A DNA stretch of 64,000 nt from Thermoanaerobacter sp. (GTDB taxonomy: Bacteria; Bacillota; Thermoanaerobacteria; Thermoanaerobacterales; Thermoanaerobacteraceae), in NCBI GenBank assembly GCA_014896455.1, contig JADBKJ010000001.1:1-64000 (forward strand), written 5' to 3'. The notes beneath the pieces were generated by a model. It did no database searches and was not told where the DNA came from. It saw only the letters and a list, made by a program, of their open reading frames with translations. This document shows positions 1 through 64,000 of this stretch, one piece after another (the first letter of the stretch is position 1; every line of letters begins with the position of its first letter). The position numbers were made by a program, and so were the translations under genes.

Positions 1-48
1 TCGAGTCAATCATTCTACTTTCCTTGAGAGAGTATTCCTTTCAGTTAT

Positions 49-78
49 AAAGCCATGGAGAAGTTACTCCATGGCTTT
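49..78 (-). terminator. Inverted repeat AAAGCCATGGAG-N6-CTCCATGGCTTT downstream of the 6PGDH gene
   Basis: 12-bp perfect stem just after the stop at 97; T-tract is weak. Confidence 0.6.
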
Positions 79-96
79 AAGTAATTTACCTCTATT

Positions 97-1500
97 TTAT
101 CCTTCCCACTCTGTATGAAATATCCCTTCTCTGTCAATTCTTTCATAAGAATGAGCTCCAAAAAAGTCCCGTTGAGCTTGAATAATGTTTGCTGGGAGAT
201 TCTCTTCTGTTAAAGCAAAATAATAATCAAGTGCAGAATTCATTGCCATAAGAGGTATTCTGTAATTTTTACTAATTTCTGTAACTTGGTAGATGGAATT
301 TAATTTATCTTTAATAAAGTCTATAGCCTTATCACTATGCAAAAGATTTGCATCTTCCTCATTTTCTCTAATGATATCCCTCAAAAAGTCTAGAATTTCG
401 GCCCTTATAATACAGCCTCCTTTCCAAATTCTTAATATTTCACTAAGGTCTATTCCATAATTATATTGCTTGGATGCTTCGTCAATTAGCCATAAGCCTT
501 GAGAGAAAGACATAAATACTCCAAAAAGCAGGGCTTTCTTTAAATGCTCTATCATTTCTTCTTTATTCACAGAAATTATATTCTTTTCTTTCGAATATAA
601 TTTCGATAAAATCTTTCTCTTTTCTTTATAGTGAGAAATAATTCTGGCTTCTACCGCCAAATTCAATGTTGGCGTAGGAACCCCTAAATCCAAAGAAGTT
701 TGAGCAGTCCATTTCCCAGTACCCTTTTGTTCTGCTTTATCCAAAATGTAGTCTATCAAAAATCTCCCTGTCTCCTTGTCTTTATATCTCATAATCTTAT
801 AAGAAATTTCCATTAAATAGGAATTAAGTTCTCCCTTATTCCATTTTTCAAAGACATCGCCTATTTGTTCATTAGTCATATTCAATACTTTTTTCATAAA
901 ATCATATACTTCAGCAATTAACTGCATAATAGCATATTCAATACCGTTATGAACCATTTTCACAAAATGACCTGCTGAACCCTTTCCCACATATGTACAG
1001 CAAGGTCCATCTTCCGTCTTTGCTGCAGCCTTTAAAAGAATATCTTTTATTAAGTCATAAGCCTCTTTTGTACCACCTGGCATTAATGAGGGTCCATGTA
1101 AAGCTCCGTACTCTCCTCCAGAAATACCCATTCCGAGAAACAAAATGTTTTTTTGCGATAAATATTCTAGCCTTCTAGCAGTATCAGCAAAATGCGAATT
1201 CCCACTGTCTACTATAAGGTCACCTAGCTCCAAATATGGAAGAATTTCAGCAATCATGTCATCTACAGCCCTTCCAGCCTTTATCATCAGAATTATTTTT
1301 CTAGGTTTTTTTAAACTTTTCACAAACTCTTCTATAGTATAAAACGGAAAAATTGATTCGTCGCTAACTTTTTCCTCAACAAACTTCTTTGTTCTCTCAG
1401 GGGTCCTATTATAAACCGAAACTCTATAACCTTTCCTCGCCATGTTCAAGGCAAAATTTTGTCCCATTACCGCCAATCCTATTAAACCCACATCATTCAT
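97..1500 (-). CDS. gnd: 6-phosphogluconate dehydrogenase, decarboxylating
   Basis: 467 aa; N-terminal GLIGLAVMGQNFALNMARKGY Rossmann motif, C-terminal QAQRDFFGAHSYERID motif. Confidence 0.95.
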   Translation of the reverse strand: MNDVGLIGLAVMGQNFALNMARKGYRVSVYNRTPERTKKFVEEKVSDESIFPFYTIEEFVKSLKKPRKIILMIKAGRAVDDMIAEILPYLELGDLIVDSGNSHFADTARRLEYLSQKNILFLGMGISGGEYGALHGPSLMPGGTKEAYDLIKDILLKAAAKTEDGPCCTYVGKGSAGHFVKMVHNGIEYAIMQLIAEVYDFMKKVLNMTNEQIGDVFEKWNKGELNSYLMEISYKIMRYKDKETGRFLIDYILDKAEQKGTGKWTAQTSLDLGVPTPTLNLAVEARIISHYKEKRKILSKLYSKEKNIISVNKEEMIEHLKKALLFGVFMSFSQGLWLIDEASKQYNYGIDLSEILRIWKGGCIIRAEILDFLRDIIRENEEDANLLHSDKAIDFIKDKLNSIYQVTEISKNYRIPLMAMNSALDYYFALTEENLPANIIQAQRDFFGAHSYERIDREGIFHTEWEG

Positions 1501-1555
1501 TTATCCTATCCTCCTTTTATATTTTAAATGTAATAAATGTAATATAATGCAAAAT

Positions 1556-1585
1556 ATTGATTCCACCCAAGAGGGTGGAATCAAT
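1556..1585. terminator. Hairpin ATTGATTCCACCC-AAGA-GGGTGGAATCAAT
   Basis: 13-bp perfect stem between the PTS IIC-IID stop and gnd. Confidence 0.75.
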
Positions 1586-1591
1586 ATTTTT

Positions 1592-3256
1592 TTATAGTAC
1601 TCCTATCCAACCTAAAACGAAGAATATAACCACCATCCAGCCTAGTACTTTCAAAACCTTTAACCCTTTCTTTGTAAAGTACCAGTATACCAATAATACA
1701 GTCAGCAATGGCAGCATACCAGGTAAAATTTTGTCCAGTATAGCTTGTAATTCAAACACTTTACCTGAAATAGTCCATTTAAGCGGAGTTGACACAGAAA
1801 CGTAATTGCTTGTCAAAATACCCATCATGAAAAGACCCAAGGTTGACAACCCTGTAATGAGTGTTTTTATCTTTTCTCCACCTAACAATACACTTACTGA
1901 CTCTCTTCCTAATCTGTAACCCATTCTTAAGAAATAATAACCATACGCATAAGTTATTACAGGGAAAAGTATCAAGGGGAACAAAGCTCCCATTGCACTT
2001 CCTGATTTTGCCCAGGGAAGAGCTATTGCTATTAGCAAGTACATGATAGTTGACCATTCTACTGAATCACCTATACCTGATAATGGACCCATTAAGCCAA
2101 CTTTTGTCGCATTTATAATATTAGGATCAGGTGCTTCTTCCCCTTTTGCAATAGCTCTAGCTCTTTGTTCTTCTAAAGAAAGGGTGATACCTAAAATAGG
2201 AGCGCCACCCCATGTGCCCTGGGTATTGAAAAATACTAAATGTCTCTTATAAGCTTCTTTCAGTTCTTCTGGATTTTTCCCATAAAGTTTCCTTAACACA
2301 GGCATTATAGCCCACTGGAAAGATAAAGCCTGAAGTCTTTCAAAAGAGTGAGGTACTTCTACTGTTAACCACCATCTAAACCATGTCATTTTTAAATCTT
2401 TTTCAGTGACCTTTAACTCATTTTGAGGTAAGCTTTCTTTTTCATATTGAGGCACTTCACTTGATGAAACATTTTCACTATTTGCATTATTTTCTTCAAA
2501 CGCACTTCTATAATACAGTGCAACGTATAGATAAGCTGCAATACCACCTAAGATAGCATATACAAGAGCATTTACATTTAAAGGTTTCAAAATTAATGAG
2601 ACAAAATATGCTAAGAAATAGAATACCATTAAGTCTCTACGCCCAATAACTGCTAAAGTAAGCGCAATACCGAGAGCAGGTAAACTTCCTCCAACAACCG
2701 TTAAAGCATGTAATATGCTCGCTGGTATAGCCTTCAAAAACGAATCTATCAACGAAGCACCATAATACACTGCCACAAATACAGATGGGAAGAACAGTGA
2801 TATCGTAATAATAGTAGGGAGAATGATAGAAGCAAATGTGATTCCTCTGTCATTTAGTTCTTCTGCTAATCTATCAACCCAGTGTGTAATAAGAGAATTT
2901 ATAAAGAATCTAAAACTTACTAAATATGATGCTAAAAGACCTACAGGAACCGCTACTGCTATAGATTGCTCAGGAGCCATTCCAGAAGCCAAAGCAACTG
3001 GAACTGCTACAGCAGTTGCTACAACTGTCTCACTAGGAGTAGTACCTCCTGGAGCGATAACACCCATGTAAACCAACTGAATAGTTGCTGCTATAATCAT
3101 TGCTTGAGGCACATTCCCCATTATCAATCCTACAACTAGTCCAGTTCCTACAGCGGTAAAACGCAAAAATCCTGAAAGCGTATATCCTATGATTCTTGAC
3201 TCAACGATTGCGACCCATGCAGCTATCAATGCAGCTTGCAAAGCACTGATTGCCAT
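1592..3256 (-). CDS. PTS mannose/sorbose-family IIC-IID fusion protein
   Basis: IIC-like multi-TM N-terminus (MGNVPQAMIIAATIQLVYMG) followed by a IID domain (NTQGTWGGAPILGITLSLEEQRA, GPLSGIGDSVEW); start chosen at MAISALQ. Confidence 0.9.
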   Translation of the reverse strand: MAISALQAALIAAWVAIVESRIIGYTLSGFLRFTAVGTGLVVGLIMGNVPQAMIIAATIQLVYMGVIAPGGTTPSETVVATAVAVPVALASGMAPEQSIAVAVPVGLLASYLVSFRFFINSLITHWVDRLAEELNDRGITFASIILPTIITISLFFPSVFVAVYYGASLIDSFLKAIPASILHALTVVGGSLPALGIALTLAVIGRRDLMVFYFLAYFVSLILKPLNVNALVYAILGGIAAYLYVALYYRSAFEENNANSENVSSSEVPQYEKESLPQNELKVTEKDLKMTWFRWWLTVEVPHSFERLQALSFQWAIMPVLRKLYGKNPEELKEAYKRHLVFFNTQGTWGGAPILGITLSLEEQRARAIAKGEEAPDPNIINATKVGLMGPLSGIGDSVEWSTIMYLLIAIALPWAKSGSAMGALFPLILFPVITYAYGYYFLRMGYRLGRESVSVLLGGEKIKTLITGLSTLGLFMMGILTSNYVSVSTPLKWTISGKVFELQAILDKILPGMLPLLTVLLVYWYFTKKGLKVLKVLGWMVVIFFVLGWIGVL

Positions 3257-3325
3257 AAAACTTTCACCCCTTTTCAAAAAATTTAAAAATTTTATAGTAC
3301 CGGTTTCATAGAGAAACCGGAAACT

Positions 3326-3835
3326 TTATTTCAATTCCGGAAAATATTTTTCTACCACTGTAGTTAAATGTATTTTTTCACTATCAGGTATCATTTGTAA
3401 ATATACATCTACATTATATTTTGTTTTAAGCTCGAGCAATGTTTTCACTTCATCTTCACTCAGACTAACACTTTGAGATATTCCTTTTCTCTGAGGAGTT
3501 TTCGCAACCCCTCCTATATTCAATGTAGCTATAGGAAGACCTCCATCCATCACTCTTTTACATGTATCAATATTCTTAAAAAGTAAAAATACTTTCTCTT
3601 CTACACTGGCTTTTTGAGACCACTCTTTTAAAGCAGCATCTACTCCGAAAACTTTTACTTTTACTCCTGGAGGAGCAGCCATAGTATATATGTTTTTCAT
3701 AAACTCATCTACAGCCAACTCATCGTCAATAATCACTATAGAAGCCTCAGGAAAGCCTTTCATCCATCTTGTCATTACCTGTCCATGGATCAGTCTATCA
3801 TCAATGCGAGCAAAAACTATTTTCCACATCATCAT
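3326..3835 (-). CDS. PTS mannose/sorbose-family IIB
   Basis: ARIDDRLIHGQVMTRW active-site His motif typical of mannose-family IIB. Confidence 0.93.
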   Translation of the reverse strand: MMMWKIVFARIDDRLIHGQVMTRWMKGFPEASIVIIDDELAVDEFMKNIYTMAAPPGVKVKVFGVDAALKEWSQKASVEEKVFLLFKNIDTCKRVMDGGLPIATLNIGGVAKTPQRKGISQSVSLSEDEVKTLLELKTKYNVDVYLQMIPDSEKIHLTTVVEKYFPELK

Positions 3836-3846
3836 GACCCCTTTCT

Positions 3847-4266
3847 CTACATTTTAAGTGAACTTTTTTCAATAACTTTTATACCATCCTTCCCTATTTT
3901 AGATATATTTTCAAGTAATTCAGTTGTATCGTATACATTGATAGAAGTAAGTAATTCAATTAACATCGGCATATTAATCCCTGTAATCACTTTTACATCA
4001 TATTCCTTCATCATACTAAGAGCAATGTTAAATGGACTACCTCCGAAAAGATCCACTACAATTATTATTTCTTTATCTTCTTGCAGTTTTTCTTTAATAA
4101 TTTTTTCAACTTCTTTTCTTACAACCTCAATATTATCCCCTAAATTAAGTCCCACTGTATGAACATTTTCTTGTTTCCCAATTATTACTTCTGCTCCACT
4201 TAACAAACCCTTGCCAAAATCCCCATGTGTGATAATTAAGACAAATTTTTCTTTCACTATATACAC
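3847..4266 (-). CDS. PTS mannose-family IIA
   Basis: ITHGDFGKGLLSGAEVIIG and VVDLFGGSPFN motifs of EIIA-Man. Confidence 0.93.
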   Translation of the reverse strand: MYIVKEKFVLIITHGDFGKGLLSGAEVIIGKQENVHTVGLNLGDNIEVVRKEVEKIIKEKLQEDKEIIIVVDLFGGSPFNIALSMMKEYDVKVITGINMPMLIELLTSINVYDTTELLENISKIGKDGIKVIEKSSLKM

Positions 4267-4332
4267 CCTCTTATTTTAATAAGTGCTCATATTACTTTGC
4301 CCAAAATGCTAAATTCTATCAAAAATATAAAC

Positions 4333-4347
4333 GCAAAAAGCATGCCA
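4333..4347 (-). promoter_or_regulatory. Sigma-54 (-24/-12) promoter TGGCATGCTTTTTGC for the mannose-type PTS operon
   Basis: TGGCAT-N5-TTGC with exact GG-GC spacing, directly upstream of the PTS IIA gene and adjacent to a GAFTGA-type activator gene. Confidence 0.8.
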
Positions 4348-4363
4348 AAAAGTTCGGCATGCT
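4335..4363 (-). terminator. Hairpin AGCATGCC-N9-GGCATGCT followed by a short T run, at the 3' end of the LevR-like gene
   Basis: 8-bp perfect stem immediately after the stop codon; overlaps the sigma-54 promoter. Confidence 0.6.
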
Positions 4364-7111
4364 TCAAAGTTTCATATTGGGCACTCTATCTTTTATCAAG
4401 TCATATATAAACCCTATTTCCGTCGTCGGTATTTCCACTTTGTAAGTTTCCTCTATGACACTAAAAGCAGATTTGACAAAATCTATAAACTGTCTATGAC
4501 ACTGTTCAAATTCCTCTAAATTACTGTAAGAGGTTATAGGTTCTTTCATCACTAGTCTTTCAATCATTACACTCACGTGTATATATAGGCTTATCTTTAA
4601 ATCGTTAGAAAATCTAACCCCAATAAATCTTTCTAAATCTGATATAGCCTTTTCTACCTGTACAATTATTTTATCTGGATTCAATATAGTCAAATGGTGT
4701 AGCACGTTTTGCAAAGAAAATAATCTTACTATTTTTTGGTTTATTTGTTGTACTGTTTCGTCATCTACAATTCCTTTCAATATCTTGCTAAGCAATACAT
4801 CTCCTTTTCCCGCAATTAAATCTTCCAAGGAAAGATAAGGCACTTCTTTTATCCCGGGATCTGCTGTGCCTATTATAAGCTTCACGTTATAATTTTTAAA
4901 TATTTCATCTTTTACACCATTTCCTTTTAATCTGGTATAATCATAAGGAATAATTTCAATATCATCTTCTTCAAAACACTCTTTCAAAAGGTCCTTTATC
5001 TTAACGGCTGTGCCAATACCAGTTACACATGTAGTCAGAATCGCATTCTCTTTGCTTTTCTGCGATTTTATAAATTTATACCTGCTACTGTTCCTCTGTA
5101 TCGCCTCTGTTACAATCTGCTCTAAAGGTTGATTTTGCAATATTCTATTCCCAACGTCTAAAGCCAATTGAGTAGTAATATTATTAATAATTGCTATGTC
5201 TCCCTCTACAATGTCAGTTAAAGACTTGTATATCTCTTCTAAAGAACCCATATCAACAAGAATGATGACTCCTCTTGAGGTATCAATATTTTTTAGATAG
5301 TCCTGAACCCTTGCCATGACCTCCTGTGTTGACATCTCAATCGGCATGTCAAAAGCTTCAAAAACAAACTGTCCCAAAAGCCTGTTAGCGACACTGGCAA
5401 TGCTACTGGCAGTAGAATAACCATGGGCTATTATTATAGAATTTATCAGGTTTGCTGTATCAGTTTTGTTTAAACTCCTAACGTAGAGGGTAAAATATAC
5501 CACGGCAATTTTGCTTAGCTTTATATCCAAATTAACTTCTATGAGGTCTGCCATTTTATTTGCTATTATAAATTCTCTTGGAAAAACATTTTTCAATATT
5601 TCCAACACCGTATTTATATTTTCAGAATACTTTTCATAAGTCATGTCACTTAAAAGATAATTAATGAAATGAGACAAAACCAAAACGGAATTGCCATAAT
5701 ATTTGATTCCATACATATTCTGTATTATATTAAGCACATTTTCCACTACATTCTTAATCGCATTAAAAACTATTGAGTCTATATAATTGTTGTCATTCTT
5801 GAAAATTATGGTATCTGTAAGCTCATTTAAATAAATTAGGATATTCTTCTTAAAATCTTCAGAAGCGACCTCTTTAGCTTGATATTTCTTAAAAAACTCA
5901 AACATTTTACCTAATGCTTCATAGATTTCCCTGTTATCATCTCTTTCCCACATTAAATCTTCATCTTTTTTATTGTAGGAAATTAGCATTCCATTGAAGT
6001 GAAAATTACTTTTTATTATGTCAAGGTCTGTTTGCATTTCTTTAGGTAAATCGTACAGGTGAATTCTTAAAATGTTTGTTTTGTTTTTTACAATATGGCT
6101 GTAAGCTTGAGCACAGCTGTACTTTATGACATTTATAAGTTTGCCAATGTTGCCAGAAATTTTGGTTTTAAGAAGTACATTAAGGACTTGTTTGCTTATT
6201 AAAATATCCATTCCCAGATTTTTGGCCTCATTTTTGTAAAAGTTATAGATAAGTTGTAACCTTTCATGTAAAGGCCTATCATAGAGAGAGGGGATGTGAA
6301 CAATTAAAGGTATTCTTCTCAAAAAAGTCTTGGTAAAAGTCTTTTCAGGGTCTTCAGTAGTAGCAAATATAAATCTCACCTTCGCTGTTCTCCAGTTGTT
6401 CGTCTCTCCCAGCCTTCGGAATACGCCTTTGTCTAAAAACAAAAACAGTTTTTCCTGCCCTTCTGGCGAAAGCCTGTGAACTTCATCTAAAAACAAATAT
6501 CCTCCATTCGCTTCTTCTAAAAGGCCGGGTTTGTCTTTATCAGCACCTGTAAATGCTCCTTTTACATAGCCAAAAAGGTTTGCTGATAAAAGCTCTGGAT
6601 TATTGGCATATTCTGCGCAGTTAAATATCACATATGGAGCATTTTCTTCTATCACGCCAATGTATTTGGCATATTCGTAAATGAGCTGGGCAATATAGCT
6701 CTTACCTACACCTGTATTGCCGATGAGCAGAATAGGAAGACCATTAGGTGGATAAGAAGCAGCTGATTTGCACAACTTTACTTGCTCCTTAAGACTGCCG
6801 TTATATCCAATAAGCTTTGTAAAAGGGTCTTCTGTAAAATTCTTTACAGGAACACCCAAATCTTTTGAAACTTCTTTAAACTCTTTTGCCCTTTTCTCAT
6901 AAACTTCCTTATCCAAAAAATATACAGGTCTTGTGTTTATCTTTATCACTTTGCCCTCTTTGTATAGCTCGTTCAACAAATGGCTGGCCACATTTCTCTT
7001 TAAATTTAATTTCTGGGCTATTTCCTGCGCAGTAATTCCTTTTTTCTCTTTTATATTAATATCCTGTGATAATTCTTTAACCAAATTAAATACTTTCTCT
7101 TTGTTTGTCAA
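4364..7111 (-). CDS. Sigma-54-dependent LevR-type activator with PRD and PTS EIIA/EIIB-like domains
   Basis: AAA+ Walker A GNTGVGKS, GAFTGA loop (YVKGAFTGADKDKPG), EIIA-Man-like HGYSTASSIA, C-terminal PRD. Confidence 0.9.
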   Translation of the reverse strand: MTNKEKVFNLVKELSQDINIKEKKGITAQEIAQKLNLKRNVASHLLNELYKEGKVIKINTRPVYFLDKEVYEKRAKEFKEVSKDLGVPVKNFTEDPFTKLIGYNGSLKEQVKLCKSAASYPPNGLPILLIGNTGVGKSYIAQLIYEYAKYIGVIEENAPYVIFNCAEYANNPELLSANLFGYVKGAFTGADKDKPGLLEEANGGYLFLDEVHRLSPEGQEKLFLFLDKGVFRRLGETNNWRTAKVRFIFATTEDPEKTFTKTFLRRIPLIVHIPSLYDRPLHERLQLIYNFYKNEAKNLGMDILISKQVLNVLLKTKISGNIGKLINVIKYSCAQAYSHIVKNKTNILRIHLYDLPKEMQTDLDIIKSNFHFNGMLISYNKKDEDLMWERDDNREIYEALGKMFEFFKKYQAKEVASEDFKKNILIYLNELTDTIIFKNDNNYIDSIVFNAIKNVVENVLNIIQNMYGIKYYGNSVLVLSHFINYLLSDMTYEKYSENINTVLEILKNVFPREFIIANKMADLIEVNLDIKLSKIAVVYFTLYVRSLNKTDTANLINSIIIAHGYSTASSIASVANRLLGQFVFEAFDMPIEMSTQEVMARVQDYLKNIDTSRGVIILVDMGSLEEIYKSLTDIVEGDIAIINNITTQLALDVGNRILQNQPLEQIVTEAIQRNSSRYKFIKSQKSKENAILTTCVTGIGTAVKIKDLLKECFEEDDIEIIPYDYTRLKGNGVKDEIFKNYNVKLIIGTADPGIKEVPYLSLEDLIAGKGDVLLSKILKGIVDDETVQQINQKIVRLFSLQNVLHHLTILNPDKIIVQVEKAISDLERFIGVRFSNDLKISLYIHVSVMIERLVMKEPITSYSNLEEFEQCHRQFIDFVKSAFSVIEETYKVEIPTTEIGFIYDLIKDRVPNMKL

Positions 7112-7238
7112 GGAGAATCTCCCCTTTTTCGTGTATGTTTAATAAAAAGTATACCATAGAAAGCGAAAAAATTTTAGAGGAAAATAAAACTGCCCCTGCA
7201 TATAGAGAGGAGCAGTTTGAAAAATCAAATCTATGAAA

Positions 7239-9242
7239 CTACTTTTTGAGGAGTTCTTTTACCTCTTTCACTACTCTATCTACTGTAAATCCATATTCCT
7301 CCATTAATTTCTCTCCTGGCGCAGAAGCACCAAATGTACTCACTCCGAGCACTTTACCCTCATCTCCTACATAGCGATCCCACCCAAGAGGAGATGCCGC
7401 TTCAATTGCCAATCTCTTTTTAACACTTAAAGGTAGTATATAGTCTTTATAAGCCTTATCTTGTTCTTCAAACCTATCCCATGAAGGCATGCTAATAACT
7501 CTTGCATCTATTCCTTCTTCTTTCAGCTTCTTCTGCGCATCAACTGCCAAAGAGACTTCTGAACCAGAAGCCAAAAGTAGGATATCCGGTATTCCTTTTT
7601 CGCTATCTGAGACTATATAAGCACCTTTTGCCACGCCTTCTTCAGCTCTTTCTCTTGTTGTGGGAAGAATGGGGAGCTTCTGCCTTGTCAGAATCAAAAC
7701 AGTGGGTTTATTTTTAGACTGTACAGCCAGTTTCCATGCAGCCCTTGTCTCATTTCCATCTGCTGGCCTTATAACTGACACGTTTGGCATTGCGCGAAGT
7801 ACAGCAAGATGCTCTACTGGCTGGTGAGTAGGCCCGTCTTCTCCCACAGCGATTGAGTCATGTGTAAATACATAAGTTACAGGTACTCCCATTAAAGCTG
7901 AAAGCCTTAAAGCGGGGCGGAGATAGTCGCTAAATACTAGGAATGTTCCGCCATAGATTTTAAGTCCTCCATGGAGTGCCATCCCATTCAAAGCCGTAGC
8001 CATTCCAAATTCCCTTACACCAAACCATATGTTTCTTCCAGTGTAATTGCTGCTAGGCCCAAAGGGCTTTTCTCCTTTTATAGCTGTCTTGTTAGAACTT
8101 GCAAGGTCTGCGCTGCCACCTATGAAGTAGGGGATATTTTTTGCTAAAGCATTTATCATCTCTCCAGATACATCTCTTGTCGCATAAGCCCCTTTATCAT
8201 AAGAAGGCATGTCTTTGTCCCAGCCTTCTGGAAGGTTTCCATTTATGGCATCTTCTAATTCTTTTGCTAACTCAGGATATTCTTTTTTATAAGCCTCAAA
8301 TAGGTTATTCCACTCTTCTTCTGCCTTTTTGCCTCTCTCAAGAACTTTAGCCCTGTAATGCTCGTATATTTCTTCTGGAATGAAGAAAGGTTCATACTCC
8401 CATTTATAATATTCTTTTGCCAAACGAGCCTCCTCTTCACCTAGTGGAGCCCCGTGTGCATCAGATTTGCCTGCTTTATTGGGAGCCCCATAACCCAAGA
8501 CGGTCTTTACTTCAATTAAGGTAGGCTGTTCTGTGTTTTTCTTAGCTTCACTTATAGCATTTCTTATAGCGTCAAGGTCATTGCCATCATCCACTCTTAA
8601 AACCTGCCATCCATAGGCTTTGAACCTATCTGCAACGCTTTCTGTAAAGGATAAGTGCCTGTCTCCATCCAAGGTTACATCGTTAGAATCGTAAAGCACA
8701 ATCAGTTTGCCAAGTTTCAAATGGCCTGCCAGTGAACCCGCCTCATGAGATATTCCTTCCATTAGGTCTCCATCGCTTGCAATTACATATGTATAGTGGT
8801 CTATTATGTTGTAAGAACCGCGGTTATACTTATTGGCAAGGAAGCGCTCAGCCATTGCCATTCCTACTGCCATCCCAAGGCCCTGCCCTAAAGGTCCAGT
8901 CGTCGCCTCTACTCCATCAGTAAGGCCGTACTCCGGATGCCCAGGAGTTTTTGACCCCCACTGGCGGAAATTCTTTATGTCTTCCATGGAAACTTTGTAG
9001 CCTGAAAGGTGCAAAAGCGTGTACAAAAGCATTGAAGCATGTCCTGCTGACAAAACAAACCTGTCGCGATTGAACCATTTAGAATTGAGAGGATTATGCT
9101 TCATAAACTCTGTCCAAAGTACATATGCCATAGGTGCTGCTCCCATCGGCATCCCGGGATGGCCTGATTTTGCCTTTTCAATGGCATCAATAGACAGCAC
9201 TCTTATAGCATTTATAGCCAACTGCTCGATTCTTTCTACCAT
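7239..9242 (-). CDS. tkt: Transketolase
   Basis: Full-length; [48 protein letters not shown]; start at MVERIEQ with a GGAGG SD. Confidence 0.96.
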
Positions 9243-9373
9243 GTTTTCTCCTCCTTGAACTATATTTTGCTTTATTTCTTTAATATTATTATACACGAAA
9301 ATAGATGAAAAACAATGTAAAATTCCCTTCCTCCATTATTATAAGGGAAGGGTAGATTTTAAAAAAATCATTG

Positions 9374-9703
9374 TTATATATCTTTCCTTCTAATTTTATC
9401 AATTTGTTCTTTAACCTCTTCCAGGACCCTGTACGGCTTAGTAACAATCCTTATGGGAAGTGAAAGTAGGAAAGTAGTAAGGTCTTGCTGTAGCTCTTCT
9501 GTCATACGCTGTGGTTTTGTAAATATTCTATTTATAAAATCTTCCGTATAACTTTTCTTGGCTTTTTCTTTGTCTATTTCTAATTCCGTTCCACATTCAT
9601 CGCACTTTATCTTTTTTATCATATCTCCTTCATAAATTATCGTATGTTCAGTCTCCTTCTTGCAGTAAAGGCAGTAAAGCATTCCTTTCATGTAAGTGTA
9701 CAT
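9374..9703 (-). CDS. Conserved small protein with zinc-ribbon CxxC pairs
   Basis: CLYC...CDEC motifs; function unknown. Confidence 0.6.
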   Translation of the reverse strand: MYTYMKGMLYCLYCKKETEHTIIYEGDMIKKIKCDECGTELEIDKEKAKKSYTEDFINRIFTKPQRMTEELQQDLTTFLLSLPIRIVTKPYRVLEEVKEQIDKIRRKDI

Positions 9704-9722
9704 AAAACTCCATCCTCACTTT

Positions 9723-10967
9723 TTATAATACAAACTGTAAGGGGTCTTCTAAAATTTCTTTTATCCTTTTCAAAAACTTAGCCGCAAGAGCCCCGTCTAT
9801 TACTCTATGATCCGAAGATAAAGTCATTTCCATTATCGGCTCTATTTCGATTTGGCCTTCTTCTACCACGGGAATCTCTCTTATCTTCCCTACAGCTAAA
9901 ATTGCTACTTCCGGTGGATTAATTATAGCTGTAAATCTTACTACATCAAACATACCTAAATTAGAAATTGTAAAGCTACCACCAGTGTATTCATCAGGCA
10001 TTAATCTGCCTTCTCTTGCTTTTTGGATAAGTTCTTTTTCTTCTCTTGCTATCTCTTTTAATCCCTTTTTATCTACTTCCCTTATAACAGGTACAACTAG
10101 TCCTTCATCCAAAGCTACCGCCAATCCTATATTTATTTCATTCCTTAAAATTATCTGGCCTTCCTCTACATAAGAATTAAATATCGGATAATCTTTTATT
10201 GCTATTCCAGCAGCTTTCATAAGCAGGCTATTAAGGCTAATTTTTGCTTCATCCTCTTTCAATTTACTATTTAATGTCTCTCTCAATTTTAAAATTTCTC
10301 TCATCTTTACTTCCATAGTAACATAAAAATGAGGAGCTGTATTTATACTTTTTTGCATTTTTTCTGCTATTATTTTTCTCATTCCTGTGAAAGGAATAAC
10401 TCTATAAGAGGGTATTTCTTCTTTTTTCTCTACTTTTTGTTCTACTGTTACTTGTGAAGGCACTATTTCAGTACGCTTTCTAATATATTCTTCTACATCT
10501 TTCCTATGAACTCTGCCGTGAGCTCCAGAGCCTATTACTTCTGACAGGACTATTCCATGTTCCCTTGCTATTTTCCTTGCTGCTGGTGTAGCTCTTGGTT
10601 TAGATATTTCTTCCCTTTTCACCTCTTCTGGCTTCTCCTCTATTTTTACTTCTATCTTCTCTTCTTTTTTCTCTTCTTCAGCTCCCTCAGAGACTTTTAA
10701 CGTTTTTAGTATCTCTTCTATGTCTTCTCCTTCTTCTCCTATTATAGCTATAGGCTGATTTATAGGACCTTCTTCTCCCTCTCTTACAAGAATTTTTAAA
10801 AGAGTCCCTGTGTAACCTGCTTCCTCTTCCATTGTAACTTTGTCAGTTTCTATTTCCAAAAGAGGTTCTCCTGCTTCTACTTTTTCACCTTCTTTTTTCA
10901 ACCATCTAACTACTTTGCCAGCCGTCATAGTCATACCTAACTTAGGCATAAGTTTTACATTTGCCAT
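9723..10967 (-). CDS. 2-oxo acid dehydrogenase E2 (dihydrolipoyl acyltransferase), one lipoyl domain
   Basis: Lipoyl motif EIETDKVTMEEEA, E3-binding domain ATPAARKIAREHGI, catalytic MTLSSDHRVIDGALAAKFL. Confidence 0.93.
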   Translation of the reverse strand: MANVKLMPKLGMTMTAGKVVRWLKKEGEKVEAGEPLLEIETDKVTMEEEAGYTGTLLKILVREGEEGPINQPIAIIGEEGEDIEEILKTLKVSEGAEEEKKEEKIEVKIEEKPEEVKREEISKPRATPAARKIAREHGIVLSEVIGSGAHGRVHRKDVEEYIRKRTEIVPSQVTVEQKVEKKEEIPSYRVIPFTGMRKIIAEKMQKSINTAPHFYVTMEVKMREILKLRETLNSKLKEDEAKISLNSLLMKAAGIAIKDYPIFNSYVEEGQIILRNEINIGLAVALDEGLVVPVIREVDKKGLKEIAREEKELIQKAREGRLMPDEYTGGSFTISNLGMFDVVRFTAIINPPEVAILAVGKIREIPVVEEGQIEIEPIMEMTLSSDHRVIDGALAAKFLKRIKEILEDPLQFVL

Positions 10968-10974
10968 ACTTTAA

Positions 10975-11955
10975 TCACTCCTTGCCAAATATAGCTTTTA
11001 CTGTCTCTATTATGTCTTCTACTTGAGGTACAGCCGCTCCCTCTAACTTGGGATTGTAAGGAATTGGCACATCCTTCCCACCCAATCTCTGTATTGGGTA
11101 GTCGAGATAGTCAAAAGCATCGCTTTCTACAATTCTCGACAAAACTTCCGCACCCCAACCATAGCTTTTATTGTCATCCTCTACTATCAGCACTTTACCT
11201 GTCTTTATCACAGAGTTCACTATAGTTTCTGTATCAAGTGGTGATAAACTCCTTATATCTATTACTTCTACATCTATTCCTTCACCTTTTAGTTTCTCTG
11301 CAGCCTCTAATGACCTTATTACAGTTATAGACCCAGCTATTATGGTTATATCTTTCCCCTCTCTTTTCACATCGGCTTTCCCTATTGGAACTATATAGTC
11401 TCCCTCTGGCACTTCTCCTTTTGTCCAATAGAGAAGTTTATGCTCAAAAAATATTACTGGGTTGTCATCTCTTACAGCCGCTTTAAATAGTCCTTTTACA
11501 TCGTAAGGAGTTGCAGGCATTACTACTTTAAGCCCCGGTATGTGGGCAAACATGGCAGGCAAACTTTGAGAATGCTGTGCTGCTGCACCTGTACCACTAC
11601 CCATAGGAGACCTTATCACAAGAGGTACTTTAAGTTGTCCTCCTGTCATATATCTTAGTTTTGCAGCCTGGTTTACTATCCACTCCATGGCGTCCATCAT
11701 AAAGTCAGAAAACATTATTTCTACTATCGGTCTCATACCTACAAGAGCTGCACCTACTCCTGCACCTACTATGCTAGCTTCTGAAATTGGTGTCTCTATT
11801 AGTTTGTCTTTGTACTTAGGATACATACCCTTTGTTACTCCAAAAGCTCCTCCATATATTCCTATGTCTTCGCCCATCATAAAAACATTAGGATCTCTTT
11901 CAAACTCTTCTTTTATTGCTTCTGCCAGCGCTTCTATATAGAGCTTTTCTGCCAT
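10975..11955 (-). CDS. Pyruvate/acetoin dehydrogenase E1 beta subunit
   Basis: [17 protein letters not shown]...[21 protein letters not shown]...; ORF start at 12153 is an out-of-family extension inside the upstream gene. Confidence 0.92.
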
Positions 11956-11957
11956 CT

Positions 11958-12929
11958 TTACTCTCCCTCCTCTGCATAAACGTATTTTGCCAAATCTTCT
12001 ACCTTGGGTTCGGGACTTTCTACTGCAAATTGATAGGCCTCTTCTATCTCTTTTACAACCTCTTCGTCTATTTTCTTTAATTCCTCTTCTGTTGCCACTC
12101 CTTCTGAAAGCAGTTTTTCTGCAAATCTCTTTATAGGATCTTTTTTCTTCCATTCCTCTTCTTCTTCTCTAGTCCTATATACTCTAGGATCACTCTTAGA
12201 ATGTCCAAACCATCTATAAGTCTTTGCTTCTATAAGTGTAGGCCCTTCACCCTTCCTTGCTCTGTCTACTGCTTCTTTTACCGCTTTGTATACCTCTAAC
12301 ACATCATTCCCATCTACTATTACACCAGGCATATTGTAAGATGCTGCTCTGTCAGCAATATTTTTTACAGCAGTAAATTTATTTACTGGTGCAGACATGG
12401 CATATTGATTATTTTCGCAGAAGTACACAACCGGCAATTTCCATATTCCTGCCATATTTAGAGATTCATTAAACGTACCTGTGTTTGCTGCACCGTCACC
12501 AAAAAAGCACAATGTCACTTTACCATCTTCTCTTAATTTAGAGGCTAAAGCTGCACCTGTAGCTATGGGAATTCCTCCAGCTACAATTCCATTCGCACCC
12601 AAATGACCTGTAGAAATATCTGCTATGTGCATTGACCCTCCTCTCCCTTTGCAATACCCCGTCTCTTTGCCAAGAAGCTCTGCCATCATCCTCTTCAAAT
12701 CCGCACCTTTTGCTATTGTATGCCCATGTCCTCTATGAGTACTCGTTATATAATCCGTTGGTTCTAATGCTGCACAAGCTCCAACTGCAGTAGCTTCTTC
12801 TCCCACATACAAGTGGTATGTCCCCCATATCATGTTTTTCTTATAAAGCTCATCTGTCTTTAGCTCAAACTGCCTTATTTGAACCATTTTTTTGTACATC
12901 CACAACAATTTTTCTTTTGAAAGTTCCAT
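11958..12929 (-). CDS. Thiamine-diphosphate dehydrogenase E1 alpha subunit (AcoA/PdhA type)
   Basis: [40 protein letters not shown] and [15 protein letters not shown]; start MELSKEK preceded by GGAGGT. Confidence 0.92.
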
Positions 12930-12936
12930 ATTAACT

Positions 12937-13080
12937 CTACCTCCTTTTAATTTCACTTTCTCCTTCTTCTGGCACTATGCATATAAGCTCAAGTACCTCT
13001 TCTCCCATGTTTACAAACTGATGAAGGGCATTAGAGGGTATATAAGCAGGTGTTTTTTTATCTTTATGAGATACGATCAT
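12937..13080 (-). pseudogene. Truncated cupin-domain remnant (47 aa)
   Basis: MIVSHKDKKTPAYIPSNALHQFVNMGEEVLELICIVPEEGESEIKRR; resembles only the C-terminal half of a small cupin. Confidence 0.55.
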
Positions 13081-13083
13081 TTC

Positions 13084-13416
13084 TTAACCTCCTTTTATCT
13101 GGAAAATAAATCTTTCTTTGTTTTCATTTAGAAATAGTGCACTCCCTACCACTACAATATCTACCCCCACTTCTCTCAGTAAGTTTATATTGCCTAAATT
13201 TACTCCCCCATCTACTCCTATGGGAATAGAAAGTCTCATTTCTTTCAATTGAGTTTTTGCTAATTTTATTTTATCTACAGTAAAAGTTTCAAAATTCTGT
13301 CCCCCAAACCCGGGTTCTACACTCATGAACAACAAATAATCCACATCATTTAAACACCAGAAATCTTCATTTTTGCCCTCCATAAATTTAGTAACAAATG
13401 TTCCTATTAATATCAA
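13084..13416 (-). pseudogene. rpe: Truncated ribulose-phosphate 3-epimerase (C-terminal part)
   Basis: MSVEPGFGGQNF and IGVDGGVN...GADIVVVGSALF-like motifs; N-terminal half of the barrel absent. Confidence 0.7.
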
Positions 13417-13541
13417 TCGTGCTCCTTATTATTCAGTTTAACTTATCTTCTTTAAAAAGTCAAGCAAAAGATAGACAATATCTTGTAATAATTACTTGAC
13501 TGTGATAAGATTAATGAGAGCAAATTAAACAAAATTAAACG

Positions 13542-14501
13542 GTGATGAAAACAATGAAAATGGACAAAGATTTACATCTTTTTCAAAAAATAAGTTTGGT
13601 AGCAGAATTGTATTATACTTATGGTCTAACACAGCAGCAAATAGCTGATAAGCTACAAATTTCTCGGCCATGGGTTTCAAAACTTTTAAAAAAGGCAGAA
13701 GAATTAGGCCTTGTTAGAGTAGAGGTCCTAACATCTACATCTGGGGTAAAAGAACTTGAAGAAGAAATCCAGAAAAAATACAGATTAAAAGGCGTAAAAG
13801 TGATTAAAAAAGCTGTTATATCGGATGCTGATATTGTGGAACTTGGAAAAGCAGCTTCCCACTACTTTATTTCCATACTAGAACCTAATGACGTAATAGG
13901 CGTGTCCTGGGGTAAAACTCTTTCAGCACTTGCAAACCACTTAATACCTATTTACTACCCTGATACTACAGTAGTACCTTTAATAGGTGGAATGGGACAT
14001 ACTCCATCTCTCCTTAGTAACCACATTGCCATGCAGATATCTTCTGCAATAAACGGGAAATGTCTGTTACTACACGCTCCTGCTTTTGCAAGCAATAAAC
14101 ATGAAAAAGAAGTCTTTTTAAAAAATCCACTTGTAAGTCAAGTAATTGAGAAAAGTGAAAATATAGATATAGCTTTGGTAGGCTTAGGAAGCCTATGGAA
14201 TTCTACAATTCTGGAATACAACTACATCACTGTCGATGAAATAAAAGATCTAGAAAAAGTAGGAGCAATAGGAGACATTGCCCTGCACTTTATTGATGCA
14301 AGTGGCAGAATAGTATCTCACCCCATCCACGAACGATTAATTGCAGGCAATTTATCTAAAATACGTAAAAGTGCCAGAATCATGATGGGTGTAGCAGGTG
14401 GCCTTCATAAAAAAGAAATTGTAAAAGCTGCTTTGGTAGGAAAATGGATAGATATACTTGTCACAGATATAGAAGTAGCTCACTATTTAATTGAAAATTA
14501 A
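13542..14501 (+). CDS. SorC/DeoR-family sugar-binding transcriptional regulator
   Basis: N-terminal HTH YTYGLTQQQIADKLQISRPWVSKLLKKA and SorC sugar-binding domain; only convincing plus-strand regulator in the window. Confidence 0.92.
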   Translation: MMKTMKMDKDLHLFQKISLVAELYYTYGLTQQQIADKLQISRPWVSKLLKKAEELGLVRVEVLTSTSGVKELEEEIQKKYRLKGVKVIKKAVISDADIVELGKAASHYFISILEPNDVIGVSWGKTLSALANHLIPIYYPDTTVVPLIGGMGHTPSLLSNHIAMQISSAINGKCLLLHAPAFASNKHEKEVFLKNPLVSQVIEKSENIDIALVGLGSLWNSTILEYNYITVDEIKDLEKVGAIGDIALHFIDASGRIVSHPIHERLIAGNLSKIRKSARIMMGVAGGLHKKEIVKAALVGKWIDILVTDIEVAHYLIEN

Positions 14502-14523
14502 ATGGGAGGAAGCCCTCCCATTT
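14500..14523. terminator. Bidirectional terminator hairpin AAATGGGAG..CTCCCATTT
   Basis: Inverted repeat with T run between convergent genes. Confidence 0.8.
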
Positions 14524-14524
14524 T

Positions 14525-15772
14525 TTAAAATAGCCTCATTATCTGCAAAATCACCCATGTCAAAGGATTAGCACCGTCGCATATGCTAGATATTTCTGTA
14601 GCGCCAGTTGGGAACTTAAAGGCAGCTTCTGCAGCAACCTGAGTAAACAAAGGAGCTACATCTGTTGCAATCCACAATCCTACTCCAATAACTATTGTAC
14701 CAATCAATATAGACCTAAAGACATTTCCCTTAGTTACCGGTACAACCATAACTACCATAAAAGGAATTGTAGCTAAATCACCAAAAGGCAAAACATGGTT
14801 GCCAGGCAATATTATTGCAAGAAGTATAGTTATAGGTACTAATACCAATGCTGTGGCTATTGCAGCAGGGTGTCCAACAGCTATTGCAGAATCAAGTCCA
14901 ATGTAAAATTCTCTGCCTTGGAATCTCTTTTGCATAAAGGCTTTTGCTGCTTCAGAGATAGGAATTAATCCTTCCATTAAAATTCGCACCATCCTGGGCA
15001 ATAAAAGCATTACAGCAGCCATTGAAATGCCCAAGTTTAAAATTCCTTTCACATCGTATTTTGCCAATATACCTAGAACAACACCCAAAATTAATCCTAT
15101 CACAATAGGTTCACCAAAAACGCCGAATCTTTTGTTTATTGTATCTGTATCCGCTTCAATTTTGTTTATAACTGGGATTTTGTCTATGAGTTTATTAAGA
15201 GGAATGGCTATTGGAACATAAGCCGCAGAGAATCCGTGTGGAAGTGATATACCTGGTAACCCATAGAAATCCTGTACCATTTTTGCTGTCCAGTCGGCTA
15301 GCAATAAAACAACCGCGGCATTTATTGCTGCTGCAACCAATCCCCATGTTAGGCTTCCTGTAGCAGCTGTCACTAAAGCCCCAGTGAATGCAAAATGCCA
15401 ATAATTCCACAAGTCTACGTTTACAGTTTTTGTAAGTCTAGTAGCAAGCATTATTATATTTACTAAAAGGCCTATAGGAATAACAAAAGCTCCTACTTTT
15501 GAGGCAAAAGCAATTGCTGCCGAAGCAGGCCAACCGACGTCTATTACGTTAAGATGAACTCCCATATGCTCTACCATTGCTTGAGCCGCAGGACCAAGGT
15601 TATTAACGAGTAATCCAATTACTAGATTTATCCCCACAAAACCTATTCCTATAGTAAGTGCTGATCTGAAAGCTCTACCTGGTTTTTCTCCTAATATAAG
15701 GGCCAGTAAGAAAATTATTATTGGAAGCATTACTGTTGCTCCCAAATCCAAGATATATTTGATAATACTCAT
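14525..15772 (-). CDS. gatC: PTS galactitol-family IIC
   Basis: Hydrophobic permease with GatC-like motifs; adjacent IIB and IIA. Confidence 0.88.
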   Translation of the reverse strand: MSIIKYILDLGATVMLPIIIFLLALILGEKPGRAFRSALTIGIGFVGINLVIGLLVNNLGPAAQAMVEHMGVHLNVIDVGWPASAAIAFASKVGAFVIPIGLLVNIIMLATRLTKTVNVDLWNYWHFAFTGALVTAATGSLTWGLVAAAINAAVVLLLADWTAKMVQDFYGLPGISLPHGFSAAYVPIAIPLNKLIDKIPVINKIEADTDTINKRFGVFGEPIVIGLILGVVLGILAKYDVKGILNLGISMAAVMLLLPRMVRILMEGLIPISEAAKAFMQKRFQGREFYIGLDSAIAVGHPAAIATALVLVPITILLAIILPGNHVLPFGDLATIPFMVVMVVPVTKGNVFRSILIGTIVIGVGLWIATDVAPLFTQVAAEAAFKFPTGATEISSICDGANPLTWVILQIMRLF

Positions 15773-15782
15773 ACATTACACC

Positions 15783-16076
15783 TCACTTCTTTATTTCTTC
15801 AATAATTTCTTTTAAAACTTGTCCTTCCCCTATACCTGTTATAAGAGGAAGTGCATTTATACTTTTTTTCCCAAAACTGTCTTTTAGTATTGTCGTAGTG
15901 ACTATAAAATCTGCATCCTCTGCGTAACTTTTTATCTCAGATACTTTACACTGTATGATATTTACATCCAAGTTCTCCTTTTTTGCAGCTTCCAATATTT
16001 TTTCTGTTACCACCGTAGAAGTCGCAATCCCTGTTCCGCATGCCACTAATATTGTCTTTTTTCTCATACTAACCAT
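15783..16076 (-). CDS. gatB: PTS galactitol-family IIB
   Basis: KKTILVACGTGIATSTVV phospho-Cys loop. Confidence 0.9.
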   Translation of the reverse strand: MVSMRKKTILVACGTGIATSTVVTEKILEAAKKENLDVNIIQCKVSEIKSYAEDADFIVTTTILKDSFGKKSINALPLITGIGEGQVLKEIIEEIKK

Positions 16077-16555
16077 TTTCTCACTCCTTTTAATGTGTGA
16101 TAACTCTCTATTATTTTTATAACCTCATCACCACCTTTCGCTTTTAAAATTTCCTCAAGTAAGCTTCCATTTTGAATCATTTCAACAAGTCGTTGTAATA
16201 GCTCTACCTGGCTGTGAGCTGCATTTAGAGCTATCATAAATACTATATTTACATTTACATCTTCTTGAGGATTAGCCATATTTTTGAATACCACTGGCTT
16301 GGAGAGAGTAGCTACTGCAATTGCAGGTTTTAAAACATGTTCTGGATCTGTATGGGGAATAGCAACATTATTGCCATTTAAAAGAAGCCCTGTAGGAAAA
16401 TTTTTCTCTCGAGTTTTTATCCCCTCTAAAAAACTTTCTTTTACGTACCCATTCTCTAACAATTTATTAAAGAGAACCTCAAAAACCTCTTCTTTGTTAT
16501 TGGCCTGTAAATTAGTAACAATCAATTCTTTGTGAAAAAACTCTGTAAGCTTCAT
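16064..16555 (-). CDS. gatA: PTS fructose/galactitol-type IIA
   Basis: NNVAIPHTDPEHV active-site His; start revised from 16597 to MKLTEFF because the longer ORF start overlaps the -12 element and the SD (GAGGAGG) lies downstream of it. Confidence 0.88.
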   Translation of the reverse strand: MKLTEFFHKELIVTNLQANNKEEVFEVLFNKLLENGYVKESFLEGIKTREKNFPTGLLLNGNNVAIPHTDPEHVLKPAIAVATLSKPVVFKNMANPQEDVNVNIVFMIALNAAHSQVELLQRLVEMIQNGSLLEEILKAKGGDEVIKIIESYHTLKGVRKWLV

Positions 16556-16592
16556 CAAATACAACCTCCTCATTACCTCGCAAATTTTATAT

Positions 16593-16608
16593 AGCAAGAA
16601 TTATGCCA
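16593..16608 (-). promoter_or_regulatory. Sigma-54 promoter TGGCATAATTCTTGCT for gatABC
   Basis: TGGCAT-N5-TTGCT with exact spacing, about 40 bp upstream of the revised gatA start. Confidence 0.85.
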
Positions 16609-16628
16609 TCTTTTTGACATGTATTGTA

Positions 16629-19541
16629 CTAACGCGTAAGACTCTCTCTTACTTCATCAGGATTTCGCGCCCCCTTCAATTTATTTATGCTATTTTGATC
16701 TGTTAAAACATGATATAGATACATAAAATACTCTTTCGACTCCTCTTTCAACGCTATCATAAATACTAAATCTGCCATAAGGTCCTTTTCCCAATATATA
16801 GGCTCTTTCAATTTTGCAATAGCTATGGCTGGTTTTATGACATGTTCTGGGTAACCGTGGGGTATAGCTATTCCATCGTTTAAAATAGTAGCTCCCATAG
16901 CTTCCCTTTTATATACGCTTAATAAAAACCTGTCATCCACATATCCTTTTTCATATAGCTTTTCTGCCAACAGATCTATCACGTCGCTTTTGACAAAAGC
17001 ATCTACATCTAAGAAAATTAGCTCCTCGTCAATTACCTCTTTTAGCGGATTTTCCTTTTTAAGCCCTATTATCTTCTTTATCTTTTCTACCCCATCTCCT
17101 TTTAAAACTTCTTCTACAGATATGAAGGGTATACTTTCTATGCCGGGATTTATTGTACCTACAAATGCTGCCACATCATTTTCTTTTCTTATTTTTTCTA
17201 TCTCTTTTGCTATGTCCTCCTGCCTTAGCATGCCAACAGGAATTACTTTGTAATTTTCTTTAAGTTCTGGAATCAAATCTTCAATGTACTTTTTTATTTT
17301 AAGGGCTGTACCTTCTCCAGTTATGCATACTGTCACAATAGCTTTGGAAGGCTTTTTGTCAAAAAGCGTTTCTACCTTCCCTACATATGACTTTTCACTG
17401 TCTATAGCATCTGCTATTTCATCCAAAGTAGTCTCAGGTATAATAGCTCTTCTCACTGCCTCTAACACCATCACAGTATCCACTCTTGCTACAACTCTCG
17501 TAGGTATTCCAGTTCTTTTAGTTATAATTTCACCAAAGGTTACAAGAGAACCCATATCTACTAGTATAATAGAGCCTTTACCTTCATCTATTCTTTTTAC
17601 AACCTCAATTGTCCTCTCAAGAACTTTTTCAGGTTTTTCATCTAATGCCATATCAATTCCTATAGCATGATTCACTCCCAAAAGCTTATTTGCCACCTCT
17701 GCCATACTGCTTGCCACATGCCCGTGAGTTAGAACAATTACGCCCACTCTTCCCTCTTCTGCTGGCTTTTCTCCTGAAAAAGTCTTTAAGTACATAGCTA
17801 TAAACCCTATCTCTTCCTCGGGAAGCTCAATTCCAAGCTCTTTATTTATTTCTTTAGCCATAATCTTAGCTGTGGAATACTCCAAAGGGTATTCTCTGAT
17901 TATGTTCTCCAGTTGAGGATTAAAGATGGGCTTGCCTCTCAATATCCTTTCATACGTAGCACTTAAGTGAATAGCAAGAGAGTAAAAGAGATTGTCTTCC
18001 AAATTTTTAAAGCTTCTCCTTGCAATTTCATAGGCTTTTTCAACTGCATTCACAATCTTTTCTCCTACTACATTTACAAGCTCTTTCTTTGAAATTGAAA
18101 TGCTGGTTTTAACACTTGCAGCAAATTTTTTAAGCTCTATCTCCATTTCCTTGCTTAGAATTTTATCTATTTCTTCTTTTGTAAGCCCCTGTCTTTTTAA
18201 GTCAATAAACCTTTCTTCTATAAATTGGTATATTTCGTCAGGAAGCATATACCTGTCTTCTTTTGGAAATATTTTTACCTTCTTGTCAGGATAGACGACA
18301 AGGTCCTCTCCTAGATACCTTTCTATTTCAGGATCTCTTTTATTCAGTCTAAAGAGGCCCATTTTGACGTGATTTGGAAGGTCAGAAACATCCACAATTA
18401 AAGAAGAGCTTTTGCTACCAAGTGATGCTAGAAAGCTTTTTGCACAGGCAACCTGTATATCACTCCGCAATTGCCCCAAGTTTCCCGGGCACTCATATAG
18501 CATCAAAGCCCTTAAAGCCTCTTTTTTAATCACAATAGTCTTACTAAGGCGCACAGACTCTTTTGTAAAAAAGTTGTAAATTATTTCATACCTTTCATGC
18601 GGAGGTCTTTCTGAAAGAGATGGAAGTTCAATTAAAACAGGAATTCTTCTTCTAAAAGTCAAAAGAAGTGCCGATTCTGGATTTTCAGTGGTAGCAGCAA
18701 TGAGCATAATTTGTGCCTCTCTCGTGTTCTCTGTTTCCCCTAATCTTCTAAATTTGCCTTTATCTAAAAGATAAAAGAGTATTTCTTGCCCTTCACTGGG
18801 AAGCCTGTGAACTTCATCTAAAAAGAGTATCCCCCCGTTCGCCTTTTCTACCAAACCCCTTTTTTCTGTATCAGCTCCTGTAAAAGCTCCTCTGACGTAC
18901 CCAAAGAGCTGTGCCATTAGAAGTTGTGGATTATCTGCATAATCGGCGCAGTTAAACACGACAAAAGGAGCACCTTTCCTAAAGCGGCCTGATTCTACTG
19001 CAAAATTGTACATAGCTTCAGCAAGCTGGCTTTTTCCTGCTCCAGGGGGACCTACTATCAAAGTATGAAGACCATGAGGAGGATAAAGGACTGCTGCTTT
19101 TGCAAGGCTTATCTGCACTTTAAGGCTTTCTTCGCTTCCAATAATCTCTTTAAATGAGAGTAAGTTTTTAGCTGTTTTGGGAGTTTCAAAATTTACATTA
19201 TCGTTTTTAATAGTACTTTGTTGCGCTAAATTATCTGCAATTTTATCTTTTAAAATTTCCTTTTTTATCTGTGTAGCTACAAAGCGGGAAATATTATATC
19301 CCAAATTATTTAATTGTTTTGTCAAATTTCTATCTGAAATATTTGGGTCCTTTGAAATTATTTTTTTGGCATCTTCTAAAAGGTAAGGTTTTCTTCTTTC
19401 TCTTGAGTCAGGAATATTATTTTTCAGTCTAAATTGTGTCACATCTTCTCTTTTAATATTGAGAATTGCGGCTATTTGGTCATCTGTTAAAGGATTCTTT
19501 TTATCCTCTTTTTGTATAATTTCAAAAATCCTTTCAATCAT
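16629..19541 (-). CDS. Sigma-54-dependent LevR-type activator with PRD, EIIA-Man, EIIB-Gat and C-terminal EIIA domains
   Basis: GPPGAGKS Walker A, YVRGAFTGADTEKRG, THGHVASSMAEVANKLLG, C-terminal IAIPHGYPEHV; start set at MIERIFEI. Confidence 0.9.
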   Translation of the reverse strand: MIERIFEIIQKEDKKNPLTDDQIAAILNIKREDVTQFRLKNNIPDSRERRKPYLLEDAKKIISKDPNISDRNLTKQLNNLGYNISRFVATQIKKEILKDKIADNLAQQSTIKNDNVNFETPKTAKNLLSFKEIIGSEESLKVQISLAKAAVLYPPHGLHTLIVGPPGAGKSQLAEAMYNFAVESGRFRKGAPFVVFNCADYADNPQLLMAQLFGYVRGAFTGADTEKRGLVEKANGGILFLDEVHRLPSEGQEILFYLLDKGKFRRLGETENTREAQIMLIAATTENPESALLLTFRRRIPVLIELPSLSERPPHERYEIIYNFFTKESVRLSKTIVIKKEALRALMLYECPGNLGQLRSDIQVACAKSFLASLGSKSSSLIVDVSDLPNHVKMGLFRLNKRDPEIERYLGEDLVVYPDKKVKIFPKEDRYMLPDEIYQFIEERFIDLKRQGLTKEEIDKILSKEMEIELKKFAASVKTSISISKKELVNVVGEKIVNAVEKAYEIARRSFKNLEDNLFYSLAIHLSATYERILRGKPIFNPQLENIIREYPLEYSTAKIMAKEINKELGIELPEEEIGFIAMYLKTFSGEKPAEEGRVGVIVLTHGHVASSMAEVANKLLGVNHAIGIDMALDEKPEKVLERTIEVVKRIDEGKGSIILVDMGSLVTFGEIITKRTGIPTRVVARVDTVMVLEAVRRAIIPETTLDEIADAIDSEKSYVGKVETLFDKKPSKAIVTVCITGEGTALKIKKYIEDLIPELKENYKVIPVGMLRQEDIAKEIEKIRKENDVAAFVGTINPGIESIPFISVEEVLKGDGVEKIKKIIGLKKENPLKEVIDEELIFLDVDAFVKSDVIDLLAEKLYEKGYVDDRFLLSVYKREAMGATILNDGIAIPHGYPEHVIKPAIAIAKLKEPIYWEKDLMADLVFMIALKEESKEYFMYLYHVLTDQNSINKLKGARNPDEVRESLTR

Positions 19542-19717
19542 AGTGACAAGCCTCCCTTCAATGTATATTATGCAAAAAATATACCATAAATATGGCATGA
19601 ATTGTAGCAGAATATTTAGTAAATTGCATAAGTTGTGAACAAACATTTTTAAATAAAACAAAAAAGACCTTAATAGGTCTTATGGCATAAAAAGTATGGT
19701 AGTATTTGTATTAGTTT

Positions 19718-20137
19718 TTAATTTAAGCTCTCATTGGATAAAAAATCTTTTGGTGATATTGCTTTATTAGTTATTTTTTGGAATTCCTCATCTCTTGTAA
19801 TAATCAAATCACCCTTTAACTTTTTCAAACATTGCATTTGTAAAGCATCTTCTAAATCTCTAAACTCCTTAAAATTCATTGCTTTCTTTATATCATGTTT
19901 TGTTATACTCACTACTTCTACTATACTTAACAAAGCTTCTAATGCTTTTATGCTTTCATTGTGAGAAAGGTTTTTATTTATGAAATAATATATATCCGTA
20001 ATTGAAAAAGCAGCTAAATAAGCATTTATCTTTTTTTCTTCCGCTAATTTTAATATGTTATAAGCATCTACGTCAAAGGGAGTTCTTTTTAATAAAACAT
20101 CAAGAATAACGTTAGTATCAATTAACACTTTCATCAT
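19718..20137 (-). CDS. PIN-domain toxin-like protein
   Basis: MMKVLIDTNVILDVLLKR and DLEDALQMQ, TRDEEF motifs of VapC-like PIN domains. Confidence 0.9.
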   Translation of the reverse strand: MMKVLIDTNVILDVLLKRTPFDVDAYNILKLAEEKKINAYLAAFSITDIYYFINKNLSHNESIKALEALLSIVEVVSITKHDIKKAMNFKEFRDLEDALQMQCLKKLKGDLIITRDEEFQKITNKAISPKDFLSNESLN

Positions 20138-20187
20138 TTAACCTATTATACCCATATTGTTATTTAACGGGTAATCTTTCCTCCCCT

Positions 20188-20421
20188 TTAATTGTATTTA
20201 TTTCTTATTCTTTCTTCCCGTATTTGCTCAGCAGATATATTTTTGTTAGGATAGTCAGATAAAATTCCATACAAAAAATCTGCATTTGGAGTACCTTCTT
20301 TTTTTGCTGGAATAAGTTTTGCAACTTCACGTCCATTTTTCGTTATAATAATTTCTTCTTTATCAACTAATTCTAAATATTTACCAACTCTTGTTTTGAA
20401 TTCTGTAGCATTTACTCTCAT
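20188..20421 (-). CDS. Phd/YefM-family antitoxin
   Basis: MRVNATEFKTRVGKYLELVDKEEIIITKNGREVAKLIP; immediately upstream of the PIN gene. Confidence 0.9.
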   Translation of the reverse strand: MRVNATEFKTRVGKYLELVDKEEIIITKNGREVAKLIPAKKEGTPNADFLYGILSDYPNKNISAEQIREERIRNKYN

Positions 20422-20571
20422 TCTTACCACCTCTTTCACTATTTTTATTTACTATATTATCATATTATTCAATTTAATTATATTATCCAATATAGAAATA
20501 GTCAATATGCAAAAAACATAAATAACCATTTCTTTAACTTATATATTAGAACAAATATCATAAAAGAAAAA

Positions 20572-21384
20572 CTACTTAAGTTCCATAAAAGCTGCCATAC
20601 TGCCTGTCATGCCTTTGTCTCTTCTATAGGAATAAAATTCACTATTGCAATGGGTGCACATTTGGCTTACTGTAATGTTTTCATCCGGTATGCCAGTATT
20701 TATAAGTTCAATGTAGTTGGTAAGCTGTAAATCCAGCATCCATTTGCCCTCCGCCTTTTTCACAAGAACTTTTTCCCACTCATCAATAACACCTTTAATT
20801 TTATTCGCAACATCATCACCTATTTCATAGCAACATTTGTATATAGAAGGGCCTATCCCTACAAGTATATCTTTGGGATTTGAGCCGTATTCTTCTTTCA
20901 TGGCATTAACTGTTTTAGGCCCAATGTAGGCCACTGTGCCTCTCCATCCTGCGTGTGCAAGGGCAATAACTTTTTTGACAGGGTCTAAGAAAAACAAAGG
21001 CACACAGTCGGCATAAAATGTAACAAGAGGAATGCCTCTTTCATTAGTCATAAGGGCATCTACACCAGGGATATCACTTCCACCAAAGTTTTTGCCTTTA
21101 TCTTCGTAAGTCACCTTTTTTATAACATCACCATGAACTTGGTCTGAAAAAACCATATCTTCATATGAAAAACCGCCAATATCACATATTATTTTAAAAT
21201 TTTCATAGACTTCCTCTTTAGTGTCATATCTTTTTAAGCTTAAATTCAAGGAAGCGTATTTTCCTTTGCTTACACCGCCAATCCGAGTAGTAAAAAGGTG
21301 TTTGACAAGCCCCGTCCTTTCAAAAGAAGGTATTGTGTAAAAAACTACTCCTTTTACCTCATTCCTTTTAAAGCCTATTTCCAA
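20572..21384 (-). CDS. pgeF: Polyphenol oxidase/laccase-domain protein (PgeF/YfiH/YlmD family)
   Basis: LVTFYADCVPLFFLDP...ALAHAGWRGT and CCYEIG motifs. Confidence 0.9.
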   Translation of the reverse strand: MEIGFKRNEVKGVVFYTIPSFERTGLVKHLFTTRIGGVSKGKYASLNLSLKRYDTKEEVYENFKIICDIGGFSYEDMVFSDQVHGDVIKKVTYEDKGKNFGGSDIPGVDALMTNERGIPLVTFYADCVPLFFLDPVKKVIALAHAGWRGTVAYIGPKTVNAMKEEYGSNPKDILVGIGPSIYKCCYEIGDDVANKIKGVIDEWEKVLVKKAEGKWMLDLQLTNYIELINTGIPDENITVSQMCTHCNSEFYSYRRDKGMTGSMAAFMELK

Positions 21385-21399
21385 AGTATCACTCCTTTA

Positions 21400-21558
21400 T
21401 CAACTGTGTAACTCATCTTTCCTTTTCTCTTTTTCTTTTTTATTTTCTTCAATTCCGAAAAGTTTATTTGTCCATTGCACAAAAAGGACCGAGGCTATTA
21501 AAAATAGCACAAAGGTAATTACTGCTATAATAGAAGCAAGAACAAAATATTTTTCCAT
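21400..21558 (-). CDS. Small single-TM protein, 52 aa (absent from the supplied ORF track)
   Basis: MEKYFVLASIIAVITFVLFLIASVLFVQWTNKLFGIEENKKEKEKRKDELHS, preceded by GGGGAGGGGG. Confidence 0.55.
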   Translation of the reverse strand: MEKYFVLASIIAVITFVLFLIASVLFVQWTNKLFGIEENKKEKEKRKDELHS

Positions 21559-21650
21559 AAACCCCCCTCCCCACCCATCTTTTATTATATAATACTATAA
21601 ACGTTCTCATAAGTCACTAAAAATTATTAAAAAATAGCAGGATTAACCTG

Positions 21651-22769
21651 CTATTTTAGTTCAATAAGTTCATAATTTCTTGTACCCAAGCCAATTTCTT
21701 CGCCGTATTTTAATTGTAGTTCTCCTTTTGTTTCAGGGTGCAAAGCTTTAAACTTGTCCTCTCCAGGATTCATGCCGTATCCTGCTTCTTCTAAAGCTGT
21801 GCTTTTGTGGCCAAATTGCTGATTCACAAGGTCATAGCTTGCCTGGTCTATGGCAACAGGGTCAAAGGAAGCCAATATTCCTATGTCAGGGACAATAGGA
21901 GCATCACTCCAAGGGGTACAATCGCAAAGTGGTGTGACATTCATGACAAAATTTATAAACGCAATTTTGCCTTTTTTTGTAGAATAAGCGCCATATGCGT
22001 ATTCCGTCATTCTCTCTACAAAAGCATCCATATCAGTTCCCCATTGAGGCTTTATGACGCCATATTGACAAATGGACACGCATTCTCCACACCCTATACA
22101 TATAGAAGGGTCAATATAAGCTGAGCCATTGACCAAAGATATGGCATTTACAGGACAATTCCTTATACACATCTGACAGGCGGTACATCCCTTTCCTACC
22201 ACAGGCTGGACTGTTGAATGCTGCTGTTGTTTTCCTGCTGCAGGTGCACACCCCATAGCTAAGTTTTTGATAGCTCCTCCAAAGCCAGCCAATTCATGAC
22301 CTTTAAAGTGTGACATCACAATCATTGAGTTTGCAAAGAAAATATTTGAAGCAATCTTTACAGTGTCAAAATGCTTTTTATCAATTTTCACTTCTACAGA
22401 ATCTTTGCTTAAAATACCGTCAGCAATTATTATTGGTGCGTTCACAACAGCATATGCGAAACCATTTTCAATCGCTGTCACCAAATGGTCAACTGCATTT
22501 GAACGACTGCCTTTGTAAAGAGTATTTGTATCTGTCAAAAAAGGTTTTCCCCCATAACTTTTAATTTTGTCAACCACTTTTCTTACATATATAGGGTTTA
22601 TGTAGGCGTTGTTTCCCTTTTCTCCAAAGTGAATTTTAATAGCTATCAAATCATTTTTATCAATAATGTTTTTAAAACCCGCTACATCAAAAATTCTCGC
22701 TACTTTGGAGGACAAACTGCTGCTAGCTTTGTTTGCCCTAAGATTGTAAAAATATACTTTTGATTTCAC
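21651..22769 (-). CDS. DUF362 domain protein with two 4Fe-4S motifs
   Basis: GCTACQMCIRNCPVNAI and CIGCGECVSICQYGVI. Confidence 0.9.
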   Translation of the reverse strand: MKSKVYFYNLRANKASSSLSSKVARIFDVAGFKNIIDKNDLIAIKIHFGEKGNNAYINPIYVRKVVDKIKSYGGKPFLTDTNTLYKGSRSNAVDHLVTAIENGFAYAVVNAPIIIADGILSKDSVEVKIDKKHFDTVKIASNIFFANSMIVMSHFKGHELAGFGGAIKNLAMGCAPAAGKQQQHSTVQPVVGKGCTACQMCIRNCPVNAISLVNGSAYIDPSICIGCGECVSICQYGVIKPQWGTDMDAFVERMTEYAYGAYSTKKGKIAFINFVMNVTPLCDCTPWSDAPIVPDIGILASFDPVAIDQASYDLVNQQFGHKSTALEEAGYGMNPGEDKFKALHPETKGELQLKYGEEIGLGTRNYELIELK

Positions 22770-22790
22770 AATATCACCTCATTTACAAAA

Positions 22791-24356
22791 TTAATTTCGT
22801 ACAAGTTTAGAATTTAGAAATTTTATGCCTTTTTTGAGATAAGAAAAAGCAGATTTATCAGTAACCAATACAATAGTAGAGTAAATTATAGCTCCCACTA
22901 ATATAGTTATAAACAGGACTATAACCTCATAAATTTTTTTATCTGATGGCATCTTAACAATTAAATTATTATACATAAAATGCACTATCACCCCCATTAC
23001 AATTGCTGCAAACATTGCCTTTATAAAACTCATAAACATGTATTTCCCGCCTATTCCCCCAAGTTTTCTTTTTAAAGAAATAAATAAAAGAAAAGTAGCA
23101 AATATGGCTGCAATAGAAGTAGAAAGTGCAAGTCCACCTAATTTTAAATACCTAACCAAAATTAAATTAAGTGCAATATTTAGTAATACAGCTATAGCAC
23201 CATTTATCATAGGAGTTTTAGTATCTTTCATAGAGTAAAAACTTCTACTTAAGACATCTCTAAGGCCATACGCAGTCATCCCTATGGAAAAATAAAAAAG
23301 GGCAATTGAGGTAAGATATGTCGACCTCTCATCAAAAGCTCCTCTTTGGAATAATACCTTTATTATAGGCACTCGGAGGACCATTGCACCAACTGATACA
23401 GGTATTAATACGTATAAAATACCACTTACCGCAAAATTTAAACTCTTTAGAAAGCCTTCTTTGTCGTCAGCAACTGAATGTTTTGATAAAACAGGGTATA
23501 TAACAGTTGCAATTGCTGTTGAAAAAATCCCCAATGCAAACATGTTAAGCCTATTGGCATAATTCAATGCTGCAATACTCCCATCAGGCAAAAAAGAAGC
23601 TATCACTCTATCCACATAAACATTTATAGTCTGTATCCCTGTCCCCATAAGTACAGGCATTGACAATAAAATGACCCTTTTTACTCCTTCATCTTTAAAA
23701 TTCACTCTTAATTTTAATTTATAACCTAATTTGTATAAAACAGGTAATTGCATTAATGCTTGTATGAAAGTAGCAATAATTATAGAATAAGCTACTATCG
23801 TAATCCCAAATTTGCTCCCATATAAAGTTGCTACTGTTATTACGATAATATTGTAAGGTATACCTATCATAGCAGGAACAGTAAAATGTTCCATAGCCTG
23901 AAGAGCACCAGTGAAAATATTAGACGCAGCTATTAACACCATTGTAGGTAATAATATAGTCGTAAGTTTTACTGTCAACTCAAATTTTTCCCCTGTAAAA
24001 GCTGGCGCTACAAATTTTACAAGATAAGGTGCAAATATAAAACCCAAGAAAGTTAAAACTACTGTCGCAATTAATACCACACCTAAAAGGTTATTTATAA
24101 AATCAAAAGCTTTTTGTTTTCCTTCTCTTTGTAAATATTCGGTAAATATCGGCACAACAGTAGTAGCTATTGAAGCAGTTACTGCTGCAAAAAGTATCAT
24201 AGGTATGACAGTCGCCATATTATATGCATCCATGGAAACAGATGTACCAAATTGGGAAGCTAAAGCCATGTCTCTCAAAAATCCAAATATTTTACTCAGT
24301 AGAGTTATTATCATTATGACGCTAGCCGCTTTTACAGTTTTTTTAGCCGTCGACAT
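22791..24356 (-). CDS. murJ: MurJ/MviN lipid II flippase
   Basis: 521 aa multi-TM, MSTAKKTVKAASVIMIITLLSKIFGFLRDMALASQFGTS. Confidence 0.92.
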   Translation of the reverse strand: MSTAKKTVKAASVIMIITLLSKIFGFLRDMALASQFGTSVSMDAYNMATVIPMILFAAVTASIATTVVPIFTEYLQREGKQKAFDFINNLLGVVLIATVVLTFLGFIFAPYLVKFVAPAFTGEKFELTVKLTTILLPTMVLIAASNIFTGALQAMEHFTVPAMIGIPYNIIVITVATLYGSKFGITIVAYSIIIATFIQALMQLPVLYKLGYKLKLRVNFKDEGVKRVILLSMPVLMGTGIQTINVYVDRVIASFLPDGSIAALNYANRLNMFALGIFSTAIATVIYPVLSKHSVADDKEGFLKSLNFAVSGILYVLIPVSVGAMVLRVPIIKVLFQRGAFDERSTYLTSIALFYFSIGMTAYGLRDVLSRSFYSMKDTKTPMINGAIAVLLNIALNLILVRYLKLGGLALSTSIAAIFATFLLFISLKRKLGGIGGKYMFMSFIKAMFAAIVMGVIVHFMYNNLIVKMPSDKKIYEVIVLFITILVGAIIYSTIVLVTDKSAFSYLKKGIKFLNSKLVRN

Positions 24357-24368
24357 ACATACAACTCC

Positions 24369-24809
24369 TTAATTTTCTTCAGTCATTATAAACATAAGCT
24401 CTGCAGTAGCTACAACTTCATCTCCAACTTTTGCAACACCTTTCGCTTTTACAAGCCCCATCTTTATAGAATCTATTAAAACCTCTAAAACAAGTTGATC
24501 ACCGGGCCTTACCACTTTTTTGAAGCGACATTTATCAATACCTGTAAAAAGCCCTAATTTACCTTTAAACTCTTCTATATTCATAACAGCAATCCCGGCT
24601 ACTTGTGCCAATGCCTCAACAATAAGAACTCCTGGCATTATAGGATTGTCTGGAAAATGCCCTTGAAAAAAAGGTTCATTAGCGGTCACATTTTTTATTC
24701 CAACAGCTTTTTTACCTTCTTCAATTTCTATTATTCTATCCACTAATAAAAAAGGATATCTATGAGGAAGAATTTTTCTTATACCTTTATTTTCCACTCT
24801 ATTCTTCAC
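24369..24809 (-). CDS. fabZ: 3-hydroxyacyl-ACP dehydratase
   Basis: [36 protein letters not shown]. Confidence 0.96.
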
Positions 24810-24884
24810 CTCTTTTTAGCAGAATTTGAAGATATGACAAAACAGTGGCTTATCATTGATTATATCACAAAAAAATGAAAAATA

Positions 24885-24904
24885 AAAAGGGCAAGCGCCC
24901 TTTT
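24885..24904. terminator. Hairpin AAAAGGGC-AA-GCGCCCTTTT
   Basis: Inverted repeat after the FlgJ-like stop codon. Confidence 0.6.
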
Positions 24905-25238
24905 ACACTTTCTTAGAAAGTTGATTATATATTTGGTCAGCCAGTCCAAAAGATCCATTTTGAGCCAACATTTCAGCATATTTATCATATAACATAGAAG
25001 TAAAAATATCATTTGCTAGGCTATCTCCCGTTAATGGGTCTTCTGGAATTGTCTTTATCATCTCATTTAACATAAGCCCTATAAAAGTTGCCTCTAATTG
25101 CTGACATGCTTCTTTAAGCTTTTTACTGTCTTTGTCTTTTATCGCCTGTTGTATTATTCGTTCAAAATCACTTCCATCTTTTTGTAAATCAATTTGAAAT
25201 TTATTTATGTCGCTGTTATTTATAGGATTTATTTCCAT
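24903..25238 (-). CDS. Rod-binding (FlgJ N-terminal-like) protein
   Basis: LKEACQQLEATFIGLMLNEMIKTIP...; follows the flagellar rod genes. Confidence 0.85.
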   Translation of the reverse strand: MEINPINNSDINKFQIDLQKDGSDFERIIQQAIKDKDSKKLKEACQQLEATFIGLMLNEMIKTIPEDPLTGDSLANDIFTSMLYDKYAEMLAQNGSFGLADQIYNQLSKKV

Positions 25239-25261
25239 GCAAGGTCATCCCTTTCAATAAA

Positions 25262-26062
25262 TTATCTTCTCAGATTATTTGCAAGTCCCAGCATTTCATC
25301 AGCTGTTTGTATAGCTTTTGAATTTATTTCATAAGCTCTTTGTGCGGCAATCATGTCCACCATTTCCTTTACAACTTGGACATTTGAGGTTTCTAAAAAT
25401 CCTTGCATGACTTTGCCCATTCTTCCTTGAAAGTCATCTCTTGTACCAGGCTGCCCTGAGGCTTCTGTCGGCTCATAGAGATTACTACCCACACTTAAAA
25501 GTCCCTGAGGATTGACAAAATTATAGATTCCTAAAGTAGCTACTTCTTGAGTAGTTCCATCAGGATTTTTTACGCTTATTACACCCATCGGCGATACTGA
25601 TATATCTTTTTCAGTGCTGTCAAAAACTATGGGATTGCCGCTGTCATCTAATACAGGATAGCCGTCAGCAGTTACAAGCATTAAAGTATTACCGTCAGCA
25701 CTTAATTTAAAACTTCCATCCCTCGTGTAATAAACTTTGTCATCCGGTCCTAACACAGCAAAAAAGCCTTCTCCATCCAATGCCAAATCCAAAGGATTCT
25801 CTGTCTGCTGGAGGCTTCCTTCTGTAAAATCTTTTACAATTGCTGAGGGTCTTACGCCTACCCCTACTTGCATATTGACAGGTTTACCTTGTCCACCATA
25901 TACGTTTTCTCTTTGTAAAGTTTGATATATTAAATCTTTAAATTCGGCCCTATCTCTTTTAAAAGCAGTAGTATTTACATTCGCAAGATTATTCGCAATA
26001 ACATCTACGTTAAGTTGCTGAGCAGTCATGCCAGTTGCCGCAGACCACAATGCCCTCATCAT
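25262..26062 (-). CDS. flgG: Flagellar basal-body rod protein FlgG/FlhP type
   Basis: RALWSAATGMTAQQLNVDVIANNLANVNTTAFKRDRAEF; C-terminal SNVQVVKEMVDMIAAQRAYEINSKAIQTADEML. Confidence 0.93.
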   Translation of the reverse strand: MMRALWSAATGMTAQQLNVDVIANNLANVNTTAFKRDRAEFKDLIYQTLQRENVYGGQGKPVNMQVGVGVRPSAIVKDFTEGSLQQTENPLDLALDGEGFFAVLGPDDKVYYTRDGSFKLSADGNTLMLVTADGYPVLDDSGNPIVFDSTEKDISVSPMGVISVKNPDGTTQEVATLGIYNFVNPQGLLSVGSNLYEPTEASGQPGTRDDFQGRMGKVMQGFLETSNVQVVKEMVDMIAAQRAYEINSKAIQTADEMLGLANNLRR

Positions 26063-26076
26063 AATTTTCATCCTCC

Positions 26077-26832
26077 TTATACTTTTCCAACTTCGTTGAC
26101 AGCTTTTCCAAGAGTCTCATCAAAAACAATTGCAACCTTCTGATTTGATTCATAATTTCTCATCACGCTTATCATATTTACCATTTCTTTAACAGAATTC
26201 ACATTTGACTGTTCTAAAAAGCCTTGCTTTATTTTCCCTGTTGCAGGAATAAGTTGTACATTGGCACTGTTATCTATAAAAAATAAATTATTGCCCTCTT
26301 TTCTTAAACCATCATAATTATCAAGATCCACAATTCTAAGCCTGTCCACCAATTGACCATTGTTTATAATATTGCCCATCTCATCAACAGAAATGTCTCC
26401 TTGTGCTAACTGTATAGGCCCATTTTCCCCTTCTACAATATATCCCTCTTGTGTGACTAAATACCCATCTTTGGATAAAGTAAAAGAGCCATCCCTTGTA
26501 TACCTTTGACCATTAGGGGTATTTACCACAAAAAACCCATTGCCATCTATCGCAAAGTCTAACTTACCATTTGTTTGAGAAAAAGCACCTTCTCCAAAAT
26601 TTGTATAAAAAGTGTCAACTAACACGCCGTAATCCATTCTTCCAATTTTCCCGTTAGGCGGTGTGTTATCGCCCCCATGTCTTGTTACTTCAAAATTTGG
26701 GAAAGAGGAAGTAACTACCACATCTTTTTTATATCCTACTGTATTAACATTTGCAAGATTATTCGCCAAAACATCCATTATCTTAGTTTGGGTAATCATC
26801 CCCGAAGAGGCAGTGTAAAGCCCTCTTAACAT
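26077..26832 (-). CDS. Flagellar basal-body rod protein FlgF/FlhO type
   Basis: MLRGLYTASSGMITQTKIMDVLANNLANVNTVGYK. Confidence 0.92.
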   Translation of the reverse strand: MLRGLYTASSGMITQTKIMDVLANNLANVNTVGYKKDVVVTSSFPNFEVTRHGGDNTPPNGKIGRMDYGVLVDTFYTNFGEGAFSQTNGKLDFAIDGNGFFVVNTPNGQRYTRDGSFTLSKDGYLVTQEGYIVEGENGPIQLAQGDISVDEMGNIINNGQLVDRLRIVDLDNYDGLRKEGNNLFFIDNSANVQLIPATGKIKQGFLEQSNVNSVKEMVNMISVMRNYESNQKVAIVFDETLGKAVNEVGKV

Positions 26833-26844
26833 AAAATCACCTTC

Positions 26845-27876
26845 TTACTTATTGATTTTGTATACGTCTATTATAGTTTCTGATTTTTCTAATAATTCAA
26901 GAGAATCCAATGCTTTCCCCGTACCTAAAGCCACACAACTTATAGGGTCATTTGCAATATAAACAGGTGTATTCATCCTTTCCCTTAAAAGCCTGTCCAT
27001 TCCTTTTAGCAATGCTCCGCCCCCCGTCAGTACTATCCCTTTGTCACTTATGTCCGCTGCTAATTCAGGAGGTGTTTTTTCTAATACACTGTGGACAGCT
27101 TCAACAATTTCTTCAAGAGGCTCTTTTAATGCTTCACATATTTCACTGGAAGTCACTTCTACATTCTGAGGCAAACCAGATATTAAGCTTCTTCCTTTTA
27201 CTATCATCTTCTCTTCTTTGCCATCAAAATAGGCAGTACCTATATTTATTTTTATTTCTTCTGCCATTCTTTCTCCTATTATGATGTGATACTTTTTCCT
27301 CATGTAACGGATAATTGCTTCATCAAAATTGTCCCCCGCTACTTTAATATTTTTAGACACCACTGAACTCCCCAAAGAAATTACGGCTATGTCAGTGGTG
27401 CCTCCCCCAATATCTACAATCATATTTCCACTAGGCTGTGATATATCTAATCCTGCTCCTATAGCTGCCGCAATAGGTTCTTCGATTAGATAAGCTTTTC
27501 GCGCTCCTGCTTGTAATGCTGCATCAATGACAGCTCTTTTTTCTACCTGTGTTACGCCACTTGGAATACAAATCATTATTTTGGGTCTTAATAAAAACCT
27601 TCCCCCGCAGGCTTTGTTTATAAAATACCTAAGCATTTTCTCTGTAACGTCATAGTCAGAAATTACTCCCGCCCTCATAGGCTTCATGGCTAATATATTC
27701 CCTGGCGTCCTGCCTACCATTCTTTGTGCTTCTTCGCCAACCGCAAGAATTTTATTAGTATTTCTATCAATTGCTACAACTGATGGTTCTTTTAAAACAA
27801 TTCCTTCCCCTTTGATGTAGACCAGGACAGATGCCGTGCCAAGGTCAATTCCGATATCCTTAGAGATCGCAAACAT
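26845..27876 (-). CDS. mbl: MreB/Mbl rod-shape actin homologue
   Basis: DIGIDLGTASVLVYIKGEGIVLKEPSVVA; mbl assigned by spoIIID-mbl-flhO-flhP synteny. Confidence 0.92.
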   Translation of the reverse strand: MFAISKDIGIDLGTASVLVYIKGEGIVLKEPSVVAIDRNTNKILAVGEEAQRMVGRTPGNILAMKPMRAGVISDYDVTEKMLRYFINKACGGRFLLRPKIMICIPSGVTQVEKRAVIDAALQAGARKAYLIEEPIAAAIGAGLDISQPSGNMIVDIGGGTTDIAVISLGSSVVSKNIKVAGDNFDEAIIRYMRKKYHIIIGERMAEEIKINIGTAYFDGKEEKMIVKGRSLISGLPQNVEVTSSEICEALKEPLEEIVEAVHSVLEKTPPELAADISDKGIVLTGGGALLKGMDRLLRERMNTPVYIANDPISCVALGTGKALDSLELLEKSETIIDVYKINK

Positions 27877-28007
27877 CCAAACACACCTTTCTTATGTATT
27901 TCGGCAAAAATGGCATCCACTTAAATTATCGACATTGATGCCGAAATGTTTAATTTATTATCAATTTATTAATTCGCTACAAATTTACAAAATCCTCTTT
28001 TATTTTC

Positions 28008-28268
28008 TCAAAATTTATTGTTCGTTTTTTGATATTTTATTTTAGTTGCCTTTCCTCCTCTTATATGCCTTTCCGCTTTATTTTTGCTTAGAATCTCTCT
28101 CACTTCTTTATATAATTCAAAGTTTATATCTGGAAGCCTTTCTGTCACATCTTTGTGAACTGTGCTTTTGCTAACTCCAAAAACCTTCGCAGCTTCTCTT
28201 ACAGTTGCTTTGTGTTGTACTATATATTTTGATATTTCTAGTGTTCTCTCTTCTATGTAATCTTTCAA
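28008..28268 (-). CDS. spoIIID: Sporulation transcriptional regulator SpoIIID
   Basis: DYIEERTLEISKYIVQHKATVREAAKVFGVSKSTVHKDVTERLP; start likely the TTG before KDYIEERT. Confidence 0.95.
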   Translation of the reverse strand: MKDYIEERTLEISKYIVQHKATVREAAKVFGVSKSTVHKDVTERLPDINFELYKEVREILSKNKAERHIRGGKATKIKYQKTNNKF

Positions 28269-28348
28269 AACCAAAACCCCCTTTAAATTTTTCAAATCTC
28301 ATTAATATGTATATGCCAAAACAAAGCCATTAGAATATTTATAAAAAC

Positions 28349-28387
28349 AAAAAAGACTTGAATACGGGATGTATTCAAGTCTTTTTT
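28349..28387. terminator. Terminator AAAAAAGACTTGAATAC-N5-GTATTCAAGTCTTTTTT
   Basis: 17-bp perfect stem with flanking A/T runs. Confidence 0.85.
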
Positions 28388-28399
28388 AAACAGGTATTC

Positions 28400-29251
28400 T
28401 TATTTAAAATATGCTATTGGATCAACAGGTATTCCATTTTCTAAAAGTTCAAAATGCAAGTGGGGTCCTTCCCCAACTTCAAACTTTGCTGATTCTCCTA
28501 TTTCCCCTATTTGCTGTCCTCTTACTATTTTTTCTTGTTCCTTTGCTAAAATCTCATCGCCTAAATTTGCATACCGTGTTTCCCATTTTCCATTTTTTAT
28601 AACAACAGTATTCCCTAATTTTGGATCTTTATATACCTTTGTCACAATTCCATCCATAGCTGACAATACAGGTTCTCCTAAGTTTGATCCAATATCTACA
28701 CCTTTATGAGTTGTCCATTCTTGAAGGGTTTTTGAAAATACAAGCTTATCTTTAGCAAATTCTAATATTATGTCTCCCTTTACAGGCTTCAATAAAACTA
28801 ACATCGTAGAAGATAAATTACTATCTTTTTTTATTGTGGATGTAGTACTTGCCATAACAGTTGTTACTTTGCTGTTTGTTAAACTATCATTTTCCCCTGA
28901 ACTTTTAACCTCGTCACTATTTTTTGTTACCGGTTGAGAATTTTCTTTTTTGTCAGATACGTTATTTTCTTGTTGTTGGCTGATAACAGCTGTAGAATTA
29001 TTTTGCTGTTCTTTTTCTTCCTGACCTTGCGCTAGTTCTTCTTCATAACCCCAATCACTTTCAATAGCTGAATTAACTTCTTCTTGTTGTGCTTTTCTGA
29101 GTTCTTCTAATTTTTTTAAATTATTATTAGTAACATAAACTGACGTAGCGGCTATCACTACTATGGATAAAAATAATACTATGTAAAAACCCTTTCTATC
29201 GAAAAATCTTATCAAATTTTCCCTGTTTATTCTCACATTTTTCACCTCCAA
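28400..29251 (-). CDS. spoIIQ: SpoIIQ-like M23/LytM peptidase
   Basis: N-terminal TM, LytM domain with THKGVDIG and GPHLHFELLENGIPVDP; between spoIID and spoIIID. Confidence 0.88.
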   Translation of the reverse strand: MEVKNVRINRENLIRFFDRKGFYIVLFLSIVVIAATSVYVTNNNLKKLEELRKAQQEEVNSAIESDWGYEEELAQGQEEKEQQNNSTAVISQQQENNVSDKKENSQPVTKNSDEVKSSGENDSLTNSKVTTVMASTTSTIKKDSNLSSTMLVLLKPVKGDIILEFAKDKLVFSKTLQEWTTHKGVDIGSNLGEPVLSAMDGIVTKVYKDPKLGNTVVIKNGKWETRYANLGDEILAKEQEKIVRGQQIGEIGESAKFEVGEGPHLHFELLENGIPVDPIAYFK

Positions 29252-29302
29252 ATGGTATTTTAACCATTAACTTAATTGTTTATACAAAAAAACAGCACTT
29301 TA

Positions 29303-30355
29303 TCAGTGCTGTATTTTCAATAAATCTTCAATTTTTACTATTTCTATCCCTGTATAATAATATTTCAATATTTCGTCAAACTTTTTCCCTTGTTTCGCCA
29401 TTGCATTTGCTCCATATTGACTCATTCCCACTCCGTGACCATAACCTATTACAGTTATTACAATGTTATTTCCTTGTTCCTCAAAGCTAAAATTTGTAGA
29501 ATTTAAATTAAAAATTTCTTTTATATCTTTACCATTAAAAGTTATATTCCCTATTTTTAAAGTTTTAACGTGCCCAACTTGTGTTCTTTCTACATCTTTT
29601 ATTTGATTTAAAATATTGCTATTATCCAATCTCAAGGAAGGCTCTTTTTGTTTTAATTTATTTATAAATTCTTCTTTTGACACTATAACAGTAGTTTTAT
29701 ATTTTGATGCTGCCTCTTCACCAGGAGAAACCACACTTCTTAAATAGGGAATTTTGCTCTGCCATACGTCCTCAGAGTTCTCTGTTTTCCCTCCACTTAT
29801 AGCATGATAAGCTGGCACAATTAAAGCATCATCGTAAACTAATACAAGCCCTTCTGTATCTTCTACTGCTTGAGATATTTTTGCATAGTATTTATCAAAA
29901 TTTTTCCCCCATTTTTCCTTCAGCTCCCCCTCAGATTGCCATGCTTGGCAATGTTCCGAATCAGTGCACACATCAGCCCCCGGATGTAAATCACAGCCTT
30001 TTCCTCCCAAAGCTATTTCTTTTGAGAGCACATAAGTCCTCGCTGCAACAACTTGTGCCTTTAAAGCTTCTATTTCAAATTCTGCAGGCATTTCTGCAGC
30101 AACTACTCCTTTTACGTATTCCTCTAAATTCATTTTCTGGATTTTGTTTTGATTTGTTATAAAAACATTCACCGTATGGTACAAATCTGTATTACCTAAA
30201 TTGTCTAATTTTACTAACTTTCCTCCATCAATAAGCTTGACATCACTCGCGGGTGTTGAAGAAGTTTTGTGAGAATTAAAACCAAAAACTATTATAGAAG
30301 GTAAAATTATTAAACTAAAAAATATTAAAGAAATTCCATAAATGGCATATTTCAT
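29303..30355 (-). CDS. spoIID: Stage II sporulation protein D (lytic transglycosylase)
   Basis: NLEEYVKGVVAAEMPAEFEIEALKAQVVAARTYV, VIGYGHGVGMSQYGANAMA. Confidence 0.95.
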   Translation of the reverse strand: MKYAIYGISLIFFSLIILPSIIVFGFNSHKTSSTPASDVKLIDGGKLVKLDNLGNTDLYHTVNVFITNQNKIQKMNLEEYVKGVVAAEMPAEFEIEALKAQVVAARTYVLSKEIALGGKGCDLHPGADVCTDSEHCQAWQSEGELKEKWGKNFDKYYAKISQAVEDTEGLVLVYDDALIVPAYHAISGGKTENSEDVWQSKIPYLRSVVSPGEEAASKYKTTVIVSKEEFINKLKQKEPSLRLDNSNILNQIKDVERTQVGHVKTLKIGNITFNGKDIKEIFNLNSTNFSFEEQGNNIVITVIGYGHGVGMSQYGANAMAKQGKKFDEILKYYYTGIEIVKIEDLLKIQH

Positions 30356-30493
30356 TTTTCACCTCCAATTGTGAACTACTAAATAAAATATATGTCCTTA
30401 TGTATATATTTATTCTTATCTAATTAAGCCTCTTATCACCCCTACAAACTAAAAAATCTCTGTCTACAAAAAAACAAGGGATTTCTCCCTTGT

Positions 30494-30556
30494 CAGCTTG
30501 TTGACAAAGTCAAAAATTTTTAAATAGGATATTTTTGAAAGTTTGTCTACAGTCTA
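30494..30556 (-). repeat. Internally deleted copy (63 bp) of the terminator-associated repeat family
   Basis: Left end CAGCTTGTTGACAAAGTCAAAAA and right end GAAAGTTTGTCTACAGTCT match the full copies; flanked by 21-bp imperfect duplications at 30473-30493 and 30557-30577 (17/21 identical). Confidence 0.75.
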
Positions 30557-30578
30557 AACAATAGACTTCTCCTTTGTA

Positions 30579-32066
30579 TTAATTATGATAATTTAATATC
30601 CTCATTACATAATCAAAAGTAAGGTCGTTCATCATAAAGTTTATCATCCTAGAAATCATTGAAGCAGCTTCTTCTCTCGTAACATAGCCATCAGGGTTAA
30701 ACCTGCCGTATTCATCGCCTGATATAAGTCCTATCTCCCGCGCTACGTAAATACTCCTTTTGGCCCACAATGGTATGGCATAGTCATCTAAAAAACCGGT
30801 ATCAAAATTTCCTGAAGGTGCGAGGTTCTCAAGCCCCAAAGCTCTTATAAATATCACTGCCGCTTGGGCACGAGTAAGAGACCTTGAAGGACTGAACTGA
30901 TTTGGAGCAGTGCCTGAGATAAGCCCTGCATCACTGGCTGCTTTTATATATCCATAATTCGGATCATTAGTAGATATATCAATAAAAGGTGAAATTTCTA
31001 TAGCGCTTTTGTTTCTTGCTGAATAAAGCGTACTCTTTGGCGGTTCATATGGTTTTAATCCAATTGCTTTTCCAACTGCAACGGTAAAGTCTGAGCGCAA
31101 TATGGGAAGTTTAGGCCCAAAGTATTCTGAGTCATTAGGAAATACTTCCATGCTCATTAATTTTTTAATATCCTCTTTTCCCCATGTTCCATTTATGTCT
31201 TTAACCTGGGGGACCACCAATCTATCTTCGAATGACACACCATCAAGTTTCAAACTTCCATTTCCTATGTTTCTTCCCATTTCATTGCCTTTGTCATCTA
31301 GTTTTGGAAGATTATAAGAGTAATTCATCATGTCACCGCTATTTCGCCTTAAAAGATATCCACCCCTAAAGCTTATATATTGAGGGTCATTTTCCACATA
31401 TTCAATACTGGATTTATCAGTAAAAGATACATTTACATGAGCCTCTCCAATCCATTTTTTTACTTCTCCGTTTGACCCCATTGTGCTTTCGATTAAATAA
31501 TTTATTTGATGTGTATCAGCACTTCCGTACTTATGAGTAAATCCTACTGTTTTGTCATCTATAGTCACTTTTACAGTCCCTTTATTGCCATTGACCCTGT
31601 ATAATTTTACGCCTGAATAGTTACCAGCATAGTAAGTTACACCAGGGTTTATGCTTTTTACTTCAGAACCTGAGTATATATATCCATTATTCCTGTCTAA
31701 AGTGTAAGTATTTCCCCCTATTTTTATGTTTTCAGTATATGTCTTAAGAGTAGTCTGGCTAATCTTTTGGTTGTATTCAGGTTTTTTTGTTTCTTGAGTA
31801 ACAAAAGTAAGGGAACGTGTGAGTTTGTCTCCTGACTCGGAAGTAAGGTCGTACCTATATGTTGTTGTAGTAGTATCACCTCTTACAGATTGATTAATTT
31901 TAAGAACACCACTAAATATAATAGGTTGTCCTGTTATAAATAAAACTTCTTTGTATTCTTGCTCATTGGCAATACCACCTTCAAAACCTGCATCATTGGC
32001 AAAAACCTGAACAGGAAAAGGAATCAAAAGGGTGAATATTATAACTAACCCTATGATTTTTTTCAT
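30579..32066 (-). CDS. Secreted S-layer homology (SLH) domain protein
   Basis: Signal peptide; three C-terminal SLH-like units (PFIDISTNDPNYGYIKAASDAGLISGTAPNQFSPSRSLTRAQAAVIF). Confidence 0.9.
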   Translation of the reverse strand: MKKIIGLVIIFTLLIPFPVQVFANDAGFEGGIANEQEYKEVLFITGQPIIFSGVLKINQSVRGDTTTTTYRYDLTSESGDKLTRSLTFVTQETKKPEYNQKISQTTLKTYTENIKIGGNTYTLDRNNGYIYSGSEVKSINPGVTYYAGNYSGVKLYRVNGNKGTVKVTIDDKTVGFTHKYGSADTHQINYLIESTMGSNGEVKKWIGEAHVNVSFTDKSSIEYVENDPQYISFRGGYLLRRNSGDMMNYSYNLPKLDDKGNEMGRNIGNGSLKLDGVSFEDRLVVPQVKDINGTWGKEDIKKLMSMEVFPNDSEYFGPKLPILRSDFTVAVGKAIGLKPYEPPKSTLYSARNKSAIEISPFIDISTNDPNYGYIKAASDAGLISGTAPNQFSPSRSLTRAQAAVIFIRALGLENLAPSGNFDTGFLDDYAIPLWAKRSIYVAREIGLISGDEYGRFNPDGYVTREEAASMISRMINFMMNDLTFDYVMRILNYHN

Positions 32067-32088
32067 TGCAATTCCCCCAATGTTTTTC

Positions 32089-34671
32089 TTACTTCACCGT
32101 TACAATAACAGCAGATGCCCCATTTCTTATAATATAGAGTGAATCTCCCGGATTTATAGAACTTATATTGACTGCCTGTCCATTTTTAATTATTAACGCT
32201 TTTGATACATCTACTGTATCAAGAGAGGTATTCAGATTCCAAACCCCATTTAATTCATTCCAATCATTTACATTATTTAGAGTTAACTTGGTACCATCAA
32301 TAGATGCAACCTCAGCAGTAGAGATTCTTTCTTGCCCCGTTGAATTCATAATGTTTATTGCAATAGCATTGTCTCCTTGTGATACCACATACACATGGGC
32401 AGAGGCGTATTTAGATTTTCCATATTTTACATCCAAAATCTCTGTGTAAGGAATAACTTTTGAATCTTTACCTCTATTGTCAACTATATAAGTTTTATCT
32501 CCCACATAGAAAGTTTTTGTGCCCCCTACAATATTCCATTGATTGTTTTGTATAGCATAATACCCATATGCTTGATACCACCAATTTGTATATAAGTTAC
32601 CAATAGTGATAGAATTTGATGTTGCACTGGTTATAAAACCTTTTGCATAGTAATACTCTGGATATACACTATCAATTACTGAGATGAAATTAGCATATAA
32701 GCTTCTATCCGTCTGGGAAAAAGATACATATACTTGTTTATTTCCTATAAGTGAAGTATAGGGTATTTTCTTTCCATCTTTTAAAATAATTGTGCCGTCG
32801 TTTACAGTTACTTTCCTCCCATCATTTAATGTAAGAATCATTGATTGACTGTCAAAATTTGCAATGCCACTGTAACTCATTGTAAAACTTGGGGTTATGT
32901 TTATAAACGTAATTGAATCTGTTCCAAAGTGCTTCTCAACTGTAGCATATATTTGATTTCCTTTGTAATTTTTAAGGTCTTCTTTGCTGACCTCAAAGCC
33001 ATTGTAATATATTTTAGCTTCATCTAAAGGATAATAAGCAAAATTATTTGCACTTTGCCATGTACCTTGATAATACTTTTCCACATTGTTTATTGAAATA
33101 GAATTGTTGGAAGCCAATAAACTTCCGAGATTTCCTCTTATGATATAGTAGACTTTGTGATATCCATTTTCTATTAATACCTTGAGGGGTGCATTTGTAT
33201 AAGGGTCATCAAAATACAAATTTACATAGTCTCCCTCTTTTATTGAAGACAAAGACACAGCATTTCCATTTTTTATAACAGGCACATCATAAGCAATAGA
33301 ATAAAACTTTCCATTGTCTAATTTAATATTTATGCCATTATCTTGTTTATCTATAGCCATTATGCTTCCTGTTACTTGTCTTGAACCTGTATCGATTTTC
33401 CCACTTCCCAAATCTTCATAATCAACATTTATTGCATAAGCCGTGTTACCATTAAGGTACACTGTAGCTATTTGACCATATCGTAAATCTTTTATAGAAG
33501 CAGGATAATCATTTATATAGACTTTTGTATTAGGGTTATAAGAAAATACATATTCAACTCCTGATTCAGATGTAAGTGTTATGTTAGAAGCTGATATGTC
33601 TTTTATCTCTCCGTACAAAGTGTTCTGAAATACAGGGCTTTTTTCAGCAAATATCACATTTTGACCGCTTATATAAAAATTCACATTATCCCCTTTTTCA
33701 ATAGAATCAGAAAAAGAAGGAACTCCATTGCTAATAGTCAAAAAATCTGAATTATGAATTATTCCTTTTGAAGAATATGTGCGTTGAACCACAATATACT
33801 CATTTTGCCCTTTATTATTGAGAAGAACAAAAGTTTTCTTTATACTATTTTCCCCAGCAACCTCTTCGTAAAGTATATCCTGCACTGTAGCATTTATTAT
33901 TGAATAGCCCATTAAATTATACCCTAAGTTAAAAGCTCTATTCAAGACTGACGCCATCTGCTCTCTGGTTATGTTGTCTTTAGGTCCAAATTTACTATCA
34001 TTGTAGCCTGTCATTATTCCACTTTTTAAAACTGCTTCAATATATGGCATATAATCAGTATTAAAACTTTTAGCATCCGAAAAAGCATAAACTTTTTGTA
34101 AATCTTTTCCGTAAATCGGCGCAAGATTCAATCCTTTTGCTATCCAATAAGCAACTTCCTCTCGTGTTGCATTTGCTGTAAAATCCAAAGCCATATCCTC
34201 TTTCCTCAAAAGATTATTTTTCGATGCCACATCAATTATTCCTTGTGCCCATGAATCTACTTTGGTACCTGATTGAGAAGAAGCATTATTTTGCCCAGCC
34301 TGATTAGAATATTGAGTAGGAGGGTTACTCCCCCCTACTGCAGTAGAGGGGGATATAGGTGTTTTTTGTACTTGTTCTTCCATTCCCATTAGTCGTACAA
34401 TATATGCTATTGCCTCTTCTCTTTTTAAATAGCTTTTAGGATAAAATTTTTGACTTCCTCCACCTCTAATAACTGAAAGAGCAGTCATTTTCATTATATC
34501 ATTTTTAGCAAAACTATCTTTTATATCTTTGAAGGACATATTGTAATAGATGCTTTGCGCGTTGTCCGTACCGTAATATACAGGATTGTCCGAAGCATAA
34601 GTATAAACACTATTTAAAACAAATAGAATTATTGTAAGTAAAATTGTAAATATCTTTTTCAACTTTCTCAC
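32089..34671 (-). CDS. Secreted SLH domain protein, 860 aa
   Basis: Signal peptide; three N-terminal SLH units (AFSDAKSFNTDYMPYIEAVLKSGIMTGYNDSKFGPKDNITREQMASVL). Confidence 0.9.
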   Translation of the reverse strand: MRKLKKIFTILLTIILFVLNSVYTYASDNPVYYGTDNAQSIYYNMSFKDIKDSFAKNDIMKMTALSVIRGGGSQKFYPKSYLKREEAIAYIVRLMGMEEQVQKTPISPSTAVGGSNPPTQYSNQAGQNNASSQSGTKVDSWAQGIIDVASKNNLLRKEDMALDFTANATREEVAYWIAKGLNLAPIYGKDLQKVYAFSDAKSFNTDYMPYIEAVLKSGIMTGYNDSKFGPKDNITREQMASVLNRAFNLGYNLMGYSIINATVQDILYEEVAGENSIKKTFVLLNNKGQNEYIVVQRTYSSKGIIHNSDFLTISNGVPSFSDSIEKGDNVNFYISGQNVIFAEKSPVFQNTLYGEIKDISASNITLTSESGVEYVFSYNPNTKVYINDYPASIKDLRYGQIATVYLNGNTAYAINVDYEDLGSGKIDTGSRQVTGSIMAIDKQDNGINIKLDNGKFYSIAYDVPVIKNGNAVSLSSIKEGDYVNLYFDDPYTNAPLKVLIENGYHKVYYIIRGNLGSLLASNNSISINNVEKYYQGTWQSANNFAYYPLDEAKIYYNGFEVSKEDLKNYKGNQIYATVEKHFGTDSITFINITPSFTMSYSGIANFDSQSMILTLNDGRKVTVNDGTIILKDGKKIPYTSLIGNKQVYVSFSQTDRSLYANFISVIDSVYPEYYYAKGFITSATSNSITIGNLYTNWWYQAYGYYAIQNNQWNIVGGTKTFYVGDKTYIVDNRGKDSKVIPYTEILDVKYGKSKYASAHVYVVSQGDNAIAINIMNSTGQERISTAEVASIDGTKLTLNNVNDWNELNGVWNLNTSLDTVDVSKALIIKNGQAVNISSINPGDSLYIIRNGASAVIVTVK

Positions 34672-34674
34672 TCC

Positions 34675-37600
34675 TCAATAAATAACAGCTAACCTGCCTG
34701 GATAAGATATATCACCTAGTACATTATTCGATGTGCTATCTACCATCATATTTGATATGCCATTATTGTTTACTGACAGCCCCGTATCTGGTACATTACT
34801 CATGTAAGCCGTTATATACATGAGCTTTGAAAAGCTTATATTTTTGTTGCCAAGCCTATTTTTGTCAACATTTATATTTACATTTACTTTATTGTAAAAA
34901 GCTGCATAATTACTTGTTTTGTTTCCGTCAATTTTTTCATAACTCATGTCATAAATGTCAGATAATATCTTATACCCTTTTGGCATATTTCTTGATATTT
35001 CGTCATAAGTCTTATCCGATAGCTTATTTATTGTTATTCTGTCATAATCTCCTGATAGGTAGAGGCTGTTAAGGGTAAATTTTATATTAAATCCAGGAAT
35101 TATAAGCCATATATTGGTAAAAGTCTTATTTTTATATTTAGATGGTATGTTTATAACCCATTTGCTTATATTTTTATATTGGTTGCCTGTCAAATCAATT
35201 TTATAAGTAGTCGTATTTAAAATATCATCTCCTAATGTAATGACCAGCGAGCCGTTTGCTGTTGCATAAGTAGTGTCATTTTTTACTCCTGTAACAGAAG
35301 TGTCATATTTGCTGTTAGAAGAAGTATCAGTAGTAGCGTAAGTGTATACAAAATTACTGGGGCCCAAATCATTTACAGCTCTCATGGCAAAGGAGTAAGT
35401 AGTATTTGGCAAGAGATTTGTCACGTAATACTCCAATTTATCTGTTGCAGCGATGAATTTGTAATCTGCCGAATTAGCTGTCTTACCATAGATTTCATAG
35501 TATTTTGCTCCTTTTGCCTCTGACCAATGTAAATATAATGTATGGTCGTTACCGGCTATTGATTCGGCCCAAAAGCCTACTGGATTATCCGGTACTGTTT
35601 GCACATAGGTAAAACCTTGAGGCAAAACAGCATTTGCATAATCAGGATTCCTCACAATTACATCTACTTTCCCCTCTGCATGCCCTGGGGTTGTCACGAC
35701 AATCGTGTTATAACTTTTCACAATTACATTATAAGCTTCTACATTTCCAAAAAACACCCTCGCTCCTTGTCTAAAGTCATTACCTGTTATGGTTACTGTT
35801 TCTCCTCCTTTTGTAGACCCTGTATTAGGAGTAATAGAAGTTATCTTCGGGTTGGACTCTGTAGCGATATACATAAATGCTTCCTTTAAAGTATAACTTC
35901 CTCCGTCATCAATATTAAACACTGTCACATCTACAAGACGGTCCAAGTCTTTCTGCGGGTCTGCGGCAGGAGTGATTACAGTAATAGTATAAGAGGTATT
36001 CGCAACTACTTTCGCTTCATAAGCATCAAAATACACTTTAACTTTTTCTCTAAAGTCTTGTCCCTTGATAGTTACATAAGTGCCCCCATTAATACTGCCC
36101 TTATTTGGAGTTATAGAAGTTATTAAAGGATGTGAGTTTGGAGATACATACTCTATTTTAAATACAGCAGTCCCTCCATCTGGATTTACTACCTTTAATT
36201 CCTTCATGCCTACTTTGTCCACTGGAGGAGCAGTAAATTTTATCATTGTACTGTCTACAACTTTTACATCCTGCACTAAAGCTCCATCAATATAAACAGA
36301 AGAACCCGGTACTACTAATTTGCCGTTATCATATACAGGAACTGCAAAATCACTTCCTATGATAATACTATAAGTTCCTCCAGCCTTGTCAAACTTTGGA
36401 GGTATAACTTCTTTAATCTGAGGTTTAGATTGAATATAGGTATATCCATTCTCAAGGTAGCCAAGTCCTGCATCATAGTTTACAACAGTTACCCTGACTT
36501 TCCCAGGAGAGTTAGGAGGTGTAATAACTTTTAAAGTTCCATAATCAATATAAGTGACCTTCTCCGCTTTGACATTTCCAAAATACACTTCTGGGCCTAT
36601 TGGATTGCCGTTTTCATCTTTTAGTATATTTCCATTTTCGTCTTTAGAAATTCTAAAGTCTTGACCATATATGGTCACTTCTTGTCCTCCATAAGTAGAG
36701 CCGCTATTAGGTTCTATCTTTGTAATGACAGGCTGGCTGTTGGGCACAACATATGTAAAACCGCTTTCCCCCTCATGAAGTCCATAAGTGTAATTGCCAC
36801 CATCGTAGTTTACAACAGTTACATAAGTTTTACCAGGAACTCCTGGAGGAGTAGTAGCAGTTATCGTCTTTCCATCAGGACTTACAGTTACGTTTGTGGC
36901 TTTGTTGCCTCCTATAAATACTTCTGCACCACTTCTAAAATCACTTCCTTCAATCAAGATAGAAGTACCACCCTTTACTGTACCAAAGTTCGGATATACA
37001 GAAGTTATTATTGGGCTACTTTCTGGTACAAGGAAATGAAACTTTTCGGGAGCCACAGCTTGAGCAGTATCAGGATTTACAACTTTTATATCGTAAAGGC
37101 CAGAGTACCTCATGTCAGGTATTATTCCTGTAATTGTCGTGTCATTTATTACATACACATTTTCAAGAACAGTATCTCCTATATAAGCTTTTGCCCCTTC
37201 GCTATCCCCAACTTTCAGTGAAAAGTCGCTTCCAAAAATGTATATAAGCGTCCCTTTGCCGCCGTAATTAGGAACAACTTTAGTTATCTGTGGCTTTGTT
37301 TCAATCAAAAGATACTCAAATCCATCTACTAATGTCGCTGTACCGCCATCAGAAGGATTTACAACTTGAACAATTTTTTTGCCCAATGTCCCCGGTGGCG
37401 TAGTCGCATCTATTTCAGTATTGCCACTTAAGACTTTTGCGACGGTTGCCTGCACTCCATCTATTGTAACTATGCTTCCCTTTTCAAAATTGCTTCCCAA
37501 AATTTTGATAGGTGTGCCACCTTTTGTGGGCCCTTTATTAGGGTCAACGGAGGTAATAGTCGGATTCTTTTGAGTATCTTTTATCTCAAAAGCATTTTGC

Positions 37601-39972
37601 AAAGTCACACTTCCGCCTACAGTACCACTTATGCCATCGTAATTTTGAATTGTCATATCTTGCCATCCAACTGTATAAGGCACTTGTGTTTCAGGTACTA
37701 TAGCTTTAATCTTTGTACCAATGTTAAGTTTCTTTCCATCTATTATATTGCCATCTTTGTCTTCAACAGAAATTACTTTTAATTGAATATTTCCAATTCT
37801 TACATCAGGATATTTAGGCATATACACCCCATCTATGACTGTCTGCCCTACATAAAAATCACTACCTGTTATTGTAATAAAGTTACCACCATATTTTGAA
37901 CCAAAATTTGTAAAAATATTGCTTATAGAAGGAGCAGTATAGTAATAATAGCCTTTTGAGTAAATTGCAAAGCCTCTATTGACATCCGCATCTTTATTTA
38001 CAACTTTCACATCTACATAACCCAAAGCAGTAGATGGTGGCGAAATAACTGTAAGCACTGACTTATTGTCTCCACCAGTTGTTAAATCTTTAACAGTAGC
38101 TAATTTATCCCCAAAGTACACTTGTACACCTGGCCTTATATCAAATCCCTGAATAATCACTGTATCTCCACCGGCACGGCTTCCCGAACTGGGTGATATG
38201 CTTAAAATTTGGGGATTTGAAGGCAATGGATTGTAAGTAAATTTTGTAGGTGGAGAGCTCTGTTCAGAGTACTGCATGACTACATTTCCATTAACATCTT
38301 TTATAGTCGTTTCCACTGTAACAACCACATCTACTGGCATATCTTGTCCAGGGGGATTAAGTGTCACACTAGGAGACAACACATTCAAAGTTTGTTGTCC
38401 TGTTCCAGGATTGAATATGCTTCTTATCTGGGCTTTGTTACCGCCAAAAGTGACATAAAGTTTTCTTTCTCTGGAACCTTCTACTAAATTTCCTGTTGCA
38501 GGGTCTTTGTAAGTGTAATTTGTATTGGTATAAGTTATCTCTGTATTGTCAGAATTAGCAGTGTAAGTGGACGGGTCATCGCTTCTTTGAAAATTAAATC
38601 CCCATAGTGTCACATCTGTGTTTCCGCTTTCATATCCGTGGTCGGGATTCATATCAACAACTACCATAGTATCTTCAACAGCAAGGTAGAAAAATCCATT
38701 TTGTTTGGTTACAGTATACCCTGTAATAGGGTCAACTAAACTCACATCCACAGGACCGGACTTACTGTAAGGAGGCGTAGTAACTTGTATAGCACGCTGA
38801 TTTGCTGTAAGACCAGGCAAAGTGATGCTTTGTACACTTTTTGCTACAACCCCACCGAATTTTACTATTAAATCTTCTCTCAAATTTTGTCCTACAATTA
38901 TAACTTTTGTTCCTCCTGATACAGAACCTGCATTTGGAGTAATATTATCTACGGTAATTACAGCAGGTGTAGGTATTATTTTTAAAGCATCAACTAAAGT
39001 AGCAGTAGAACCGTCAGCTGCGACAATATCAATATTTTGATACTCAAGTGTCGTATCTTTAGGAGCAGGAACCTTTACAGTCATTTCAGTATCGCTTACT
39101 ATCTTTACATCTGAAGAATTTACAAGATTCGCTCCTACATACACTTTAAATCCGCTACCAAGAGTGGAAAAACCATGCCCATATATAGTAATTGTATCTC
39201 CTACAATGACAGTATACTGAGATAATCCTGTTATGTCTTGATTTACAGCATAAATATTCGTTTGCACTGTATTAGAACGCCCACGGTATATATTTGTGAC
39301 ATTTACAGTGTATAAAGTTGTAGGGTCTATGTTAATGTTTTGAGGAATAGTCGTAATAAGCACAGAACCGCTTTGCGAAACAACTGAAGCTGTTTCTCCG
39401 TTGATCTGAGCTAATCCTATGTCATTTAAATAACTTCCTTCCATTCTTATATATGACTTTGTAGTTCTGCTTATAATATTGCCATTGGAATCTTTGACAA
39501 GTGTAATAAAGTTATCAAGAGCTACTTTTGAAATATATGGGTTATTTATATATGTAAAGCCATTAAATATAGCTGCACTCTGTCCGTCACTTCGCTGAAC
39601 TATTATAGTATAAGGAGTATCTGGGCTAAGACCAATTTTAGACGCTGGGGGAACTTTTGCATAAATTGTATTTTCATTTGCACTTAGTATTGTGAGCTTA
39701 TTGGAATCTATGGGTGAATCAATGTAAACTGCACTGACAGAAGAGACTACATTGCCATTTGTGTCGTATGTAACAAAACCGCTTCCTGTAATTTTTATGT
39801 CAGTGTATTGGTCAACAGGACCTTTAGCAGGAGATGCCATTGTCCCATCTAATCTCAAAGAAGCTACCGATGTTATATTTGGAGAATATGCTCCATATGC
39901 TTTCGACATATTTCCCGGGAAAAGTGACAATATCATGCTTACGGCAATAACCAATGACAAAAATCTCTTCAT
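34675..39972 (-). CDS. Large secreted protein with tandem IPT/TIG repeats and one fibronectin III-like domain
   Basis: Signal peptide MKRFLSLVIAVSMILSLFPGNMSKAYGA; recurrent ITSITPNKGSINGGTYVTIKGQDF units, about 11 clear plus 2-3 degenerate; FN3 near PDNPVGFWAESIAGNDHTLYLHW. Confidence 0.88.
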   Translation of the reverse strand: MKRFLSLVIAVSMILSLFPGNMSKAYGAYSPNITSVASLRLDGTMASPAKGPVDQYTDIKITGSGFVTYDTNGNVVSSVSAVYIDSPIDSNKLTILSANENTIYAKVPPASKIGLSPDTPYTIIVQRSDGQSAAIFNGFTYINNPYISKVALDNFITLVKDSNGNIISRTTKSYIRMEGSYLNDIGLAQINGETASVVSQSGSVLITTIPQNINIDPTTLYTVNVTNIYRGRSNTVQTNIYAVNQDITGLSQYTVIVGDTITIYGHGFSTLGSGFKVYVGANLVNSSDVKIVSDTEMTVKVPAPKDTTLEYQNIDIVAADGSTATLVDALKIIPTPAVITVDNITPNAGSVSGGTKVIIVGQNLREDLIVKFGGVVAKSVQSITLPGLTANQRAIQVTTPPYSKSGPVDVSLVDPITGYTVTKQNGFFYLAVEDTMVVVDMNPDHGYESGNTDVTLWGFNFQRSDDPSTYTANSDNTEITYTNTNYTYKDPATGNLVEGSRERKLYVTFGGNKAQIRSIFNPGTGQQTLNVLSPSVTLNPPGQDMPVDVVVTVETTIKDVNGNVVMQYSEQSSPPTKFTYNPLPSNPQILSISPSSGSRAGGDTVIIQGFDIRPGVQVYFGDKLATVKDLTTGGDNKSVLTVISPPSTALGYVDVKVVNKDADVNRGFAIYSKGYYYYTAPSISNIFTNFGSKYGGNFITITGSDFYVGQTVIDGVYMPKYPDVRIGNIQLKVISVEDKDGNIIDGKKLNIGTKIKAIVPETQVPYTVGWQDMTIQNYDGISGTVGGSVTLQNAFEIKDTQKNPTITSVDPNKGPTKGGTPIKILGSNFEKGSIVTIDGVQATVAKVLSGNTEIDATTPPGTLGKKIVQVVNPSDGGTATLVDGFEYLLIETKPQITKVVPNYGGKGTLIYIFGSDFSLKVGDSEGAKAYIGDTVLENVYVINDTTITGIIPDMRYSGLYDIKVVNPDTAQAVAPEKFHFLVPESSPIITSVYPNFGTVKGGTSILIEGSDFRSGAEVFIGGNKATNVTVSPDGKTITATTPPGVPGKTYVTVVNYDGGNYTYGLHEGESGFTYVVPNSQPVITKIEPNSGSTYGGQEVTIYGQDFRISKDENGNILKDENGNPIGPEVYFGNVKAEKVTYIDYGTLKVITPPNSPGKVRVTVVNYDAGLGYLENGYTYIQSKPQIKEVIPPKFDKAGGTYSIIIGSDFAVPVYDNGKLVVPGSSVYIDGALVQDVKVVDSTMIKFTAPPVDKVGMKELKVVNPDGGTAVFKIEYVSPNSHPLITSITPNKGSINGGTYVTIKGQDFREKVKVYFDAYEAKVVANTSYTITVITPAADPQKDLDRLVDVTVFNIDDGGSYTLKEAFMYIATESNPKITSITPNTGSTKGGETVTITGNDFRQGARVFFGNVEAYNVIVKSYNTIVVTTPGHAEGKVDVIVRNPDYANAVLPQGFTYVQTVPDNPVGFWAESIAGNDHTLYLHWSEAKGAKYYEIYGKTANSADYKFIAATDKLEYYVTNLLPNTTYSFAMRAVNDLGPSNFVYTYATTDTSSNSKYDTSVTGVKNDTTYATANGSLVITLGDDILNTTTYKIDLTGNQYKNISKWVINIPSKYKNKTFTNIWLIIPGFNIKFTLNSLYLSGDYDRITINKLSDKTYDEISRNMPKGYKILSDIYDMSYEKIDGNKTSNYAAFYNKVNVNINVDKNRLGNKNISFSKLMYITAYMSNVPDTGLSVNNNGISNMMVDSTSNNVLGDISYPGRLAVIY

Positions 39973-40054
39973 TCGACATGCTCCTCTCAGATTTATGAAT
40001 AAATGGTAAAATGTTCTATGTGAAACAATTCTCAAAACACTCCTTTAACTTTAT

Positions 40055-40082
40055 TTATCGTCATTTTAAAGGCTAAACTTTA
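40055..40082 (-). promoter_or_regulatory. Possible sigma-D (FliA) type promoter TAAA-N16-GACGATAA
   Basis: Close to TAAA-N15-GCCGATAT; upstream of the TIG/SLH operon. Confidence 0.3.
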
Positions 40083-40099
40083 GCAAAAACAAAAAAATA

Positions 40100-40115
40100 G
40101 CTGCTTTAAAGCAGC
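40100..40115 (-). terminator. Palindrome GCTGCTTTAAAGCAGC followed by a T run (minus strand)
   Basis: Inverted repeat then TATTTTTTTG on the minus strand. Confidence 0.65.
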
Positions 40116-40273
40116 CTCTATTGGGTTGGGGGTGCAGAATATATTAAATTTTATGGGGAAAAGGGGAATCATTCTTACAGTTTAAATTATATTACATTAT
40201 TTTGGTACTTTAAATAGGACTTAAGTCTCATTTTTTGTTATTTTTATATCTTTTTATACATAAATCGACTTTT

Positions 40274-41974
40274 TTATTTTTCTTGTGCTATCACATATCC
40301 TATCATTTTATCTCCATCTAAATAGGCGTCAAACCGTCCTTCAAAAATTTTTACTCCTGTGTCGATATATGCCCCTTTTTTAAACCATTCTTCGTTAAAA
40401 ATGTTATTTTCATATCCATCAAAAACTGGCATATACAAAATATTGTCTACATCTAAATCAGCAAAAAAGTGTGTACCATAAGAAAGTTCCGGCATAAAAT
40501 CGCCATTTTTTATTCCAAGTTCTACAATCATAGCGGCATTAGATATCTCGTTGTATATAACAGGTACCCCTAAATAGGGATTGGAGGACCCCCATCTTCC
40601 AGGACCTACAAGAATGTATTTGTCTCCTATACTTTTATTGAGTCTACCTATTATTCTGGCAATTTCATGTTTATCTTTATATTTGCTATAAACTTCATGG
40701 TCTACGTATACTATATATCTTATGTTTTTCAAGATGCCATTTGTAAGCATCCTATCCCCTTTCAACAAGACACATTTTTTTTCAATATCTTTAGGAATGT
40801 GGACTTTTCTGAAACTTTCGTAAGAACTCAATGGTCGTGTTTGAAGAAGATAAAATTCACCTTTTTTTAAGTCATAAGTAAATTCAATATCAACCGCCAT
40901 TTCCATCTCTTTTTCGAGGTACTTAAATAGTTTAGAAATTATATTAAAAAATCCTTTATGTCTTCTGGGAAAATTTTCAAATGTAAAGATATATTTATTA
41001 GAGGCATCACTGTTATTTAGCATATTTATGTCAAAAATCGCATTTTCTCTTTTTGAATATATTTGAGCAATATCACCTATTTTTTCATGATAAGTTAAAA
41101 ATTGAGGTGTCTCATTGATGTTATAAGTATCTACTTCTCCTGTAATTAAATTTAATACATCAAAAGTTTCTTGTGAATTTTTGGCAATTTCTTTAGGATT
41201 ATTGCCTTCAGGTCGTAAGCGCAAATTAGTAAGAGAAAAAATTCTCGCATATCCTCTACCTGTACATTTTGTCCCTAAGCCAAAAACTAATCTCACAACT
41301 CCATCTTCTATTTTAATTCTGTCAGTCCACCGCCTGTAGTTTCGAGAGAAGCCTACTCCAGAAACCTCTGGATAAAAATATACTCCCTTTTGGGCTCCTA
41401 TTAGTTGTTGCACAATTACCCCCATTAATTCTTTTTGAACAGGAGCATGTTTTCTCCTATATGCGACGGCATCTGGACCATATACGCTTACATAAATCTC
41501 TTTAATAGCTTTTTCTAATTGTTTAAGCCTTTCTCTATCTGTACCTTTGTTAGAAATAAAAGTGGTATAATACTTGCCAGCAAAAGAATATTTTACACTA
41601 TCTTCTAATAAAGAAGAAGACCTCACAGCTAAAGGATAATACATTTTATTTAAAATCTCTGTCAGCATTTTTTTATATTCTGGGGGAAATTTAGCTTCTC
41701 TAAATCTCATTTCTACTTCCTCATAAGGAGTATCTTCCGTTATATCATTCAAATTATTATAATCTAAAAACATTTGATAATAATCAGTAGCTATAAAAAA
41801 GCTTTCAGGTATTTTCACACTTTGATTAAAAACATCGTTATATTTTTCTAATACTTCTTCTGCAAAACAAAGTCCCGAAGCTTTCCCCCCAATATGCCCT
41901 TCTCCAAAAATTCTCTCATTATTTTTTTTATTTAAGCGAGGGTCATAATCTTTATATAATAAAGTCCCAGCCAT
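40274..41974 (-). CDS. PEP synthase/PPDK N-terminal (ATP-grasp) domain protein
   Basis: GGKASGLCFAEEVL, YPLAVRSSSLLEDS, DIEFTYDLKKGEFYLLQTRPL; no phosphohistidine or PEP-barrel domain. Confidence 0.85.
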   Translation of the reverse strand: MAGTLLYKDYDPRLNKKNNERIFGEGHIGGKASGLCFAEEVLEKYNDVFNQSVKIPESFFIATDYYQMFLDYNNLNDITEDTPYEEVEMRFREAKFPPEYKKMLTEILNKMYYPLAVRSSSLLEDSVKYSFAGKYYTTFISNKGTDRERLKQLEKAIKEIYVSVYGPDAVAYRRKHAPVQKELMGVIVQQLIGAQKGVYFYPEVSGVGFSRNYRRWTDRIKIEDGVVRLVFGLGTKCTGRGYARIFSLTNLRLRPEGNNPKEIAKNSQETFDVLNLITGEVDTYNINETPQFLTYHEKIGDIAQIYSKRENAIFDINMLNNSDASNKYIFTFENFPRRHKGFFNIISKLFKYLEKEMEMAVDIEFTYDLKKGEFYLLQTRPLSSYESFRKVHIPKDIEKKCVLLKGDRMLTNGILKNIRYIVYVDHEVYSKYKDKHEIARIIGRLNKSIGDKYILVGPGRWGSSNPYLGVPVIYNEISNAAMIVELGIKNGDFMPELSYGTHFFADLDVDNILYMPVFDGYENNIFNEEWFKKGAYIDTGVKIFEGRFDAYLDGDKMIGYVIAQEK

Positions 41975-42096
41975 TTTTTCACCGCCTATTGACATTTTAA
42001 CTTTACACAAATTATAACATGAGATTTTTTAGTAAACAACAAAAAACCTCCCACAAAATTTCTTTGTGAGAGGTAGATATTTTTATTCAGAAAATT

Positions 42097-43221
42097 TTAC
42101 TCTTTATCTAAAGCTTCAACAGGATCGACATACTCTAATCCTTGAGCATCTGCAACAGGTTTGTATGTTACCATTCCTTTATAAACATTTAATCCTTTTA
42201 ATAAAGCTTTATTCTCAAGTAGAGCCTTCTTATATCCCTTATTTGCTATTTCTAAAGCATAAGGCAATGTTACGTTAGTTAAAGCAAAAGTAGAGGTTCT
42301 CGGAACAGCTCCTGGAATGTTAGGCACAGAATAATGTACTACTCCATGTTTTATAAAGTACGGGTCTTTGTGAGAAGTCGTTCTATCACAGGTCTCTATA
42401 CAACCACCTTGGTCTATTGCAACATCCACTATTACTGCACCTTTCTTCATCGTCTTTACCATTTCTTCTGTCACAAGCTTTGGTGCTTTCGCTCCGGGTA
42501 TCAAAACTGCTCCTATCAACAAGTCAGCTTTTTTCACACTCTGAGCAATATTAAAACTATTTGACATCAAAGTTGTAACTCGTCCTCCAAATATGTCATC
42601 AAGATACGCAAGTCTTACAGGATTTACATCCAATATTGTAACTCTTGCTCCCATTCCCACAGCTACCTTGGCTGCATTTGTACCTACTGTTCCCCCGCCT
42701 ATTATTACCACTTCTGCTGGCTCTACCCCTGGGACTCCCCCCATTACAATCCCTCTTCCTTCATTTATATTGGTGAGAAGATAAGCTCCTATTGTCACTG
42801 ACATCCTTCCAGCTACTTCGCTCATGGGAGTCAAAAGAGGAAGAGCTCCATTATCTAGTTGCACTGTCTCATAGGCAATTCCTACCACTTTTTTCCTTAA
42901 TAGAGCTTCTGTTTGTTGTTTATCAGGAGCTAAATGAAGATAAGTAAAAAGAACTTGGTCTTCTTTGAAATAGTCATATTCGCTTGGCTGCGGTTCTTTT
43001 ACTTTCATTATCATATCTGCTACATCAAATACTTCTTTTGCAGTTGAAAATATTTTAGCGCCAGCCTTTGCATATTCTTCATCAGTTATGCCACTTCCCA
43101 TCCCCGCACTTTTTTCAATATATACTTCATGCCCATTTTTTATAAAAGCTTCCACTCCAGCAGGAGTAATGGCCACTCGAGCCTCTGCAGTTTTTATCTC
43201 CTTTGGAACACCAATCTTCAT
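42097..43221 (-). CDS. ald: Alanine dehydrogenase
   Basis: [67 protein letters not shown]. Confidence 0.96.
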
Positions 43222-43349
43222 ATCCTATCTCCCCTTTAGCAATCTTTTATCAAAACCTTTTCAATATATTAATTCTATAAAAATACTAAAAATCCTTCAA
43301 CAAAAAATAGAAATCATAAAAATTTTTAAGCAAACAACATACTATCTTT

Positions 43350-43721
43350 TTATTTAGAATGTCCACTCCTTGAAAAATATATCCATCCTCTTCTGTTAAG
43401 ATATCTTATAAACATTATCAACCTTTCATAAAGAGGCTCAACTTCATCTCCAAATTTTTCTTTTAGTTTTTGTCCTATTTCATAAACATTCCTCTCACCA
43501 TTTATTAAATTCCATACAGCACTTCCTATTTCATCTAACTCTAAAGTAGTGGTCTTTGGCCTTTTAACAAAAATCCTCACTGTTTTTTCAATCAATTTGT
43601 TATGATGAAATATAAACACTACTTTTCCTTTCCTATTTTCCCATTCTACCTTATCACTACGATGAGGTACATAAAGCAAGAAATTATCTCTCTTTTTTTC
43701 TTCTCTTTTTATCTTTCTCAC
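43350..43721 (-). CDS. PqqD-like (RRE-fold) protein
   Basis: TTTLELDEIGSAVWNLINGERNVYEIGQKLKEKFGDEVEPLYERLIMFIRYLNRRGWI. Confidence 0.75.
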   Translation of the reverse strand: MRKIKREEKKRDNFLLYVPHRSDKVEWENRKGKVVFIFHHNKLIEKTVRIFVKRPKTTTLELDEIGSAVWNLINGERNVYEIGQKLKEKFGDEVEPLYERLIMFIRYLNRRGWIYFSRSGHSK

Positions 43722-43729
43722 CTCTTTAC

Positions 43730-43764
43730 AATCAACACTCCCACTTTACATGGGAGTGTTGATT
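43730..43764. terminator. Terminator AATCAACACTCCCA-N7-TGGGAGTGTTGATT with T run
   Basis: 14-bp perfect stem. Confidence 0.85.
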
Positions 43765-43766
43765 TT

Positions 43767-45716
43767 TTAAGCCTCTTCTTTATCATTCTTACAAGTGTAT
43801 AAATATAGGAACAATCCAACTAATAAGAACATTATTAAAGAAAACCACGATGCAAACGATGAGGTATTTGTAATCCAATTAGAAGCAAAATCTATATTTA
43901 TCTTTAAAGCCACAAAAACAGCAATTACAAGTCCCATTAAAGCATCTCCAGCAACAAGTCCTGAGGCAATGAGAATACCTTTTTCCACTTTTTCTTTTTG
44001 TAATTTCTCGTTTTTCCTGTAGCGTTGATCAACTATCCATCTTATTATACCACCAACTGCAATAGCAGCACTTAATTCAAAAGGCAAATAAAGTCCTAAT
44101 GCAAATGGCAGTACAGGAACGTGCATCATCTCCGCCATTATCCCCATAAAAACACCTGCTATTATAAAGGTCCAAGGCAAGTCACCTGTCATAATGCCTT
44201 TTACAACCATTGACATGATGGTAGCTTGAGGTGCTGGAATATCTTTTGAGCCGAAACCGTAGGCATTATTTAAAAGTATTAAAATTAATCCAGCAAACAC
44301 TGAGGCGGCTATTATACCAACATAGGTAAATATCTCAACATATTTGGGAGTTCCACCTATAATAAAAGTAGTCTTCAGAGATTGTGCATTTGCTCCAGCT
44401 ATAGCAGTAGCCACACATACTATGCCACCAATAGTAATAGCTATTACCATTCCTTCGTTTCCAACAGCTCCTACCAATTTCAAAATAGAGGTTACAATAA
44501 GCAATGTAGCTATTGTCATACCAGAAATAGGGTTATTAGATACTCCAACAAGTCCAGTAATCCTAGCAGACACCACAGCAAAGAAGAAAGCAAACAATAT
44601 TGCTAACAAGCTTCCTAGCGCAGTAACACCAAGAGAAGGTGTTAACCATGCTACAAAAAATACAAAAGCCGCCCCAAATATTACCCATGTTAAAGGAACA
44701 TCAATATCTGTCCTTTTAACATCTTTACCTTTCATTCCTAACCCTACCATTGATTCTCTAAAAGCTTTTACTATCGTAGGAAGAGCTTTTATTAAACTTA
44801 TGAAACCTCCTGCTAAAACCCCACCTGCACCTATATACCTAATATATTTACTCCATATGTCACCCGCAGACATATCTTTAATAAGGTCCGTAGCAGGGTA
44901 TACTGGTGTAGTAAGTCCTGCCCCAAAGAATTTTATAAGAGGTATTAACCCTAACCAAGCAAGAACACTACCAGCCAACATGTAAAGCGCTACATCTAAA
45001 CCAACAATAAAGCCAACACCCATTAAAGAAGCAAGTACATTTACACCTACTTCCGTACTTTCAAACCTTTTTATAACCCAAGAAGGGTTTTCTGACCATA
45101 TTCCAAAGCCACCAGATAAAAGCTTGTAAATTCCACCTACTAACATGCCTGATAAAACTGTCATAAAGCCTGTTCCACCCTGATTGCTGGTCACAAGTAC
45201 TTCAGCAGCAGCCATTCCTTCAGGATAGATAAGTTTGCCATGTTCTTCAACTGTCAAATACCTTCTTAAAGGAATTACAAATAAAACACCTAAAAATCCA
45301 CCTACTAAAGCGACAAAAACAATTCTAATTAAAGTAAATTGGTCCTCGAATCCCCACAAAATTATAGCAGGAAGAGTAAATATGATGCCACCCGCCAGGC
45401 TTTCACCTGTTGCAGCAATAGCCATCACCAAGTTTGACTCTAATATACTATCTCGCTTAAAAACACCTTTTAATAAAGCCGTTGCTAATACTGCAGCTGG
45501 GATAGCGGCACTAATTGTCATACCAGCTTTTAAACCTAAGTAGGCATTTGCAGCAGCAAAAAGTATAGCAAATAAGCTGCCAACTATGACTGCCACAGCT
45601 GTAAGTTCTGGAAGTGCTTTATCTGCCGGTATAAAGGGAATATATTCACTACCATGCACTCCACCGTAAGCATCATGAGACAATTTTCTCTTTTCTAAAC
45701 CTTGTGCTTTGGCCAT
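43767..45716 (-). CDS. OPT-family oligopeptide transporter
   Basis: ANAYLGLKAGMTISAAIPAAVLATALL; multi-TM; start MAKAQGLEKRKL. Confidence 0.9.
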   Translation of the reverse strand: MAKAQGLEKRKLSHDAYGGVHGSEYIPFIPADKALPELTAVAVIVGSLFAILFAAANAYLGLKAGMTISAAIPAAVLATALLKGVFKRDSILESNLVMAIAATGESLAGGIIFTLPAIILWGFEDQFTLIRIVFVALVGGFLGVLFVIPLRRYLTVEEHGKLIYPEGMAAAEVLVTSNQGGTGFMTVLSGMLVGGIYKLLSGGFGIWSENPSWVIKRFESTEVGVNVLASLMGVGFIVGLDVALYMLAGSVLAWLGLIPLIKFFGAGLTTPVYPATDLIKDMSAGDIWSKYIRYIGAGGVLAGGFISLIKALPTIVKAFRESMVGLGMKGKDVKRTDIDVPLTWVIFGAAFVFFVAWLTPSLGVTALGSLLAILFAFFFAVVSARITGLVGVSNNPISGMTIATLLIVTSILKLVGAVGNEGMVIAITIGGIVCVATAIAGANAQSLKTTFIIGGTPKYVEIFTYVGIIAASVFAGLILILLNNAYGFGSKDIPAPQATIMSMVVKGIMTGDLPWTFIIAGVFMGIMAEMMHVPVLPFALGLYLPFELSAAIAVGGIIRWIVDQRYRKNEKLQKEKVEKGILIASGLVAGDALMGLVIAVFVALKINIDFASNWITNTSSFASWFSLIMFLLVGLFLYLYTCKNDKEEA

Positions 45717-45907
45717 TTTAATCCCCCTATTCAAAATAAGTTTGAACAAAATTTAACAAATTTTGTCCTTTCATGTCATCCCCCCCTCTATTTGTGTTTA
45801 ATTAAACATTTACATTTAACAATTATACACAATTTATACTACACTATATTATTCTTCAAAATATAAAAAAATCCTTCTATTTCTTAAAAATTTTTTGTAC
45901 ACAAAAA

Positions 45908-46209
45908 AGGCGCCAATATGACGCCTCAGTTTGTTGACAAAGTTAAAAAATATTCAAAGGAGATATTTTGCATCGTCGCTCCGATGTTCCAAAGCGACAA
46001 AACACTAAGCTCGACCTTCGGGCTCCGCAGGGTACCGGGCACATTCGACATCCTTGTCTTAGTGCCCGCCTCCGCCCTCCGTGGCTACGGCCCTGCCTCC
46101 ACCCTTGGTCTCGCTAAGTTTTGTTACCGCTTTGTCACAAGTCGCACCGATTGCAAAATATCTCCTTTACGAAAGTTTGTCTACAGTCTGAGGCGCCAAT
46201 ATGACGCCT
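45908..46209 (-). repeat. Full-length terminator-associated repeat (264 bp, 45927-46190) flanked by 19-bp direct repeats AGGCGCCAATATGACGCCT
   Basis: Direct repeats 45908-45926 and 46191-46209 are identical; first 50 and last 43 nt of the element are identical to the 55.4-kb copy. Confidence 0.92.
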
Positions 46210-47460
46210 CTATTTCCTATATATTATTGCTCCAAGATTTTTTAACTTTTCTTCCATTTTTACATAGCCTCTGTCAATATGATAAATATCATTTATTTCA
46301 GTCCTACCTTCTGCAATAAGTCCAGCCAATACTAAGGCTGCTCCCGCTCTTAAATCTGTTGCTTTAACTTCTGCACCTGTCAAATGCCCTACTCCTGTAA
46401 CAACAGCACTCCTTCCTTCTATCTTTATATTTGCCCCCATACGCTTTAGCTCATCCACATGCATAAATCTATTTTCAAAAACTGTTTCTATTATAACGCT
46501 TGTCCCTTTTGCCACTGTCATCATAGCCATCATTTGAGCTTGCATATCTGTAGGAAAGCCTGGATAAGGAAGAGTTTTTATGTCCACCGCTTTATAATTT
46601 TTAATTCCTTTGACTCGCAGTCCTTTAGGTTCTTCTGTTATCTTAATTCCACATTCTGTTAATTTCGCAACTACAGACCTTATGTGATCCACTATGACAT
46701 TTTCTATAAGAACATTCCCTCCAGTCATTGCAGCTGCTACCATAAAGGTCCCCGCTTCAATTCTATCTGGTATGACAGTATGCTCAGCCCCTTTTAGCTC
46801 TTTTACTCCTTCAATTCTTATTGTATCTGTACCAGCACCCTTAATATTCGCTCCCATCTTGTTGAGAAAATTGGCAAGGTCAACAATTTCTGGCTCTTCC
46901 GCAGCATTTTCTATTATAGTAACTCCTTCTGCAAAAACTGCCGCCATCATGATGTTTTCTGTGGCTCCAACACTTGGAAAATCTAAATAAATTTTTTTGC
47001 CTGTCAATTTTTTAGCTCGTGCTTCTACATAACCATGTCCTATAGTAATATCTGCTCCCAAAGTTTGAAATCCTTTTAAATGCAAATCTATTGGGCGAGA
47101 ACCAATAGCACACCCACCTGGCATAGAAATTTTAGCATGGCCAAGCCTAGCGAGTATAGGTCCCATCACCAAAAACGATGCTCTCATTTTCTTCACCAAA
47201 TCATATGGGGCTTCTACATCTTTAATATCCACTTTTATTTTTAATTTCTCATTTTCAAATTCACATATAGCACCAAAATGCTTAATTAACTCTATCATGA
47301 CATTGACATCCTCTAAAGTAGGTATGTCGTCTAGCACTATTTCTCCTGATGATAATAAAGAAGCGGCAATTATAGGTAATACAGAATTTTTAGCTCCACT
47401 TATTTTTACACTTCCTTTAAGGGGTGGACTTTTTTCAACAATAAATTTCGTTTTTATCAC
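46210..47460 (-). CDS. murA: UDP-N-acetylglucosamine 1-carboxyvinyltransferase
   Basis: [38 protein letters not shown]. Confidence 0.96.
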
Positions 47461-47466
47461 CCTCTT

Positions 47467-48216
47467 TTAATATTCTATAGCTATAATAGGTGTTGCAACC
47501 CACAAATAAGTTTTATCATCAAAAGAACTATATCTTATTGCTACGTTTAAATTTATTTTTTCACTTCCTAATTTAATATATTCTTTTAATTTGCTCGAAT
47601 AAGCAGAAACACTTATTATGTTTTCGTCGTCCATTCCTTCTATTTTTTGTGCATGTAATTTATCAAGTACTAATTTAACTATACTATTATTTTTTTCTTT
47701 ATTCAACTTACCTTTAAAGGTTCCGACAAAACATACTGTTACCTTAGGTTTTAGCTTGAATATTTTAAAAGTATTATTTATAAGTACCTTCTCTTTTAAA
47801 GCATTGTCATAACCGTTAATAAGATATTCGTCTATTAACATATAAGTTTCGCTCTTTGAACCATTTTTTAAACTTTGAACTGCTATGTTTATATGTCTAC
47901 TGTTTTCCGTATATTCCACTTCCACTTGTCTAAAATTGTTTTCTTCAATGTGAGATATTTTGGTTTTTTGCTTATTGATATTCATGTTTTTTATCGTTAT
48001 TTCGACATATTCATTTAATTTATAAAAAGATGTAAAATCATTGTTAATCTTTGCCCATGCACTTATATTTGCATATTCATATTTTGCACCCGTATTTAAG
48101 AAAGTCCTCTTTACAAGTTCTACATTATCATCAAAAGAAAGAAAAGCTTGTCTTTGGACACTCAATGAAAATAAAACTGTAAAAATTATTATTCCTATAA
48201 TTATCCTCTTAACCAT
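47467..48216 (-). CDS. ywmB: YwmB-family TATA-box-binding-like protein
   Basis: Weak sequence signature; assigned mainly by position immediately upstream of murA. Confidence 0.65.
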   Translation of the reverse strand: MVKRIIIGIIIFTVLFSLSVQRQAFLSFDDNVELVKRTFLNTGAKYEYANISAWAKINNDFTSFYKLNEYVEITIKNMNINKQKTKISHIEENNFRQVEVEYTENSRHINIAVQSLKNGSKSETYMLIDEYLINGYDNALKEKVLINNTFKIFKLKPKVTVCFVGTFKGKLNKEKNNSIVKLVLDKLHAQKIEGMDDENIISVSAYSSKLKEYIKLGSEKINLNVAIRYSSFDDKTYLWVATPIIAIEY

Positions 48217-48249
48217 ACCTCATACCTCCATATATACTTTTTTAAAGAG

Positions 48250-48320
48250 AAAAGGCGGTAAAATATCAGCGAATCCACAAGGGGGAGAATGGATCCGTCG
48301 ATTTTTACCGCCCTTCTATT
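48250..48320. other. Long imperfect hairpin GGCGGTAAAAAT...ATTTTACCGCC with a C-rich loop (minus strand)
   Basis: Outer 10-11 bp stem plus a second imperfect stem, loop TTCTCCCCCTTG; in the 5' region of ywmB. Confidence 0.6.
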
Positions 48321-48432
48321 TTAAATTATTAACCACAACAAAAAATTTTATTCATAAGTTTTAAAAATTTTTATTACTGGCATAATAGGAAAAAAGGACA
48401 GCTATTAGAAAGAATTAGATAAAAAGAGAAAA

Positions 48433-48449
48433 GGTCAGATAAGGTCAGA
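48433..48449 (+). promoter_or_regulatory. Degenerate CtsR-like direct repeat GGTCAGA-TAA-GGTCAGA
   Basis: Same architecture as the CtsR box, with one substitution in each half. Confidence 0.45.
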
Positions 48450-48483
48450 TAAACATAGATAAATTTTCCTATTGAGGATTTTT

Positions 48484-48500
48484 GGTCAAATAAGGTCAAA
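48484..48500 (+). promoter_or_regulatory. CtsR operator GGTCAAA-TAA-GGTCAAA
   Basis: Exact match to RGTCAAA-NAN-RGTCAAA; 79 bp upstream of the plus-strand gene at 48579. Confidence 0.8.
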
Positions 48501-48578
48501 AATCAAATTTGTTTTATAATTTTTATAAAGTAAAATTATAAGTGGAAGGAAAAATCTCTTAAAAAGGAGGTGTAGTAT

Positions 48579-48875
48579 ATGTTCTGGGTAACACTTATTG
48601 TAGTAGGACTTATATCTAGTCTTGTATTTCATCCTTTGTTCAATTCCAAAGCTGGAAAATCTTACGGCGAAAAGCTAAATAAAATCTACGGAACATATTG
48701 GGCAGCATTAGTTGCACATCTAATAGGAGCATGGCTTGGCGGCGCTTATCTTGGCAAATGGGGCTGGATAGTCGCTGATTACAACGTAATAGGTGGATTC
48801 ATCGGAGCAATAGTAATTGGTTATTTGTGGTACCTAATCGCTAAAAGTCAAACAAAAGCAGAAGCTAATAAATAA
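48579..48875 (+). CDS. Small Gly-rich membrane protein (GlsB/YeaQ/YmgE-like)
   Basis: Three predicted TM segments, GGFIGAIVIGYLWYLIA C-terminus; strong SD AAAAAGGAGGTG. Confidence 0.7.
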   Translation: MFWVTLIVVGLISSLVFHPLFNSKAGKSYGEKLNKIYGTYWAALVAHLIGAWLGGAYLGKWGWIVADYNVIGGFIGAIVIGYLWYLIAKSQTKAEANK

Positions 48876-48886
48876 AATAAATTCAT

Positions 48887-48912
48887 AAAAGCGGGGTTCA
48901 TTCCCCGCTTTT
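48887..48912. terminator. Bidirectional terminator AAAAGCGGGG-N6-CCCCGCTTTT
   Basis: Inverted repeat between convergent genes. Confidence 0.85.
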
Positions 48913-50052
48913 ATATTCCTCTGGCTTTGTGTCACTCAAGTTAAACGCATATTTTATCGCCTGAATTATTCTCAAAGAGGCTTTACCATCACCATAGGGA
49001 TTTACCGCATTAGCCATTTTATCATATTCTTCCCTTTTTTCAAGAAGCAATGTTCCTTCATTGTATACAACTTCCTGTTCTGTTCCAATTACTTTTACTG
49101 TCCCTGCTTCAACAGCCTCCGGCCTTTCTGTAACATCTCTCAAAACAAGCACGGGTTTGCCCAGAGAAGGTACTTCTTCCTGTAAGCCTCCCGAATCAGT
49201 CATCACCATATAGCATTTTGCCATGAGATTGTGCATTTCGTCTGTATCAAGAGGGTCTAAAAGAAGCACATTGCCAAGTTCTCCTAATATGCTAAATACA
49301 GTTTCTCTCACTACAGGGTTTTTATGGACAGGATATACTATATAAACATCCTTGTAATTTTGAGCAATCTCTTTGAGGGCATTGCATATATTTTCAAGAG
49401 GTTTACCCCAATTTTCTCTTCTATGAGCTGTAACTACAATAACTTTTTTATCATTGTAATCAATTTGGTTGAGCCGTTCGTCCCTAAAAACATAATCTTC
49501 CTTTACAGTATATGCCATTGCATCTATGACAGTATTGCCTGTAACAAAAATACTTTCTTCACTTACTCCTTCTTTTAAAAGATTCAATTTTGCCCTGCTT
49601 GTAGGAGAAAAGTGTAAATCTGTCAAAACTCCTGTAAGCTTTCTGTTTATCTCTTCGGGATATGGAAACCATTTGTTAAAAGACCTAAGCCCTGCTTCTA
49701 CATGTCCCACCTTAATTTTGTGATAAAAAGCTGCTAATGCAGCAGCAAAAGTTGTTGTAGTATCTCCGTGTACAAGTACAAGGTCCGGCTTTTCGCTATT
49801 AAAGACTCTTTCAAGCCCTATAAGGGCGGAAGTAGTAATTTCAGATAATGTCTGTTTTTCTTTCATGATGTTCAAATCATAATGCGGAGTAATATTAAAA
49901 AGCCTCAGCACCTGATCGAGCATCTCCCGGTGCTGGGCTGTAACGCAAACTTTTGATTCAAAATCTTTTTCTCTTTCCAAAGCTTTAATAAGAGGTGCCA
50001 TTTTAATAGCTTCAGGCCTTGTCCCAAAAACAGATATGATTTTTAATGTCAT
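48898..50052 (-). CDS. wecB: UDP-GlcNAc 2-epimerase (non-hydrolysing)
   Basis: IISVFGTRPEAIKMAPLIKALE; HVEAGLRSFNKWFPYPEEINR. Confidence 0.95.
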   Translation of the reverse strand: MTLKIISVFGTRPEAIKMAPLIKALEREKDFESKVCVTAQHREMLDQVLRLFNITPHYDLNIMKEKQTLSEITTSALIGLERVFNSEKPDLVLVHGDTTTTFAAALAAFYHKIKVGHVEAGLRSFNKWFPYPEEINRKLTGVLTDLHFSPTSRAKLNLLKEGVSEESIFVTGNTVIDAMAYTVKEDYVFRDERLNQIDYNDKKVIVVTAHRRENWGKPLENICNALKEIAQNYKDVYIVYPVHKNPVVRETVFSILGELGNVLLLDPLDTDEMHNLMAKCYMVMTDSGGLQEEVPSLGKPVLVLRDVTERPEAVEAGTVKVIGTEQEVVYNEGTLLLEKREEYDKMANAVNPYGDGKASLRIIQAIKYAFNLSDTKPEEYKSGE

Positions 50053-50082
50053 AATTTTACACTCCTTAATATGTTGCAATTA

Positions 50083-51123
50083 TCAACGTGCTTGTGTACC
50101 TTTTTTTTGCCTTTCTAAAAGCTCAAGTTTATCTGCACCCCACATTACAAGCAAAATTGAAATTAAAAGGATTATCAGTCCTTTTAATTCGCTACTGAAA
50201 GATATCAATATAGCACTTATTCCTAGCAACAGACTTACGCCGTACATTATAAGCACAGCCTGTTTTTGTGTAAGGCCTTTTTCTAGAAGCCTGTGGTGCA
50301 AATGTCCTTTGTCTGCTTCCATAATTGGTTTGCCGTTTATTAATCTTCTAATAATTGCAAAGGCTGTGTCAAATATCGGAACTCCCAAGGCAAGAATTGG
50401 AACTGCAATGGCGATTGCCGCTGCTGATTTTACTGCTCCTTGTATGGATATAGCTGCCAGCACAAATCCTAAAAACATAGACCCTGTATCTCCCATAAAA
50501 ATTTTTGCAGGATTAAAATTGTAAGGCAAAAAGCCTAAAGCAGCACCAGCAATAGCGATTGAAATAACAGCGGTTGCAAACCTGCCATTTAAAAGAGAGA
50601 CTATAAAAAGAGAACCCGATGATATGACTGCTATTCCTGCTGCCAGCCCATCAAGGCCATCAATGAGATTCATAGTATTTGTAATCCCTACTACCCAAAA
50701 AAGCGTAAGAGGAATGGCTACCCAGCTTTTCAGATATATCATTCCATCTCCCAAAGGATTAGAAAGCCAATCTATTCTCACACCACTTATTATTAGTACT
50801 ACAGCTGCTACAACTTGTCCTAAAAGTTTAATTTTTGCACTAAGACTGTACTTATCGTCAAACAATCCCAATACTGCAATTATTGTGGCTCCTAAGACTA
50901 TACCAATGGTTTCAGAAGTTTTTGGCAAAAAGAGTAATATGCTTGTTATCGTACCAGAAAATATAGCCAATCCACCTAATCTGGGTATAGGTTTTGTATG
51001 GATGCGTCTTTCTTCATCAGGTATATCAATGGCTCCAATCGCAAAAGCCAATTTTTTCGCTATGGGAGTAGTAATAAGTGAAACTATAAATGCCACAATA
51101 AAAGATAGGAGGTACACCTTCAT
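50083..51123 (-). CDS. UndP GlcNAc-1-P transferase (WecA/TagO family)
   Basis: MNLIDGLDGLAAG, FNPAKIFMGDTGSMFLGF, KGHLHHRLLEKGL. Confidence 0.93.
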   Translation of the reverse strand: MKVYLLSFIVAFIVSLITTPIAKKLAFAIGAIDIPDEERRIHTKPIPRLGGLAIFSGTITSILLFLPKTSETIGIVLGATIIAVLGLFDDKYSLSAKIKLLGQVVAAVVLIISGVRIDWLSNPLGDGMIYLKSWVAIPLTLFWVVGITNTMNLIDGLDGLAAGIAVISSGSLFIVSLLNGRFATAVISIAIAGAALGFLPYNFNPAKIFMGDTGSMFLGFVLAAISIQGAVKSAAAIAIAVPILALGVPIFDTAFAIIRRLINGKPIMEADKGHLHHRLLEKGLTQKQAVLIMYGVSLLLGISAILISFSSELKGLIILLISILLVMWGADKLELLERQKKGTQAR

Positions 51124-51191
51124 TTTTTAACACTCCTTGAGAGTTTTTCACTCTATCTTATTCATTTGATTTAATATACACCACTATTATT

Positions 51192-52327
<1,136 letters not shown>

Positions 52328-52333
52328 TTAATA

Positions 52334-53242
52334 TCATTTGCTATACTTTTTCTCAATTTCCGCTATTTTGTCAATCCTTCTCTGATGACGTCCTCCTTGA
52401 AAAGTTGCATTTAACCATTCTTCCACCATCATCACGGCAAGTCCTGGTCCTGTAATGCGTCCTCCCAAGCACAAAATATTAGCATTGTTGTGTTCCTTAG
52501 CGGCTTTTGCTGAAAAAACATCTTCTGCATGGGCAGCTCTAATTCCTGGTACTTTATTTGCCACTATTGACATACCAATGCCTGTCCCACAGACTAAAAT
52601 CCCTTCGCTGCACTCATGAGATGCAACAGCCTCTGCTACTTTGAGGGCATAATCTGGATAATCGACAGATTCTGGACTAAAAGTTCCAAAATCTTTATAG
52701 GCTATTCCTTTTTCATCTAAATACTTTTTTATAGCTTCTTTAAGTTCATAGCCACCATGGTCAGCTCCTAATGCAATCACCATTTTACCCTTCCTTTCTT
52801 GTGAAATTTTTGTTATGACCTTTGAAATTAAATCCTCTAACTCTCGAGCTGTCTCCCTATACACCTCTATAGGCATGCCGTAAGGGTCCTCAACCTCTCC
52901 CTCTAGCCCTACAAATTCTTTTATAGTAAAAACTTTATTGGAATATTCTGGGTACATAGAAAGTATGCTCTGTTTATGAGAATTTGACATAGCTAAAATT
53001 AAATCAGCCTCTTCTAAATCTTGACGTCTTAAACTTTTTGACCTGTGGTTTGAAATATCTATATTATAATCCTGTTTTAATACTTCTATTGCTTCTTGTG
53101 AAGCTTTAAAGCCTTCTTGCGCAAATACTCCAGCAGATTTTGCTTCAAAGTCCTTACCGAAAGCTTTCGCTTTGTCATTAAAAAGTCCCTCTGCCATAGG
53201 GCTTCTACAGGTATTCCCAGTGCACACAAATAATACTTTCAT
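52334..53242 (-). CDS. Fusion: low-MW protein tyrosine phosphatase + ribose-5-phosphate isomerase B
   Basis: N-terminal VLFVCTGNTCRSPMAEGLF, C-terminal MVIALGADHGGYELKEAIKKYL...GILVCGTGIGMSI...HNNANILCLGGR; one ORF. Confidence 0.93.
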   Translation of the reverse strand: MKVLFVCTGNTCRSPMAEGLFNDKAKAFGKDFEAKSAGVFAQEGFKASQEAIEVLKQDYNIDISNHRSKSLRRQDLEEADLILAMSNSHKQSILSMYPEYSNKVFTIKEFVGLEGEVEDPYGMPIEVYRETARELEDLISKVITKISQERKGKMVIALGADHGGYELKEAIKKYLDEKGIAYKDFGTFSPESVDYPDYALKVAEAVASHECSEGILVCGTGIGMSIVANKVPGIRAAHAEDVFSAKAAKEHNNANILCLGGRITGPGLAVMMVEEWLNATFQGGRHQRRIDKIAEIEKKYSK

Positions 53243-54303
53243 GGCAATTCTCCTTCAGCACTTATTTCTTTATAACCGGCAGCTTTTTCTAATCTATTCA
53301 TAATAGCAAGTCCAATGCTGTCATATTCAAAACTTTCAGCAAAAATGACATCTACTCCCTTTTTGTCAAATTGTCGTAAAACTGCAAAAAGATTCTTCGC
53401 TATCGTCTCTGGTCTATTTCTATCCCCTACGACAATAATTTCTCCTTTTTCATATTGTGTCGAAGTTTGTACCGTTGCCATTATACCAACTTTTTTACCA
53501 TATTTCAATTGTTCTTCTGTCAATTCTTGAATTTTTTTTACAACTTTCTCAAGGTCTCCTGTCACTATATAGACCTCCGCATTAGGAGAATAATGCTTGT
53601 ACTTCATGCCAGGGGACTTAGGCTTAAAATCTTCCTTTGGCTTTTTTAAAAGTGAAGGATCCACTTCAACATTTCCTATCACTTCTTTAAGCATTTCCAA
53701 AGTAACTGCTCCCGGTCTTAAAATGACCGGCACCTTTTCTGTCAAATCCAAAACAGTAGATTCTACGCCAACATCACATTTTCCTCCATCTATTATTACA
53801 TCTACTTTTCCATACAAATCTTCAATAACATGAGAAGCATCAGTAGGACTAGGCTTACCCGAAACATTAGCGCTGGGAGCCGATATAGGTACTTCTGCCC
53901 TTTTGATTAAAAGATGAGCAATCGGATTTGAAGGCATCCTTATAGCTACAGTATCCATGCCAGCCGTATTAACATAGGGTACTTTTTCTGATTTTTTAAA
54001 AATAAGTGTTAAAGGGCCTGGCCAAAATTTCTTCATAAGAGCTTTAGCTTTTTGAGGTACATCTTCGACAAGGTCATAAATCTGCTCTAGTTCTGCGATA
54101 TGAACAATAAGAGGGTTATCTTGAGGCCTTCCCTTTGCTATAAATATTTTTTTTACAGCTTTTTCGTTAAAAGAATTAGCTCCAATTCCATAAACTGTCT
54201 CTGTAGGAAAAGCCACCAGTCCTCCTTCTCTTATCACATTTGCTGCAAAATCAATAAGCTCAATTTCTGGATCATTTTTATTAATGCTTACTATTTTTGT
54301 CAT
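53239..54303 (-). CDS. L-threonylcarbamoyladenylate synthase (Sua5/YwlC)
   Basis: VIREGGLVAFPTETVYGIGANSF; SPGMKYKHYSPNAEVYIV linker. Confidence 0.94.
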   Translation of the reverse strand: MTKIVSINKNDPEIELIDFAANVIREGGLVAFPTETVYGIGANSFNEKAVKKIFIAKGRPQDNPLIVHIAELEQIYDLVEDVPQKAKALMKKFWPGPLTLIFKKSEKVPYVNTAGMDTVAIRMPSNPIAHLLIKRAEVPISAPSANVSGKPSPTDASHVIEDLYGKVDVIIDGGKCDVGVESTVLDLTEKVPVILRPGAVTLEMLKEVIGNVEVDPSLLKKPKEDFKPKSPGMKYKHYSPNAEVYIVTGDLEKVVKKIQELTEEQLKYGKKVGIMATVQTSTQYEKGEIIVVGDRNRPETIAKNLFAVLRQFDKKGVDVIFAESFEYDSIGLAIMNRLEKAAGYKEISAEGELP

Positions 54304-54330
54304 TTAAGGCACTCCTTGTAGAATTAAAAC

Positions 54331-55050
54331 TTACAAATGCTTTGTTATTATTATACCACCTATAATACCTAATATCATCCCCAAAATAGAAATTTCTCCT
54401 TTATAAATATTTCTGGCTTCAGGAATTATATCACCACAGGTCACATACAACATAGCTCCTCCTGCTATGCCTAAATTAAGTCCAATAAAATAAGGGGATA
54501 TACCACCCGTCAAAACTCCAATTAAAGCCCCTATTCCTGTCGGAATCCCAGCTAATACAGTGTATATTACATTTTTATAAGGAGGTATGCCGCCTGCAGA
54601 AAATGGCGTTGCCATTGCTAAACCCTCAGGAAAATCGTGCAAAGCAATAACCAATGCGATGTCAACACCTAATGACTGAGATACCATAAAACCAGAGCCC
54701 ACTGCAAGTCCCTCAGGAAAATTATGTAAAGCAATTGCAATTCCTAATAATATACCTTCTTTTATGAATCCTCCAGCGATATCCATATTTTCTATTATCA
54801 TATCAAAAAAAGAAATCAAAATAGCTCCTATTAATATCCCAATTGTCCCTAATACAAGACCTGCTATATCAAAAGCATGAGGCAACAGGTCAAAAACTAC
54901 AATAGAAAGCATCAAGCCCGCAGTAATCCCCATAATTCCACTAAAAAATCTAGCAGAAGGGTTTTTGAAAAAATATGTAGCTGCTCCCCCCAGCCCTGTG
55001 CCAATCACTCCAACCAAAGAGCCTATTATCATAGCATTAAAGGTAGACAT
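54331..55050 (-). CDS. ZIP-family metal transporter
   Basis: ALHNFPEGLAVGSG and ALHDFPEGLAMATPF metal-binding TM motifs. Confidence 0.92.
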   Translation of the reverse strand: MSTFNAMIIGSLVGVIGTGLGGAATYFFKNPSARFFSGIMGITAGLMLSIVVFDLLPHAFDIAGLVLGTIGILIGAILISFFDMIIENMDIAGGFIKEGILLGIAIALHNFPEGLAVGSGFMVSQSLGVDIALVIALHDFPEGLAMATPFSAGGIPPYKNVIYTVLAGIPTGIGALIGVLTGGISPYFIGLNLGIAGGAMLYVTCGDIIPEARNIYKGEISILGMILGIIGGIIITKHL

Positions 55051-55119
55051 AAAAACATCTCCTTAATTTTTAAATCTACTTTAAATGTATTAAATCGTTA
55101 TTGAAGTTATGCTAAGCAC

Positions 55120-55255
55120 AAAAAAATTCGCTCGAAGGTAGGAGGACCATCGAGCGAATAAAGCGTCCTCTATAGAGGACAGCTGGGGGGCAATGTTAAA
55201 TTGTATGTATTTTGTCACATACTGCTATTTCTTGGTTTAACTTAATAAAGCGTTT
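55120..55255 (-). ncRNA. Candidate sRNA or attenuator leader upstream of the ZIP gene
   Basis: Sigma-A promoter at 55262-55290, hairpin GUCCUC-UAUA-GAGGAC, terminator AUUCGCUCGA-N14-UCGAGCGAAU-U7; C-rich motifs GCCCCCC and GUCCUCCUACC; no ORF. Confidence 0.5.
55126..55159 (-). terminator. Intrinsic terminator ATTCGCTCGA...TCGAGCGAAT + T tract
   Basis: 10-bp perfect stem followed by TTTTTT on the minus strand. Confidence 0.85.
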
Positions 55256-55261
55256 TTTATA

Positions 55262-55290
55262 ATTATAATTTATAAGGATTATTTAGTCAA
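55262..55290 (-). promoter_or_regulatory. Sigma-A promoter TTGACT-N17-TATAAT
   Basis: Near-consensus hexamers with ideal 17-bp spacing. Confidence 0.85.
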
Positions 55291-55356
55291 GCACAAAAAT
55301 TTAAATTATACCTATATTTTTTGATAATACACACTTCATATACTTTTAAGGAATAA

Positions 55357-55674
55357 AAAAGAACAGGTTTTCCTGTTCCTTTCAGTTTGTTGACAAAGTT
55401 AAAAAATATTCAAAGGAGATATTTTGCATCGTTATAGATGTTTTAAGCACGACAAAACTAAAGAAACTCGACTTTCGGGTTCAACTGAAGTGTTGGGCTG
55501 AAATCGACATCCTGTCTCAAGGTGCCGCCCTCGCCTCACCAAACTCTGACTCCTCCACCCTCAAAGTCTGCGCCCAAGTTTGTTACCGCTTTGTAACCGA
55601 GAGTGCGATTGCAAAATATCTCCTTTACGAAAGTTTGTCTACAGTCTGAAAAGAACAGGTTTTCCTGTTCCTTT
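55357..55674 (-). repeat. Full-length terminator-associated repeat (266 bp, 55383-55648) flanked by 26-bp direct repeats AAAAGAACAGGTTTTCCTGTTCCTTT
   Basis: Identical flanks at 55357-55382 and 55649-55674; ends identical to the 46-kb copy. Confidence 0.92.
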
Positions 55675-56743
55675 AATTTAGATTCACATTCTTAAGTTTT
55701 TCTGCCTGGTCATTTAAAATTAAAGCATCTATAATTTCATCCAAGTCCCCATCAAGAACTTCCTGTAATCTATATAAAGTTAAACCTATTCTGTGGTCAG
55801 TGACTCTGCCTTGTGGAAAATTGTAAGTTCTTATCCTCTCGCTCCTTTCCCCAGTACCTACTTGGGATTTCCGTGTCTCAGCAATTTCTCTTTGTTGTTC
55901 TTGTAGAGCCATTTCATAAAGCTTTGCTCGCAAAATTTTAAGAGCTCTTTCTCTATTTTGAATCTGTGACCTTTCATCTTGGCAAGTTACGACAATTCCT
56001 GTTGGAATATGGGTAACTCTGACTGCGGAATCAGTCGTATTTACACTCTGCCCTCCATGACCGCCTGACCTAAATACATCTACCTTTATATCATTTGGAT
56101 TTATCTCTACATCAACTTCCTCGACTTCAGGCAAAACTGCCACTGTAGCGGTAGAAGTGTGAATCCTTCCCCCGGCTTCAGTGGTTGGAACTCTTTGAAC
56201 CCTATGAACACCACTTTCGTATTTTAACCTGCTGTAAGCTCCTTTCCCAGAAATATTCAAAATTACTTCTTTAAATCCTCCGATATCTGTTTCATTGGAG
56301 CTCATTATTTCTACTTTCCAACTTTTTTTCTCTGCATACATGGAATACATCCTAAAAAGGTCATGGGCAAAAAGAGCCGCCTCTTCTCCTCCTGCTCCTG
56401 CCCTAATCTCCATTATGACATTTTTCTCATCATTTGGGTCTTTTGGTATTAAAAGAATTTTTATCTCCTCTAATAATTTTTCTTTTTTTTCTTCTAATTG
56501 AGAAAGTTCTTCCTCTGCCATCTCTTTAAGTTCTACATCATTTGAAGACAACAACTCTTTTGTAGCCTCTATATCTTCCAAAACTTTTTTATATTCTCTG
56601 TATTTTAACACAATATCTTCAATAGCCGCATGCTCTTTTACATACTTTCTCCATTCATTTACATTTGAAATAATATTAGGGTCACTTATTTTTTGACTTA
56701 ATTCTACATATCTATCTTCTATTGCTTGCAATTTATCAATCAT
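55673..56743 (-). CDS. prfA: Peptide chain release factor 1
   Basis: [26 protein letters not shown] (GGQ motif). Confidence 0.97.
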
Positions 56744-56791
56744 TATCTCACCTCAAAGATTGATTATACCACATATTATCTTTTGTGAAAA

Positions 56792-57637
56792 CTATAACTT
56801 ATACTTTGCTATTATCACTCTGTCAATACCCGCCAAATCTTTAATTATTTCAATATCCTTAAATCCATATTTTTCTAAAAAATTAGTTGTCTCTTCTTTT
56901 TGGCCATATCCTATTTCAAATCCAATTTTTCCGCCTGATTTCATATAAAAAGGAGCTTCTTTTATAATTTTTTTGTAGAAGAAAAGTCCGTCTTCTCCTC
57001 CATCTAACGCGACAACAGGCTCTTTTTTTACTTCTTCCTGCAGTAGCTCAATTTCATCTCTTTTAATGTAGGGAGGATTTGACACAATAAAGTCAAACTT
57101 TAAATTTGGCGGAAGATTACGAAAGAGGTCACTTTCTATAAAGAATATCCTATCTAAAACTCCTTGCTTTTCAGCATTGTACTTTGCAACTTCAATAGCT
57201 TTTTTGCTGATGTCAACTGCGTACACAGTACAATCTGCAAAATATTTAGATATGCTTACAGCTATAGCACCGCTACCAGTACCTATATCCAAAATTACAT
57301 TTCCTCTTTCCAACCTTTTTAACACTTCTTCTACAAGAATCTCTGTCTCTGGCCTAGGAATTAACACGTTCTCATCTACAAAAAACTCTAATCCCATAAA
57401 ATACTGCTTTTTTACAATGTACTGATAAGGAATGTGAGATTTTCTCATATTTAAAAGTCCTAAAAACTTTGCTAACTCTCCTTCCTCTACTTCATCTTCT
57501 CTTTTAATTATTAGATTTATCCTATCCATCCCCAAACAGTAAGCAAGGAGCAGTTCCGCTTCAAGTTTAGGATTTTCGCAAATATTTTTAAGTTCTTTTG
57601 CCCCCAGATTTATTGCCTCATATATTTTCAAATTCAC
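56792..57637 (-). CDS. prmC: Release factor glutamine methyltransferase
   Basis: FIVSNPPYIKRDE (NPPY); GTG start with GGGAGG SD. Confidence 0.95.
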   Translation of the reverse strand: MNLKIYEAINLGAKELKNICENPKLEAELLLAYCLGMDRINLIIKREDEVEEGELAKFLGLLNMRKSHIPYQYIVKKQYFMGLEFFVDENVLIPRPETEILVEEVLKRLERGNVILDIGTGSGAIAVSISKYFADCTVYAVDISKKAIEVAKYNAEKQGVLDRIFFIESDLFRNLPPNLKFDFIVSNPPYIKRDEIELLQEEVKKEPVVALDGGEDGLFFYKKIIKEAPFYMKSGGKIGFEIGYGQKEETTNFLEKYGFKDIEIIKDLAGIDRVIIAKYKL

Positions 57638-58544
57638 GTCCTCCCTCATCTTCTAAAACACTTTTTAGTGATGCAATAGCAACTTCTAATTGACCGTCAT
57701 CCGGCTCCCTTGTGGTAAGCTTTTGTAATAGCAAGCCAGGATATACAAAAGCCGTTATTATTTTATTGTCACTTCGCCCTGCTAATTTTATTATTTCATA
57801 AGATATACCAGCAACTACAGGAAGCAAAAGAATTCTACTAAGTATCCTTATATAAAGAGTAGGCCATTTTAAAAAAGAAAAAACTATTATAGAGACTATC
57901 ATGACTATGAAGAAGAAATTTGTCCCACATCTGGGATGTAAAGTAGTATATTTTCGAGCATTTTCCACTGTCAATTCCTCTTCATGCTCAAGGCAATGAA
58001 TAGCTTTATGCTCTGCCCCATGATATTCGAATATTCTTCTTATATCTTTCATCCGTGATATTAATACAAGATACAAAATAAAAATAGCAACTCTTAACAA
58101 TCCTTCGACAAAATTTATAACTACAGTATTTTTTGTAAATAATTTGACATAATCGGCTACATATGTCGGCCCAATAAAAAATATGATAATTGATAAAATT
58201 AAAGATATTGCAACAGAAAAATACATCAAAACATCATCTAACTTATCTCCAAAAACTTTTTGTAAAAATGAATCGAATTTTGAACTATTTTTTTTATCTT
58301 CTTCTTCAAAAAGTTCTGCAGAATAAGTAAGGCTTTTTATACCTATGATAAGAGAATCAAAAAGAGCAAAAGTACCTCTTATAAAAGGCCATGAAAAAAA
58401 TTTATTCCTTTTAGTCAAGGGTTTTACATACTCTTTATTTATAATTATTTCATCCCCTTTTCGCACAGCTGTCGCCACGCTATTGTGTCCTCTCATCATA
58501 ACTCCTTCAATTACTGCTTGACCACCTATATCGGTTTTCTTCAT
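57618..58544 (-). CDS. DUF1385 membrane protein
   Basis: GGQAVIEGVMMRGHNSVATAVRK; EYHGAEHKAIHCLEH; HPRCGTNF. Confidence 0.92.
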   Translation of the reverse strand: MKKTDIGGQAVIEGVMMRGHNSVATAVRKGDEIIINKEYVKPLTKRNKFFSWPFIRGTFALFDSLIIGIKSLTYSAELFEEEDKKNSSKFDSFLQKVFGDKLDDVLMYFSVAISLILSIIIFFIGPTYVADYVKLFTKNTVVINFVEGLLRVAIFILYLVLISRMKDIRRIFEYHGAEHKAIHCLEHEEELTVENARKYTTLHPRCGTNFFFIVMIVSIIVFSFLKWPTLYIRILSRILLLPVVAGISYEIIKLAGRSDNKIITAFVYPGLLLQKLTTREPDDGQLEVAIASLKSVLEDEGGREFENI

Positions 58545-58559
58545 CTCTACACCTCTTTT

Positions 58560-59141
58560 CTATGTACGAGGAACTTCATGGCATTTTCGACACCTTGCTT
58601 CATAGGTTTCATGGGCCCCTACTAAAATGATTGGGTCATCGTATTTTGCAGGCTTCCCATTGATAAGCCTTTGAGTGCGAGTAGCAGGATTGCCACATTT
58701 CACACATATAGCCGTCAGTTTATCTACAGACTCCGCAATTGCCATTATATTAGGAGTAGGGCCAAAAGGTTCCCCCCTAAAGTCCATATCTAAGCCAGCA
58801 CAAATGACTCTTTTGCTTAGATCTGCAATTTCTCTTACAACATCTACAATCGAATGGTCAAAAAACTGAATTTCATCAATTGCGATAACCTCTGTGTTTT
58901 CTTCTAAAAGCTCAATTATTTCAGAAGCCTTTACTACACTAATAGCATTTATATTAGTGCCATTGTGAGATACCACCTTGTCAATAGAATATCTATCGTC
59001 AATAGCCGGTTTAAAGACTTGCACTTTTTGTTTGGCAATTTGGGCTCTTTTAATCCTTCTTATGAGTTCTTCACTTTTACCGCTAAACATAGGACCAACT
59101 ATAGCCTCTATAAAACCATGATCCAAAGAACCGTATATCAT
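58560..59141 (-). CDS. tdk: Thymidine kinase
   Basis: [23 protein letters not shown]; zinc Cys pairs. Confidence 0.96.
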
Positions 59142-59178
59142 AAAAACCACCTTTCTTAATGTCAAATTAAAAACAAAA

Positions 59179-59203
59179 GGTTAGAGTCTTCACCACTCTA
59201 ACC
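59179..59203 (-). terminator. Terminator GGTTAGAGT..ACTCTAACC + T-rich tail
   Basis: 9-bp stem downstream of rpmE. Confidence 0.8.
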
Positions 59204-59209
59204 CCCAAA

Positions 59210-59419
59210 TTATTTTTCTTCTAAATTAAATCTCTTTCTAAATCTCTCGACTCTTCCACCTGTATCTACAATCTTCTGCTGGCCTGTAAAGAAGGGATGG
59301 CATTTGGAACATATTTCTACCCTAATTTCTTTCTTTGTAGAACCTGTTATAAAAGTATTTCCACATGCACACCTTACAACGGCATCATGATAATAGGTAG
59401 GATGTATATTCGGTTTCAC
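59210..59419 (-). CDS. rpmE: Ribosomal protein L31 (zinc-binding C+ type)
   Basis: [23 protein letters not shown]...[33 protein letters not shown] start. Confidence 0.97.
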
Positions 59420-59481
59420 AGCTTTCACCTCTTTCAACCAAAACTCATACGGAGAAATTATAACACAAGTTATACACAATA

Positions 59482-61002
59482 TCAAGATTTATATAATTGT
59501 GCCCTTATCATATTTATAAACTCCGCATTAGATTTAGTTCGTATTAATTTTTCAATTAACATCTCTGTTACCTCTGTAGGCGGTAAATTTGACATAGCTT
59601 TCCTTAATATCCACATGGCCTCCAATTCTTCTTTTGTAAGCAGCAATTCTTCTTTTCTTGTACCCGATTTGTATATATCAATAGCAGGGAATATCCTTCT
59701 TTCTTGTAATTTTCTGTCAAGATGAAGTTCCATATTGCCTGTCCCTTTAAATTCTTCAAATATAACTTCATCCATACGGCTTCCCGTTTCAATCAAAGCA
59801 GTAGCAAGGATAGTTAAACTCCCACCCTCTTCTATATTCCTAGCTGCTCCAAAAAATCTTTTCGGAGGATGTAATGCAGAAGGGTCAATGCCACCAGAAA
59901 GAGTTCTTCCTGAAGGAGGTGTAATAAGGTTATAAGCTCTTGCCAGCCTAGTAATACTATCTAAAAGAATTACCACGTCCTTTTTATACTCCACAAGTCT
60001 TTTAGCGTGCTCTAATACCATTTCAGCCACTTTAGTATGGTGTTCTGGGAGTTCATCAAAAGTAGAATATACTACTTCTCCTTTTATAGAACGTTTCATG
60101 TCAGTTACTTCTTCAGGGCGTTCATCAATTAAAAGCACAACGAGAATAACTTCTGGATGGTTTTGTGAAATACTATTAGCAATTTGCTTAAGTAAAGTGG
60201 TTTTTCCTGCTTTTGGCGGTGCAACAATCATACCCCTTTGCCCTTTACCTATAGGAGCAATGATATCTACCAATCTCATGGAAAATTCTGTAGGCGAAGT
60301 CTCTAATCTCAATTTTTCATTTGGGAAAATAGGAGTTAATTCATCAAATGGAATCCTTTTTTTGGCATTTTCAGGATCTTCACCATTTATAGATTCCACA
60401 TAAAGAATTGCAGAATATTTTTCCCCTTCTCTAGGAATCCTTGTAATACCTCTCACTTTGTCGCCAACTTTTAAGCCAAAGCGCCTTATTTGCGATTGAG
60501 AAATATATATATCTTTGGGCCCTTGGACAAAGTTTTCCACTCTTAAAAAGCCAAAACCATCTGGTAAAATATCAAGAATTCCTTCAGCTATCACATCCCC
60601 CTGAGTCTGTATAAGTTTTTTTAATGGGTCGGATAGGTCTTTCACAATTGGTAAATTATCTTTAGAGAAAGAAGGTTGAATTTGTAAACTTTCTAAATTG
60701 TTTTCCATAACTTCAGGCTTTGCATGACCATTTTTAGATATATTAGTATTTTGTACATCTCCTGTCATGTTATCTAATTTATCTTCTTGTGGTTTTCCCT
60801 TTTGCAATTCCTCCAAAAATTCCTCTTTTTTGTCTTTTTCTTCTATTAGATTATCTTCTTTTTTTTGATTCATTTTTTCTAAAATTTTCCCCTTTAGTTC
60901 TTCTTTTCTGTATTTTGTAATACTTTTAATACCCAATTCTTTCGCAATTTCTCTTAATTCCATTAAACTCAGGTTTTCTAAATCATTAATATTAAATTCC
61001 AA
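59482..61002 (-). CDS. rho: Transcription termination factor Rho
   Basis: [29 protein letters not shown]; probable TTG start with GGGAGGT SD. Confidence 0.96.
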
Positions 61003-61295
61003 AAGTACACCTCCCAAAAATATAATTTTAACAAACTCTCACCCAGTGCATAGGTTTTTAAAAATAAAAGGGAAATTAACTAGAAAAATTACAAGAGAAT
61101 TTTCGCTAATAACATGTATCTCTTGCTAAAAAAGACTGCTTATATTTAAAAAACTCAGAAAAAAGAAATTGAGAAAGGAAATGAATACGTATAATCTTAT
61201 TCTATTTTATTTATATTTTTTTGGAATGTCAAGTATTTATTTTCAGTCTCAAATTTATGATTACCAATTTATAAAAATTTATACATAAAATATAA

Positions 61296-61317
61296 AAAGC
61301 GGGTGAAACCCCGCTTT
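61296..61317. terminator. Terminator AAAGCGGG-N6-CCCGCTTT
   Basis: Inverted repeat immediately after the fba stop. Confidence 0.75.
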
Positions 61318-61320
61318 AAC

Positions 61321-62178
61321 TTATGCTTTTCCTGCTGCTCCAAATAAAATCATCTTTTGTTTAATTACTTCTTTCATCGCATCTTTGCAAGGACTTAAAA
61401 TTTTTCTTGGGTCGTATATTTCTCTATCTTTTTCTAACAAATCTCTTAGCCTTCGTGCAAATGCCTGTCTTATATCCGTATCTATATTTATCTTATTTAT
61501 GCCAAGGCTTACAGCTTTTTTTATAGCCTCTTCAGGAACTCCTGAAGCTCCATGTAAAACTAAAGGAATATTGAGCATTTCTTTTATCTTTTTAAGTCTA
61601 TCAAAGTCCAGCTTAGGTTCTCCTTTGTAAGGTCCATGAGCCGTCCCGATAGCTATAGCTAAATAATCTACTCCTGTTTCTTTTGCGAATTTTAAAGCTT
61701 CTTCTGGATCTGTCATGGCCGCTTCTCTTTCATCTACTGTGATATTATCCTCCGTACCACCGATTTTTCCGATTTCAGCTTCAACAGAAACTCCCATCCC
61801 ATGAGCAATTTGCACCACAGTTTTCGTCACTTTTATATTTTCTTCGAGAGGCAATTTAGAAGCATCCATCATTACAGAAGTCCAGCCATTTCTCAAGCAT
61901 TTCATGACTGTATTGAAATCTGTACCATGGTCAAGGTGTAGAGCAATTGGAACTGATGCCTTTTCAGCCATTGTCCTTACTATCGCAGAAATCGTCTCAA
62001 TACCAGCATATTTTAATCCTCCCTCACTAACTTGTATTATGACTGGTGACTTAGTTTCTTCTGCCGCCTCCACAATGGCTTGGGTAATCTCTAAATTACT
62101 GGTGTTAAAAGCTCCAACTGCATATCCTTCTTTGTGGGCTTTTTCTAATATCTCTATACCTGTTACTAACATTGCCAA
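61321..62178 (-). CDS. fba: Class II fructose-1,6-bisphosphate aldolase
   Basis: PIALHLDHGTDF; VSVEAEIGKIGGTED; HGASGVPEEAIKKAV. Confidence 0.95.
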   Translation of the reverse strand: MAMLVTGIEILEKAHKEGYAVGAFNTSNLEITQAIVEAAEETKSPVIIQVSEGGLKYAGIETISAIVRTMAEKASVPIALHLDHGTDFNTVMKCLRNGWTSVMMDASKLPLEENIKVTKTVVQIAHGMGVSVEAEIGKIGGTEDNITVDEREAAMTDPEEALKFAKETGVDYLAIAIGTAHGPYKGEPKLDFDRLKKIKEMLNIPLVLHGASGVPEEAIKKAVSLGINKINIDTDIRQAFARRLRDLLEKDREIYDPRKILSPCKDAMKEVIKQKMILFGAAGKA

Positions 62179-62273
62179 CAGCTCCTTCTATATTATGTAA
62201 CTTTTCTTTTTCATTATAACATTTGTTTAAAGTTAGCTCAAGGAAATTATAAAAAAGGTACAAGCGTACCTTT

Positions 62274-62624
62274 TTACACAAACATTTCTTGCTTTAGACT
62301 ATCATAAACTAACTTTTTTAGCGCTGTGATGTCAAAAGGTTTAGATATAAAAGGAAATTCCGTAAAAGGCTCTTGTGGCTCTTCCGCTGACATTATAATA
62401 CTCTTCATATTGGGATAAATTTTTTTAATCTTTCTGATAATTTTTAACATATCGCTTGCCATGTATAAATCAAACAAGCCTATATCAGGTCTAAATTTTT
62501 CTATCTCTTTGTCAAAATGATTAATATCACTGTAAGTTCTCACTTCATGTCCATCCATCGTGAAAATTTCTTCTATTAAATTACAGATTCCCTTATTATC
62601 ATCTAAAACTAAAATTCTACTCAT
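62274..62624 (-). CDS. Spo0F-like stand-alone receiver protein
   Basis: RILVLDDNKGI, DIGLFDLYMASDM, SIIMSA, FISKPFDI; adjacent to fba as spo0F is in Bacillus. Confidence 0.8.
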   Translation of the reverse strand: MSRILVLDDNKGICNLIEEIFTMDGHEVRTYSDINHFDKEIEKFRPDIGLFDLYMASDMLKIIRKIKKIYPNMKSIIMSAEEPQEPFTEFPFISKPFDITALKKLVYDSLKQEMFV

Positions 62625-62892
62625 TTTATGCCACCTTTTGTCCCAAAAATCTTTTTTTAACACACAATAATTAATATTCTACAAAAAAACAAATATTCCT
62701 CTTTTAAATTAAAAATTTATTAAAAAATTTATGAATTAGTTTCCCCACTTACTTTAAATTCCTGTCTATTTCCTCCTATATTTCTCATCAAATTCCTCTT
62801 TTAATATGCTCATTATATACTCGTCGTAATATTTGCCATCTATGAAAAGTCTCTACCTCAACACACATTATATCTCCTATCCTACAAGCAGT

Positions 62893-63882
62893 TTAGCATA
62901 TCCTAGGAAGTAGTTCCCCTATAGGTCTATCTATAATTCTCGAAGTTCCATAAACTGTATTGATTGTGACAAGTTTTGAATCATTCACTTCACCTATTAT
63001 TGCTGCATCTTTTCCATATTTGTCTGATTTCATGATTTCTAGAGCTTCCTCCGCATATTTCCTGTCAACAACCGCAATTAACTTTCCTTCATTTGCTAAG
63101 TGTAAAAAGTCAAACCCCATCAAATCACAGGCAGATTTTACACTTTCTTTTACAGGCAACTTATCTTCGTATATTTTAATACCAACACCACTCATTTTTG
63201 ATATCTCATAAAGAACTTCCGCAACGCCACCTCTTGTAGGGTCCCGCAATACCTTAACGGCTTTCCCCAAAGTCATGAGCTTTTCTATCAACTTGTTAAG
63301 AGGTGAAACGTCAGACAAAATAGGAGGGGCAAATTGCAATTCCTCTCTCGCACTCATAATAGCCATCCCGTGGTCTCCTATTGTTCCAGAAATTAACACT
63401 ATATCTCCAGGCCTGGCATTTTTAATTGACACATCTACATTTTCATACACTACACTTATACCAGAAGTGTTTATAAATACCCCGTCAATTCCTCCCCTTT
63501 CTACTACCTTTGTATCCCCTGCAACTATTTTCACACCTGCTTCTTCTGCTGCTTCAGCCATAGATTTTACTATTTTCTTCAAATCCTCTATAGGATAACC
63601 TTCCTCTATTATAAAAGCTGAAGTCAAATATAAAGGCTTTGCTCCTCTCATAGAGGCATCATTCACTGTACCACACACTGCAAGCCTCCCTATGTCTCCG
63701 CCGGGAAAGAAAATAGGTTTTACTGTAAAGCTATCAGTAGTAATGGCAATGTTTCCAAAGAGCAATGCTGCATCTTCCATTGCATTTATATGCTCATTGT
63801 CAAAGGCTTTGGCAAAAACTTCTTCAATTAATCTTTCCATCATTGTTCCGCCGCCGCCATGGGACAGCAAAACTTTATCCAT
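62893..63882 (-). CDS. hypE: Hydrogenase maturation protein HypE
   Basis: LLSHGGGGTMMERLIEEVF; DPTRGGVAEVLYE; C-terminal PRIC. Confidence 0.95.
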   Translation of the reverse strand: MDKVLLSHGGGGTMMERLIEEVFAKAFDNEHINAMEDAALLFGNIAITTDSFTVKPIFFPGGDIGRLAVCGTVNDASMRGAKPLYLTSAFIIEEGYPIEDLKKIVKSMAEAAEEAGVKIVAGDTKVVERGGIDGVFINTSGISVVYENVDVSIKNARPGDIVLISGTIGDHGMAIMSAREELQFAPPILSDVSPLNKLIEKLMTLGKAVKVLRDPTRGGVAEVLYEISKMSGVGIKIYEDKLPVKESVKSACDLMGFDFLHLANEGKLIAVVDRKYAEEALEIMKSDKYGKDAAIIGEVNDSKLVTINTVYGTSRIIDRPIGELLPRIC

Positions 63883-63900
63883 TCTTTTATCATCCTTTCA

Positions 63901-64000
63901 TTAAGCACCGTATTTATAAAAAGCTGCACAAGAACCCTCTGAAGAGACCATACATGGTCCCACAGGATTTTCAGAAGTACACACTTTCCCAAAGAGAGGA
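63901..64000 (-). CDS. hypD: HypD C-terminus (truncated by window edge)
   Basis: Translated tail [32 protein letters not shown]-stop. Confidence 0.85.

Follow-up and report, generated by a model that had tools for sequence, protein, structure and literature searches.

The murA terminator element and its family

In the window analysed here (the whole 64-kb stretch, taken from a Thermoanaerobacter draft genome of 33 contigs, below called the source genome), the minus-strand gene murA ends in a stop codon (46210-46212) that touches a 19-bp hairpin, AGGCGCCAATATGACGCCT. The same 19 bp recur further downstream of murA and a 264-bp element fits exactly between the two copies (Table 1). Read on the minus strand, the murA-proximal hairpin continues into CAGACTG with no T-tract, and the distal hairpin is followed directly by TTTTTT. 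The element has perfect 17-bp inverted arms (45956-45972/46152-46168), its minus strand folds with -152 kcal/mol (z -12.6), and it contains no long ORF and no ORF related to the transposase of the partner IS described below. An initial annotation had described 19-bp copies bounding an element at 45927-46190, a T-tract retained by the distal copy and absent from the murA-proximal one, and long terminal inverted repeats with a GC-rich core; all three points held, the first to the base, the second in the minus-strand sequence, the third in the arms and the fold.

Table 1. Features of the murA locus and other family members in the window
Feature	Position	Strand	Remarks
Distal murA terminator hairpin copy	45908..45926	-	T-tract retained; empty site in G002
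264-bp MITE	45927..46190	.	Ends CAGTTTGTTGACAAAG...GTTTGTCTACAGTCTG
Left terminal repeat	45927..45942	+	16 bases identical to right end (reverse complement) of 1566-bp IS1182-family IS
Palindromic GC-rich core	45984..46140	-	Covarying RNA-like structure; weak full-length TwoAYGGAY match, 27.9 bits (gathering 43)
Right terminal repeat	46175..46190	+	Reverse complement CAGACTGTAGACAAAC matches IS left end CAGACTGTTGACAAAA
murA-proximal hairpin copy	46191..46209	-	Without T-tract; abuts murA stop codon
murA (UDP-N-acetylglucosamine 1-carboxyvinyltransferase)	46210..47460	-	TIGR01072, 602 bits
Mini-member, 63 bp (30494-30556)	30473..30577	.	Both ends retained, core nearly absent; flanked by diverged hairpin copies
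Second family member	55357..55674	.	266-bp element 55383-55648, diverged core, perfect 26-bp hairpin duplication AAAAGAACAGGTTTTCCTGTTCCTTT

Exact 19-mer direct repeats spaced 20-400 bp apart occur at only two places in the window, both flanking members of this family. The source genome holds at least 40 scored copies (126 first candidates, 40 of them scored) and 105 occurrences of the right-end motif at two mismatches or fewer. Across the genus, at least 24 matches are present in nine of ten Thermoanaerobacter genomes; in the tenth (G003) the copies have diverged. The element is a MITE with dozens of copies per Thermoanaerobacter genome: it is short, multicopy and devoid of a transposase gene, shares its ends with an autonomous IS, and has both target-site duplications (TSDs) and empty sites.

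Duplicated hairpins and empty sites

Flanks were compared for 77 excised copies that have both ends, the null being flank pairs from different copies. Direct repeats at or above the 99.5th percentile of these mismatched pairs flank 64 of the 77. Apart from one of 9 bp, the TSDs are 16-33 bp long, and the hairpin they form differs in sequence at almost every site. Their centre coincides exactly with the hairpin dyad in 49/64 and lies within 1.5 nt of it in 58/64; in 87.5% of the TSDs, self-pairing about the centre exceeds the 99th percentile obtained when the window is shifted by 3-30 nt. T-tracts lie beside 48 and A-tracts beside 46 of the 64 TSDs (about 18% expected), and these tracts mark most of the target hairpins as terminators. 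Relative to the tract the element is found both ways round (13 against 11 clear cases; 35 sites have both tracts). A few sites are orthologous between genomes, so that distinct sites number nearer 60 than 64. No significant TSD was detected in 13 of the 77 copies; by eye some of these have diverged hairpins, and the others are likely to be assembly joins or old rearrangements.

Loci L020-L029 of the source genome, which are 93.2% identical and have common AGAGAGTATACGAAATACTCTC flanks beside unrelated hairpins, were excluded from the TSD count because they look like products of gap filling in the draft assembly. Copies L005, L013 and L015-L018, which were counted, are possibly joins of the same kind.

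At the orthologous murA locus of G002 the hairpin is present once and there is no element, 138 of 140 bases being those of the source sequence minus the element and one 19-bp copy. Nine further source-genome sites all have empty counterparts in sister genomes (contiguous matches, best per site 95-100% identity; the nine predicted empty sequences were searched as one query). The source genome itself gave only half matches to the predicted empty sequences, overlapping by the hairpin. The initial annotation had proposed an insertion that duplicated the terminator hairpin, a reading to be abandoned if no orthologous murA locus were empty or if copies elsewhere lacked flanking hairpin duplications. 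It is supported and survived both tests, the first at G002 and the second in the 64 of 77 copies that bear hairpin duplications of their own. The accompanying remark, that an IS or MITE does not usually have a direct repeat of about 20 bp coinciding with a terminator stem, holds generally; such a repeat is found here because the ends of the element belong to a branch of the IS1182 family whose full-length members do likewise.

At this same murA hairpin, G008 and G009 each carry an element (about 89% identity), and G005 has one inserted the other way round. Repeated insertion at this hairpin is suggested, although an older copy may instead have undergone gene conversion.

IS1182-family partners and a proposed insertion mechanism

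G006 contains 1566-bp insertion sequences that terminate in CAGACTGTTGACAAAA and CTTTGTCAACAAACTG; each of these termini has its counterpart in one of the two unequal ends of the MITE. Their transposase scores 498 bits against NF033551 (cut-off 270 bits) and contains PF13751, PF05598 and PF01609, which assigns it to the IS1182 family. All eight IS copies in G008 have perfect hairpin TSDs (20-32 bp); three of the first four copies examined in G006 have hairpin TSDs. No hairpin TSD was found for two G006 IS copies or for four IS1182 copies in G009. One IS copy in G008 (L215) occupies the same hairpin as a MITE copy in the source genome (L030); mobilisation of the MITE in trans by this IS is inferred, and this common target is indirect evidence only. 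The sole IS copy of the source genome (L085) is decayed, and present mobility there is therefore unproven. The four G009 copies (L218-L221) have one end changed (TACTCGATTGACAAAA) and a common GGAGCTGAATA flank, without TSDs.

Whole-hairpin TSDs were also found around IS relatives with the same ends in Sutcliffiella (30 bp), Peribacillus (24 bp), Cytobacillus (35 bp), Enterococcus (22 and 19 bp) and Rhizobium (19 bp). These hairpin-duplicating IS1182 relatives of Bacilli and Rhizobium have CAG...GACAAA ends. No hairpin duplication was seen in five IS groups that match the IS1182 model and have other ends (G029, G026, G033, G015 and G011), in a weaker-scoring sixth other-end group in G008, or in the relatives ISCfr1 and those of Sinorhizobium, Paraburkholderia and Agrobacterium (in the last, no terminal repeats were located); the three ISEfa7 copies examined had no hairpin TSD. 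In the transposase tree, which has several long branches, the Firmicute hairpin-duplicators fall together (93/99 support) and the Rhizobium one is unplaced. By sequence, hairpin duplication is restricted to one end-type branch of IS1182, with exceptions within the branch: the two G006, four G009 and three ISEfa7 copies mentioned above, and two full-length plasmid IS copies (L260, L263). The plasmid copies have a different hairpin at each end, a pattern that recombination between two copies or a neighbouring deletion could leave.

ISEfa7-like elements of Enterococcus and Bacillaceae have the same CAGACTGTAGACAAA ends, transposases about 51-63% identical and, in several relatives, whole-hairpin TSDs; they are full-length ISs, whereas the 264-bp structured MITE family is seen only in Thermoanaerobacter. 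The ISMac2 MITEs of Methanosarcina (160-169 bp; PMC3852290) are likewise assigned to an IS1182-family IS, but their direct repeats, where legible in the published table, are of a few bp or absent and are not hairpins. IS1272 targets hairpins with deletion of the hairpin and without a TSD (PMC5678879), and terminators have been described as targets of IS1272 and TnSha1, IS1182-family elements of staphylococci (PMC4923244). The present elements resemble IS1272 and TnSha1 in the family to which those two papers assign them, in inserting either way round at hairpins that have no sequence in common and are often terminators, and in that one hairpin can be hit repeatedly. Unlike IS1272, which deletes or replaces its hairpin, the MITE duplicates it in 64/77 copies and does not meet the definition of IS1272-type replacement (hairpin deleted, no TSD). 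The TnSha-type IS1272 transposase (fabI-linked, L258) lies outside the hairpin-duplicating branch, weakly placed among long branches. Duplication of the stem-loop via joining at its 5' feet has been drawn only as a hypothetical, untested pathway b (PMC5678879); our data fit the prediction of this duplication branch of the IS1272 model, and whole-hairpin duplication would be the missing sibling of the hairpin-replacement model. ISfinder gives IS1182 direct repeats as 0-60 bp. No report of whole-hairpin TSDs for this branch was found in the literature searched, which did not cover a key IS review, and database entries with palindromic direct repeats may exist.

The MITE family, the matching asymmetric IS ends, the whole-hairpin TSDs of MITE and IS and the empty sites are shown by sequence. 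The reading we favour, and consider likely, is that the MITE and its IS1182-family partner insert at hairpins, mostly terminators, and duplicate the whole hairpin, the length of the duplicated target following that of the hairpin. An IS1182-family DDE transposase acting in trans would pick DNA hairpins, for the most part intrinsic terminators; the element ends would be joined to both 5' feet of the stem, putatively in an extruded cruciform, and repair of the long staggered gap would leave the entire hairpin on both sides. DDE transposases are usually assumed to leave a duplication of near-fixed length that is set by the enzyme. A TSD of no fixed length would be explained here because, at a four-way junction, the feet of the two arms would adjoin however long the arms are; TSDs that vary in length but stay centred fit attack on such a junction, an argument inferred from geometry alone. 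That the transposase recognises a cruciform or a four-way junction is itself only inferred, single-stranded hairpins at replication forks not being excluded as the route. At murA the inferred outcome is that the gene keeps a terminator, now 283 bp further downstream, and that its transcript includes the element in the 3' UTR. With TSD length set by the target hairpin at about 60 natural sites, junction-guided strand transfer becomes directly testable. By choosing terminators, an insertion sequence lands just 3' of genes, where it does almost no harm.

The best-surviving alternative, which we nevertheless regard as unlikely, is that the transposase binds the duplex sequence of the terminator (A-tract, GC stem, T-tract) through fixed contacts and cleaves it with a conventional stagger, the hairpin being incidental. 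In its favour, roughly three in four sites have flanking A-/T-tracts, and the TSD begins with A in 53/64 and ends with T in 50/64. Against it, the stems have no common sequence, and the TSDs vary from 16 to 33 bp yet stay centred on the dyad, where a cut of fixed geometry would give one length. It is very unlikely that the element is no transposon and is instead a host-beneficial RNA or REP-like unit spread by recombination between terminators. A covarying core structure with a consistent strand preference, and relatives that match an Rfam RNA family, speak for this reading; the precise CAG/CTG ends in common with an IS1182 IS and the clean empty sites are marks of transposition and speak against it, although it may still apply to the core alone. 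That the hairpin is part of the mobile unit and moves from site to site would account for the hairpins bounding most copies, but the hairpin is particular to each site, and the empty sites of sister genomes have that same hairpin once, which refutes a carried hairpin and leaves this explanation all but excluded.

The structured core and TwoAYGGAY

Of the two strands of the element, the minus strand gives the better fold in 78/78 copies and in 11/11 diverse cores. Across these 11 cores compensatory changes occur at 15 of 47 pairs, and covariation amounts to 42 cells compared with 16.6 in shuffles (0/500), slid structures giving at most 11. The shuffles ignore relatedness and a palindrome at the DNA level would covary too; the covariation supports, and does not prove, an RNA core.

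At the gathering threshold Rfam reports no RNA family in the 264-bp element. Below that threshold TwoAYGGAY (RF01731) aligns with the Thermoanaerobacter cores over its full length and on the minus strand only, at 28-40 bits (gathering 43), the best copy reaching about 40 bits. The MITE core is like TwoAYGGAY RNA in this full-length, one-strand alignment, and unlike it in scoring below the gathering value and in its ends, which are not those of the copies in G019. A model (R1) whose only input was cores of the MITE and of the sister genus recovered 20/20 G019/G021 copies on the same strand.

In G019, which belongs to another family of the same order, there are 32 TwoAYGGAY copies of up to 59.9 bits, in repeats with different ends. 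Loci L275-L294 (G019, G021) are TwoAYGGAY repeats with ends of their own, approximately GATTACACTGTAA...TACACTAAAATC, some of them with direct repeats of 8-12 bp. TwoAYGGAY in G019 and G021 thus appears to be a mobile element rather than a single-copy RNA gene, and the core appears to have been adopted more than once by mobile elements, which we offer as a lead and not as a finding. In a bolder joint reading, for which the arguments on either side seem to us evenly balanced, this IS1182 branch would read a cruciform junction and not a sequence, giving TSDs of any length, as dictated by the hairpin; in Thermoanaerobacter it would mobilise MITEs built around a TwoAYGGAY-like structured RNA; and the core would have been repeatedly adopted by elements with different ends. 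The link offers a possible origin for an RNA family of no known function.

A single-copy homologue of the core is present in the sister genus g2 (L056-L060, L062) at one conserved locus by a glycerate-kinase-like gene; it is without CAG ends, and its orientation with respect to the flanking sequence is reversed from one species to another.
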